DNA from: Sipunculus nudus
Taxonomy: Eukaryota; Annelida; Sipuncula; Golfingiida; Sipunculidae
DNA: 64,000 bases
Direction of reading: 5' to 3'
NCBI GenBank assembly: GCA_026874595.1
Contig: CM049313.1
Coordinates: 60,221,159 to 60,285,158 of the forward strand
Shown: positions 1 through 64,000 of the stretch, piece after piece
How positions within the stretch are numbered: position 1 is the stretch's first letter
How the letters are laid out: every line of letters begins with the position of its first letter
Position numbers and translations under genes: made by a program
The notes under the pieces: model-generated
The model's database searches: none
Told to the model about the DNA's origin: nothing
The model's input: the letters and a program-made list of their open reading frames with translations, nothing else

Positions 1-12
1 TGTCAGTAATGC
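1..12 (-). CDS. TPGS1: Tentative start of the last TPGS1 exon (runs off the window)
   Basis: On the minus strand a pyrimidine-rich tract (TTTCTCTTTATCTGCTTCTC) is followed by CAG at 15-13 and then GCATTACTGACA, read in phase 0 as A-L-L-T. Exon 7 of TPGS1 ends in phase 0 with AAVGK, and the human protein continues here with a similar short helix before its conserved C-terminal tail. Only four codons are visible, so this is an inference from splice-site quality and phase. Confidence 0.4.
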
Positions 13-1059
13 CTGGAGAAGCAGATAAAGAGAAATACACCATCACATACCAGTATATGTTATATATACTGTGGTTGCCTTATTGTTCCTGAGGAATTAA
101 AATTCCTGATTTTCACAAAACAGGAATTTTCACAAAAATATAAAATTAGAGGTCCCATCATTGAAGGCAAAGCTTTAGAATAAAATATGTATAAAAATAA
201 ATTGTGTATGTTCCAAGTGTTCACAAATGCCCTACCCCTGGTATTACCTGGGAACACCCTATAACACCATGGCAACCAGGTGAGGTTCCCTTGGCAATGA
301 TGCCATAGATGCTGCTCCGGATTTACCACAGAGCTGGTGATGCAGGACTGAAACATTACCCGGGTAAACCTGGTGACTGTTTCAGCCTTGCCCTCTCCCT
401 CGGCTTGGGGATACATAGCAGGAAAGACGTGCTGTGCTCCGTCTCCCTGAATCACATCGAGCCTTTGGTCTGGTCTTAGCTTTTGTTTTACAGGAGCTGA
501 GGATAAAGGGCCAGAGAATTATGGACAACTTGGTGTAGGTCTTCAGTAAGTCAGTATATATACTTTATGTAATCAAATTTAGTTCATGGATCCCTTGTTG
601 TATTTTACATGTATAGTTCTTTCTTAATAAATACTAGTGGCCAAATCTCTTCGTCATATAGTTCTAATTATCTGTTGTATGCATGGAGGAGAATTTGTAA
701 TTTCAGCCAAGCTACCATTAAATAATTATAGGAACACCCCATTTTGTAACACAAGATTGAATTTTTTAATAATATCACATCTTTCCAATTGTCTTTCCAA
801 TTTCCAATACTGTTTTTTTTATAGGATTTTGGGCACTAAATTAGAAATATTTAATTCACTTATAAATGGTTATACACTGTGTAGGTCTTTAGTTTTGTGA
901 GATCCTAAAAATGGAACCCTGGAAAAACACTAAAAAAAGTAAAATCACAAAATTTTAACCCAGCAAATATGAAACTAACTGCGGTATATACACTTACAGT
1001 GTGCATCAAGAAGTGAGCAGAGTGGCGCAAATTACAGTTTTACCATTGTGTAACAAAGC

Positions 1060-1580
1060 ACTGCAAACACGCATAACACTCGTTGTGTATCTGGTGACTG
1101 CTGACCTCATTAAGTATGCATGAATTTTGATGAGAAGGTAGTTCAGGTGAGAAACTCTATTGGTATATAATGTTTAATGAGTTTCATGAAAATCCATAGT
1201 TTTTTAGGTAAGTCACCAAGTTGCCTCCAAAGTGAGGTGACCTCAGACCTCATTAAATATGCATGGATTTTGCTGGAAATCAAACTTAGGCGAGATATTT
1301 TATTAATTAACATTTCTGATGAGAATGATTAAAATCCTTCATATTCTTCATAAGTTATCACGGCGACACCACAAATTAGCCTAGTGAACCCATGACCTTA
1401 TTGAATATGCATGGATATTGCCCATAACCAAACCTAAGCAAGATAATCTGTTGGTAAGTAGTTATTGTGAATTTTGAGAAAATCCATCAGAGCCCCAGTA
1501 AGTAAGCACAGTAACACTAGAAGTTAACAGATGGACGGACAGATGGACAGTTGATATACCATAATACTCCCTACATTTGA
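1060..1580. repeat. Dispersed repeat family E (partial copy)
   Basis: Contains gacctcattaaatatgcatg twice and a terminal segment GATATACCATAATACTCCC...GGCATATAA. These also occur at 23507-24135 and near 60530-60690. Non-coding, inside TPGS1 intron 7. Confidence 0.65.
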
Positions 1581-1842
1581 CAGGCATATAAAAACTTCAC
1601 AGCTTTATATAACACATAGTTTAAAAATCTCTCAAACTGCAGCTTTCTATTTTAAGCCTTTACAATGTTACCAGTGCTAATGAAGGTTTTTATTTACAAA
1701 TATATAAATCAAAGGGTATAAGTTTGCAGTTAATAGTAAAGATGCATTACTTGCTGGTGCAGGGCATATCCTTAATTCCACTTTTACTGGGTATGTTTAT
1801 TTACACTGTATCTATGAACACATTCAGTACATATAAAATTAC

Positions 1843-3174
1843 CTTTCCAACTGCTGCAAAGAGCTTATCTGGTCCCAACATGTGTCCTGCTTCAAGGAGT
1901 CTGCAATATAAACAAAAGATACAATGTTGATTAACATGTGATTATACACATGTTAACAGGGTTGACTTTAAATTCTAAATAAAGACTTGCAATATACATT
2001 TACATCTGATACAGTTAAATTTCAAAATTACAACCACCAAAGATACCTCAATAATGATGTGGCATTTTTGAGGTGGTCAACTAAGCGAGGTCTTATATAC
2101 ATGATGGTCGTTAGGTTAGATTTTACCATATAACAGTTATTACTTAACATGAAGCTGAGGATATCCACTATTCTTGCAACAGTTAAGTTAAAAGTAGTAT
2201 ATTATTATATTTTGTAAAAAAATATGTAAACAAATATTATTTTTTTCTTTTTTATTCTTTTATTATTTATTTTATTATTAACTAATTATTTAATATTTAT
2301 ACTAAATCACAGCAAACATATTCAGATTATTTCTATGCTGGTTCACCTATGATCTGTTTCATTCATGTTTCAACTCAATTCTAAAATTTGTAGGAAACAG
2401 CAATAAACTTACGACAAGGGTGTACTAGATGATGTAGATACAGCATCCAGAAACTGGTGCACTACAGCGTCACATACATTTTTGTCTGCCTTGTTGTTTT
2501 TATTTATATCCAGGAGGTCATATAATCCCTCTGACTGGTTTAAAAAATCTGAAAAATTAAAATAAAATAACATACATGCAGGATAGGTAACTACGGTGGC
2601 TCGTATAGGACATGCACAAAATTATTTTTATCTCGTTCCCACGAGATAGTATCTCGTTCCCACGCATTAGTATCTCGTGGCCACGCGATAATTATCTCGT
2701 TCCCACGCGTTAGTATCTCGTGGCCACGCGATAATTATCTCGTTCCCACGCGTTAGTATCTCGTTCCCACGCGTTAGTATCTCGTGGCCACGTGATAATT
2801 ATCTCGTTCCCACGCGTTAGTATCTCGTGGCCACGCGATAATTATCGCGTGGGAATGAGATAAATGTAGATAGATAATACAGTAAGGCCTACATCTTAAA
2901 TCCTTGAGGCATGCTTCTATACACTGGATGAAGACTATGGTCAATTATTTGCATGATTTTAGAGCGGACTTAATATGCTGAGACCTGAAATGATACAACG
3001 GGCACTCATACAACACTCGTGGGCCATGTTTGTCTGGAGAATTTGTGAGCCGGGAAAGGGGGGGGGGGCCTAGTTCGGGTAAAATATTTTTCATAATAAA
3101 TGTTCATAATATAAATCACCATTGGCGGCGAAACCAAATTTTCATTGGGGGCCCAAAAGTTTACCCAAATAGTA

Positions 3175-3261
<87 letters not shown>

Positions 3262-3274
3262 ATGTATATATATA

Positions 3275-3305
<31 letters not shown>

Positions 3306-3368
3306 ATATATTCTAGTGTATATATTATATAAATATATTATATATACATATATATTATATATATATTA

Positions 3369-3419
<51 letters not shown>

Positions 3420-3740
3420 AATAAGGGCCATAGCCTGACACAAATGGCAGGGGGGATTTGATGGGGTAATCCCCGACGGGGGGTGGGGGGGCGGGTGGTT
3501 GGGAGGGGGTCTCACCCTCCCAAGGTTTTGAAAATTTTGAAAAACCCTATGGGTACTACTGCATTCTGGTGCATTTTATTGGTCAATGCTTATTAAATAA
3601 AACAGTACCTCCTTGTAGGGAGATTATTTGTTATTTGTCTGGCAATGGATTCATTTTCACACAGAATATCAACTTTTTTCACCGCAAATCCCGGAGTCTG
3701 CGGCCGTGTATATGTGGTACTCCAAGTACTGAGCCGAAGA

Positions 3741-3828
<88 letters not shown>

Positions 3829-6800
3829 GTGAGGGTGCAAATACCCAATAATAATAGAGTGGATGTTTTTATATCCATCATTATGTTGGGGCCCCCCCCC
3901 CCCCCAAAAAAAAAAAAAAATTCCACCCAGTCATAATGAAGTGGCATGGCTGAGACCTTTTGTTGTAAGCTTCTCCCTTGAGACATAACACAAACCGACA
4001 TGTTGTTTACCCTGTTCGGTATACCCGAAATTAAATAACCCCAACCCTAGTCCTAAAAAAATAAGATTTTCTGGGAAGGTAAAATACAAACAAGTGTTTC
4101 AGTTTAATTCATGTTTGGTACACAAGGGTTTATATCACCCTTACCCTAAAACAAACTCAATACAGTTTTCCATGAACAAATTAAAATGGGCTAGTTGAAC
4201 CAACGCAATGAAATGGTTAACCAACGCAATGAAAACTGCTGAAATTTACCTCTAAGCATTCGGCGCAAACACACATACAACGAAATACATACAAACAATT
4301 TAAGCTGCATCGACGCTCGATATAAAACAGACCACAGACATTCTAGTCCAAATGAGGGCTAAAGCTATAGCATGGCATACTAACGCGTGGCCACGCGATA
4401 CTAACGTGTGGGAACGAGATAATTATCGCGTGGGAACGAGATACTATCGCGTGGGAACGAGATAATTATCGCGTGGCCACGAGATACTATCTCGTGGGAA
4501 CGAGATAATTATCGCGTGGCCACGAGATACTATCTCGTGGGAACGAGATAATTATCGCGTGGCCACGAGATACTATCTCGTGGGAACGAGATAATTATCG
4601 CGTGGGAACGAGATACTATCTCGTGGGAACGAGATAATTATCGCGTGGCCACGAGATACTATCGCGTGGGAACGAGATAAAAAATAATTTTGTGCATGTC
4701 CTATACGAGCCACCGTAGGTAACCGGGTTGAGCAAGAAAACTAAATGTACACCAGGTACAGGTACTCTTATGTTGTTTCATTCAAATCTCTACAACCAAT
4801 CACGGTAAAATATACATTACAGTAGAACCATAAATATCCGAATACTTTGGGGGACATACAACTTGTTCGGATAATTGAGGTTATGGATATGTGAGGTCAG
4901 ACATTTAGTGCATTGGGCATATCATTATCAACGTTCCATTGATATGCTAAACCTGGCTTGCAGTAATGTCATATCATCAGAGCATTTTTAATTATCCTTA
5001 ATCCTATTATCCTTTCAAAAGCAGCAAAACATTTAATCGAGGTAAATTTCAATTAGATACTTTAAATTTCAGAAAAACAAATTTTCGGAAAGAAGAGATA
5101 TGGAAATTCAAGGTTCTACTGTATCTTGTTAGAAATTATACTGTTAAGATGACTGATAAACAATAATTTATGAGAACTCAAAGAGTTCCTACCAGGATCC
5201 TCTCCTCCTGCATCCAGTTTGTGCTGCCACCTGTTATGATAAAAAGGAATTACTGATACTCATCAGCAAAAGAACTGGATATTAATTGTAAAACACTCAT
5301 CTTACCTGATACTGGTACCTAAAATTTGACTTGATTATGTAGACTTGTTCAAGGTCTAAAAGTCATCAAAGTACAATTCTGAGTAACCACTGGGGGGCTC
5401 AGTCATTTAACTTTCCACCTTGGCACAGCCATTATGTTTGATACATTTTATCTGACAAATATATTACCTTGTAACACAAAGCAGGTGAACACACCAGATC
5501 TGAACACATTGTACGTAACAACCTCATGGTCTCGACACTGAATTTTCTTCAACAGTTTTTCTGTAACGCCACTGGGAAAATCCCTGTAATGATAATACAA
5601 GAAGTGAGTTTCACTGAGATACAAAATTTAAAGGCAATTATGTTAAGTTCTTAACTAGATGATTCTCTCAAACTACAATGCCATATGTGACAACAAGTCT
5701 AATAAATATACTGACACTGACAGTGTAATTAAATATCAATAATTATTATGTGTTACACAGATCAGAGAAATGTGACTAAATTCATGATTTCAAAATTAAA
5801 AGGTGAAATCTATCTACTTGAATGATAATTTGAGTGACCACACTGAAGCTTTAAATCTTCAAAGTTCTCTTTAAACTAATATTCAATTAAACTTAAATCA
5901 TGAGGGACACATTACAAGTTACAAGGAAACTTTTGGAGTATCAAATACTGGTACATATAGGAGTAAACCTAGGCTTCTTTGTTACATAATATTATGGAGT
6001 GCACACACTGTCTTCACACATCAACAGTATCTAAAACACATAAATCACGTATTTCTTTTTTCACACTTGAGCTGTAGACAGCAAATGAAAGACAATTATT
6101 ATGCTTTATTTTGTGGAAGATCTATATTGCTTTATTTTGTTCAAGAGGATATGAAAACAGCCCTGGTACAGCCGTATATTAACTCTTCTCCTCACATACA
6201 AATAAATATTGTACATAAGAAGATTATATATTTAACCTGATTGAACGGCCTATCAAGGGCCTTGTTTGTAATAAAAAGTAAAGCTCTTTCCAGCGTGCAA
6301 CACCTAGGAGAAGGTACCATGCCAGCTGTGTTACATGCCTCACACACAGCTCAGAGAGTGCTCTTTTGTTTCTTACTAACTCTCAGGTACATTTCATGCA
6401 AAAGGAAAAACTTTCTCACACATCATGCATTCAGTTACAAACAGGTTACATGTTTGACAATGACCAACACACAGTACACTTAAAACAACAAAACCACATA
6501 TACATATTTATCCATATACCAAAGTGTTTTAAACCCTTTTAATGGTTAAAGTGGAAAATTTGCTGGACTAATGTTTACAGCTGGTTTTACCTTCACAAAA
6601 GGTTCATTGTTGAATGTACTGAATGTGTTCAGTATGTAGGAGGTAAAACTGATTATGATAAAAGATTGGAATTAAAGGAAGAGGGGTACCATTATAATAC
6701 AATAGGTATCTTTAAGTATCAAAGTGTGATAACAGTTAAGTGTGGATGATGCTGCGCCAATATACAAGCCCCATTGCACAAGACAGATCAGAGGGTTCAC

Positions 6801-9800
6801 CAGTGACAAGTTGTGTAACAATAATCATTCACACAAAGGGGTCCATGTCAGTGGTACCTGATTAAATAAGATCTGAAATGATGTAGGTTTTTATCTGGGC
6901 TGAAATGTAGTCATAAAGCATTTACATCAGCTGTTAAACAAACAAAGTATATTCAATGTAAATAATAATTTATTAATATCTGAAAGAGTTATGACAATAT
7001 ATGACAATAATTATTAAGTTAGCTCAGATCTGCTTATTGGACATTTGGTCTCAAGAATTTCCTAATACTTTATATATGTATATGTCTATTCAATGAATAT
7101 TTCTCATGTTTTCCATATGTTTCATAACAGATCATTTTTTTTCTGTGTCTTTCATTTATAATCAACATGTACATATTTGAAATAATCTAGAAATCTTCAT
7201 GTAGTAAATGTACAAGTTACAAAAATACTTTGTTTTATTCCACATACTGATTATGATAATTAATAACACAACATTAACTTACTTGCACAGTGTCTGTAGA
7301 AGTTCTGTATATACATTGCCTGTTAAGCCTTTAATTGATTTGGTAACTGAAAATGAATTCAGTATATAATATATGTGTACATGTGTTAACAAATTGCCAC
7401 ACATAAAACAATACTGAAAGTAATGTTCTCATTTTGAAGAATTATTGTATGACATCACTGGGAATACATACACACTATTTCCTGAGACAAATATTTCAGT
7501 ATAATTTACTTTCTTGTATATCTTTATGTGATACTTAATATTCATGTAAGAAAACTGACATAATATAAACCAAACACTAAGAAATCATATTGTGACATTA
7601 TATACACAAGAAAGCCTGGGTACTGGAGAGACCAAATGAGAGCCCATTAGGATCAAGATCTACTGGCACAGATATAATTTACGCGTCAAAAGTATATAAC
7701 TTAAACTTTTAATCAAAGTTTTATGGACACACCAACAATAACTATCTATATTATACCAAAATCCCATTCATTAGCATGTATGATAGTAACTTATTAGTGG
7801 AATACTGGTATATAAAACAAGGACCCATGGGTCACAGCGCTCAGCTTAAGTTTGAAATTTTTGCAAATGCAAAATATTCTATTTTAATGTTTTTCATTTA
7901 TATAAGCATATGAGAAGCTAAGAGGAAAGAGGCTCTCCTACTTGGTTATAGTAAAGTTCTAAATATATGATTGCAAACTAATACTCTGACAAGACTGTCA
8001 AGAAGAAAAACAGTAAAAGTTTTGAGATAGTGTGATGCATATGAAAAATGTACAGATGCACAGGCCAGTTGACAGAATGGACTAATACCTTTATTTCATT
8101 TTTAAGGGAATAATGCATTTAAGTTTATATATAAGCCTATTATTTAAGCATATCCACTTTTACCATTAAAATAGTTTTTATCTGATTGATTTTTTTATTT
8201 ACAATTTTTATAAATTTGTATTAAAAAACACTGAAAATATAAGTTAAAATATTAGAATTCTAAGTTGCAATCATTATATATCCAGAGTGTAGCTCATATT
8301 GGGTCATATTATGCATACACATATATTTTTATCATTTTTAAATCACAAATGTTTAAACTGAATTTAAAAGAAAATATTGCCACAACATGGCATCTACAAG
8401 ATTATTCCTTTAATCACTGTTAAAAAGTTTTGCACATTGGAGTTTTCAGTACATGCTTAATCTTATTCAATGAAATAAAATAAAAGATTCAGTAAATTTG
8501 GTAAAACTAGATGTGTCGGAACGACACGAATGCCCCCGCCTGGGGCAAATTAGAAACATTTGTTAAATTTTGTAAAATTTTTTAAGTTCAGGAAGTGTTG
8601 TATGGTCAAAAGTAGGTCAACAAGGGCAAAATGCAAACTCGATCTGTAAAGGGTCATTATCAAGCAACACACAAAAAATCAGGCCAGTATCTGCAGGCAT
8701 TGTGAAAAAAAGTCCATATATGTGCATTTTTCATGAAAATTTCTGTCTTTCATGAAATTTTCTATGTTCAGGATCTGTCATATGGTGAAAAATAGGTTAA
8801 CTGGGACGAAACGTGAACTAAACCTGTAAGTGGTCATTATGCGCCCACAGACCAAACATTAGGCTAGTATCTGTAAGCATTGTATTGCGAAACTAGAATA
8901 TTAGCAAAAGTTGATAATCATTTATAAATTTAAATTGGAAAGGTATATACCATGTTTCATAACAATCCACCAAATGCTTCCTGAGAAATAAGCTCCCAAG
9001 TTTTTTTCTATACTAAGCTCTGTGATATTGAAAAGTAGGTCAAGATCACCCATCTTTGAACTTGACCAAGATTTTGTAAATATAATGCAATAGCACTGAA
9101 GAAATGAAGTTCCTGTGTTGAATACCTTTAGAGATATCCTGCACAAAAGGCCAAAATTGAAAAAATCAGATAAAATTTCATTAAAAATCAGAAATTGCAT
9201 GTGGCGCCACCAAAATTGTGCAGCACATACAGACCATCAGTCCCAATGATCATAGTAAGTTTTGTGAAATTCCACACAATGGTTCCTGAGATATAAACTT
9301 CTGAGTGTTTTTCTATAATCAGCTCTAAAATGTAGAAAAATGGGTCAAGGTCACCCATCTTCGAACTTGACCAAGATTTTATCAATATACATCTTCACTG
9401 ATGAAATAAAATTCCAACGGTGAATCCTTTTAGAGATATCCCGCTCACAAGGTAAAAGTAAACAGACGCGGAACGGACGGACGGACAGACAGATCGACAG
9501 ACGGACAGCTTGGGTGACAACAATAGCCCATCAGCCTATGAGCTGAGGGCTAAAAACGGCTGTACATGTGTATTTGTCATGAAAATTTCTATTTTTCATG
9601 AATTTTTCTAAGTTTAGGAGCCGTAAAACGGTCAAAAGTAGGTCAACCGGGACGAAACGCGAACTCTATCTGTAACTGGTCATTATCTGCCCACACACTA
9701 AAAATCAGGCCAATATCTGCAGGCATTGCGAAAAAAAGTCCGTACATGTGTATTTGTCAATAAAATTTCTATTTTTCATGAAATTTTCTAAGTTTAGGAG

Positions 9801-12800
9801 CCGTAAAACGGTCAAAAGAAGGTCAACCGGGACGAAACGCGAACTCGATCTGTAACTGGTCATTATCTGCCCACACACCAAAAAATCAGGCCAATATCTG
9901 CAGGCATTGCGAAAATAAGTCCGTACATGTGTATTTGTCATGAAAATTTCTATTTTTCATGAAATTTTCTAAGTTTAGGAGCCGTAAAATGGTCAAAAGT
10001 AGGTCAACCGGGACGAAATGCGAACTCGATCTGTAACTGGTCATTATCTGCCCACACACCAAAAATCAGGCCAATATCTGCAGGCATTACAAAAAAAGTC
10101 CGTACAACTGTTTGATTTCGGAATGACGGAATGAAGGACTGACGGACATGGGTAAAACTATATGCCCCGGCCACTTTGTGGAGGGGGCATAATAAAAACA
10201 TCTTTTCAAATAAAGTATACACACTGTTGGTTAAATGAGGGACAAACAATATCATTATGCTAATAACAATCTAAGCTATAATTTATTACTGGAATTAATA
10301 ATCAATTTCACACCTGGTGAAGTTTTTACTCTTCTCAAGTAAGGAATTACTTATCTGATGAACATCCACACTTTCATAGCAATACACCACTTTGTGGACA
10401 CAATTAAATGTGCACTTTAATCATTGTAACCCTGGTGATAAATACAAAATCTCAACTGTAGCACTGCATAGCCAAGAATAAAATGAAATACAGAAAATTA
10501 TAACATTCATCTAGTTAATGCACCATCTGAGGGGGGGGGGGTGCAGGGCAGAGGGGAAGCCTGCTAGTAGTGGCCAAGCTGAGCCAAGGCAAGCTGCCTG
10601 GGATGGGTTACATATTGCAAGTGAAGGCTGTACTACTAGGTGGGCTAGATGTAAACAACACTTGACATGGTGTATGAAAACTTGAATAGAAGGTTCTCTT
10701 TTCAATCAATTCCTTTGAAATTTCAGATTTTAAAAGATTAAATCCTTATGTATATATGCTGTGAAAATTAAATCAACAATGTTTACAGAGAAAAAACATG
10801 CCATTGCCAAAGTTGGACAAAATTTAAGGTATTAATTTTTTATTTATGCTAATAACTTGAAAAATTTGCAAAATTCCGATCTAATTTTGGGTAAATAATT
10901 GAATCTTGTATATTCCTGAAAAAAAAGTCTCCAGCTTCAGCAATTCTCATCTTAGGTGAGTAAATATATTTCTTGATTTTTTAAAAAGTGCATTATGTTT
11001 GGGCCTATAACTTAAAAAAATACGCAATACTGACATTATTTCTGGCATGTGCATAGCGAATGTATAGAAAAATATGTATATTATATATGATCAAAGTCAG
11101 ATCAGTGGTTTTGATATTAGGCATTCTTAAAGTGTAACGATGGGTTTTTAATGGAAAAATGACGTTTTTTATTAATATGTCAAAGGAATTAAGTCCGTGT
11201 GACCAAATTCTTGGCATGATAGGGGATTTTGGAGACATCTAACTGTACGCAAAATTTAAGGAACTTAGAGCTGAAGCTCGGGAGCTGAGCTCTAGCAAAC
11301 TGCATAACACTAGCTTGATGTAAAGAATATGTGACATGGTGCTTGAAAACTTGAATAAAATCTACAGTTTTTGATCAACTGGTTTCAAATTTTTTGTGTT
11401 AATAGTTGAAATGCTAACAAAAACATGCTTTGAAAATTAAATCCACAGCAGTCACAGGAAAAAAACGTGCCATGGTCAAAGTTGGGCAAAATTTAAGGTA
11501 CCAATTTTTTATTTTTGCTAATATTTTAAAAAATTTTAAAGATTGTGATATAATTTTGGGTATACAATTCAATTTTGAGTAATAAAAGTAATATTTTTGG
11601 AAAAAAAGTGCTCGGCTTTAACAAGTTTTGTGTCAAGTGATCAAATTTCTTTCCTTATTTATTAAATGCATTATGTTTGGGCCCATAACTTTTTTAAATT
11701 ATAAAATACAGACCTAATTTCTGGCATGTACATAGGAACTACATAGTGGATTATTTATGGTAAATATGAGGAAAAACAGATGAGTGGTTTTGATATTAGG
11801 CAGTCATGAAGTGTGAAAATAGGTTTAAAAAAAAAATTGAGGTTTTTCCTTAATTTCTCAAAGGAACGAAGTCGCAAAGACCCAATTTTCGGCTTGGTAG
11901 GAGATCTTGGGGACATCTAACATTATGCTGAATTTTGGATTCCTAGGTCTTACGGTTTCAAAATGTGCCACATCTACGGACGGACGGACAGACGGACGGT
12001 CGATGGACAATGGACCACGACTATAGCTCAGATGACTTATAGTCAGCTGAGCTAAAAATGCATGTGGTAAAAAATATGATTTCCCTGAAACTGTTTAACA
12101 GTTACCCAGGCATTAATTTGTCTGGTTAGCAATCCAGGCATCATGACGGTATTATAACATCACTGGACACCTGCCCATGTCATATATTTGAAATGTCACA
12201 GGATATAGTTTATTTCATGTAACAGATAAATATGTGACATATGTCACAATGTGACTACTTACCTCGACTCAGTGACAAAATATCATATGCTATCCTGCAG
12301 TTGGATTCAAATGCAGGTCTTGTGTGATGAGTCAGACACAGCTGTTGTGCAGACTTGGCAATTCTATTGGTTTTCTCATTCAGTGTCTCAAAACTGTAAA
12401 AAAAATTAATACAGATGAGAAAATAAATATATGAATCACAGAAATCTGGCTTGAATGATCATGGCACTTAAAGATAATGCTGAATTGCAGAATGTGCAAA
12501 ACATTTCTATGATGCAAAAATATTTTACTGTGTGAATAAGATAAGTCCTTGTGTATTATAGTATTTATTTTTTATGGTATCATTTTTAAAGGATTCATTG
12601 ATTTGTTGAATATATTTTTTTTATACTGACATTTTGTAAAAGGCAAGCAGAAATACCTTATGGATCTGACATGCTTTGCATTTATTTTCACTGCTGACAT
12701 TAATACAGGTTTGCCTTTCCACAGAAAATTTGCCTTTCCACAAATGGTGCATCCTACCATCATATCAAACTTTCAGTCACTCTTAGCTCTGTGTAAACCT

Positions 12801-15244
12801 GATTCTGCCAACTTAATACATGCCATCCAATATGCACACTTGCATGCAAAACGAAAAGATTGTTTTCAATAGTAAAGTGTTGTATCAGGAAAATATAGAA
12901 GATGGGTGCCTAAAAAGTATCAGAAATAATACACCATTTTTTTTAGGAAAATATGGAAAATACATGTATAGGGAGTCTGTGGTAAACCCCTGTAAAATAC
13001 TTTTTTTTGTGTCATGTTTGCTCCTACATATCAACTACTAATGTGAAAAACATCTAGTTGTTCACCTTTCCAACGGATTGGTTCAAAATGAAAAATGCCT
13101 ATCTGTGCACGAGTTTGCCTGCTGTCTGAGACAGGCGGTAAAGCATTTTACAACGCCTGTGCAAGGATGTTATACTCATGGCATGTAATTATCTGCATGG
13201 TTATCACTCTTGAACAAAGGGCCAGTGTACATAAGCAGAAGCCATAAGACTGATGTGAATTACAGCCCACATAAAACCAGTAAAACTACTCTGGTCAATT
13301 ATGGCCACTCATACAAATGTTCCAATGGTTTATATTTGAGACCTTACATATACTCAGAACTTCAAACTAACTAGACAAAATCTACCGGTAATATATTCAA
13401 GGTTATAAGATTCAGGAGATAAATAGATGAGACTATTGTGCACTGTTACACTTACTAATCTGCTAGGAAAGCAATGGGATCTGCTGGACGATTCTCCACT
13501 ATCTTGGACAGCACATCTTTCATCTGGGCTCCAATGTTGTGGCGTTCTACAAAAATTTATAGAAAACTGTATGAAATCTTTACCTAAGTTTTGTTGAAGG
13601 TACAATAAATCTTGGCCAGCTGATATATGTTACCTTTTAGTCTTTTAAATTTTAAAAATTCTTAAGTAATTTAAATTATCTGATTATTACAAAATCTTAT
13701 GACATTTGAATGATTTGATGTTCTCAATAACAACCACTGAAAAATGTGTATAAGCGTGCCTGGCACAAACTGTTGTCTTCTGAGAAATACACAGTTAAGA
13801 TGGTTTGCAAAAAGGAAAAACTTCAGCTGTCAAGCACCTATCAATATGATGTATGGACTACGCTTCTACGTACTTATGGAAAACAAACTTTGCAGATACG
13901 GACTACGCATGCGGACTACGGATACGGACTACGCACTTATGGAAAATCACCTTAATACAGTACCTTGTGACCTGGTAATCCATGTCTGTATTATGATCTT
14001 ATATTCCCTTTCCTGTTTACATTTATTTTTTCTCATTTAAAATGAGAATTTCATGCACATTTAAAACTTTAAATAGATCAACATACAGTAGAGAGTTGTT
14101 TATCTAAAAGCCTTGGTAGACAATCTTCTTGTTTGGATGAACATCATACCCATGAGCCATCTCGCATGAAATTGCTCTGGGAATCTCCATGAATACACCG
14201 CCCAGTTTGGGACATTACCAGATACTGACTGACCCAAATTGATTAAGCTAGCCCGAGATAAATGTATGACAATATATTGTAATATTTTTTATCGATTTAA
14301 TTAATGTATCAAACAGAAAACACTATTTTAAATAATATAATTATTGGTGAACATCCTGTGCTGGAAACAATTGGTATTGTACCTACATCATGTCACACGT
14401 GGCTGCCATGATAACTAGAATGACCTGCCATGACCTTTGAAAGTGCTGCCATCTCTTGGCAGATAGGTTAACTATGGGAACCTTTGTACTAAGCTCCTAT
14501 CTCAGCGCTTTACCTATAGGCCTACTGCCTATATCTTAAGCGCTGTTTGTTTTGACCTCGTATCCTGAATTGCTACACAACAGGGAGGCACTGTATTTTT
14601 GTCTAATCTGATGAGACTGTGCTGTGAGACAAAACGGTTTACCAGCCTTGTGAGGAATACAAGGAGCCAATGTTGTTAATTTCGTTTTAAGTAGCTCATC
14701 GCCCCAGCAACCATTTGAACTGGCCACAGGCTCAGAGAGAATGGCCCCACACGTGGTTTCTGGGCTGACCCTGATGCCTGTCAAGTGTTTGTTGACTGGG
14801 ATTCGGTTGGCTGCTAGTCACATCAGCAGTTTCTTCAGCAGACAGGCCCACCAACCAGTGTTTAAGTGCATCGTAAATGGTCAAAGCAGGCAGCGGGGAA
14901 ATCAGTAGCTTCTTTAGAAGCACAAGACTTCCCCTGCCTCGGGAGCGTACCTTTAAACATGTACTGTAAACGGTCTTGAGATATTCGAGATTCTACAGTA
15001 TTTAAGATTTTAATATCCTTTTTGACATTGCCCTAGAGGAAATCTTCAATTATCGCCCGGTAGTCGATAAAATGACCTCTGACAAGTTCCTAGCAGACAA
15101 CGGAAAAGAAAAGGAAAGGTAAAACAAAAGTATTGGGATAAATGATAAAATCTGCGGCAATATGGACCAGGAAAGATTGACAATACCAAGAAACACTCTA
15201 TCAGCTTCAATGCTTCTGCTGGTGTCAGTTTTCTTGTCAGCCAT
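1843..15244 (-). CDS. TPGS1: TPGS1, tubulin polyglutamylase complex subunit 1 (7 coding exons, 3' end not included)
   Basis: Non-catalytic subunit that, in mammals, assembles with the TTLL1 ligase and guides polyglutamylation of tubulin in cilia, flagella and neurons. Exons on the minus strand: 15244-15187, 13546-13456, 12393-12263, 7346-7283, 5583-5468, 2548-2413, 1900-1843. All junctions are GT-AG and the reading frame is kept through every one, giving 218 codons so far. The start is the ATG at 15244 (protein begins MADKKTDTSRS). Residues about 20-55 form an RIIa/Dpy30-like segment with the signature RPADPIAFLADYFETL, matching human RPEEPIAFLAHYFE. Further matches to human TPGS1 are KKIQCRDHEVV, GVFTCFVLQDFL and LEAGHMLGPDKL. 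Human TPGS1 is about 290 residues, so some 30-70 residues are missing at the C terminus; a possible next exon touches the left edge. The introns are loaded with repeats and MITEs. The identity rests on protein matches recalled from memory, not a search. Confidence 0.93.
2631..2860. repeat. Left tandem array of ATCTCGTxxCCACGCG units
   Basis: Alternating units of 21-22 bp, either ATCTCGTTCCCACGCGTTAGT or ATCTCGTGGCCACGCGATAATT-like, repeated about ten times. The units are self-complementary in part, so the array can fold on itself as well as pair with the right-hand array. Confidence 0.9.
3170..3420. repeat. (TA)n and (TG)n microsatellites
   Basis: Long alternating TA runs broken by a TGTG stretch and irregular ATTATATA segments. 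Peptides read through it are only Y/I repeats and are not coding. Confidence 0.95.
3743..3830. repeat. (TA)n microsatellite
   Basis: A second alternating TA run in the core of the foldback element, with a few C interruptions. Confidence 0.95.
4381..4680. repeat. Right tandem array of the foldback element
   Basis: Reverse-complement partner of the left array, with units like TATCGCGTGGCCACGAGATA and CTCGTGGGAACGAGATAATT. It is somewhat longer than the left array, consistent with unequal expansion after insertion. Confidence 0.9.
4820..5121. mobile_element. Small TA-flanked MITE (pogo/mariner-like)
   Basis: Begins CAGTAGAACC and ends with its reverse complement GGTTCTACTG. TA lies on both sides (4818-4819, 5122-5123), and TATCCGAA / TTCGGA blocks are inside. 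Its 302 bp carry no coding capacity. It lies 100 bp from the foldback element in the same TPGS1 intron. Confidence 0.75.
5584..7282. other. TPGS1 intron 4, no features seen
   Basis: AT-rich intron sequence with no second coding exon, RNA gene or clear repeat boundary that I can support. Confidence 0.6.
8505..10195. mobile_element. Dispersed element F with internal ~180-bp tandem units
   Basis: Its left end (near ACGACACGAATGCCCCCGCC) and right end (GCCCCGGCCACTTTGTGGAG) look like imperfect inverted ends around ATGCCCC motifs. Inside are tandem units marked by GTACATGTGTATTTGTC at 9562, 9742 and 9923, with a broken unit at 10102; the period is about 180 bp. A more diverged unit sits near 8708. 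A (GGAC)n-rich tract is at 9472-9510. No transposase. It lies in TPGS1 intron 3. Confidence 0.65.
10720..12056 (+). repeat. Dispersed repeat family A, near full-length copy
   Basis: Non-coding repeat ending in a (GGAC)n tract, GGACCACGACTATAGCTCAG and ATGACTTATAGTCAGCTGAGC. It contains two diverged direct halves, each marked by ATTATGTTTGGGCC (10990 and 11668). Another plus copy is at 56490-58053 and minus copies at 49406-52120 and 52169-52764. Confidence 0.75.
12394..13455. other. TPGS1 intron 2, no features seen
   Basis: AT-rich sequence between two TPGS1 exons. Short open frames of 60-70 codons overlap each other on both strands and show no protein-like composition. Confidence 0.6.
14490..14949. 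mobile_element. 9-bp-TSD MITE, copy 1 (internally deleted)
   Basis: Begins TAAGCTCCTATCTCAGCGCT and ends CCTCGGGAGCGTA, matching the two longer copies near 50 kb but 240 bp shorter. Flanks are CCTTTGTAC (14481-14489) and CCTTTAAAC (14950-14958), a 9-bp duplication with two changes. It lies in TPGS1 intron 1. The 9-bp duplication suggests a Mutator-like origin. Confidence 0.75.
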
Positions 15245-16763
15245 TTTGAAACTAAGACGCAACAGACATGAACTCCACAAACAAAAGGGAAACGAAAATT
15301 CTAATATGAAGGAACGGTATCATTATCGGCTGTTGAATTAGTTTGTTTGTTCAGAAATATGATACAAATGACTTAAATTTAAATACAAATAATCCCTCTG
15401 TTATGCTTTTAATACAAAATAACTTATCCAGACAGAAAGCCGACAAAAAGCAATAGAAATAAATCCGGTTTAAATATTTTCGCTACACCTTACTTCCATT
15501 TCATTGGTTTAGCCTACACCAATCACAGAAGGGAACAGTTTGTTTGGTACGGACTAAAACCCGATTGTCGGATGTCGGATGCCAAACGGACGTCAATCTA
15601 AGATGCCTTTCTTATATACATACATATATATATATATATAAATATATTATATATTGAAAATGTTTTTATTACATTATTACATATTATATATATATACTTG
15701 CGTGGTGAAGATGTATATCATTATAATTTTTATAGAAAATTTAAATGATCATTGCAATATTTTCTGTTTAGTGTTAGAGAGATTCGTGTAAAGATCACTG
15801 TTTCTTAATGGAAATAATATTAAAGTGTTGTATGAAATCGACAACTTGCATAATAAAAAGAAACATGTAAGACTCGCTTAAGTGGTGCTAAAATAATCAG
15901 ACAAAGTGAAACAATACAAAATTGTGTTGTTTAAAATACATGTACACATAATAACATAATGTCGTTAACTTTCATAAAGATAATTGTATAACTTAATTAT
16001 TTCATGGAGAACATTAAACATGTCCATGTTATAAATCGAAGACAGAAACTAGAGTCAGGATAATGCTATTGACATTCCGTTTTACTTTAAACAAATTTAA
16101 TAAATTGTTCTTTTTGTGTGATTATATGCTCATCCATGCAATATACAAATAGCGCGTGCATCTATGTTTTCATTTCATCTTATACACTTATAATTTGCCA
16201 TGTATAATTGTCACTTCTGGTATATTTTTATTTCTCTCAGAACAATCAACAAATATCAAGTTATAATAAATATGATGAATAAAAATGATTCTAAATGCAG
16301 GAAGTGAACAAATACAGAATATATAATAAACAATTATTAAGTATTTGTTTTTCCCTGCATGTATGCTATAAGCTACAACATTTGTTCACAGAATCGGTAT
16401 TCATGGTGTGTGATAATTTGAATTCCTATTATATAAAATATATATATATATTTTTCTATTTCAAATGTTATATTAAATACAGATATAACTGCACTGGTTG
16501 CATCATATCAGCCATCTCGCACTCGCACATCTTCACGTCAATTCTTATTTATTAAGCCAACACTAAATTTATTGACGTTTGGTGGCATGGCTTTTGCAAA
16601 TATTGACCCAGAAATTTGGAACAAGCTCCGGCCCGTCAAATATGTTTGATGCTTATTTTAATTTCTGTTTTTTATCTGTTTATTCATTTAAATGTATTAT
16701 TATACTTAGTATGACCAGCGCTTTGATTAAGCATACATACTTGGATGTTGTGCGCTTTATGAG
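15245..16763. other. Intergenic region upstream of TPGS1
   Basis: Contains the presumed TPGS1 promoter just above 15244, with GAAACTAAGACGCAACAGACA before the start codon. The rest is AT-rich with short TA runs near 15620-15700. No gene is seen. Confidence 0.5.
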
Positions 16764-19030
16764 GGCAATAAATAAAACTCGGAAGTCGGAAGTCGGAAGC
16801 CCTCGGAAGTCGGAAGCCGTTATAATTTTTGATATAATGTTAAAAATAACGATCATACCAACACTTTTTCGTGTTAAAATGGAAGATATAGACCCCCTTT
16901 GCAAAACCAGAAAGTCGCACAAACGTATATTCCCATATATGAAAATCAAACCATTTTTAATGCGTCGGAAGCCTCTCGGAAGTCATCCTGAGGTGACAGA
17001 TGATGTTCAAAATGCATAAAACTCGGAAGTCAAGACCATATAGCACCAACCAAAAATGACACAGAAAAAGTCTGGCATAATTCCAAATTTTAATTTAAGT
17101 TATATTTATGTATTTGAATGAAACCATAATGTATATTACTAATTAAACATAATAATATATAAAATAGAAAAAATAAATGTTGAAATATGCATTCAAATGT
17201 AATACATTATATATCATATCGCGACGTAATATTTTAATATGGAATGTTATTTCTAATAAATATAATATAAAAGCATTTAAAATTTCGTAATTTTATCAAA
17301 AAGGTGTGATAATTTTTTTCCTTATATAACAAAATAGATAAGAATATTTTATCATATAAAAAAGTTAAGTATTCTAAATTAATTTGTATTATAATATTTT
17401 TACATAATAATATTCAAATATTTGATAAATACATAAATTTGTATATTAATGTATAAAAAACTAACAAATTATCAAACTGTCGCATCCTTGCAGGAACTGG
17501 TAAAACCGTAAGAAAAGTCCATTAAGTTTTGTATTAATAAAACTATTCTTCTTTATCCATTAGGGTGCTATATACATATAAATGAAACTAATTTTTATCC
17601 ATGCATTAGGTTGCTTTATATGGAACGCATATAACTCTCCAATGCTTGTTGAATACTGATCACCCAACGTATCAGGAAACATTTTTAGATCATTGCACAG
17701 ACAATTTGCATTAACCATTATAAAAACACTTCCAAAATATTTTGAAAATTTAAAAATATGTAAAACTACATAACTGTGAAAGATAGAAAAAAAGGCATGT
17801 GATGTTGCAAAAATATTGATATAAATTATAACAGTATCTTTATATTTCAATTTTAGCTTTATCAAAATAATTTATGTAGGAAGGATATTACATTATTATA
17901 TGATTCCAGAGATCATTTTTAAATTTTACACTTTAAAGCCACATACTGTTTCGGAAACATTTTAAGAACAGTTTCATAAAATGTTTTTGCTAACTGGGGA
18001 TCAGGCAATAAGAACAATGAAACGCGTGTGCCTTTAAGGTAACGACATAAACTATCTTTAGATAATTATCAGTTACAACTAATAGGAGGAATCGCCATCT
18101 AAATTCTTTTCTGCCATCTGTTATCCTTTTTATTTGTTAGAATAACTCCCTAGGTGGAGGAGATAAATTATCACATACATGAATGGATATATAAATAATC
18201 ATATTATATACAATTTAATCATTTCATATATTAATTTATATTGACTTATATAATTTGGTCTTACTTAATATAGGAATATTGATTATAATGTACTTTTTTA
18301 ATATTTATTTTATCATATAATATAATTTAATATCAAATTATATCGATGTTGAATGAATATATAATTATATCGTCATCTGTGTTATTTAACACATTATGTA
18401 TACATTTTATTATACTTGTATTATGTAATTATATTTTGCATCATATATGTATTTGTTCAATGAAAAAAATAGAGAATACCAAAACAAATCTGTATTGTAT
18501 TATACATTTTTTTTATTTATAATTATAGTATTTTATATTCATGTTTTATATTTTAATATGAATTTATATATTATGTTGTTAGTTATATACATTATGATTT
18601 TATTCAAATACATTAATATCACTTAAATTAATTTTTGGGTTAATGCATATATTATTTTGTTAGTTATATACATTATGATTTTATTCAAATACATAAACAT
18701 TACCTAAATTAATATTTGGGTTGATGCAAGACCCTTTTTGTGTCGTTGTCGGTTGGTATACTGTGGCTTGACTTCCGAGTTTTATGCATTTTGAGCATCA
18801 TCTGTCACTTCAGGATGACTTCCGAGAGGCTTCCGACGCATTAATTATGCTTAAATTTTCATATATATCAATATATATCTTTGAAACTTTCTCGTATGAA
18901 AAAGGGTGTCTATATCTTCCGTTTTAACACAAAAACTTGTCGATTTGTTCGTTATTTTTAAAATTATACTAAAATATAAAACGGCTTCCGACTTCCGAGG
19001 GCTTCCGACTTCCGAGTTTTATTTATTGCC
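16764..19030. mobile_element. Foldback element with ~270-bp inverted arms and 9-bp duplication
   Basis: The left arm starts GGCAATAAATAAAACTCGG and contains several GGAAGTC units; the right arm is its reverse complement ending GTTTTATTTATTGCC. Both arms run to ATGCATAAAACTCGGAAGTC (about 17035 and 18770). The flanks are identical: CTTTATGAG at 16755-16763 and 19031-19039. The 1.7-kb core is very AT-rich, non-coding and holds a direct repeat of about 80 bp (about 18570-18720). It lies in the TPGS1-SMN intergenic gap. Confidence 0.9.
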
Positions 19031-19039
19031 CTTTATGAG

Positions 19040-19417
19040 TGTATATAATAATAATAATAATAACAATAATAATAATAATAATCATTATTATTATTATTAC
19101 ACATGCATTTACTATTTGCAATAACAGTAAAAAATACAATACAAACATAAAAGAAATTAGAGACATTATGAACTTGGAAAATATATGAATTTTTCATTGA
19201 GACCAGTAGGGTTTTTTATATAATAACTTGTAATATGTCTTTGACTATGAGGGTATGATAGTATAAAAGATTTAAGTTGATTTCTGCAAGATTTATGTCC
19301 ATTTATACATCTTATGTACCCATTGCCGACAGCGTTTTAGCATGTTTGTAAGCAGTTGAAATCTACGTGCGCGTGTGCGTGCATGCGTTTTGGTAACAAC
19401 TGTTTGGTTAGGCAAAG
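19040..19417 (+). promoter_or_regulatory. Presumed SMN promoter and 5' UTR
   Basis: After an (AAT)n microsatellite (19050-19100) the sequence becomes less AT-rich, with a GTGCGCGTGTGCGTGCATGC stretch at about 19368 and GGTTAGGCAAAG directly before the ATG. No TATA box stands out. The promoter position is inferred from the start codon. Confidence 0.4.
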
Positions 19418-22400
19418 ATGGCAGCCGCCGGGGAAGTTGTGTTTTGTCGTGGACAGGTAATATCAAAGGGTATTTGGTACAATGCGTTAGCAGATAACAT
19501 TGTCATCAATAAAAATGTAACCCACAGGTCACGTTTATCATGATTTGAAATGTGAATAGTTCCTTATCCCGGTGCATAATAAACAGGGGTGGAATTTATT
19601 ACAAGACGTCTGCCTGACGGCCCAATTTGAGCGATATTAGGGGTAATCCGGTTGACACTAATTTCAAACATGAGTGCACATGATCACTGTTCTTACACAC
19701 TCTCGCTCTAAAAGTTGCCATACACAGATGAATAGGACAGATATTATTATTCACAGGATAGAAGAAATTGCAGTTGTATGAATTCTTAAGGTGAATGTAT
19801 ATTATTATTAATTATGTAAATTAATGCTGTAAATTAAAACGAGTTTAATGAGGTACATTATGAGTTGTGCATTATTTATCAAACCATTTTTGAAAACGAA
19901 AAATAAGAACTGATTATTTAACCTGAACTTTGAAAATTTGGTCAAAAAGATAGTCTTGATTCCAATAAACAAACAGATGAGCATACTCTTATGGTAATAT
20001 TACACATACCATATTTCCTTGCTCAGATGTTGGGTCTTCAATAGTTGCCTGCCTTATTTAGTAGGCGGGGCAAAACTATGTCTCAGAAAAATGCGATAGA
20101 CTTTGGGTGTCAGAGTATTTTCCATGTTAGCTGCCAGATGTCTTTTCCCATTACAATAATATGTGCATTTACTGGCCAAATTGACAGGAGATAGTGTGTG
20201 TGTTTAATCATATAATCTATAAATCATTTTTTTTTATATGCATGCCTATTTTTTCCATAAGGGACATAATATTCTTGAATCTTCCATTGCTGTGCCGTGC
20301 CCTCCATATTGTCTCATGTGAGATATTCCTCTGCGGTCACATGGTCAGCGCTGTTGCGTGCCTGGATAAGGTCCCCCACCTTGTTCTCCACCTCCGCCTG
20401 TTCAACACACATAGAGGTTCAATTTTGCCAACACACTGATCCAAACTGACTTAATTAGTATAATTGGCTCAAGTGTACGGTCAGAACAATAAGCATACCT
20501 GTGTTTCAAGACTAACTGACCAGGGTGCCGTGTGCAAGAGCCCGACAACTGACATCAAAGGAGAATATACCGGTTGGATTGTCAAGTCAGAAAATATGTC
20601 TGTATGCCAGTCTGTGCATGGAAATGCCATGTCAGAGTGGGAATCAAAGGCTGTTGCTTTGCCAAGGCTTATTTATATGGGTTACCTTCGTTTTTTACAA
20701 AATACCATCAGATTTCAAGGTTTTCAGATTGTTAAGGGTCGGAATGTCAAGTCACAACTGTACATAGGTTTTTTACTGCTTTTACATAAGGGTGTGAGAA
20801 ACCTGTATTCTACATGATGTTTAATAACAGTGTGAAAAACTTCCCAACCCTGATTACAGGTTTACTTTGTCCTTGGTGTAGACCATGTAGTTTATTTTGT
20901 ACTGGTTTAGTTAGTGTCCTAGTGAACTGCTTTTTGTTTGATATTTCAGGAAGATGAGAGTGATTTATGGGATGATACAGCACTAATCCAGGCTTATGAT
21001 GAAGCAGTCAAACAAGTCAAGGTAAGATCAAGAGCCTTCAACCAAAAGTGTTAGTACAGTCCATATACTGTGGTTCATATTTATGGTATTACATGTTAGT
21101 ATTATTTTATTGTATCCCCAGACAAAGTGGGGATACTACAGTTTCATGACAGTCCCGCCGCCGCAAAAAAATCCAGTGAGCGGGATAACTAAAAAAATAT
21201 GTCACTGATCTTTATCAAACTTCACATGTGTATAGATATAGGTAAGAAGAGGAAGTCTATTCAAAAAGGGCTCATGACCTTTGCTAGGAGAGTGACCTTG
21301 ACCTTGAATAGGTCAATTTTTGCTGAAAATAATACTAATTCTTAAATATCTCAATAAAGCTTGCATTGATTGGTCCAAAAATCAAGGTGACTGAAGATCT
21401 TAGATAGCCTTGTGATGTGCCGGTAACTTGTGGCACCACCTGTTATCCTTTTCTGGTCTTCAAGCCTTTTGATATCCCCTGTAATTGTCAAAATATTCGT
21501 TTCGTCATGATAATTCATGCTTTTATTGATGAATGGATTTCAAACTTGACTTATATATGTCCAATTGAAAAAGCTAGACCCCAAATAATTTTTGGGTCAT
21601 GAGGTCAAAGGTCAAGGTCAAAGAACATCTATAAAAAGATTGTTGATGCATTTTCAGCCAATATTTTCATCTCAGACCTTTCATCTTGCACACTTAGTTC
21701 ACCTGCCAATAGAGAAAGAACCCTATCAATAATGAGGTTACAAGGTAAAAGGTGAAGGTCACAGGAGCCATCTTCCCAAAAAATTCAATTCCTGATGATA
21801 ACTCTAGCTTGGTTGATATATGAGTTTCAAATTTTACTTATATATGGCAAATCAATGAAGCCAGAATCCTATTGATTTCGGGGTCATGAGGTCAAAGGTC
21901 AAGGTCACAAGACATATCTTTAAACAAATTGTGGATGAATTCTAAACCAAACTTTTAATCACAGACCTTTCTTCTTGCAGTTATAGCTTACCTATCAATA
22001 GAGGAAGCTCCATATTAATTTTGGGGTTACAGGGTCAAAGGTGAAGGTCACAGGAGCCATCTGTCCACAAATTCAATTCCTGATGAAAACTCCAGCTTGG
22101 TCGATATGAGTTTCAAACTTTACTTATATATGGCCAATCATTGAAGCCAGAATCCTATTGATTTTGGGGTCATGAGGTCAAAGGTCAAGGTTACAAGACA
22201 TATCTTTAAACAAATTGTGGATGAATTCTAAACCAAACGTTTCATTTCACACCTTTCATTTTGTACATATAGCTCACTTGTCAATAGAGGAAGACCCCTA
22301 TCATTTTTGGGGTGACAAGTGCAAAGGGGAAGGTCATGGGGGCTGTCTGTCCAAAAATTAGTTTCTTGATGATAATTCAAGCTTGGATTGATATATGGAA

Positions 22401-25400
22401 TACAAACTTGACTTTTATTTATGGCCCATCAATAAAGCAATTCATCTATTAATTTTCAGGTTATTAGGTCAAAGGCCAAGGTCACAGGACACACATCTTT
22501 GAAAAGATTGTGGATGCATTTTAAGCAAAACTTTTTCATCGCAGACCTTTCATCTTGCACATATAGCTCACCTACCAGTAAAGGAAGCTCCATATCAATT
22601 TTGGGGTTACAGGGTCAAAGGTGAAGGTCACAGGAGCCATCTATCCAAAAATTCATATCCTGATGAGAACAATAGCTTGGATTGATATATGGGTTTCAAA
22701 CTTGACTTATATATGGCCCATCAATAAAGCAAGAAACCTATTGCTTTTGAGGTCAAGGGTCAAGGTCACAGGAGCCACATCCTTAAAAGATTGTGGATGC
22801 ATTTTAAGCAATACTTTTCATCCTAAGCCTTCCCTCTTGCAAATATAGTTCACCTGCTAATGGATGAAGATTCTTATCAATTTTTGGCTACAAGGTCAAA
22901 GGTCAATGTGACAGGTGCCATCTGTTCTCAAATCTTTGGAAACAGAATTTTGGTCAACCCCATAATTTTTAAATACTACATTTGTTCCCTTCACGTTTGA
23001 CGGAACATTCTCCACCAAGCTGTCGAACAAGTTCAAACATTTGTGACCTTGGCCCTGTCATGTGTCAATTTATACTTCAGAAGAAGGGTGCCTAATTTAG
23101 AGGGGGAATGCTTTGTATGTCTGGGGATACTACAGTATCTCCAATGCCAGAAATTTCTAGTTCAATTTGTTTAATCATACCATCTAGTATTCTACACAGT
23201 GTCTCCATTTAAATATTAAATATTTAATATAGATACAAAATCTTAACAATTTGAATAGGCAGTAGGCACTAAGGGAACATCAAACACCAGTACTGAAATT
23301 CTTGTATATCATTTACATATATTTTTTTCAAAGATCTGATGTCATTCATGATATAAATCTTTGATTAAAGGGTAACATAAAATGTCATATTTATAATTTT
23401 AATCTTTTGCCTAGTCACTTTTTTTCAGCAAAGCCATGGACAATGTTCATGAGATGCAAATGAGGCTATACTTTAAATGATTTTTCGCATCTATAGCTGA
23501 AGCATTTTATTATATGCCCGTCATATGATGGGAGAATTATGGTATACCCTACATCCATTTTATAACTTTTATTGTTGCCGTGATAACTTACCAATGCTTA
23601 AATGGATTTTCACAAAACTCACCATAACTACTTACCAACAAATTATCTCACCCTAGTTCAATTATGGGCAAAATCTGTGCATATTTAATAAGTTCACCAG
23701 TCAGTAGGCTACTTTGTGGTGTTGCTATGATAAATTATGAAGAATATGAAGGTTTTTGATAAAACTTATGAGTTATGTTATTTAATAAAATATCTCACCA
23801 TAATTTGATTTCCAGCAAATTCCATGCAATTTAATGAGGTCAGAGGTCACTGCACTTTGGAGGCACCTTGGAAATAGGATTTTCATGAAACTCGTTATAC
23901 ATATTTACCAATAGAGTTTCTCACCTGATTTGCCTTCTCATTTGCCTAGAGACCTGTAGTCCTTATTCCATATGTGTTGATTTTGCCCATAATCAGACTA
24001 GGGTGAAATAGTAGTTACGGAGAGTTAGGTGAAAATCCATCAAAGCCGCAGTGAGTAATCGCAGTGACACTAAATGTTAACGGACTGACAGTAGGTAAAC
24101 CATAATACCCTTGTCATATGATTGGCATATAATAAGCACAGTATTTCAGCATGATATGATATTGTGGTGATACTTCACAGGTCGTCAAAGTAGGGGGAGG
24201 TTACCATAATTTAAAAGAATTTACAGGAAAATTCAGTTCACCATGCAGAATAGGTGAAGTCAAATTTAGGAATCAGAAATGTTATTTGCTATATATATGT
24301 TAACTCATCTTAGTCTTATATGCCCAATCCTTTAATCATGGTTTCCCATACATCATAAATATATTTATTAATTGCTTGCTTAGTTATATTTTTTAAAATA
24401 TATGAACATTAGTAAATGACTCTCTAACCTTTGTATAACCAGAAACAGTTTCAAGTTGAAGTAAAGGTTGAACCAGAGGATGACCAAGAGAGACCAGACT
24501 CGGGAAAGAAGCAACACAAACGGAAGCAGCGAAAACATCGCCGCAAGGAAAAGCAGGCTACGTCTCAGAATAACAGGACAGAGGTCAGAACTGTCTATGT
24601 ACCATCTTTTTCATAACTACCCCACCATTAAATGCTAATCAGAGCTTTCGGGACTGGGTTAGGGGATGGGGGTTGGTAAGCATTTATGATGCTTAAAATG
24701 AGTTTGGGACCACCAAATTTCTGGCTGTAGGTCCTAGATAATCAAAGCTGGCTTTTCTAGCAGTCACTGACCAATGCTAACTATACTCTGTTCCACCTAA
24801 TTTTTCATGATATTGCTTTCAAATATATTTTATTTGCCACTAAAAATTGTTTTAATCAAAGGAAGTAATGTGGTGGTTTGTGATGATTTAAATGGGCATG
24901 AAATAAATTTATTTTCTTTGCAAACACCAAGACCGTGTTGACCTGTTTGGAAAGAGGTGCAAAAATATAGGCGCCAGTTCAAGAGACCATATTTGTTGAT
25001 CCATGTAATGTAGGAAGGAAAGTATATATGACATAATAAATGTACAAACACCACTGTGATGTCATCAATACGAACTGTCAAGTGGATGTAATTTCACTCC
25101 ATCACCTTGGGTCATCACTGATATGTTGCAAGACTGTACATATGTTCAGTCATTTTTCTTTGTGAAATAATCATATGGAATCCATACATGGGACAGCATT
25201 AATATGCTATAAGATAATCACCACATTTGTCTGATTTGCCTCTGGGGTAATGGTATAAAAATATCACGAAAAATCTTGTGTACAGGGATGGTGGAATGGA
25301 GTATAATTCAAATTAGCCAGTCAACTGGGCAAACACTGCACTGACAGCTGACCCTTATATTTAATATAATGGAATAATAATGTTATGACATGGTATACAA

Positions 25401-28400
25401 TGATGTAATGATTAAATACTTTTTAAAATGATTCAGTTTTGACATGTATCTTCTTCCCTTAAGATGTTCTAAAATCCCATGAGAGCCCAAATTTTGGCCT
25501 GCGCATCATGGACTCAACAATTTTTCTTCCTAATGAAAACCATGGTTGCTTTATGTTGCTGAATTGTAAAGTTAAAAGAGAAAGTATGAAATGTTGCTTT
25601 TTTTATGCATCTTGAGATAATTAGAAGTAATTGGAAATGTGAACATCATTAAAACTGTCATCTGGGTAGTGGTACCAAAGTGACAGCTTGGAAAGGGTGA
25701 AAAATTGATAACTTAATGAGATCCATCTGTGTGAAAAGTTAACATGTTGAAAATTATCAGGAAGTACTTTACAATCATTTGCATCATATACAGTTTATGT
25801 CTTGCATAGATGTAAATGTAGGTCTATTTCCAGGACTTCTATTATATACATGTATATACATGAAGAACATGATGACCTCTCTGTGTGTATATTTATTTAT
25901 GGCTCTCTGGCATTCAGTTCACATAGCTTTGCAAATTGAAACTTCTACTAAATGCTTGTTGGTATGGAGGTCTGTAATTATTTAATTTTCATGATTAAAT
26001 TAATGTTAGTCTTACACGAAATTGATGGAGTGAATTTATTGATAAGTAATAAGCTGTCAGGGGGAGGATGAAGTTATGATGAGGTTATGATTCTTGACAG
26101 TTTATTTTCTTTTGCTTAATTATGACATAAAACTGTGAAGAATCACACAAAATAGATGGCCGATAGTACCATGCATGACAATATCAATGGACACTTGAAT
26201 TTCTTATTCTCATAGAGTGTGTCTGTTAGGCTGCCTTTCCACTGGCGCAGGGAATTCGCTACATAAAATGCACTGTTTCCAGGAATGCTATTTTTCTGTG
26301 GTGTAAAGGGGTTGCATTGGCATTGTGGTTTCAGTCTGAATCGCTCAAGTGTCATCCAATTAGCCTTAGCCTTGGTTAAGAAGCGGATCTCGGGGAGGGG
26401 GGGGGGTTCCAAACCCACCTTTTTTATTCGGCATAACCTTTCTTTTAGGGTTTCTGACCATATTTTGTGGTCTGGACCCCCCCTCCCTTTTCTGGACATG
26501 GTGACCTTTGTTTAGGTTTTTCTTTATTCCTCCTTGATTGAAGCCCCTCTTTTCCAAACCTGGAACCACCCCTGTGGGTGGGGTACATACCTTGTGTCGT
26601 AGGTTACGCATGATGCTATTTCAACGGAATACTAGGGGCCTGGACAGCTGAGCGGTAAAACGCTTGGCCTTCTCCGCTAGCGACCTGGTTTGATCCCCGG
26701 TGTGGCTATGAGAGTGGGTTGTAGTTGCCCATCCAAGGTAGGTGGTTTTCTCTGGGTTCTCTGGTTTCCTCCACCCTTACCGACTACCGAGCACCAACAT
26801 CCCAGCCATGGGTGGTGCCTCATATTAGTTATATAAACTAGTAGTACAATCCATGTAAAGTAAATAAAGTTTATATATTATATAAGTTCAACACTCTGAT
26901 GGAGATCCTTTTTCAGGCAAGGCAAACGCAACACTGTGCTGCAGAAAATTGCATTCATGGAAAGGCAGCCTCATATAAGAGCCCAAAAGACTGAAACAAA
27001 AAATGTTTGATAAGACTAGTGGCATTGGTACTACCAGACTATATACTCTTTACTTTCTAATATTGTTCAGGAGAAAGTGTGGAAAGTTGGTGATCGTTGC
27101 AAGGCCTGGTTTACGGAGGACGACCAGCTGTATCATGCGGTGATTACGTCCATAGATTCTGACACAGGCACTTGTAATGTGCGTTATACAGAATATGGCA
27201 ATGAAGAAACACAGGCTCTGGCTGACCTCCTGCCACCAAGTACAAAGTCTCAGCCAGCTGATTCCCACCCAGATAACCTACTGCCAGAGGTGAGTTGGAA
27301 AGAGAGATAGATAGAAAGACATATAATGGAATAAAGGCTTCAGAAAGACTTTTCTGTATCAGTGAATGTGCATTTTACAAGGTGTAACACGTGTATTGTA
27401 TATAAATAATATATCATGCACATTAGTTTCCTGTATTCAGGGCATTTTGTCATAAAGTTACAAAAATTTAAGACTTTTTCAGTAATTTTCAAAACAGAAT
27501 TAAGTTCAGCTCAACATTGGCATTACTGCAATAAATTAAATAATTTAACCCTTGTTTTGGCAGATTTAAATATCTGTAGGTTATAATAAACCTTTCAGTA
27601 GACCAGAGGCTTATGTTGACAAATGTATAAAATCAGGAAATTTTTGTTCTGAACTTGTTCCAGTAAGGTAAACAACGATCAGAATTGTGTTATCATTGCT
27701 AACAGTAGTTAATGTACAGGTGGCAGTGTATTAATTTTACTTCAGATGGATGGTGGCATGGACTGGTCCTCTCCTCACAGATCACCCGCTTCATCAAGCA
27801 GAGGTCAACCTCCTTACAGACACAGAAGTCGTCAAGCACCAAGTCACCCCACACATAGTCACCCAGGATGGGGCTGGCCACAAACCCCACCTCCTTTTAG
27901 TGTACCACAGTTCGCTCCACCAACTCCATTAATCCCTGTAAGTACTTTTATATAGTTATGAACTCCATCAAAAAGATAGGAAAAAGTGATTAATCTCAGC
28001 ACAGTGGACATTGGTTTACTTGTAGCTGTGAATACATGACTAAGTAGGCATTCATATGGGGCTGGTAAGCTCTACTTGAGTTGTGATAAGGAGGAATGTA
28101 CTGCAATGGTCTCCCATCCTGTTGCATTGATATCATGGTGAAAAGTCGATAATCTTATCATTAGACTATGATTGATGAATAACCAGACATGGGGTAATAG
28201 TAATAGATAATAGTAATAGGAAGTAATTCAATTACTTTTCATCAGTAATAGGCAATAATAGATAATAGGCAGTCCAAAAATGTAGAATAATAGTAATAGT
28301 ACTAGTAATAGGCAGATGAGTAATAGATCAATAGCTATTACTTTTAACTATTACCAGTCTGGGGGTAATAAAGAGTTAGTGGGTCTGAGTGCAAGTCAGC

Positions 28401-31400
28401 AGGAACACTGATAAGGGCCCAAGCTGAGGTGAACCTGCATGCTTTCATGCTCATTAACCGGTGGCACAGGCTTATCCTGGGCCATGATGTTCTTACTAAC
28501 ATCAATAGCACATGATGACTGCATTGTTGGTACATCAATGTAGGTGTTTTCCATGAATACCGACTCTTTACTCTTTACAATTGAAGCACAGTACAACCAT
28601 ACCCTTTGATGTTTGTGTATAAGCAACTGTTAGCTGGGGCAGAACCCAGTCAGGCAGATCACCAAAGGTTAACTCATACCTGGTGACTGGTTCCCAACTA
28701 AAAATTGTGACTAAAACTGTACCTTTTTAAACACAAATCTGTGACTATTTCCTTTCCAATCTTGTGGCTTTCTTTTGTGACTTTATTTCCTACCCAAAAT
28801 TGTGACTTTTATTTCCTGTGTGTGACATATTTCTTGCAATTATATTTTCACCAGTCAGAAAGGAACACTCCATGAAAACCTTGTTTGCCTTATGTTATAA
28901 ACATGACTCACCTCCCAGATGAAACTGGATGACAATAGTGCGGAAGTACATTTGATTTAAGGCAGAAAATGAAATGTACATGTAATATTGAGTTAGTTGT
29001 TCTTTCAAAGTAAACTATGCAACTGCATTCAGTTGCAATTTGAATTTTGTTAAATTACAAAGGATTTTCAGTTATGTGAAACAGGTAAATAATAATAGTA
29101 ACATTTTCAGATACCCACCCTGATACAATGAAGGAAACCATACTCTTATGATGAGGACAAAGTTTACACATCGCCAAGGCTCACTGATTATTGCAGCATC
29201 TTAATAAACTAGGTATCTTTGAGTAGGCAAAAGGGAAACCCCCTGAAAGAGCCCTCAAACCCTTATCTTGCCTCTCTTGCCTACGTTAACCCCTGTCGAA
29301 TGCGTCTTTAGGACTGCAGGAATAATCTTCAGATCATTGCTGGGTGTAGGACAATCCCACCCCCCTTCCCCCTCTTTTGGATTACTCAATTAAAAATAAC
29401 TCAAAATTAAAATTTACTATATATTTTATATTTTTGGTTAAATATACAAAAACAATATCAGTGTATACCTTACACTAGTAAGGTTATGAAAATAAAAATA
29501 ATCAGTCAAATGAAAATGCATATAAGCAGTATTTGATGAATAATCATTCATGATAATACAGATGTATATATTGTTGGCGTTTATATTGTTGATAATAAAT
29601 TAAGTGACTCATCAATTATCTATATATACAATATTCTATTACTGCACAGTTATTCCTGCACTATAACAGGACTCACTTTAAAGAATTCTAAATGTAGCCA
29701 TACATTTTAAAAAATAATCTAAAATTTAAAATAAAGCTGGCAAAATTTGGGAGGGGGGGGGGGAGGGGCTTTTGTCTGTACCACACTGTTGCCAGCTGGG
29801 GGATTCAACAGCTTATGTTCATCAGGTGCAATGGACACTTCATTTATTTATGAACTATTCATGCACCATTTCTTGTTTATTTAGTGGTTGGTAACATATT
29901 TTAGTGTGGCCTAACGAGCGATCAACATAAGATTCTTCAAGATTAAATGTTTTTACTTATTTTTATTAAACCAGTAATAGTTAATAGTAATAGTAATAGG
30001 AGTAAAGTAATAGTAATAGCCACCTATTACTTTTGTTGAAACACTGTAAATATTAGTTAATAGTAATAGGCAAACACCCAAAGTAATTGTAATAGGCCCT
30101 ATTATTGAAATCAGTAATAGGCCCCATGTCTGTAAATAACACTAAACAATATATGTGAACTCATAACCCAAATGGAAAATCTGTTTCTATGGGAATGAGT
30201 CATTTCCTGTATCATGTACAATAGGTATTCATCCAGCTACCCATGCAATCCATGCTTGTATTCAATATCCAAGCATGGCTTGAATAGTACACTAAAAATG
30301 CTAGAGTTCTGGTTTAGGCCATAAGGTGTCGTAAAAAATTACAAAAAATAATTGCCTCCTCATAGAGGTGGCCCTCTCTGAAGGATGTAAAGGCACTCTG
30401 ATGTCAGTACACTGGTCATAGACTCTCTAATGTCAGAGGGCCATTATTACACTACTTCTGAGACATCTTCTATTTCAGGGTAGTCAGGGTAAAGTCAGGG
30501 AATTGGATAAAAGTTTCACTGATCAGGGAAATGTCTTTGATTTTCTCATAAGGAAAGGGGTCAGTCAAATATTTTTTTCTCAGCATATCTACGTGATGAT
30601 TGGCTCAGGTGGCTCTGACAGTGTTCAAACATTGTGGCCGCAGTGTATATTATTTACATGCAACACAAACTGGTGTATTAGTTTCATCATGATGACTACA
30701 ACCACTGTGCTATGTAATGACTTGAAGACATATCAAACTATATATTATAAAATATCCTAGAATTTTCAGGCAGTTGTCAAGGAAAAGTAGGGGAATTTCA
30801 TTTTCAGCAGTGTTGCTTAGGAAACACTATCTTACTTCAAAATTTATCTGAATGTTTATATTATTCATGCACTTTTTAGCGAACCTGTGAGCTTATGCGA
30901 TGGTGTGGCGTCGTCCAGCGTCCGTCATCCATCGTCCGTGGTCTGTACGTTTACCCATACTATCTTGAAAATGGCAAGAGTAAGCATCATGAAATTATAT
31001 GCAAAAAATTAGTCATCTAAAAAACTCTATCAGATTTTGCTTATTTTTTGGCTAACTGCATTTTCTTAGATTTTATTGGGAAAAAGCTAAAAAAGCTTTA
31101 AAAATCTTCTTCTTGGAAACTGTTCAGCCAAATCGTCCAATATTTCACAGAAATGATCCCTGGAACAATCTCCCTCAAGTTTGTTCGAATGGTTTAAGTT
31201 CAATGATTTTGGCCGAGTTACAGGAAGTTGAACTAAGTCATCTGTCCAAAAAAGCATACTAAAATGACAATCTCAGAAACAGCCAGAGCTATCATCACCA
31301 AATTTTATGCCAGTGTTGGTCACATGAGATATACAGTCAAGCCCGCTTATTGTCATGTCGGTGGTGCATGCGTAAATTATGATAATAACCGGGATGTGAC

Positions 31401-34400
31401 ATTATGCGGGCTTCAACATTGATGTCCATTTGAGTCATAGAAGAAGCGTTATGTCTCAATTGATATTAAATAAATCGTCAACTAAAAGGAAACAGAAACG
31501 TTTTTGAATATTTTTATTGCAAAACGGCATATCAAATTATGTTAATGCACACCGGACAATTTATTTCCTGTAAATTTTGTGCCGCATGCCGCAATGACTG
31601 AAAAAATCCAACAGAAAGAGACATCTGGGTCATGAGGTCAAATGTCTGGAAATATGCGGCACAGTTATAACGTTATGCGTAGGCAAACTATTTTACTAAA
31701 TAATAATTTCCCCGACTATTGCGCCTTATTTTCCGGATATCTTATTAATGACTCAAACTTCCCAAATTGTTGGGGGAGCTGGCATCATCATGCCATTGTC
31801 AACTTTCTGAAGTTTTGCCGCGATTGAGGTTTTGGACCGGGTATCTCCTCCAGTGCTCACAAAACCACCAGCGTTTTGTGGACCCTTAGAAGGGATTTCC
31901 AGTCGTAAGATACGTTTAGAGCTCGTGCTTTATATCATCTCGGCAAAACGACACCGAGGTGTAAACCACGGCCTTGCAAAGGCCAGGAGTTCATAATGTA
32001 TGAAATGTGATCGCAAACATCGCCCTTGTTAACGTACGAAGAAACGTAATGACTGGATTACCGTGGTATCTTAAGACGTTAATTAGCTAGGTGACGGGCA
32101 GTGACCTGCATGCATCACTGCACCCTCCTGCCGCACACAGGTGGGAGATGTGATCGTTCAATACGCCTCACCGATTACAGGGTTTTGGCCACCTTGATCG
32201 CTGTGTCGGCGTCTGATGTGATATTAACTGCGATCTGGTATCACTGCAAGGGTTCCAAGCATGACAATAAACGGGATTATGACAATATGCCATGACATTA
32301 AACTGTCAGATTTACCATTGTTTATATAGGAAATGGTTTGGGATTTCACATTTATGTGACAATAAACGGGATTTTCTATTAACCGATATGACACAAAGTG
32401 GGCTCGACTGTATATGAAATTCAGGTATTGATGGCGCCACCTGCATTGACCTTTTTTTGTACGGGGGTCATTGGTCATCTGTACATCAACCCATAATTTT
32501 CAGAAATAGCAGGAGCTACCATCCCCAGATTTTATGCAATAATCTGTCACATATCAAATGTTGTGGGATTCAGCTTATTTATTTGCTATCTGGTATCATG
32601 CCCCTCAGATCTGCATGTGGAGCCAATCTGTGAGCTTATACAATTGTGTGGCTACTATTTCAGATTTGGCAACAGGCCAAAGGTCAGTCTGGACCTATTT
32701 TTAGCTTTGGCAGACTGCCAACTGTATCTTATTAGGCAACAGGTCAAGAGTTCACTCAGTGCAGCCAGGTATAGGTCAGGAGTTCACTCACTGCAGTAGC
32801 TGCATTCTATTTATAGCGTTTGCAGACTGCCCACTGCATCAGATTTTACACCAAAGTTCAGCCTGGATCTATTTATAGCTTTGGCAGACTGCCAGCTGTG
32901 TCAGATTATGCAACAGGTCAAGAGTTCACTCAGTGCAGCCAGGTAGAGGTCAAAAGTTTACTCAGTCTAGCCAGGTGCAGGTCGTGAGTTCACTCAGTGC
33001 AGAAGCCTGAGCCAGCAAATTTGTCACAGTTCACTCGGGGCACAGCAGTTACAATGCTGCCCAAGCTGTATGTTTAATGGCCTGCTTACTACAGCACCCT
33101 GCTGGCTGGGGTATCGCTTACACCCCTGCCTCCAGAGGGTATGTTGCTAGGCAACAGGGATGTTCCAATATGGCGGACCCCTAGCAACAGACTATACCTT
33201 TCCCAAATAAATTCCTCATTAATCAGTTACTGTATCGTGTACTGCCTCCCAGATGACCCCTTATCCAGGCCTATATATCATCCTGTCATGGTAACATAAA
33301 CAATGCCACTGGGGTAAGTTTACCAGCCCCACAGTGGTCAGTCACTGTGTTGCCAGGGTACATGACAGGAATGGCAGTTGTGGGCGTCTGTAAGTTAAAA
33401 AATTTCAGTTGTTTGTATTTTTAACCAAAATCAAATGTATGATTCTGTTAGAAAAACGTGTGTTTTTTGTCATGCTGAAAACCAAAGTTTGATTTAATTT
33501 TTTGTTTGAATGTAAAACCTGGTCTTTTGAGACATGTAGAGTCATAATGGCTGTTGCTGCTGGGGCCCCCTGAGGTTGTGTATGGGGTTTGATGTTGAGG
33601 ATACACATGAAATATTGTCACTTTTTTGTACATTTATTCTTGTACTCAATTATACATTCTTAAATTCATAAAAATAATCCTGAGTATTATTCCTAAATGC
33701 ATAAGTATAACCCCAGATGCTAAGTGTTTCTGTGCATGGGCATATCAAATTATTCCATTCCCCCTTCAATTTAACATAAACACAGTGGGTCATAATGGAC
33801 AGATCTCTTGACTCCCATTTGGCATATTTATCCATGCTTTGTAGAGTATGTGGGAACAAATGCCAAACATACGTTCAAAAACTTAAATACAAGCCCATTA
33901 TGTGCAAGGATAATACTCAAAGAATATTTGATGTTTATGGCATTGACATATCACAAGATCAGAAGGATACACACCCAGAGCACCTTTGCAGAAAATGTTA
34001 CATTAAGATATTCAACCAGAAAAAAACCCTTGGAAATGCAGATGCTCGTAAATCTAAGAACCATGAAATGGCAGTGCTTTTCAATAGCAAGTGGTTACCT
34101 CACAAGAGAGGGGCTCCTCAAAATTGCTTTGCATGCAGCCAAGCTGCATCGCAAAAGAAAACTGGTCGACCGGTGAAAAGTAGGCGTGGGGCTCCAAAAC
34201 GGATTCCAGATGGACTTCTGTTCAATCATAGGGATTCGAATATTTTTGACTTCAGTGCAGAGAAGGCAGAAATAAAATTTAACAACATGAATATAGAGGG
34301 GATGAATGAAACACAAAAATCAATGTTCATATGTCCAATTTGCCAAGATATTTATTCCACACATGCTGTGTCTGGAACTTGTGGTCATTATTTCTGTGCA

Positions 34401-37207
34401 CACTGTATCAGTATGGAATTTTGCCAGGCCCTGTCAAATAATATTGAATGTCCTGTGTGTAGTGGCAATTTAGACTTCTTAAGCTGTAGAGTAGCAGATA
34501 AAAGGTTCCAGGATCAAATTCTTTCTTTGGAACTCACTTGTAATTTGTGCCAGGTGACTTCAGCTGCAACAGCTATGACGGAACATGCATGCAGACCTAA
34601 AGTTAACACAGCAAATACGGTAATAGAAACAGAAACAGTACAACTAGAGATTGAGGGAGAGCAGGCATCCTGTTCCCCTGGTAAATCTCAGAGTGTCCCA
34701 GATCCTGTCACACCTGTTCATGAACCTGATGCCACAGTACCTTCACAACTTGCGCGGTCTATTCCGATGATGACAACCGCAATTCAAACATCCCCCAGTA
34801 TAATGCCAATGACGCTGGATGAGAGCATGGAAAGGACCATACAAGAGCCACCCTTACCAGCTGAACGGCATTTGTTCACTAACTTGGCAAAGAGGATGCT
34901 GAGATTTTCTAAAGAAAAGGGATCGATCAGGTGCAAAAATAAACGAGGACAGGTAAGATTTAATTTTAATATGAGCATCAGAAATTCCATTTTTTTTAAA
35001 GTATTTCCATAAATATCATTAAGGCTAATTTCATTATCAAATAATTGCTTGTGTAAACTTTTTCCAGCCAATATTGCTTCAGAGAACAGTTGTACCAAGG
35101 AAATCCTCAGAGAAAGCCCCAAGTTATTTGGTCAGAAGACGTGCTGCAAGAATCGGAAAACTTAGGGCAGTGTTAGCAGGCAAACAGGAAAAAGCATTGA
35201 AAATACAGCATGCTAGTGAATTGAAAAAACTGAGTAAAGAAACAAGAAGAGACGTTTGCAGCAAAGCCGGGGTTGCCAGTGGTGGTCGTCTCAACAGATA
35301 TACTAGCCTGGCAATGAAAGCTAGCCTTGGACTTACTTGGGGCCAGATGAGAAAACATAAGCGGTATGTTCAGTTCAGATTAGATCTGAAAAATTTCATT
35401 TTCACATTCAAATAAGTGTCAAGTGCTCAAATTAATTAATAATTTGAAATAAGTAATTGTTTCCTTTTTCAGATTTATGAGGAGAGCTGGCATGGAGATC
35501 GAAAATGAACATAAAGAACGGGCTGCCAGGAAGGAGATTGTATCAGAAAAGCTTGTTGGTAGAACTGCAAGGTTTCTTGAGAAAGATGAGAAACATCCTG
35601 ACAGAGATAAGAGTGGGTTTGTGGAAGTGGAGGTGCCCTTTGTGTACGTCAATGACATAGCTGGCTTTGTCAATGATTTGTTGGACAGATATCAGAGGTA
35701 ATTAGTTTACTTTAGAAAATATATATATACACTATCGATTAAAAATTTATTCACTATCGATATTATTTTCATGCCTGTCTAATAGTATCCAGTAAAATTT
35801 AAATGTTTTATTCTGTAAAATGTATGTGTACTCAATTTCAAGGAGTAAGCTGTTGTTATGGAGAGATGGGATGATGGCCGAGCAAGCAGATGATGAAATT
35901 TGGATTAAAATTGGTGGAGATCATGGAGGAGGCAACATGAAGTACACATTACAAGTGCTCAACCTGAAAGAACCCAATGCAAAGCAGCACACATTTGTGA
36001 TTGGTTGCTTTGAAGCTAAGGATCTCCATGAAAATCTTCGGCGTTCTCTGGAGGTTATGAAACCTTGCATTACCAAGCTGGCACAGATGTCATGGAAGTA
36101 AGTTATCAAAAATACAAACAAAATATACAAAGAATGTTTAACACCCCAGAATAACACAAAATATATGAAAGCAAAATATTTAATTTTATAGATAACTATT
36201 TTCGTCAAAATTGCACCGTTTAAAGCTATTTAAAAAAGTATCAAACGATATCCTTATTACAGTGTAAGGTTTATTTTTTGCAGTGGCAAAAGAATTCGTC
36301 TGTTCCTCAATGGGGATTATGACTTCCTGTGTAAAGTGTATGGTCTCTCTGGACCAAACGGTAAGTATTTCTATTTCTCTAACCTTTCTGTATAAAGAAA
36401 AATAAAATATATTGTGTTTTGTTAATTATGTCACTTGATCAGTGATTGTAAGGCATATTTTTTTTCTCCAGGCTCTTATCCATGCCTTTGGTGTGATGTT
36501 CCCAAGAAAGCCATGCAGATAAGGCGCCGGGAAAGAATTTCCCAACAACGCAAGCTGTCACTCATTAAAAAACAATATTCTGAATACGTAATACTTGGCA
36601 AAGCAAAGAAGGTGAACGCATCAGCATTCTACAATGTCATTCATAAACCTCTGCTGGACATCTTTATCAACCATGTAAGTATATAAAGTTATCCTGGAAT
36701 TTTATCACTCAAGGTAAATTTGCCCATTCCCAAATCTTTTTTCTCATAATTTTAAACATATTTATCTTGATAGCTGCATGTTTTAAATCACTTTTATACA
36801 TTTTTTTCAGGTAGCTCCACCATATTTTCACATTCTTCTTGGCATTGTGAAAAAACATCATGACCTGTTTATCAAAGATTGCCATGACACAGACATGGAA
36901 ATTGCAAAACACCTTTTGCAAAATAAGTGTCCATCCAGCAATCCAGTCATGATACGATACAGAGATATGGTCAAATTGGCACAAGAAGTAATGAGCATAG
37001 AGGAAAGAATCAGAGCTCTTCAACAACAGATTAGTGTTGTTGATGACAATGAGGACATTTCATTAGCAGATATGGAATCTCAAAGAAGAGCTTTGGAAAA
37101 GGAATTGCGTGATATGGTAAGAATTTATACATGCATTTTTTCAAATTTGAAAGTAAATTAAAAAAAAAAAAAATACAAGACACCATTTCTGTATTTAATT
37201 TTATATA

Positions 37208-37280
<73 letters not shown>

Positions 37281-38349
37281 TATATTATATTTATTTCATA
37301 TAAAGGAAAGAAAACAGAAGACCCTTCAGAATCCACCAACATCGGAAATGAGAGTAGGACCAGTGACAAGAACATTAGATCAGACCTTAGAAACCAGTGG
37401 CATCGTTGTGCAAGCTTACCACAGCCACAGCTTTGTCGGAAACCACTGTCACAAATACCTACAGGTATGTATGCAATTTCTGTATCTATATCAATATCAA
37501 ACATTATAATTTTATTGGTTTAAAATAATTAAAAAGACAGCAGCATTGGTCTAAAAAAATATGTCCATATTGTTTCAGGAACCAGTCTACAATAACCTAT
37601 GCGACAAGATGGTCACAGTGAAGGTGTACACAGACAATGCCTTGATTGTGAACAAAGCCTTTGTGACTGCACAAACTTATAAAATGCTGAATAAGCGGTT
37701 TGCTGCAGTTCACAGAATGGTTTCCCGGGATAGGGCCATATCTGCTGAGGAGTGTGATATAATAGGTAAGATTTTAATCTTTGATTATTCATATATAACA
37801 TATATGATTTACCCATTCATTATAAAGAATACGCATAAAATACATGCATTAAAATATGTGTATATAAATTCGTCTTTCCAGAGCAGAAGATAGATTCATA
37901 CCTCAGCTATTACCGGCGCCATCTAAGTCAGCCTCTCACACCGAAACACCATTTTTTGGAGGATCATGTTGTATCTTGGATTCGGAAGTGGGGCTATGGG
38001 ATGGGTCTTCATGGAGAACAGGGAGGGGAAGGGATCCATGCCGTCATCAATAAAATTAAAAGGGCAACATGGGCAATTAAAAATCCAGTTTCAAGACTGC
38101 TTTCGACCATAAAGGAGCAGCATACACAGTGTGCTCCAGAGATTCAAGCTGAAATTCCAGCAATCAAAAAGAGAAAATCTAAAAGCACCTCTGATTAATC
38201 ACAGGTTAAGGAAAGAAATTATAGCCTTTAGGCCTTACCCAAAGAGAAACAATATTTATAGAAAATAGTTGGTACGAGTATATGATGTTACTTGTGTACA
38301 GAATGACAAAATATTTTATGGAGGCCAGGTTTCATTTTTATTTACTGTA

Positions 38350-38390
<41 letters not shown>

Positions 38391-41300
38391 TACATTACTG
38401 ATGACATGTATATATGACCATAAATGGATCATTTTTCATCACTTAAAACAATATTATTTTGTAATATTTTTTGTATTTTTTCAGTCATTATTCGCATTTA
38501 TCCACTTCAACATATTTACAAGTATCATAAGTGTTTCATATAACACATATGTTCTCATATAAATGTTAAATATACTTCTTTGTTCAAATGATTGACATCC
38601 AATGGGTTTCAGGCATGAAATTCCTTATTATTTGTATGTGACTGACAGCAAATATACCTCAATTTCTGATAACTCTGTCTCTTTAGAAAAAAATTAAATC
38701 AACATATTGAAAGCACACATCTTTTGTGAAATATAGTGTAATTGTTCTCTGAAAATTTGGTTGTTATAAAAATACAAGTGCTTGTGTAGTCACTTAGACT
38801 GTATCTTTAATTTCATGGAATGATTTGTTTTTACAGTGACAACAAGAATGGTGTAGTAGTTTGTGTTGTTAACTCATTCTGTAGTGTTGCTCCTCAGATG
38901 AATAAAAATATAACTTGTATGTTCAAATTCCTGAGAAAATTACCTTTCAGTGCATATATATATTGTCTTGGGTGTATTTTTAATAAAAAATATATGATGG
39001 AAAACATACAGGAGATCTTGTTATAAACACAGGTTTATCAGAGCCCCGGTCACACTGAGTGTGTAACATGATACTGATGCTGCTACACTGGTGGCCAGGG
39101 GCTGTGTGTATACACAGTAGCTCAGCCTATGTTCCCATTAAACATACACCAGCGTAACTGCTGTGGGGGCAACTGCTTTTCTCACCTAAGCCTGGTCAGC
39201 CCCATGCATAAGACTCAAGGTAAGTTTGATGTATTGGCCTGGTATTTTGACCTGTCTATGTGTCTTTGATGGCTTTCTTGTTCACAAGACAGGTGTCGCC
39301 ACCTACAATGACGTTTGCACAGTGTATGTGCCTGCTTGTTTCTATAGACGAATTTGATATATCAGCCTGAAATTAGGCATATTTATGCAAATTGAAAAGC
39401 TTTTTCGTATACAAGACTGGTGGTGCCATCTACAATAATTTTTGCACAGTGTGTGTCCCTGCTTGTTTCTCAGGAGGGGTTTGATATATCAGTCTGAAAT
39501 TGGGCATATGTATATATCTCTGATAGCTTTGTTGTATACAAGACTGGTGGTGCCAGCTACAGTCATTTTTCGAGTTGTGTGAACCCATGCCAGAATTTCC
39601 GCAGTGATGTTTGTGTAATTGTTTCTTATTCAAAATGTTTAGTACTTTTCATATATATGAGAAGTAATGGTCCAGCATTGAAACATTATACCTGGTGTAT
39701 TTCCCAATGCACAGGTTTGCATTAGGCCTGTAGGCCTTGTTAACATTTAATATGAATTTGAAATTCTTAATCTATTTGAATTTGAAATTCTTAATTTATA
39801 AAATTTATAAATTCTTAATCTATAAAATTTATTCATTGTGTTCAGAAGTTGTTTCCTCAGTATATGAACATATTACTTTTCTTTGAAGTTTTCTCATAAC
39901 TGATATGCCACTGTTATTATCTTTTGAGTGTGCTTTGTTGTAACAGGTAATTTCAGAAAACTTTTTTTGTTTTCAGCCCATGTTTCCCCCAGTGATGAGA
40001 CCCCCATTTCCCGGATGGCCAACAGATCCAACTCAGTCCCTACCACAGGTAATGTAACTTTTATAAGAAGACCAGTGTTTAGACTGGCCTCATTTTGTCA
40101 GTTCATGGATTAAAGTGTTAACCCATATCATAGTGGGCCATTTTATCTGTGGCAAAATGATACGTATTGACAACTGCAGTGAAAATCTTGAAAAGGAAAT
40201 TTCATCCTTGTGCTGGACCAGCTACACAAATAGCATTTCTTCAGATAAACCAAACCAGCTGTCTTTTTTTACGTATTTTTCTTATGAAACCTACCATGTG
40301 TGAAAAAAGATTTGGGGACAGTTCAATGTTATAGCTTTTGTGGCTCCCTGGGGAGCATACACCCTAACACATGCAATCATAGATGTATTAGGGTTATCAA
40401 TTCAACATTTTCCTACCACCCATGCATGACCTGTACCCAGTCGCTCCTGGTTGGAAAGGGCTCACCCTTTATGTGAAGGCTTTGGCCAAGAGTCTTTGTG
40501 AGGAATAACAGTCTTAATGAGATTTAAACCCAAACCTTTGCAGCACCCTAACAATTGCACCTGTATGCTCCATAAAACTCAGTAAAGCTTTATAACAAGC
40601 TTTATTTCTATCTCAGAAATTCATAGGAAACTTGTGGTTACCATAGATATTGGATTAACATATTGATTTACTGTTTTGCACATTTTCCTTCTTTTTCTAA
40701 TTCCTCATCGAAAGCTGAATATATTGAGTTTACAGATTGTGCACAGTACTTTTATACTAGCATGAATGGCCAGTTGGAAATAACATTGTTGTTTTCAGCA
40801 TGACTGCTATCACCACAAAAAGTAGGCCTTAGCAGTGCAATAGATTTATGCCAACTGATCCTCTCTATTTTGACACAGTTCCCTTTTTCAAGAGGTAATG
40901 TTTCTATCCGCATTTATATTTCATGGTGTTAGCAGAATCATTCAAAAGAAATGTGTTTGGATAAATTGTATATACTAGTATATCATATGGGTAGTTTTTA
41001 GCATTTTCATCTGTTCAGCATATACTCACTGTGTTATCATACTTATGCAGGTTATACCTGATATTGCTCCACCACCTCCTCTAGTGGATGAAAATGAGGC
41101 TGTCACAGATGACAAAGAGGCTCTACACAGCATGCTGATATCCTGGTACATGAGTGGCTATCACACGGGCTACTATCAGGTGAGACTACGGTATAGTGAC
41201 TAAATATAGTACCAACTTCTATGCTGGTCAGTAACCTGCACAGGGATATGACTAAGTAGCAGCATCCAGATAGTCAAATGTTCATCTCCTTTCTCATTGG

Positions 41301-41849
41301 GAAAGTGTATTAATGAAGTTCCCTGTGAATAACTGCCAGTTGTAGAAAACATTATATTATCACGATTAAATAATTATTTACATTTCAAGGTGAAATTTAT
41401 ATGAATGAGAATAAAATGCTTGTTAAATATTGTTTAGACATCTAAAGTAAGCAAAAAAATAAAAAAAATGATTAAAAGACAAATATATCATTATAATGAC
41501 CAGGTTAAATTATAAAAAATTGGAAAAGATCATAGCTTTAAAAAAACATATCTCTTGTTTGATTTTTAGGTTAATCATCAATCTTGAGTTTCAACAGATG
41601 GGAAAGATTCTGTTAGAATTTGAAATGAATGAGAACAGTAAAACCAAAAACAAAACATATAGGCTAAATTGGAACATATTGAGAAGGAAAAAAAGGTCAG
41701 ATACATGGTACCTTAGACATCTTATTTTTATTTCTCAGTAAAGGAATCTGCTTTTATGTTTATAGGGACTTAAAGAGGGTAAGAAAAATCAAGGAAGTAA
41801 GACAGACACAACGTCAGCTCCAGAACAGCAAGAGGAGTCCACCAGGTAA
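19418..41849 (+). CDS. SMN1: SMN, survival of motor neuron protein (8 coding exons, complete)
   Basis: Core of the SMN-Gemin complex that loads Sm rings onto spliceosomal snRNAs; cytoplasm and nuclear Gems. Exons: 19418-19456, 20950-21021, 24443-24583, 27071-27289, 27746-27937, 39977-40048, 41051-41179, 41766-41849. Every intron is GT-AG and every junction is phase 0, so exons can be skipped without a frameshift. The 315-residue product (human 294) has a Gemin2-binding segment at about 14-37 ([15 protein letters not shown]), a K/R-rich stretch at 54-75, a Tudor domain at about 86-140, a proline-rich region at 158-260 and the YG box ([18 protein letters not shown]) at about 274-290. The start ATG at 19418 follows GGCAAAG and gives [13 protein letters not shown]. 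Intron 5 (27938-39976) contains a RAG1-like transposon in the same orientation plus older repeats. The 3' UTR end is uncertain; an AATAAA lies at 42572. Confidence 0.97.
21112..23135. mobile_element. Dispersed element D with ~287-bp tandem units in SMN intron 2
   Basis: Left end TTGTATCCCCAGACAAAG and right end CTTTGTATGTCTGGGGATAC form inverted ends. The inside is made of at least five units marked by GAGGTCAAAGGTCAAGGTCA-like sequence at about 21601, 21888, 22174, 22461 and 22749, a period near 287 bp. No long reading frame. Related sequence in the opposite orientation occurs at about 60770-61440. Confidence 0.75.
23507..24135. mobile_element. Dispersed element E, complete short copy with inverted ends
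   Basis: Left end TTATTATATGCCCGTCATAT and right end, read on the minus strand, TTATTATATGCCAATCATAT. Both continue with an ATTATGGTWTACC block. Non-coding, in SMN intron 2; the exact target duplication is ambiguous because the ends are AT-rich. Confidence 0.7.
26390..26630. repeat. Low-complexity G/C-run sequence in SMN intron 3
   Basis: Poly-G and poly-C runs around GGTTCCAAACCCACC and GTCTGGACC. Short frames on both strands overlap here but look like translated low-complexity DNA. Confidence 0.5.
26632..26883 (+). mobile_element. tRNA-derived SINE
   Basis: The first ~75 bp resemble a tRNA with box A-like AGCTGAGCGGTAAAACGC and box B-like GGTTTGATCCCCGG. A body with GGTTTTCTCTGGGTTCTCTG and CTACCGAGCACCAACATCCC follows, then an AT-rich tail. 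It lies in SMN intron 3. I cannot name the family with certainty. Confidence 0.7.
27071..27289 (+). CDS. SMN1: SMN exon 4: Tudor domain
   Basis: This 73-codon exon begins [19 protein letters not shown] and ends LLPE. It holds the Tudor fold that binds symmetric dimethylarginine tails of SmB, SmD1 and SmD3. Aligned without gaps from GDRC to the human domain, the aromatic-cage tyrosines correspond to Y105, Y123 and Y126. The human W102 position is F98, with a tryptophan just before it (W97). The acidic residue equivalent to human E134, a site of spinal muscular atrophy mutation, is kept in YGNEETQ. Confidence 0.95.
28180..28355. repeat. (GTAATA)n-like minisatellite
   Basis: Irregular repeats of TAATAGTAATAG type in SMN intron 5. 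A second block of the same kind is at 29970-30125. Confidence 0.8.
29970..30125. repeat. (GTAATA)n-like minisatellite, second block
   Basis: Same repeat as at 28180-28355. The pair may be ends of one older element, since sequence between them is unlike the flanks, but I cannot prove it. Confidence 0.7.
30871..32592 (+). repeat. Dispersed repeat family B, copy 1 (interrupted by a MITE)
   Basis: Starts TTTTTAGCGAACCTGTGAGC and contains GGTGTGGCGTCGTCC; the same sequence occurs at 46665, 52764 and 54132. It is split at 31333 by a Tigger-like MITE and resumes at 32411 in register (ATATGAAATTCAGGTATTGA). Non-coding. Confidence 0.75.
31334..32410. mobile_element. Tigger/pogo-like MITE inside family B
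   Basis: Ends CAGTCAAGCCCGCTTATTGT and, on the minus strand, CAGTCGAGCCCACTTTGTGT, with TA duplications at 31332-31333 and 32411-32412. The ends and TA target fit the pogo/Tigger group. The 1,077 bp carry no transposase frame, so it is non-autonomous. Uninterrupted family B copies show the empty site. Confidence 0.85.
32593..33040 (+). repeat. Dispersed repeat family C, left part of the copy split by the transposon
   Basis: Marked by TTTGGCAGACTGCCAACTGT and AAGAGTTCACTCAGTGCAGC. Continues after the RAG1-like transposon at 39166. Other copies are at 48690-49420, 58080-58785 and, reversed, 62215-62850. Confidence 0.8.
33041..33080 (+). repeat. Left terminal inverted repeat of the RAG1-like transposon
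   Basis: Block 1 is CACAGCAGTTAC, and block 2 GTATGTTTAATGG follows after a 15-bp gap. The first five bases, CACAG, match the start of the RAG heptamer CACAGTG and of Transib-type ends. Confidence 0.93.
33081..33794 (+). other. 5' region of the RAG1-like transposon
   Basis: Non-coding. It has an inverted pair GTTGCTAGG / CCTAGCAAC near 33153-33187 flanking a CCAATATGGCGG motif, which may be part of the element's promoter or a binding site for the transposase. The 3' end is AT-rich and reaches the start codon at 33795. Confidence 0.5.
33795..34952 (+). CDS. Exon 1 of the transposase: RAG1-type N-terminal zinc region
   Basis: A single 386-codon exon holds the whole N-terminal region: CxxC pairs at 16/19, 65/68 and 111/114, a basic linker, the RING finger (CPICQDIYS...CGHYFCAHC), and a trailing CNLC...HAC knuckle. 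In vertebrate RAG1 this region is a ubiquitin ligase and regulatory arm outside the catalytic core. The rest of the exon (about 270-386) is low-complexity and acidic/proline-rich with no recognisable domain, ending in a basic patch RCKNKRGQ. The open frame continues into the intron to 35012, but the donor at 34953 (GTAAGA) is strong. Confidence 0.93.
33795..38198 (+). CDS. RAG1-like transposase, 1,060 residues, 10 exons, apparently intact
   Basis: Exons: 33795-34952, 35068-35363, 35473-35697, 35843-36097, 36284-36360, 36472-36674, 36811-37116, 37306-37464, 37579-37765, 37882-38198. All junctions are GT-AG, the frame is continuous, and the stop is TAA. The N-terminal part follows RAG1 order: C16xxC19 (CRVCG), H60 and C65xxC68, H103 and C111xxC114, a C3HC4 RING (C180 to C222) and a C2HC knuckle (C249, C252, H264, C266). 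The core contains [12 protein letters not shown] with D586, [10 protein letters not shown] with D656/D658, CLWC (C675, C678), HFLEDH (H979, H984) and GEQGGEGIH with E1001/E1005. These parallel RAG1 D600, D708, its zinc C727/C730 and H937/H942, and E962. Length is close to vertebrate RAG1 (about 1,040). The start is the first Met after an in-frame stop 18 nt upstream; a non-coding first exon is possible. Predicted role: nuclear DDE transposase of its own element. Confidence 0.95.
35843..36674 (+). CDS. Exons 4-6 of the transposase: first two catalytic aspartates and zinc CxxC
   Basis: Exon 4 carries [11 protein letters not shown], a beta-strand followed by the first catalytic Asp (D586). Exon 5 (36284-36360, 77 bp) carries [15 protein letters not shown], with the second Asp (D656 or D658). 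Exon 6 opens with SYPCLWCDV, placing a CxxC just after the second Asp as in RAG1 (YICTLCD). The conserved order and spacing argue for an RNase-H fold of the RAG/Transib/Chapaev kind, not a hAT or CACTA plant-type enzyme. Confidence 0.9.
37201..37273. repeat. (TA)n microsatellite in transposase intron 7
   Basis: About 70 bp of alternating TA between exons 7 and 8 of the transposase gene. It is the only low-complexity stretch of note inside the gene and does not touch the splice sites. Confidence 0.9.
37882..38198 (+). CDS. Exon 10 of the transposase: zinc histidines, catalytic glutamate and C-terminus
   Basis: This exon contains KHHFLEDHV, with two histidines five residues apart as in RAG1 HKTLAH. 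It is followed after about 17 residues by [19 protein letters not shown], matching the RAG1 stretch around E962 (ASEGNESGNKLFRRFRK). The tail is lysine-rich ([10 protein letters not shown]), a likely nuclear localisation signal. It ends in TAA at 38196-38198. Confidence 0.9.
38199..39134 (+). other. 3' region of the RAG1-like transposon
   Basis: No coding signal beyond very short frames. It contains a (TG)n tract near 38353-38387 and AATAAA signals such as 38901-38906, one of which probably ends the transposase transcript. The last 60 bp before the right end include a short palindrome around 39103-39118. Confidence 0.6.
39135..39165 (-). repeat. Right terminal inverted repeat of the RAG1-like transposon
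   Basis: Read on the minus strand it is CACAGCAGTTAC, a 6-bp gap, then GTATGTTTAATGG. Both blocks are identical to the left end, but the gap between them is 9 bp shorter. The GGGG duplication follows at 39166-39169. Confidence 0.93.
39166..39640 (+). repeat. Dispersed repeat family C, right part of the split copy
   Basis: Resumes with GGGGCAACTGCTTTTCTCAC and CTAAGCCTGGTCAGCCCCAT, then three diverged ~120-bp segments around ACAAGACTGGTGGTGCCA. This proves the transposon inserted into a pre-existing repeat. Confidence 0.8.
41051..41849 (+). CDS. SMN1: SMN exons 7 and 8: YG box and C-terminal tail
   Basis: Exon 7 (41051-41179) encodes a proline run, an acidic stretch and then [20 protein letters not shown], the glycine-zipper helix that drives SMN oligomerisation and is almost identical to the human sequence. 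Exon 8 (41766-41849) adds [12 protein letters not shown] and a short polar tail before TAA. As in vertebrates, the YG box is split from its following basic residues by an intron. The tail ends ESTR and is unlike the human tail. Confidence 0.95.
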
Positions 41850-42059
41850 CAGAGGACCAAGTTACAGTGCTGCAAAACGTGTTCATATGGCTACACATCC
41901 ATGATAATGGATGATTCTCGCTTTGGCAGTCATGAGACTTAATGGACTGTCTGTATTGTTTCAGTAGATGGTGTCCACAGGACTGAAATATGTTGTCAGT
42001 AGCTGACAGGTGACTGTAAAGGAAGATGTCCATCAAAACTGGTTCCATCATATGACTCT

Positions 42060-45000
42060 GAGACTCTCTGGTTTTGTTTTACATTGACTAGACCTGGTGT
42101 CTGTGATCGTTACATGTATTGTTAATTTGGTAAGAGGCTTTTCGTACAAAGGCATTTGGGGTAAAGCAGATATACTGTTATGCTTATCAGTGTCTTGTAC
42201 ATAGACCCACATGGTTATCAGTTCTAAGTTTGAACTGTGTCCTGTAGGTTTTATGTAAGTGAATTATTTGGAGATATAAAACATCTTAAGCTTCCTTATT
42301 CTTATGATTTTATACACATGAGTGGGCTTGGTATCAAAATGAATAATTTCCTCACTTCAGGTGTATGATTGTCTCAAAACTAAATTAAACAACTAGTGTT
42401 GCATATATAAATGAGAAGTACCTTTGTAAAATTGAAATAAGAGAACAGGTGTAATGCAGAAATAATACTCAGAACACCAAGGCTTGACTGAATATGAAAG
42501 GCATGACTCTTCAAGTGAGCATTTTTAAACTGGTCACAAAATATACATTTGTGCATGTGTCCACCATAACAAATAAACACTGCTGTTAGGGACTCTACTT
42601 TCAAAACATCATGAAACACCCTGCAGCTACAAATGGTTTTAAAACCAAAATGACCAGTTTTATGTTAACAGCTATCGTATCTACTGGGGCCACCAGATGG
42701 CAGCATTAATAGCTCCTGTTTCTGCCAGTGACATATCTGCTATCCAAAAAACAACTTTATTCTTGCATTTCCTTTGTTTTATACAATTATGAAACGTTAT
42801 TGCATAGGTATATTCAGAAGGTGAAAATTGTTGAATCATCTGAAGTTATTCCTTCTGACTTAAACTAATAGGGTTGTCTAGAGATGTATAATCATGGATA
42901 CCTAAAACACCATAAAAATAACAGCTTGTATTTTTTTTGGAGCACACCAGTGAAGATTAGGGGCAAGTGAGAAACCCTGATCTTATATCAAGGTCATATT
43001 CTTCCTTCTGATCTAGTGAAAGAGCAGTCACAGGTACTGTTGTGATGTCAGAGGTGATGGTAACACAAGTGAAGAGAACTGAAGTCATCACGAGTGAAGA
43101 GAATAAAACTCAAAATGCCTTTCACTTTGAATTAAATTAACTAAGTCAATTTTAACAGAAGGCCTTCATAAACAAGAAGGTTTAGGTCAGATTAGAGACT
43201 TTAAGGATTGTACAGGGCTGATATACCATGTGGCATAAACAATTATGGGTTGCATGATGGGATATTTTATGATTTAACAACCCATTTCATTCACAGTTCT
43301 AGTAACAATTCCCATTTGTCCTGAAATCTGATAGAGTTTTAATAAGACACAGCATTGCATTTTGGCAGACCAGTGGGGCCATAAAGTTTCAGAATATTTA
43401 CAAGTTGTTAATTTAACCTTTCTTGGAAATAATTTCTTAACAGTGGAAAGCTGATAATCATATAAAGATTAACCAGTACTCAGCACTGTCAGCAAGGTTG
43501 AAAGATAAGATAGGGAATGTCAACTGCATTTGTTGAACTGTTAATAAGTAAAGGGGATCTTGGTAATTGGCCACGCAAGCATTGAAAATTCTGAAGGAGA
43601 TGAGACTTGTTTAATCACTGACGCATTTCAGTGCCAATCAGAATGTGATGTCTTGTGCAAACGCTACAGTGATTTATTTTTAATTACATGGTATGTATGA
43701 ACAAAAGGCTCAGCCAGTGTCAACAAGGTTTCAGGCTTTCAAGGAATCATGCCACCTTGCCTGTGAAATATGTTGTCAGATGAAAACTCAGAAGGTAAGA
43801 AGTATTCTGGAGAAAAAAAAAGACTGGTTCACCAAATGCAGGTGTACAGTACAGTCTTAAATGTTGCTTTAATTGCATTAAAATAAAAAGTTTTCAAACT
43901 GTCACTCATGCCTGGCCATTGTCAGGCTGTCCCACAGAGGCCGGCAAACCATTCTCTATCAAGTACATACTAAGAAATGAATATGTAACCAGTAAATAGA
44001 CTGCATAAAGGCTGTGGGCTGTGCTACAATTAGATTAATGTTCATTGTGAATAATTCATGTCAAGTCAGGATTTGATATTTTGACCTATTATTTAGCAGA
44101 CCTTAATTTCACATGAATAGGTGCAATTTGAAATATCAGGAAATTTCTTGTGACATCCAATTTTTATCTACTGTGCCTTGTGGTCTCCATTTCATTTGTT
44201 CTAGTGATCAATTATTTAGTTTTAAGTTTGTCATGAGGAATTGCATTTGTGGTTATTGATTCTAAAATGCAACAAGAACAATACAGGTGCTTGAATTATA
44301 CTACAGTAGTTGGTACTCTAACCGCTACATGTGTCTGCTGTTCAAGTGACATTTCATGGTTTGTGCTCTCACTGGAGCTTTCTGAAACATTAAAACCATT
44401 CATTATTGATAAAAATCAAAAGCAGGAACCATTATGATAGATAATGTTCATGAAACAGTTCATTATTCTAATATTTCAGTGCATGATGACTCATAGTTAG
44501 ACTGGATTACTATTACAAGACTTTATATCAATGTTTTCATCATTGATGTTTGATTGGTTCTGTAGCTGTATCCAACAATTTGTCAGCAACTTGCTGTTTG
44601 CTGAATCAGGGTTACTTAGCATTTGGTGAGACTTCCTTGCCTGTGTTTTAATAAAGAGAAAATTGTTGCAAGAACTATGAACAGATCCAGCATAAAATTT
44701 CATGAATAAATTTTATACATCATTATTATGGTAATACTATTTCTGTTTTGTCCCTATTTCAGAATATTTTCAGATAAGACCATTGAGTTGAAAAATAATT
44801 GTGCTTATGTTTAAAATAATATATACCCAAATCTTGGAGGGATTCTCAGTTTTCCTTACCAATCAATCTGCTGATCATTAATGGATGTTTAGCACATGGA
44901 CCCATGTATATGTCATATATAACCATGTGAAAACACAGTTGTTTTGCAGTTGAGACTAAGAGGGCAAACGTTTTGGGTGAATGACACTAACAAGAAACTA

Positions 45001-46660
45001 TCTGGACATATCATCCACTGGAAACTATGTAAAAATACAGCAAAGTGACAATTTTCACCCAAGAGGAGTTCACAGATTCCCTTATTTTTGCTCATCCAGC
45101 CATGTGCCTGACAAGCTTATGCTGTGGCAAAGTGACATCTGTTTGGCATCTTTTCAAAATGCATCTTCTTAAATCTGGACAGGTCTATAAGAGCTAAGTG
45201 TGGGCTTTGAAATTTCTACACAAAACTTTGAAACTGCAGGTGGCGCCACCTTGGATACCAACTGTCTCAGATGGAAGGGTTATTACAAGTAGCTGCATAA
45301 TTACATGTTCTAGTTTCCTGTTCTGAGACACTTATAAAGAGACCTTTTCACATGAAGTAAAGTGTTTACCCTCTAAAATAAAATGTTATCTGCCAATATT
45401 CTGATTTGCTTTCTCCTATATTAAAGTGGAAATAAACTTGCACATGCCACCTAGTTGTCATAACATGCAACTTCACAAATCAAGACCTTCAAGCTCAAAC
45501 TGGTGTTTCCTCTTAATTTCCTCTACTTGTTTAGGAGTTTGCAGTGCAGTGGAAGATTCAACCTCGGATGGTCAAGCAGTCCTGTTTTTTGTAATGAAAA
45601 GTGTTGACTGTTTGCTCTCACACAAGACCATTACTGTGTTATAAACACATGAATTTGAGACAGTATGCGCATGCAAATTTGTGGATGGTTTTGCTAGGTA
45701 ACTTTTTGTATTCAGCCAAAATTGTGAAATCTCGTGAGATAATATACATACTATTGCAGATGTTTATGGACAATTTAAAAAATCGTACTACATACTGTAG
45801 TAATGAATTATGATACCAAGGGACTGTCAGTCACAATGCTTAGCTAAAATTGATTCTGAGAATATTTGTATAAAATTCTAGTGGTTGTAATGACTGTCTA
45901 TCACATAAATGTATATGTGAAGGTTTCAGGATTTCAACTTAGTGACTGTAATATGCATGTAAATATATCAACAGGGAACTTACAAAACCTAGAAAATAGA
46001 GGATAATGGACATGAGCTGAAGCATAATAACATGTGAAGGAATAATAAAACAAAATAATTCAACTTTTGTCTGTTCATCATAAAAAATACCAAAAGTCTG
46101 TCATTAACACTTTTATAAATGACTATCATAAATTTAGTGTTCAGGCACTACTACAAATATTTCTTCGCCTCAGGTCTGATTATCCATTATGGAGCATGAA
46201 AGTAATGAAACATTGATATGTATAACAGTTCATAACAGACATCCAATCGGTAGCCATGTAAAGAGGGAGGGGAGGGGGTCTTGTTGTGGAGTCGGTATTT
46301 TTTAAGCAGGTGGGCTCAAGTGGATGGAAAAGTGTTAATTGAAAACCAAAATAACATAAACAGAACTTTATGAAAATTTAGCTGCAATTACTGCTTATTG
46401 ATGAAAGATTTATAATTTTTTTAACAACTGAGTACTAAGGTTTCTATACTAATAAAAGCTCAGTGTAGAAGATCAAATCCTGGTTATAAATGTGTTATAT
46501 GAAATGTTTTATAAAAAAAGAAGGCTTTGTGTGTTTTACAAGTGATTACCAGAAATGTTTATCAGTTTGTGTGTCATTATTATCTGGCAGAACATACCTG
46601 TATATTGATATTTTATCAAATAAAATAATAAGATAATATTGGCTTTTGAGTCATCTGAGA
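42060..46660. other. SMN 3' flank, no further gene seen
   Basis: AT-rich, without long or protein-like reading frames. An AATAAA at 42572 may end the SMN mRNA. No tRNA, repeat boundary or second gene can be supported. Confidence 0.5.
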
Positions 46661-46664
46661 TATA

Positions 46665-48690
46665 TGTAGTGCTTATGCGATGGTGTGGCGTCGTCCGTCG
46701 GTCGCCCGTCGTCTGTACGTTAACCCATACTATCTTGAAAACGGCAAGAATTAGCATCACGAAATTTTATGCATAAAATTAGTCATCTAAAAAACTCTAT
46801 ATCGGATTTTGCTTATTTTTTGGCCAACTGCATTTTCTTAGATTTTATAAGGAAAAAGTTAAAAAAAAATTAAAAAATCTTCTCCGAATCTGTTCAGCCA
46901 AATTGTCCAATATTTTACAGAATTGATTCCTGGAACAATCTCTCTCAAGTTTGTTTGAATGGCTTAAGTTCGGTGATTTTTGGCGGAGTTACAGGAAGTT
47001 GAACTTAGTCATCTGTCCAAAAAAGCATACTAAAATTACAATCTCAGAAATGGCTTGAGCTATCATCACCAAATTTTATGCCAATGTTGGTCACATGAGT
47101 CATATCTGAAATTGAGGTATTGGTGGCGCCACCTGCATCAGCCTTTTTTGTACGGGGGTCATCAGTGCCAGTATCATACTTACAGCTACAAATAACTTCT
47201 TCTCTGAAACAATATGGCCAAATTGGTTAATATCGCACAGAAATGATCCTAGGGAAGTGCTTTCTGAAGTTTGTTCTTAATTCAGTGACTTTTGGCTGAG
47301 TTATGGGAAGCTGAATTTAGTCATATGCCATAACAGCCCATTTTACGTGGCTACAAAAATCTTCTTCTCAAAAACCACTCGGCCAAATTCTTTAATCTCA
47401 CACATTAATTATCCTTAGATGTTGATAATTCAAGTTTGTTCAAATGGTCTCAGTTCAGTGACTATTGGCTGAGTTATGGGAAGCTGAATTTAGTCATATG
47501 CCATAACCGCCCATGTTAGCTAAGTGGCTACAAAAATCTTTTTCTTTAAAAACCTCTTGGCCAAATTCTTTAATCTCACACATTAATTATCCTTAGATGT
47601 TGATAATTCAAGTTTGTTCAAATTGTCTCAGTTCAGTGACTTTTGGCTGAGTTATGGGAAGCTGAATTTAGTCATATGCCATAACCGCCCATGTTAGCTA
47701 AGTGGCTACAAAAATCTTTTTCTTTAAAAACCTCTTGGCCAAATTCTTTAATCTCACACATTAATTATCCTTAGATGTTGATAATTCAAGTTTGTTCAAA
47801 TGGTCTCAGTTCAGTGACTTTTGGCTGAGTTATGGGAAGCTGAATTTAGTCATATGCCATAACAGCCCATGTTAGCTAAGTGGCTACAAAAATCTTCTTA
47901 ACAAAAACCACTGGGCTAAATTCTTAAATCTCACACATTAATTATCCTTTGATGTTGATGATTTAAGTTTGTTCAAATGGTTTTGGTTCAATGATTTTTG
48001 GCTGAGTTATGGGAAGCTGAACTTTGCCATTTTGCTGTATTTTCCCATATTAGTTATAAACCTACAAAATGTTTTTCAACTGATGATTCTGAGGCCAGTT
48101 TGTTTAATATTTTGCAAGAACAATTCCCTGAATAATTCTTATCATAATTGTCTTTTTATGGTTCCAAAGAATGAATTTTCGCTGAATTATAAAGATTGAA
48201 TTGAGTCAATTTACCATATATATTAGCTGTGTGAAGCAGATACATTTAGCCTAGCACCAGTTTATCAGCATCCATTACATCATGCCTCTAGACATTTAGA
48301 TTTCAGGTCATCTATGGAAAATATTGACAAGAATGTTTTTTAAAAGCTTTTAAAATATGTAGATATATGATATTACATATCATCTGTACACTAACTCATA
48401 ATTTCTCAGGAATAGCAGGAGCTACTTTCCCCAAAATTTATGCAATTATCTGTCACATATCAAATGTTGATGGATTCAGCTTATTTTTGCTATCTGCATT
48501 TACTTAGATATTACATGGAAAAAGCTGAAAAAACTTTAAAAGTCTTCTTCTTGTAAACAGTCCAGCCAAATTGTTCAATATTTAACAGAAATGATCCCAG
48601 AGGCGAGCCCTCTAAAGTTTGTTCAAATGGTTTGTGTTAGATAAATATTAGCAGAGTTACATAACAGGCCAAGATTGTGTATGTTTCTTG
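46665..48690 (+). repeat. Dispersed repeat family B, copy 2 with ~178-bp tandem units
   Basis: Starts near GTGCTTATGCGATGGTGTGG. Four tandem units begin with GGCTACAAAAATCTT at 47349, 47526, 47704 and 47882, a period of about 178 bp. The middle two are almost identical, so the array expanded recently. Confidence 0.8.
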
Positions 48691-49420
48691 AATAGGATGA
48701 GAAACTGCTTACTGTTTCAGATTTGGCAACAGATCAAGAGTTCATTCAGTGCAGCCAAATATAGGTCAAGAGTTCAATCAGTGCAGCCAAGCACAAGGCA
48801 TGTGATCACCTCATGGGCAGCATGTGATCATCTCATTGGTAGCTTGTGATCACCTCATGAGTATCATGTGATCACCTCATGGGTGTCATGCCACTCAGGG
48901 CTGCATATGGAGCCAATCTGTGAGCTTATGCAATTGTGTGCCTACTATTTCAGATTTGGCAATGGGCAAAAGGTCAGCCTGGATTTATTTACAGCGTTGG
49001 CAGACTGCCAATTGTGTCAGATTATGCAACAGGTCAAGAGTTCGCTCAGTGCCGCCAGGTACAGGTCTTAAGTTCACTCAGTCTAGCCAGGTGCAGGTCA
49101 AGAGTTCACTCAGTGCAGTAGCCTTAGCCAGTAATTTGTCACAGTACACTTGGGGCAACAGCCTTTCTCACCTAAGCCTGGTCAGCCCCGTGCATCAGAC
49201 TTAAGGTAAGTTTGATGTATTGGCCTATTATTCTGACCTGTCTATGTGTCTTTAATGGCTTTCTCGTTCACAAGACAGGTGTCGCCATCTACAATGACTT
49301 TTGCAAAGTGTATGTGCCTGCTTAATTCTACGGAGGAATTTGATATATCAGCCTGAAATTGGGCATATTTATACATGTCAAATAGCTTTGTCGTATACAA
49401 GACTGGTGGTTTTCATTTGG
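48690..49420 (+). repeat. Dispersed repeat family C, copy 2 (empty site for the transposon)
   Basis: Contains CACTTGGGGCAACAGCCTTT at about 49148, the uninterrupted form of the transposon target. Confidence 0.8.
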
Positions 49421-49782
49421 TTTTCTTCATATTTACCATAAGTATTCCTCTATATAGTTCTTATGTACATGCCAGAAATTAAATCAGTATTATTTAATTT
49501 AAAAAAGTTATGGGCCCAAACATAATGGACTTTGTAAATAAATCAGGAAAGATATTTGGTCACTTAAGACCAAAAGTGTTAAAGGTAGGGACTTCTTTCA
49601 GTAATACAACTTTAATTGATAAAAATTTAAATGTGTACCAAAAATTAGATCAAAATCTGTTAAATTTTTTTAAATATTGGCAAAAATATAAAAATGGTAC
49701 CTTAAATTCTGCCCAAGTTTGACCATGGCACGTTTTTTCCCTGTAACTGCTGAGGATTTAATTTTCAAAGCATGTTTTTGTT

Positions 49783-50481
49783 TACGCTCTTTACACAGCG
49801 CTTTACCTATAGGGCTACTACCTATATCGTAAGGCGCTGTTTGTTATGACCTCGTATCCTGAATTGCAACACCAGAGGGGAGCACTGTATTTTTGTCCAA
49901 TCAGATGAGACCTTGTGCTGGAAGACAAAGCCAAGCGAGGAATACACAGAGCCAATCATATTCATTTCTTTTTGAGTGACAGCTCATCCCCCAGCGTAAC
50001 CGTCTGAACAGGCCACAGGCTCAGAGAGAATTGCCCCTGACGTGGTTTGCTTAGGGCCTTGGGCACATAGGATGATCGGCCGGTGAGCTGTAATTCAAAG
50101 GAAACGTAACAACAAAGGCTGCGTGCACACCTCGCTTGCTGGTTTCAGTTCTGCAGACAACAGATACACGGCTACGCTAACACAGTCATAATGTCATAAT
50201 CGAACCGGTCGATGATGCGAGAATGCAGAGGGAGCAATTTAAATTCGACCGGAAACTCAATCAGCGAAGCTTGAAGCGCAGCAATGGGCGGAGCCATGAT
50301 GCCTGTCGAGTGTTTGTTTATTGGCATCTGATTGGCTGCTTGTCACATCATACGCATGTTTATTTCAGTGGAAAACGAACCGCCATCTGGTGTCTAAATA
50401 TATCATAAACGGTCAAAGCTGGCAGCGTGAAAATCGGTTGCTTCTTTAGAAGCGCAAGATTTCCGCTGCCTCGGGAGCGTA
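49783..50481 (+). mobile_element. 9-bp-TSD MITE, copy 2
   Basis: 699 bp from TACGCTCTTTACACAGCGC to CCTCGGGAGCGTA, with flanks GTTTTTGTT (49774-49782) and GTTTGTGTT (50482-50490), a 9-bp duplication with one change. The 61-codon frame inside is shared by copy 3 but has no recognisable domain. Confidence 0.85.
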
Positions 50482-50541
50482 GTTTGTGTTACCATTTCAA
50501 CTGTTAACACCAAAAATTTGAAACCAGTTGATCAAAAACTG

Positions 50542-51240
50542 TACGCTCCCGAGGCAGCGTAAATCTTGCGCTTCTAAAGAAGCAACTGATTTTCACGCTG
50601 CCAGCTTTGACCGTTTATGATATATTTACACACGAGATTGCGGTTCGTTGTCCACTGAAATAAACGTGCGTATGATGTGACAAGCAGCCAATCAGATGCC
50701 AATAAACAAACACTCGACAGGCATCCTGGCTCCGCCCATTGCTGCGCTTCAAACGCCGCTTGGTGAGTTTCCGGTCGAATTTAAATTGCTCCCTCTGCAT
50801 TCTCGCATCATCGACCGATTCGATTATGACAGTATGACTGTGTTAGCGTAGCCATGTATATATTGTCTGCAGAACTGAAACCAGCCAGCGAGGTGTGCAC
50901 GCAGCCTTCGTTGTTACGTTTCGTTTGAATTACAGCTCACCGGCCGATCATCCTATGTGCACAAGGACCTAAGCAAACCACGTCAGGGGCAAATCTCTCT
51001 GAGCCTGTGGCCTGTTCAGACGGTTACGCTGGGGGATGAGCTGTCACTCAAAAAGAAATGAATATGATTGGCTCCGTGTATTCCTCGCTTGGCTTTGTCT
51101 TCCAGCACAAGGTCTCATCTGATTGGACAAAAATACAGTGCTCCCCTCTGGTGTTGCAATTCAGGATACGAGGTCATAACAAACAGCGCCTTACGATATA
51201 GGTAGTAGCCCTATAGGTAAAGCGCTGTGTAAAGAGCGTA
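50542..51240 (-). mobile_element. 9-bp-TSD MITE, copy 3 (opposite orientation)
   Basis: 699 bp, nearly the exact reverse complement of copy 2, flanked by identical CAAAAACTG (50533-50541 and 51241-51249). It is an independent insertion 60 bp from copy 2. Confidence 0.88.
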
Positions 51241-52168
51241 CAAAAACTGTAGAATTTATTCAAGTTTTTAAGCACCATGTCACACATTGTTTACATCAAG
51301 CTAGTGTTATGCAGTTTGCTAGAGCTCAGCTCCCCAGCTTCAGCTCTAAGTTCCTTAAATTTGGCATACAGTTAGATGTCTCCAAAGTCCCCTACCATAC
51401 CAAGAATTTGATCACTAGGACTTAATTCCTTCAAAATATTAATGAAAAAGTTCATTTTTCCATTAAAAACCCATTGTTACACTGTAAGACTGCCAAATAT
51501 CAAAACCACTGATCTGACTTTGATCATATATAATATACATATTTTTCTATACATTCGCTATGCACATGCCAGAAATGATGTCAGTATTGCATAATTGTTT
51601 AAAGTTATGGGCCCAAACATAATGCACTTTAAAAAAAAATCAAGAAATATATCTACTCCCTTAACAAGAGGATTGCTAAAGCTAGAGATTTATTGTCAGG
51701 GATATAACATTATTTAATCAAGATTCAATTGGATACCAAAAGTTAGTTCTGAATTTTTCAAATTTTATAAGTTATTAGTATAAATATAAAATTAGTACCT
51801 TAAATTTTGCCCAACGTTGACCATTTCACGTTTGTTTCCTGAGAGCACTGTTGATATAATTTCCATATCATGCACACATAAGGATTTCATCTTTGTAGTT
51901 CAGAAAGCTGAAAGAAATTGGCCAAATATTGGAGCTTTTATTAATGTTTTTATGAGACCATGTCAGACCCAGGCTCAATACAGCCCCTCTTCAGTCACCT
52001 GTATGTTGACCTCGTTGACCTTTCATCAGATTATGCACGCTTGAGCGAAGCATACACTAGGGCAGCCAGGCAGCTAATGCCCAGCCACAGTTGATCCAGG
52101 TGTCCAACCCAACTCATCTAGGAGTTGTTTTGAAAAACAACAAAAATAAACAATAAATTAATAATTTT

Positions 52169-52764
52169 TTAGCTTAGCTGACTATAAGTCATCTGAGCTA
52201 TAGTCGTGGTCCATTGTCCGTCGTCCGTCCGTCTGTCTGTCCGCCCGTCCGTCCGGATATCCGTCCGTAAGACTGGCATGTTTCGACACCATTGGACCTA
52301 CGAATTTAAAATTTGCCATACAGTTAGATTTCCCAAAAATCTCCTATCATGCCGAAAATTGGGTCAATAGGACTTCGTTCCTTCGAGATATTAAGTAAAA
52401 ACCTCAATTTTTTATTAGAAATCTATTTTCACTCTTCATGACTGCCTAATATCAAAACCACTCATCTGGTTTTCTTCATATTTACCATAAATATTCCTCT
52501 ATATAGTTCCAAGAAATTAAGTCAGTATTATTTAATTTAAAAAATTTATGGGCCCAAACATAATGGTCTTTGTAAAAAAATCAGGAAAGATATTTGGTCC
52601 TTTAAGACCAAAAGTGTTAAAGGTAGGGACTTTTTTTCAGTAATACAACTTTAATTGAAATGTATACTAAAAATTAGATCAAAATCTGTTAATTTTTTAT
52701 AAATATTGGCAAAAATATAAAATTGGTACCTTAAATTTTGCCCAAATTTGACCATGGCACGTTT
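52169..52764 (-). repeat. Dispersed repeat family A, truncated reversed copy
   Basis: Starts with AGCTTAGCTGACTATAAGTC and a (GTCC)n tract and breaks off at CATGGCACGTTTTTT, where family B begins. Confidence 0.75.
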
Positions 52765-53960
52765 TTTTAGCGAACCTGTGAGCTTATGCGATGGTGCGGC
52801 GGCGTCCGTCGTCTGTACGTTAACCATAGCTATCTCAAAAATGGCAGGAGCTAGCATCACCAATTTTTTTGCAAATAATCAGTCATCCAAAAAACTATAT
52901 CGGATTTTGTTTATTTTTTTCTAACTGCATTTTCTTAGGTTTTATAGGGAAAAAGCTAAAAAAGCTTTAAAAATCTTCTTCTCCGAAACTGTCAAGCCAA
53001 ATTGTCCAATATTTCACAGAAATGATCTCTGGAACAATCTTTCTCAAGTTTGCTCGAATGGTTCCAGTTTGGAGATTTTTGGTCGAGTTACAGGAGGTTG
53101 AACTTTGTTAACTGTGCAAAAAAAAATGTTAAAATTTAAATCTCAGAAACGGCTGGAGCTATCATCACCAAATGTTATGCCAATGTTGGTCACATAGATC
53201 ATATCTGAAATTGAGGTAGTGGTGGCGCCACGTGCATTGGCCTTTTTTGTACGGGGTCATCAGTGCCTGTATCACATTGAGGGCTACAAAAAACTTCTTC
53301 TCTGAAACCATATGGCCAAATAGTTTAATATCGCACAGAAATGATCCTAGGGTAGTGCTTTCTGAAGTTTGTTCAAATGGTCTCAGTTCAGTTACTTTTG
53401 GCTGAGTTATGTGAAGCTGAATTTAGTCATATGCTGTAACAGCCCATTTTAGCTCAGTGGCTACAAAGATCTTCTCCTCAAAAACCACTGGGCCAAATTC
53501 TTAAATCTCACACATTAATTATTCTTAGATGTTGATAATTCAAGTTTGTTCAAATGGTTTTGGTTCAGTGATTTTCAGCTGAGTTATCGGAGGCCTAACT
53601 TAGCCATTTTGCTGTATTTTCCCATATGAGTTATAAACCTGTAAAACGTGTTTTAAATGACACCCTTGAGGCCATTTTGTTAAATATTTTACAGGAATAA
53701 TCCCCTGAATAATTCTTATACTTATTGTCTTTTATGGTTCCAAAGAATGAATTTTGGCTGAATTATAAAGATTGAATTGAGTTACTTTACCATATATGTT
53801 AGCTGTGTGAAGCAGATACATCTAGCCTTGCACCAGTTTATCAGCATTTATTACATCATGCCTCTAGACATTTTGATTTCAGGTTACCTATGTTTAATAT
53901 TCACAAAAATGTTTTTAAAAGCTTTTAAAAAATGTAGATTTATGATTTTTAGATAATCCT
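52764..53960 (+). repeat. Dispersed repeat family B, copy 3
   Basis: Starts TTAGCGAACCTGTGAGCTTA. It has one unit of the kind that is tandemly repeated in copy 2. Confidence 0.75.
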
Positions 53961-54131
53961 CATGCCAGGCAATGTTTACAATCACAGGTATACAGCTCTC
54001 TATGGGTATATGAAGACGGCTGTACGTGGATTATAAATAATTGGTATCCATAGTCAACTTAATTCAAGATTTTGCCATCAGTGAGATGTATCTGTATTAC
54101 AATTTTGCATTCAGTATGCATCTGTAATAAT

Positions 54132-55440
54132 TTTTAGTGAACCTGTGAGCTAATGCGATGATGAGGCGGCGTTTGTCTTCTGTACATTAACCCATACTAT
54201 TTTGAAAACGATTGGAGCTAGCATCATGAAATTTAATGCAAAAAATTAGCCATCTGAAAAACTCTGCATTTTCTTAGATTTTATAGAGAAAAAGCTAAAA
54301 AAAACTTGAAAAATCTTCTCCTCTGAAACACTCAAGCCAAATTGTTAAATATTTCACAGACATAATCTTTTATACCATCTCTCTCAATTTTGTTCCAATG
54401 GTTCAAGTTCGGTGAATTTTGGCTGAGTTACAGGAAGTTGAACTTAATCATCTGTCCAAAAAAGCATACTAAAATGATAGTCTCAGAAACGGCCGGAGCC
54501 ATCATCACCAAATTTTTTGCCAGTGTTGGTCACATGAGTCATATATGAAATTCAGGTATTGGTGGGCCACCTGTATTGACCTTTTTTGTACAGAGGTCAT
54601 TGGTCATCTGTACATTAATCCATAATTTCTCAGGAATAGCAGGAGCTACCATTCCTAGATTTTATGCAATAATCTGTCACATATCAAATGTTGAGGGATT
54701 CAGCTTATTTTTTTGCTATCTGCATTTACTTATTTATAGGGAAAAAGCTGAAAAACTTTTAAAAGTCTTATTCTTGTAAACAGTCTAGCCAAATTGTTCA
54801 ATATTTTACATAAATGATCCCAGAGGCAAGCCCTCTCAAGTTTGTTCAAATGGTTTGCATTTGATGAATTTTAGTGGAGTTACACAAATTTGAACAGTCA
54901 TTTGGCCAAGTAAGCATGCTGGCATAGTACTCCCAGAAATGACAGAAGCTAGCATTACCAGGTATTGTGCAAATGTTGGTCACATGACTCATATTTGAAA
55001 TTGCAGATTTAGTGGTGCCACCTAGATTGACCTGTTTTTTATGGGCAAAAAAACTCATAATTTTAGCCTCTTTCAGCTTAAAGATGAAACTGTCAAGTTG
55101 AATTGTTCAGTTTTTCAAAAGAATTATCATGGTTCTTTCAATCATATCAGAATATACTGAGTTTGTTGATTTTTGGTCGAGTTGTGAAAAGCTTAAGTTG
55201 GTCTTATGGCCATTATTATGTCTTTTTTAAACTGAGGACTGCAATAGTGTTCTTCTACAAAATTATTGTTTCAAATTTATCTTCTGTAACATTGCACAAA
55301 AATTATTCTTTGGTGGCCTTTGTTCAAGTTTACTAGAATGATTTTTGGCAGAACTATTGGACCTTTAACAATGAAAGTACTGCATCTTTAATTATTCTAG
55401 ATATTTTGATAAAAAGTTTATGAATATATCAGGTTGAAAA
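54132..55440 (+). repeat. Dispersed repeat family B, copy 4 (older)
   Basis: Starts TTTTTAGTGAACCTGTGAGC and is more diverged than the other copies. Confidence 0.7.
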
Positions 55441-56489
55441 AAACAAGGGACCTATGGGTCACGACGCTCAGCTGTTATATATGATAAAAAAAAAAAATTT
55501 TTTTGAAATGAGGCACATGCTGGTTTTGTGTGGTAATAAATATAAGCTGTATTATGAGTTGTGGGTGTTTAGCTTATGTATGATTTTGATAGTATCTTTG
55601 GAGACAGGGAAGAGGATTGATTTCATTTATTTTATTAACAAATGGAGTGCTGTTGTCACACCGATTTTGACTTGGCCATATAACTTATAAGCAGAACATA
55701 TAATATAAGAGTTTAACTATTTATTAAAAAAATTACAAATATTGTCCCAAATATAATTTTTATTAAAAATAAGAGAATCATATGATTTTTTTAACTGAAA
55801 TAACTGATATGATTATTAAAATAATATTAAAGAATATATTCATGAATGCATTCATGAATACATTTTGAAAGTATTTGCACGAGTATTCATATACTTTCAT
55901 TTTACCTGAATTCCCATTCTTTATGCAAGAAATTTTATAATGGAGTACATAATCATATTCATATTTAAATACAATTACAAAGTATTTGCACCATGTCTGG
56001 TATTTATTCAGTTTTCACCAAACAATGATTTTGAGAATCCAGAATATACAAAATCACACATTTAAATAATGATCATAAGTACCTGGTTTTATGGCTTTTA
56101 TTTATATTAAAAAATAACTGTAAAAAATTCATTTTGGACTAATTTCACATCAATGCACTAGACACAGTAGGAATCTAGATTAATATTATCAACTGCATCT
56201 TTGTCTTTCATCAATTTCCTTCATATAATCCCTAATGATTAGTAATGAATAATATGATTTACTTCTTTATCATTAAAAATGAACTGAAAAATGCCATAAG
56301 TGACTGCATGGTGTTATTTGGAATATGTGACATTCTACCCATCGATACAAGATTCTTATATCATCAGTAACTGCAAGTTAATTTCCTGTTATTATAAACT
56401 TACTTTTCTATTTTTCTTTAATTTGTTATTAAAAACCAAGAAAAATTTATTAATTTATTGTTTATTGTTATGTTGTTGGTTAAAACTAC
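55441..56489. other. AT-rich intergenic stretch
   Basis: No gene or repeat boundary is visible; the longest frames are I/L/F/Y-rich readings of AT-rich DNA. Confidence 0.5.
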
Positions 56490-58053
56490 TAGATGAGTTG
56501 GGTTGGACACCTGGATCAACTGTGGCTGGCCATAAGCTGCCTGGATTCTCGCCTCAAGCGTGCATAATTTGATGAAAGGTCAACAAGGTCAACATACAGG
56601 TGACTCAAGAGGGGCTGGAGAGAGCCAAAGTCTGACAGGGTCTCATAAAAACATTAATAAAAGCTACAATATTTGGCCAATTTCTTTCAGCTTTCTAAAC
56701 TAAAAAGCTGAAATCCTTATGTGTGCATGATATGAAAATTATATCAACAGTGCTCTCAGGAAACAAACATGCCATGGTCACAGTTGGGCAAAATTTAAGG
56801 TACTAATTTTATATTTATACTAATAACTTATAAAATTTGAAAAATTCAGAACTAATTTTGGGTATTCAATTGAATCTTGATTAAATAATGTTACATCCCT
56901 GACAATAAAATCTCTAGCTTCAGCAATGCCCTTGTTAAGGGAGTAAATATATTTCTTGATTTTTTACAAAGTGCATTATGTTTGGGCCCATAACTTTAAA
57001 AAAATACACAATACTGACATCATTTCTGGCATGTGCATAGCAAATGTATAGAAAAATATGTATATTAGATATGATCAAAAACAGATCAGTGGTTTTGAAA
57101 TTAGGCAGTCTTAAAGTGTAACAATGGGTTTTTAATGGAAAAATGAAGTTTTTCATTGATATCTCGAAGGAATTAAGTCCTAGTGACCAAATTCTTGGCA
57201 TGGTAGGGGATTTTGGAGAAATCTAACTGTATGCCAAATTTAAGGAACTTAAAGCTGAAGCTCGGGAGCTGAGCTCTAGCAAACTGCATAACACTAGCAA
57301 TATGTGACATGGTGCATGAAAAATTGAATAAAATCTACAGTTTTTGATCAACTGTTTTCAAATTCTTGGTGTTAACAGTTGAAATGCTAACAAAAACATG
57401 CTGTGAAAATTAAATCCACAGCAGTTACAGCAAAAAAACGTGCCATGGTCAAATGTGGGCAAAATTTAAGGTACCAATTTTTTATTTTTGCTAATATTTT
57501 AAAAAATTTAAAAGATTTTGATCTAATTTTGGGTATACAATTTAATTTTGATTAATAAAAGTAATATTACTGGAAAAAAAGTGCTTAGCTTTAACAAGTT
57601 TTGTGTTAAGTGATAAAATTTCTTTCCCGATTATTTACAAAATGCATTATGTTTGGGCCCATAACTTTTTTAAATTATATAATACAGACCTAATTTCTGG
57701 CATGTACATAGGAATTATATAGAGGATTATTTATAAGAAATATGAGGAAAAACAGATGAGTGGTTTTGATATTAGGCAGTCCTGAAGTGTGAAAATAGGT
57801 TTTTAATAAAAAATTGAGGTTTTTCCTTAATTTCTCAAAGGAACGAAGTCGCAAAGACCCAGTTTTCGGCTTGGTAGGAGATCTTGGGGACATCTAACAT
57901 TATGCTGAATTTTGGATTCCTAGGTCTTACGGTTTCAAAACGTGCCACATCTACGGACGGACGGACGGACGGACGGACGGACGGACAGACGGACGGACGA
58001 CGGACAATGGACCACGACTATAGCTCAGATGACTTATAGTCAGCTGAGCTAAA
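56490..58053 (+). repeat. Dispersed repeat family A, full-length copy
   Basis: From GATGAGTTGGGTTGGACACC to a (GGAC)n tract and GACTTATAGTCAGCTGAGCT. It matches 10720-12056 and the reversed copies, and it shows the uninterrupted form of the site hit by the MITE pair. Confidence 0.78.
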
Positions 58054-58079
58054 AATGGCCAAGATTGAATCTGTATCTT

Positions 58080-58785
58080 TAAATAGGTTGAGAAACTGCT
58101 AACTGTTTCAGATTTGGCAACAGATCAAGAGTTCATTCATTGCAGCCAGATATAGGTCAAGAGTTCAATCAGTGCAGCCAAGCACAAGGCATGCGATCAC
58201 CTCATGGGTGACATGTGAACACCTCATGGGCACCATGTGATCATTTCATGGGTGTCATGCCCCTCAGGGCAGGGCCCCTGCATGAGCTTATGCAATGGTG
58301 TGGCTACTATTTCAGATTTGGCAACAGGCTAGAGGTCAGTCTGGATCTATTTATAGCTTTGGCAGACTGCCAGCTGTATCAGATTAGGCAATAAGGTCAA
58401 GAGTTCACTAAGTGCAGCGAGGTATGGGTCAGGAGTTTACTCAGTGCAGTAGCTGCATTCTATTTATAGCTTTGGCAGACTGCCAACTGTGTCAGATTAT
58501 GCAACAGGTCAAGAGTATACTCAGTGCAGCCAGGTACAGGTCAAAAGATCACTCAGTCTAGCCAGTTGCAGGTCTTGAGTTCACTCCGTGCAGAAGCCTG
58601 AGCAAGCTATTCATCACAATTCACTCGGGGCAACAGCCTTTCTCACCTAAGCCTGGTCAGCCCCATGCATCAGACTCAAGGTAAGTTTGATGTTTTGGCA
58701 TAATATTTTGACCTGTCTATGTGTCTTTGATGGCTTTCTCGCTCACACGACAGGTGTCGCCACCTACAATGACTTTATAAAATAA
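58080..58785 (+). repeat. Dispersed repeat family C, copy 3 (empty site for the transposon)
   Basis: Contains TTCACTCGGGGCAACAGCCT (58620-58639), identical around the target to the sequence left of the RAG1-like transposon. Confidence 0.82.
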
Positions 58786-58906
58786 AGCCAACTGCCTCAT
58801 CTGTAGATTATATGTGATATCTGCCTTATTCTGCATACAGGTAACTCCTGCTGTGAAAGGTTCTTATGATGGCTCAGACTCTGTTGCAGATGTGGGTCCT
58901 TGTTGA

Positions 58907-60411
58907 TCTACAAACAGCTGGTGAATACAGTACATGTGCCCACGTTTACAAACAGCAAAACGTGTGACCTATGATCCTGGGTTGCACATGCGCAGAAGGT
59001 GAAAGGTCACTTGCTGTAAAAAGACATTTGCAAAACTCTGGTTCTTCTGAATTGCCACCAGATGTCACGTTGAATGTGTTACGGATTATTTTTACAACCC
59101 CCTCCCCAACATTATAAACCTTTGGTTATAAACAAATTGAACAGCCTGTGTTCCGTGATTAAGCATTTTCTAGCCAATTTTACTGAAAGGTTCTCTGATT
59201 TTCTTTAGTTATAGACATCAGATATCAGAATAGTCCATTTCAGTTATGGTTTAGTCAAACTTGCCTCTTATAACAAAGATATAAAAGAAAATTTCTTATC
59301 TGGTTCCTTATAATCAAGTACAGGCACAAACCATTCATTAATTCAAAATGAAGAAGACTGTTAAGTGACATTTATGAAAATCTTTAATTCTCTACAATTG
59401 TAGATTGTAATGCAAATCTTCTGATGATGAATTACTTCAAACCTGCCTGTAGGAGGACTAATCTATCAAATAATATTGGTTTGAAATCGATCAGCTGATA
59501 TAAAACATGTACCATTATCGATGATATAATGTTCCCAATGAAGAAGAAAACTATTCTTAAGATAAATGCAAATAATGAATGGTGTTAAGTACAACTTAAC
59601 AAACAATACAGTAGGGTGGTAACTAATTTCCAATATCACCTGTCTCAACAATCAGCAGTTTGGGTCCAATTATCAATTTATTGTCAAACTAAAAATCTGA
59701 AGTGTTATCGTACAGATGTTGAAAACAGTACCTGGAAACCACTTTTGTCAATATTCAGCTGTTAAGGTCCAGGTTTGAAACAATAATCTGTTTCTCTAAT
59801 CATGATGAATATACTGTAAACATGCTGATAACTGAACTTTGAAACCACCTTTATGAAAAGCAAACTGGTTTGAGATGACCAACGGATCAGTAGTGAAAGT
59901 TGCGATGTACCATAAACACTGTAAAGTTGACATATGAGCACCACACCAAGCAGACACTGTACCTATATTACAAAGGTAAAATGGGTCACTTATCCATCAG
60001 TGTTACAATCATTACAAAATTTAAATATTAATACAAAGCTGAATGGTAAATGTGGAGCTCAATACTTTCGTCTGTTTACTTGACACAGAAATGCATGATG
60101 GGAAGTCGTGACAAGGCCTGAGCCTCAATGTCTAATGCTATGCTGTATGTGCAAAATGAATGAAAATGGACTCTTCCAAATACCCCCTGCAAGATGTGAA
60201 ACTGTCCAAACAGTGACTCCTAGTCTGAGGATAGGTACATCATGTTTTTATGTAAATTGAATCCTTCCGACTTTGATCTATATGTGTACTGTCTGCTAGA
60301 ATGGCACGAGTCCTATGCTCCCTCACGTTTCATCAAAATTGTAATATTCATGGCCTTAAATCCAGGGTCAGTCCTTTACTCTCCACTAATTTCTGTCTGT
60401 TTGTGTTGCCA
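58907..60411. other. Region downstream of SERF, no gene seen
   Basis: Probably holds the SERF 3' UTR near 60411 (minus strand). The remainder is AT-rich and without supported features. Confidence 0.45.
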
Positions 60412-63400
60412 CTATTTAGATGTCCCTGCTGCTTCCATCTTTGCCTCTGCCTTTTTCTTTTGTTTTTCCCTCATGATGTCAGCATCTCTGCAATGAATCA
60501 ACATCAAAGCTGTATACCAAGATAAAACATGACCTCATTATATATGCATGGATTTAGCCAATAAACTTAAGTGAAGAATTGTATTGGTTATTATTTCTAT
60601 TGAGTTTTGTGAAAAACCATCAAAACCCTGGTAAGTTATCACAGCGACACTGAAAACTGACAAACCATTGGTATACCATAATACATCCTGTCTCAGATGC
60701 GTTTAAAAAAATCACAATAGGTCTGTAAAGGCCCAGCAAAGGGAGCCAATCTGTCTATCCAAACAAGAGTTGTTGTCCATGAACTAATTTGAGAACAGAT
60801 GGACCCTTGTAAACTTGACCTTTGACTTTGTGACCCTAAAATCAGAAAGAATCTTCCCTATTGGCAGGTGAGCAATATATCTGGAATAACTTTGCCTTGA
60901 AGTGCAACCACATTCTTTTTATAGAAATTGGTCCTGTGACATTGACCTTTTAACCCTAAATTGATAGGGTTCTTTCTTTATCAGTGGGTCTTATTTAAGT
61001 CAAGTTTTAAACAAATATGTCAAACCAAACTTTAGTTATCATCTGGAAACTAATTTGTGGACAGATGGCCCCCTGTGACCTTGACCGTTACCTTGTGACC
61101 CTATGTTCAAAGAGATTCTTCCCCTATTGGCAGGTCAGCTAAATGCACAAGATGGAAGTTTGGGATGAAAAGTTTTGCTTAAAATGCATCCACAATCTTT
61201 TAAGAAATTAAGTGGGTCCTGTGACCTGATGACCCCAAAGTCATTAGGGTTCTTGCCTTACTGTTGGCCATATATAAGTCTGAAGTCCATATGTCAATTC
61301 AAACTGGAGTTATCACCTGGAACAAATTTGTGGATAGACGGTTGAACAGACAGATGGACTACCATGGACACAGGGTGATTACTATAGAGCATCCACTTAT
61401 GAACAATAAACACCAAAGGTCTCAAGACACCAGGTGAAACCAAAGCGTAGAGAAAATTACATGTTTGGTGTCATTTTATAGTCTAAAAAATGGACAAAAA
61501 TTGTGAAAATTTGAAAAAAAAAAACGGCCGCCATAAGATTTCGGGAACTGACAAAACTAGTTATGTTCAAAATTCAAGGCAAGATTCATGCCAATCCATG
61601 CGTTAATTATCAATATATGGGAGGTTTTGTATCAAATATTTATTTATTCTGGGTGGAACTTACAAACCCCATAGCTTGGAGGATATAGGTCGCAGTGACC
61701 TAATTTCAGGTTTCCAAGGAAATTTTTATTGACCCTGGATGTTCACAGGGGTTAGGCTTTGTACATTTATTCATTTTTTCAGACTTTAAGTCAGCTGAAG
61801 TAAAAGCTGACCTTGACCTTTGGAACCCTAAATCATAAGGGGGTTTCCTAACCCCCTCTGCCATACGTATGTGAAATATAAAATCAATAGGATAGGTTTG
61901 GTTGCCAAGATATAAGAGATTAACAAAAAACTTTAACCTGATTTTTTCTTGACCACAAGGTTGTACACTAAGAAGCTTGTAGGGTCAGTGGTTCAGATTT
62001 GTGTTTTGCTGATGGACAGACGATGGACAAAGGACCATACTAATGCAAACCTGTGAAATGGAATATACAGGTATAATGCTTCCATGATAACAAGCTAGAC
62101 CATTACTTGAAAAGTACTTGATTAATTTTCAAATACATGTGTGACATGTATCTTTACAATGCATGTAATAAATATTTTGAACCCAAGTACCAGCAATAAT
62201 TACACAATCATCACTCATGAAATGCAGGCATGGATGCACAAAAAGATTGAAGTTGGTGCCACCAGTCTTGAGTATGAGAAAGCCATTGAAGATGTATAGA
62301 CATGCAAAATTTCAGGCAGATACTTCCAACTACTCTTGAGCTATGTGTACTGATGCATAGAACCCAAAAACAATTGTAGGTGGCTCCACAAGTCTTGTAT
62401 ACAATGAAAGATGTATGGACATGCACAATTTCAAACTGACATGTCAAATCACACCTGATAAATAAGCAGGGACATAACTGTGCAAAATTTACTGTAATTT
62501 GTACTAGGCACCACCAGTTTTGTGTTGACAAAGTTATCCAAGATGTATATATGTGCACAATTTCAGGCTGATATATCAAATCCCTCCTGAGAAATAAGTT
62601 TGGACATATACTTTGCAAAATAATTGAAGATGGCACCATCAGTCTTGTAAATGATGAAGCTATACGAGATGTATGGACATGCATAATTTTAGACTGATAC
62701 ATCAAACTTCTCAGTCAGGCGAACTCGGATGACCAAGCCCAACTGAGAAAGGCAGTTGCCCCTAAGTGAACTGAAACTAATGTGCAGGTGCAGCTACTGC
62801 ACTGAGTGAACTCTTGACCCATACCTGGCTGCACTGACTGAACTCTTCATTTTTCCCCAATCAAGTGAGGGTTTATATTTTCTGTGAATGTGGTGTGATT
62901 GGGTGTTATGAACAAAAGCTGATGAATCACCCGGCACGAGTCAGTCACAAATGTTTGATGCCATTGTTACAGTTAGGTTCTCGTCAGGTGAAGCATGTTT
63001 GGTCAACACTGACCAGACTGAGCGAGGTGCAGGTGCATCATGTGATGAGCATCTCAGTCGAGTTACTGGTGTATTACCTGTGATAGTGGGTATATTTTTT
63101 CATCTTCCTTGCGTAAATGTAGACATTTATAAACCACAAATACCCCATGATATGTGCCTTGCACAAAAATCAATTTTAAAGCCCACAATATTATCTGAAT
63201 CTACAGTATGCTGGAAGATTCTAGAGCTAACAATTACAATTTGTGCCCTGTCTGGCCCATTGCTCAAAATCATGTTTATGGCCTATAGCTTACAAATTAT
63301 AGGTCACCTGACTTAATTTCAGATTTTCAAGGAGACTTGCTCAGAACCTCTCTTGATGTTGTTTTTAAGATTCTACACTTGATGAATACAATTTGTGCCC

Positions 63401-63920
63401 TATCTGACTGCCTGGATGTGCAAAAATAAGTGTTTGCCCATAAGCTCACAGAATATAGGTCACAGTGACCTAATTTCAGGTTTCCAAGGAGAACTGCACA
63501 GGGCCTCCATTGATGATTGCTAGGACCTCCATGGATGATGGGCTAGAAGATTCTGGATCTAATGGATAAATTTGTGCCTTGTCTGTCTGGTTGCTTAAAA
63601 ACATGCTTTGGGCCTGTAGCTCGCATGTCAACATGACTTACTTTCAGGTTTTTAAGGAGATTTGCTCAGAACCTATCGGATGTTGAGTTAGATTCTAGAT
63701 GGATACCATTTGTGCCTTGTCTGACTGTCTGATGTGACTTGCCCGTCTGGGTAAGTTCTCTAAGAAGGTAATGTCAAACCCTGAGTGATCTTTCTTGCAT
63801 ACCTTTGTTTCCTGGTCTCCAGACTCATGCCTTTGTTCCCTTCCATATCCTTTGACGACTTTGATTTCCCTTTATCCTTCTTCATTTGTTTTGCCCGAGC
63901 AAGTTCTCGCTGATTTCCAC
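60412..63920 (-). CDS. SERF: SERF-family protein (4F5 / small EDRK-rich factor), 5' end off the window
   Basis: Two minus-strand exons, 63920-63803 and 60487-60412, joined by a GT-AG intron in phase 2. The product reads GNQRELARAKQMKKDKGKSK and ends RKQRDADIMREKQKK plus a short K/A/E-rich tail and TAG. This matches the whole human SERF1/SERF2 pattern (GNQRELAR at the N terminus, then RKQRD and MxxKQKK). The first codon is split (xGT), so exon 1 with the start lies to the right of position 64000. SERF proteins are tiny, highly charged and disordered; the nematode member MOAG-4 and human SERF promote amyloid aggregation and bind nucleic acid. The gene converges on SMN. Since SERF1 adjoins SMN in human, this placement supports the call. 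Confidence 0.92.
60530..61440. repeat. Fragments of families E and D in SERF intron
   Basis: 60530-60690 has the GACCTCATTATATATGCATG and GGTATACCATAATAC marks of family E. 60740-61440 has reversed family D-like units with TGTGACCTTGACC and TTGTGACCCTA. Confidence 0.6.
62215..62850 (-). repeat. Dispersed repeat family C, reversed copy
   Basis: Marked by GCACCACCAGTTTTGTGTTG, GGCAGTTGCCCCTAAGTGAA and GAGTGAACTCTTGACCCATA. The 164-codon minus-strand frame across it is a reading of the repeat, not a gene. Confidence 0.7.
63150..63740. repeat. Degenerate tandem repeat, ~160-bp units
   Basis: Units marked by TAGGTCACxxTGACxTAATTTCAGGTTTxCAAGGAG recur near 63300, 63455 and 63630, with a related segment near 61690-61730. 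Inside the SERF intron. Confidence 0.55.
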
Positions 63921-64000
63921 CTGAAATAATTGCCTCATTTATACATAACCTATATATGTTACATACATAGTAGATATTAATACATATATGTAAATATATG

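Follow-up and report, generated by a model that had tools for sequence, protein, structure and literature searches.

What kind of transposon occupies positions 33041–39165 of this 64,000-nucleotide stretch of DNA (the window), and in which of its parts is it related to RAG1, the enzyme that makes the cuts underlying antibody diversity in vertebrates? The first-pass annotation had described a complete, young RAG1-like transposon in a protostome SMN intron. The analysis places the element in an already known kind, Chapaev, and a probability of about 0.93 is given to its being an autonomous cut-and-paste Chapaev transposon whose transposase keeps a RAG1-type N-terminal zinc domain and RING.

Insertion site, transposase gene and genome copies

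The window was found to contain a full DNA transposon of 6,125 bp (33041–39165) inside an intron of SMN. The GGGG duplications reported at its borders were confirmed, as were the two empty-site paralogues in the same window, each of which showed a single GGGG when compared by a script joining the element's flanks. Its location in an SMN intron was likewise confirmed from Tudor and YG-box exons on either side. The features of the insertion site were as follows.

27071–27289: SMN Tudor exon
27938–39976, + strand: host SMN intron enclosing the element, with SMN exons located and the element on the same strand
33037–33040, no strand: 5′ target-site duplication (TSD) GGGG, present as a single GGGG at both empty sites
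39166–39169, no strand: 3′ TSD GGGG, pairing with 33037–33040
41051–41179: SMN YG-box exon
49152–49155, + strand: empty-site paralogue, one GGGG (flank-joining comparison)
58627–58630, + strand: empty-site paralogue, one GGGG (flank-joining comparison)

The protostome setting is plausible, although SMN tree support for an annelid neighbour was weak. Among the 28 chosen proteins of that tree, the host SMN paired first with a metagenome protein (93/75), and this pair joined the annelid Ridgeia (92/46), values too low for assigning a phylum.

The ten-exon gene of the first-pass annotation was recovered with its splice sites (9/9 introns GT-AG) and without internal stops (0), the coding sequence at 33795–38198 specifying 1,060 aa.

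33795–34952, + strand: exon 1; N-terminal zinc (Chapa) domain, RING and following zinc finger, linker
35068–35363, + strand: exon 2; its counterpart in the relative P0005, as matched by protein alignment, is aligned to the RAG1 nonamer-binding region in some rows
35473–35697, + strand: exon 3
35843–36097, + strand: exon 4; first catalytic Asp D586 (GGDHGGG), end of the DUF1280 match
36284–36360, + strand: exon 5; second Asp, D656
36472–36674, + strand: exon 6; C675-x2-C678
36811–37116, + strand: exon 7; PPYFHILLG (LH) motif
37306–37464, + strand: exon 8; GNHCH motif
37579–37765, + strand: exon 9; site of the window copy's private one-codon deletion
37882–38198, + strand: exon 10; H979(4)H984, proposed catalytic Glu E1005, stop codon

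Six near-identical copies were present in the host genome, on six contigs. Counting copies with both ends, a check that the first-pass annotation had proposed, gave five of the six, and these five had five different 4-bp TSDs, which argue against an origin of the six copies by segmental duplication. Judged from their sequences, the six copies have spread recently, because 61 of the 62 variable sites were private to a single copy. The element is thus supported as complete and young. Frames were open in four copies and broken in two. The window copy had been treated as intact; its frame is indeed open, but it lacks one exon 9 codon found in all five other copies. With this deletion, it may still be active, as had been suggested.

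A long open multi-exon frame within a host-gene intron could also mean that the locus has been domesticated as a gene of the host. This reading was rejected as extremely improbable: the sequence occurs as six copies on six contigs, five of them with both ends and different TSDs, two of the six frames are broken, and the changes accumulated since insertion are consistent with neutrality.

Assignment to Chapaev and relation to RAG1

The window protein matched DUF1280 (PF06918) in a Pfam search (E 1e-17), a domain assigned to Chapaev transposons in the available text of a published survey (PMC3985635). The Chapaev DDE motif set was present (D586, D656, C675-x2-C678, H979-x4-H984 and E1005), with the LH of the family consensus as FH. 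The cysteine pair lies 19 residues from the Asp, a distance identical in mouse RAG1. Excerpts of PMC4079192 give a 3- to 4-bp TSD and 5′-CAC...GTG-3′ termini as Chapaev hallmarks; here five of the six copies had a TSD of 4 bp, and CACAGCAGTTAC stood at both ends. The Chapaev3 subgroup, with a 3-bp TWA target duplication in the same excerpts, did not fit the 4-bp TSDs. Pfam, motifs, TSD and assignments in the literature, rather than a transposase tree, are the basis of the placement.

A RAG1 N-terminal domain and RING in Chapaevs were published in 2015 by Kapitonov and Koonin (PMC4411706, excerpt). Compared by description rather than by sequence, those Chapaevs and the window element share an N-terminal zinc domain, then a RING, then a Chapaev-type core, as well as termini and TSD fitting the hallmarks above, and no difference in kind was found. 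A Hydra protein (P0037) also combines a RING with DUF1280. Canonical Transib is without the N-terminal zinc domain and RING (PMC4411706, excerpt), whereas the window element has both; Transib, including HzTransib, also has a 5-bp TSD (PMC8355894, excerpt) against 4 bp here.

The likeness to RAG1 held for the N-terminal zinc region by sequence and for the catalytic fold of a relative, but not for the sequence of the core. A family profile matched a solved RAG1 N-terminus (E 9.8e-6), and hhalign gave a probability of 94.3% for the N-terminal similarity (E 1e-7, 66 columns); Pfam RAG1_imp_bd scored 18.6 bits on the window protein, below its 23.3 cut-off. The N-terminal zinc region is therefore supported, by sequence, as related to that of RAG1. 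For the core, the RAG1 core Pfam model was absent from the 13 families matched at E up to 1 and from the best 25 of 29 families at E up to 0.1, and an hhalign comparison with a mouse RAG1 piece gave no convincing match (E 0.032, probability 1.6%).

A full-length fold was computed for P0005, which is 36% identical (pLDDT 81.5, pTM 0.62). RAG1 was the best match of this predicted fold, which is of the RAG1/Transib catalytic type and supports, by way of the relative, a predicted relation in the catalytic fold. The P0005 rows aligned to the RAG1 nonamer-binding domain had an rmsd of ~7–10 Å. The exon 1 model (pLDDT 73.8, pTM 0.41, 101/386 residues <50) matched RING structures of LNX and TRAF6 better than it did the dimerization domain of RAG1, 1rmd, which Foldseek ranked ninth; in VIA, 1rmd was tied with LNX2. 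The matches listed did not extend to the N-terminal zinc part of the model.

The first-pass annotation had named RAGL elements among molluscan relatives, but grouping the element with them is not supported. A true RAGL transposon (RAG1L-RAG2L, ProtoRAG-type) that had lost RAG2L would share its N-terminal RAG1 similarity, the CAC at the start of its ends and RAG1 as the best match to the predicted fold of P0005. This is nevertheless very unlikely. It is opposed by the TSDs, which are 4 bp in five of the six copies but 5 bp in RAGL elements (PMC7204232, excerpt), by the missing RAG2L and by the DUF1280 core; by eye, the ends also depart from the protostome RAGL consensus beyond CAC. Outside the gene, the element has 754 and 967 bp, and by ORF length the longest frame touching no exon is 97 aa, with 116 aa on the other strand. 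RAGL membership was rejected on the 4-bp TSD and the absence of a visible RAG2L, two features that also separate the window element from ProtoRAG.

Returning to the Chapaev reading, the nearest named relative may be N-RAG-TP of Aplysia californica, reportedly from Panchin and Moroz in 2008. Excerpts of PMC8355894 describe N-RAG-TP as composed entirely of RAG1 N-terminal-like sequence. Compared by description, both are invertebrate transposons carrying such sequence, but the window element has a catalytic core in the same gene. One gene holds the RAG1 domain order: the N-terminal zinc domain, the RING, a region whose counterpart in the relative aligns with the nonamer-binding domain, and the RNase H core. 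This bears on the origin of the RAG1 N-terminal region and of paired signals. A scan of viral contigs gave no relatives. A protein search that started from an alignment of the window protein with four homologues returned one 388-aa match, probably because scoring was confined to the candidates with most words in common.

Two-block ends and the 12/23 rule

The ends had been described as identical and inverted. Contiguous identity extends over 12 bp rather than over long ends, and a second block of 14 bp follows at unequal distance. Each end consists of CACAGCAGTTAC and TGTATGTTTAATG, separated by 14 bp at the 5′ end and by 5 bp at the 3′ end, a layout missed by the first-pass annotation.

33041–33052, + strand: 5′ end block 1, CACAGCAGTTAC
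33053–33066, + strand: 5′ end spacer, 14 bp; 7/7 exact 5′-type genome sites and two diverged families
33067–33080, + strand: 5′ end block 2, TGTATGTTTAATGG
39135–39148, − strand: 3′ end block 2, TGTATGTTTAATGG
39149–39153, − strand: 3′ end spacer, 5 bp; 5/5 exact 3′-type genome sites and diverged families
39154–39165, − strand: 3′ end block 1, CACAGCAGTTAC

Genome-wide, the exact two-block pattern gave 12 sites, every one of them belonging to the six copies or to a single older element; a reversed-pattern control gave 0. Within this exact-match search, derivatives sharing the same ends were rejected. The 14/5 spacing was kept in three families of the host genome. The proteins of the two other families share no more than about 62% and 53% identity with the window protein, and their TSDs are also 4 bp: CATT (L058) and ACCT (L018/L056). 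Apart from the window family, the loci examined contained 11 block-1 sites, seven of them with TTAATG at the expected place. Two of the remaining four (L017, L025) kept the spacing with block 2 finishing TTTAATT not TTTAATG and one block 1 base changed each, and two, in L014 and L059, had neither form. L015 has an altered end.

The available text of Kapitonov and Koonin (2015, PMC4411706) makes no mention of two-block 14/5 ends. Like V(D)J recombination signal sequences (RSS), the ends start with CAC and have two conserved blocks and two spacer classes, each used once. The RSS heptamer is CACAGTG against CACAGCA here, and its nonamer ACAAAAACC is unlike block 2. RSS spacers are 12/23 bp (difference 11) and those of the element 14/5 after a 12-bp block (difference 9); by arithmetic, block 2 spans the nonamer positions of both the 12-RSS and the 23-RSS. 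ProtoRAG ends are similarly bipartite and asymmetric (PMC8289069, excerpt), but their spacers are 27/31 and their sequences differ.

Chapaevs of this type might use a 12/23-like rule, in which a transposase of RAG1 architecture synapses a long-spacer and a short-spacer end with block 2 at nonamer positions; we regard this as a tentative idea, with the odds somewhat against it. If true, asymmetric bipartite ends would not have been invented by RAG transposons but would characterize the RAG1-Transib-Chapaev clan more widely, or else they would represent a striking convergence. There is about an even chance that the asymmetry is instead generic, arising wherever the internal binding sites of transposon ends are offset, and unrelated to RAG 12/23. 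The P element is one example from another family in which the spacing from terminal repeat to internal binding site is unequal. The block 2 sequence and the 9-bp difference agree with such a generic origin, as does the fact that the three families compared all come from one genome. The predicted RAG1 architecture of the relative's enzyme, with its region aligned in some rows to the nonamer-binding domain, points the other way, together with the position of block 2 and the need of ProtoRAG for bipartite asymmetric ends. A complete, recently mobile element and two more 14/5-ended families offer a natural test of unequal spacing outside RAG and ProtoRAG.

On the Chapaev reading as a whole, the host would transcribe and splice the transposase gene, the catalytic core would bind block 1 and the upstream region resembling the RAG1 nonamer-binding domain would bind block 2. 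The transposase would pair a long-spacer end with a short-spacer end and cut before CAC at the DDE RNase H site (D586, D656, E1005), possibly by way of hairpins like those formed by RAG and Transib, and insertion would proceed with a 4-bp stagger. By analogy with RAG1, the RING probably acts as a ubiquitin ligase that regulates the enzyme or host partners.

The element, its gene and its host locus

The element lies in SMN, eight exons of which were placed at 19418–41849, the Tudor and YG-box exons among them. It sits in the orientation of SMN inside the intron at 27938–39976, and is listed here with the two related families of the same genome for which both ends are known.

Chapaev elements with both ends known
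Window element: 33041–39165, located from the sequence; GGGG on both sides
C13 family (loci L018 and L056): C13:9509762–9517862, 8.1 kb by coordinates; TSD ACCT
C2 family (locus L058 on contig C2): TSD CATT; spacers 14/5 bp

Ten transposase exons were located from the sequence, with GT-AG borders at all nine introns and a 3,183-base coding sequence giving 1,060 residues without internal stops. By a script run within the window, the joined flanks of the element aligned to two empty sites carrying a single GGGG, around 49152 (443 bp at 89.6%) and around 58627 (319 bp at 91.9%); a third match at 62.8 kb is older and about 71% alike. The complete element, its GGGG duplications, both empty-site paralogues and the ten-exon gene with all splice sites and no stop codon, as read in the first-pass annotation, were thus all confirmed. 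The empty sites stem from a diverged repeat unit that recurs in the window at 32677–33002, 48704–49410, 58071–58776 and 62040–62847. A TA microsatellite at 37193–37280, in intron 7 of the element, shows indel differences among copies.

According to the sections of the literature consulted, DUF1280 is assigned to Chapaev transposases in a clade with RAG1 (PMC3985635), and a CMCT clade includes Chapaev, Transib and RAG1 (PMC12730594). Chapaev hallmarks are given as a 3–4-bp TSD, CAC/GTG termini and the motifs C(2)C, LH and H(4)H (PMC4079192), and protostome RAGL elements are described with 5-bp TSDs and RAG2L (PMC7204232). From this comparison, the element is a Chapaev with a RAG1-like N-terminus. 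The first-pass interpretation of a young RAG1-like transposon was partly supported, its recent age among the points upheld. The element belongs to a kind already known, which it exemplifies well, being both clean and recent.

Copies and related families in the host genome

Across the 153 contigs (1.43 Gb) of the host genome, six copies had 5′ ends matching at 99–100%, and six matching 3′ ends were found, the one on C17 over 261/266 bases only. The end searches gave five and one further matches, at 69–81%. Copies with both ends, a count proposed in the first-pass annotation, numbered five, each with a 4-bp duplication (GGGG, ACCT, TTTA, TGCT and AGAT); the C17 copy has lost its last bases, has internal deletions and showed no duplication.

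Excluding two microsatellites, the six copies differed pairwise at 0.30–0.46% of sites. Almost all variable gap-free sites (61/62) were private to one copy, a star pattern as expected from a burst out of one source. Of the 33 private coding changes, 24 were nonsynonymous, 8 were synonymous and one introduced a stop, near the neutral expectation of 72/24/4%, which indicates that copies drift after landing. Four of the six copies (window, C3, C12 and C7) have an open frame, whereas that of C11 is stopped at residue 638 and that of C17 is broken; one codon of exon 9 is missing from the window copy alone. Three decayed relatives (L014, L015 and L017) lie within about 0.12 Mb at C11:34.29–34.41 Mb.

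The C13 family is a third, diverged, full-length family with the end layout of the window element and a matching 3′ end on C9 (L057). Per-domain protein identity to the window element was 40–81% for the C13 family and 30–75% for the C2 family; summed domain counts gave about 62 and 53% overall, which are upper values because identity was favoured wherever pieces overlapped. The C2 family is itself young, with about 99% identity between copies L058, L059 and L060 (C2, C3 and C15).

As a separate observation on the assembly, nine COX1 matches with 577–578-residue frames were found on C60, C61, C62, C66, C72, C74, C75 and C89, beside a shorter, mitochondrial-looking match on C123, which suggests the presence of bacterial cobiont or symbiont DNA.

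Bipartite ends with unequal spacing

Both ends of the window element open with CACAGCAGTTAC (block 1), and TGTATGTTTAATGG (block 2) lies beyond a spacer of 14 bp (5′ end) or 5 bp (3′ end). The exact two-block pattern occurred at 12 sites genome-wide, seven of 5′ type (the six copies and one older element) and five of 3′ type; the reversed pattern, used as a control, occurred at none in the whole genome.

To test the spacing in the three families with both ends known, block 2 of the 3′ end was compared with the 5′ end at successive offsets. Each family gave a single clear maximum, at the offset equal to 14 versus 5 bp, with 13/13, 10/13 and 9/13 matches compared with at most 7 at other offsets; the spacer sequences themselves differ. 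Single ends at L059, L060, L057, L017 and L025 (C3, C15, C9, C11 and C13) agree in spacing, those of L017 and L025 with changed bases, and the L015 end is altered.

By arithmetic, block 2 spans nucleotides 18–31 and 27–40 from the cut. The RSS nonamer occupies positions 20–28 (12-RSS) and 31–39 (23-RSS) by the definition quoted in the portion consulted of PMC8289069, where ProtoRAG is shown to require asymmetric ends of two conserved elements with spacers of 27/31 bp. Two-block unequal Chapaev ends were not mentioned in the portions of the literature surveyed, which took in neither the N-RAG-TP paper nor the original reports in Repbase, and a first description is not claimed. The bipartite 14/5 ends common to three families are the part of these results worth pursuing.

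Transposase residues and a proposed mechanism

In the window protein, D586 lies within a highly conserved GGDHGGG, and D656 is followed after 19 residues by C675 and then by C678. In mouse RAG1, D708 and C727 are likewise 19 residues apart. D708, C727 and E962 are catalytic and zinc residues of RAG1; the entry titled RAG1(E962Q) carries Q in place of E962. An hhalign comparison with RAG1, using a family alignment whose first row was the 36%-identical relative P0005, gave a weak alignment (E 0.032) that paired the counterparts of H979, H984 and E1005 with H, H and E962 of RAG1. Two diverged families in this genome conserve every one of the named window residues. The N-terminal zinc cysteines were invariant in 21/21 rows chosen for having an N-terminal end, RING was seen in 3/13 aligned homologues (from P0001–P0037), and zf-AD was also matched by three homologues.

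The ends, duplications, gene, copies and computed fold of a relative are shown, and the mechanism is proposed. The transposase transcript would be spliced by the host, and the transposase core would bind block 1, with block 2 probably bound by the region whose counterpart is aligned in some structural rows to the RAG1 nonamer-binding domain. One long-spacer and one short-spacer end would be paired, the cut placed before CAC and insertion made with a 4-bp stagger; by analogy, a hairpin step is plausible. The RING may serve as a ubiquitin ligase, as is stated for that of RAG1 in the part consulted of PMC4411706.
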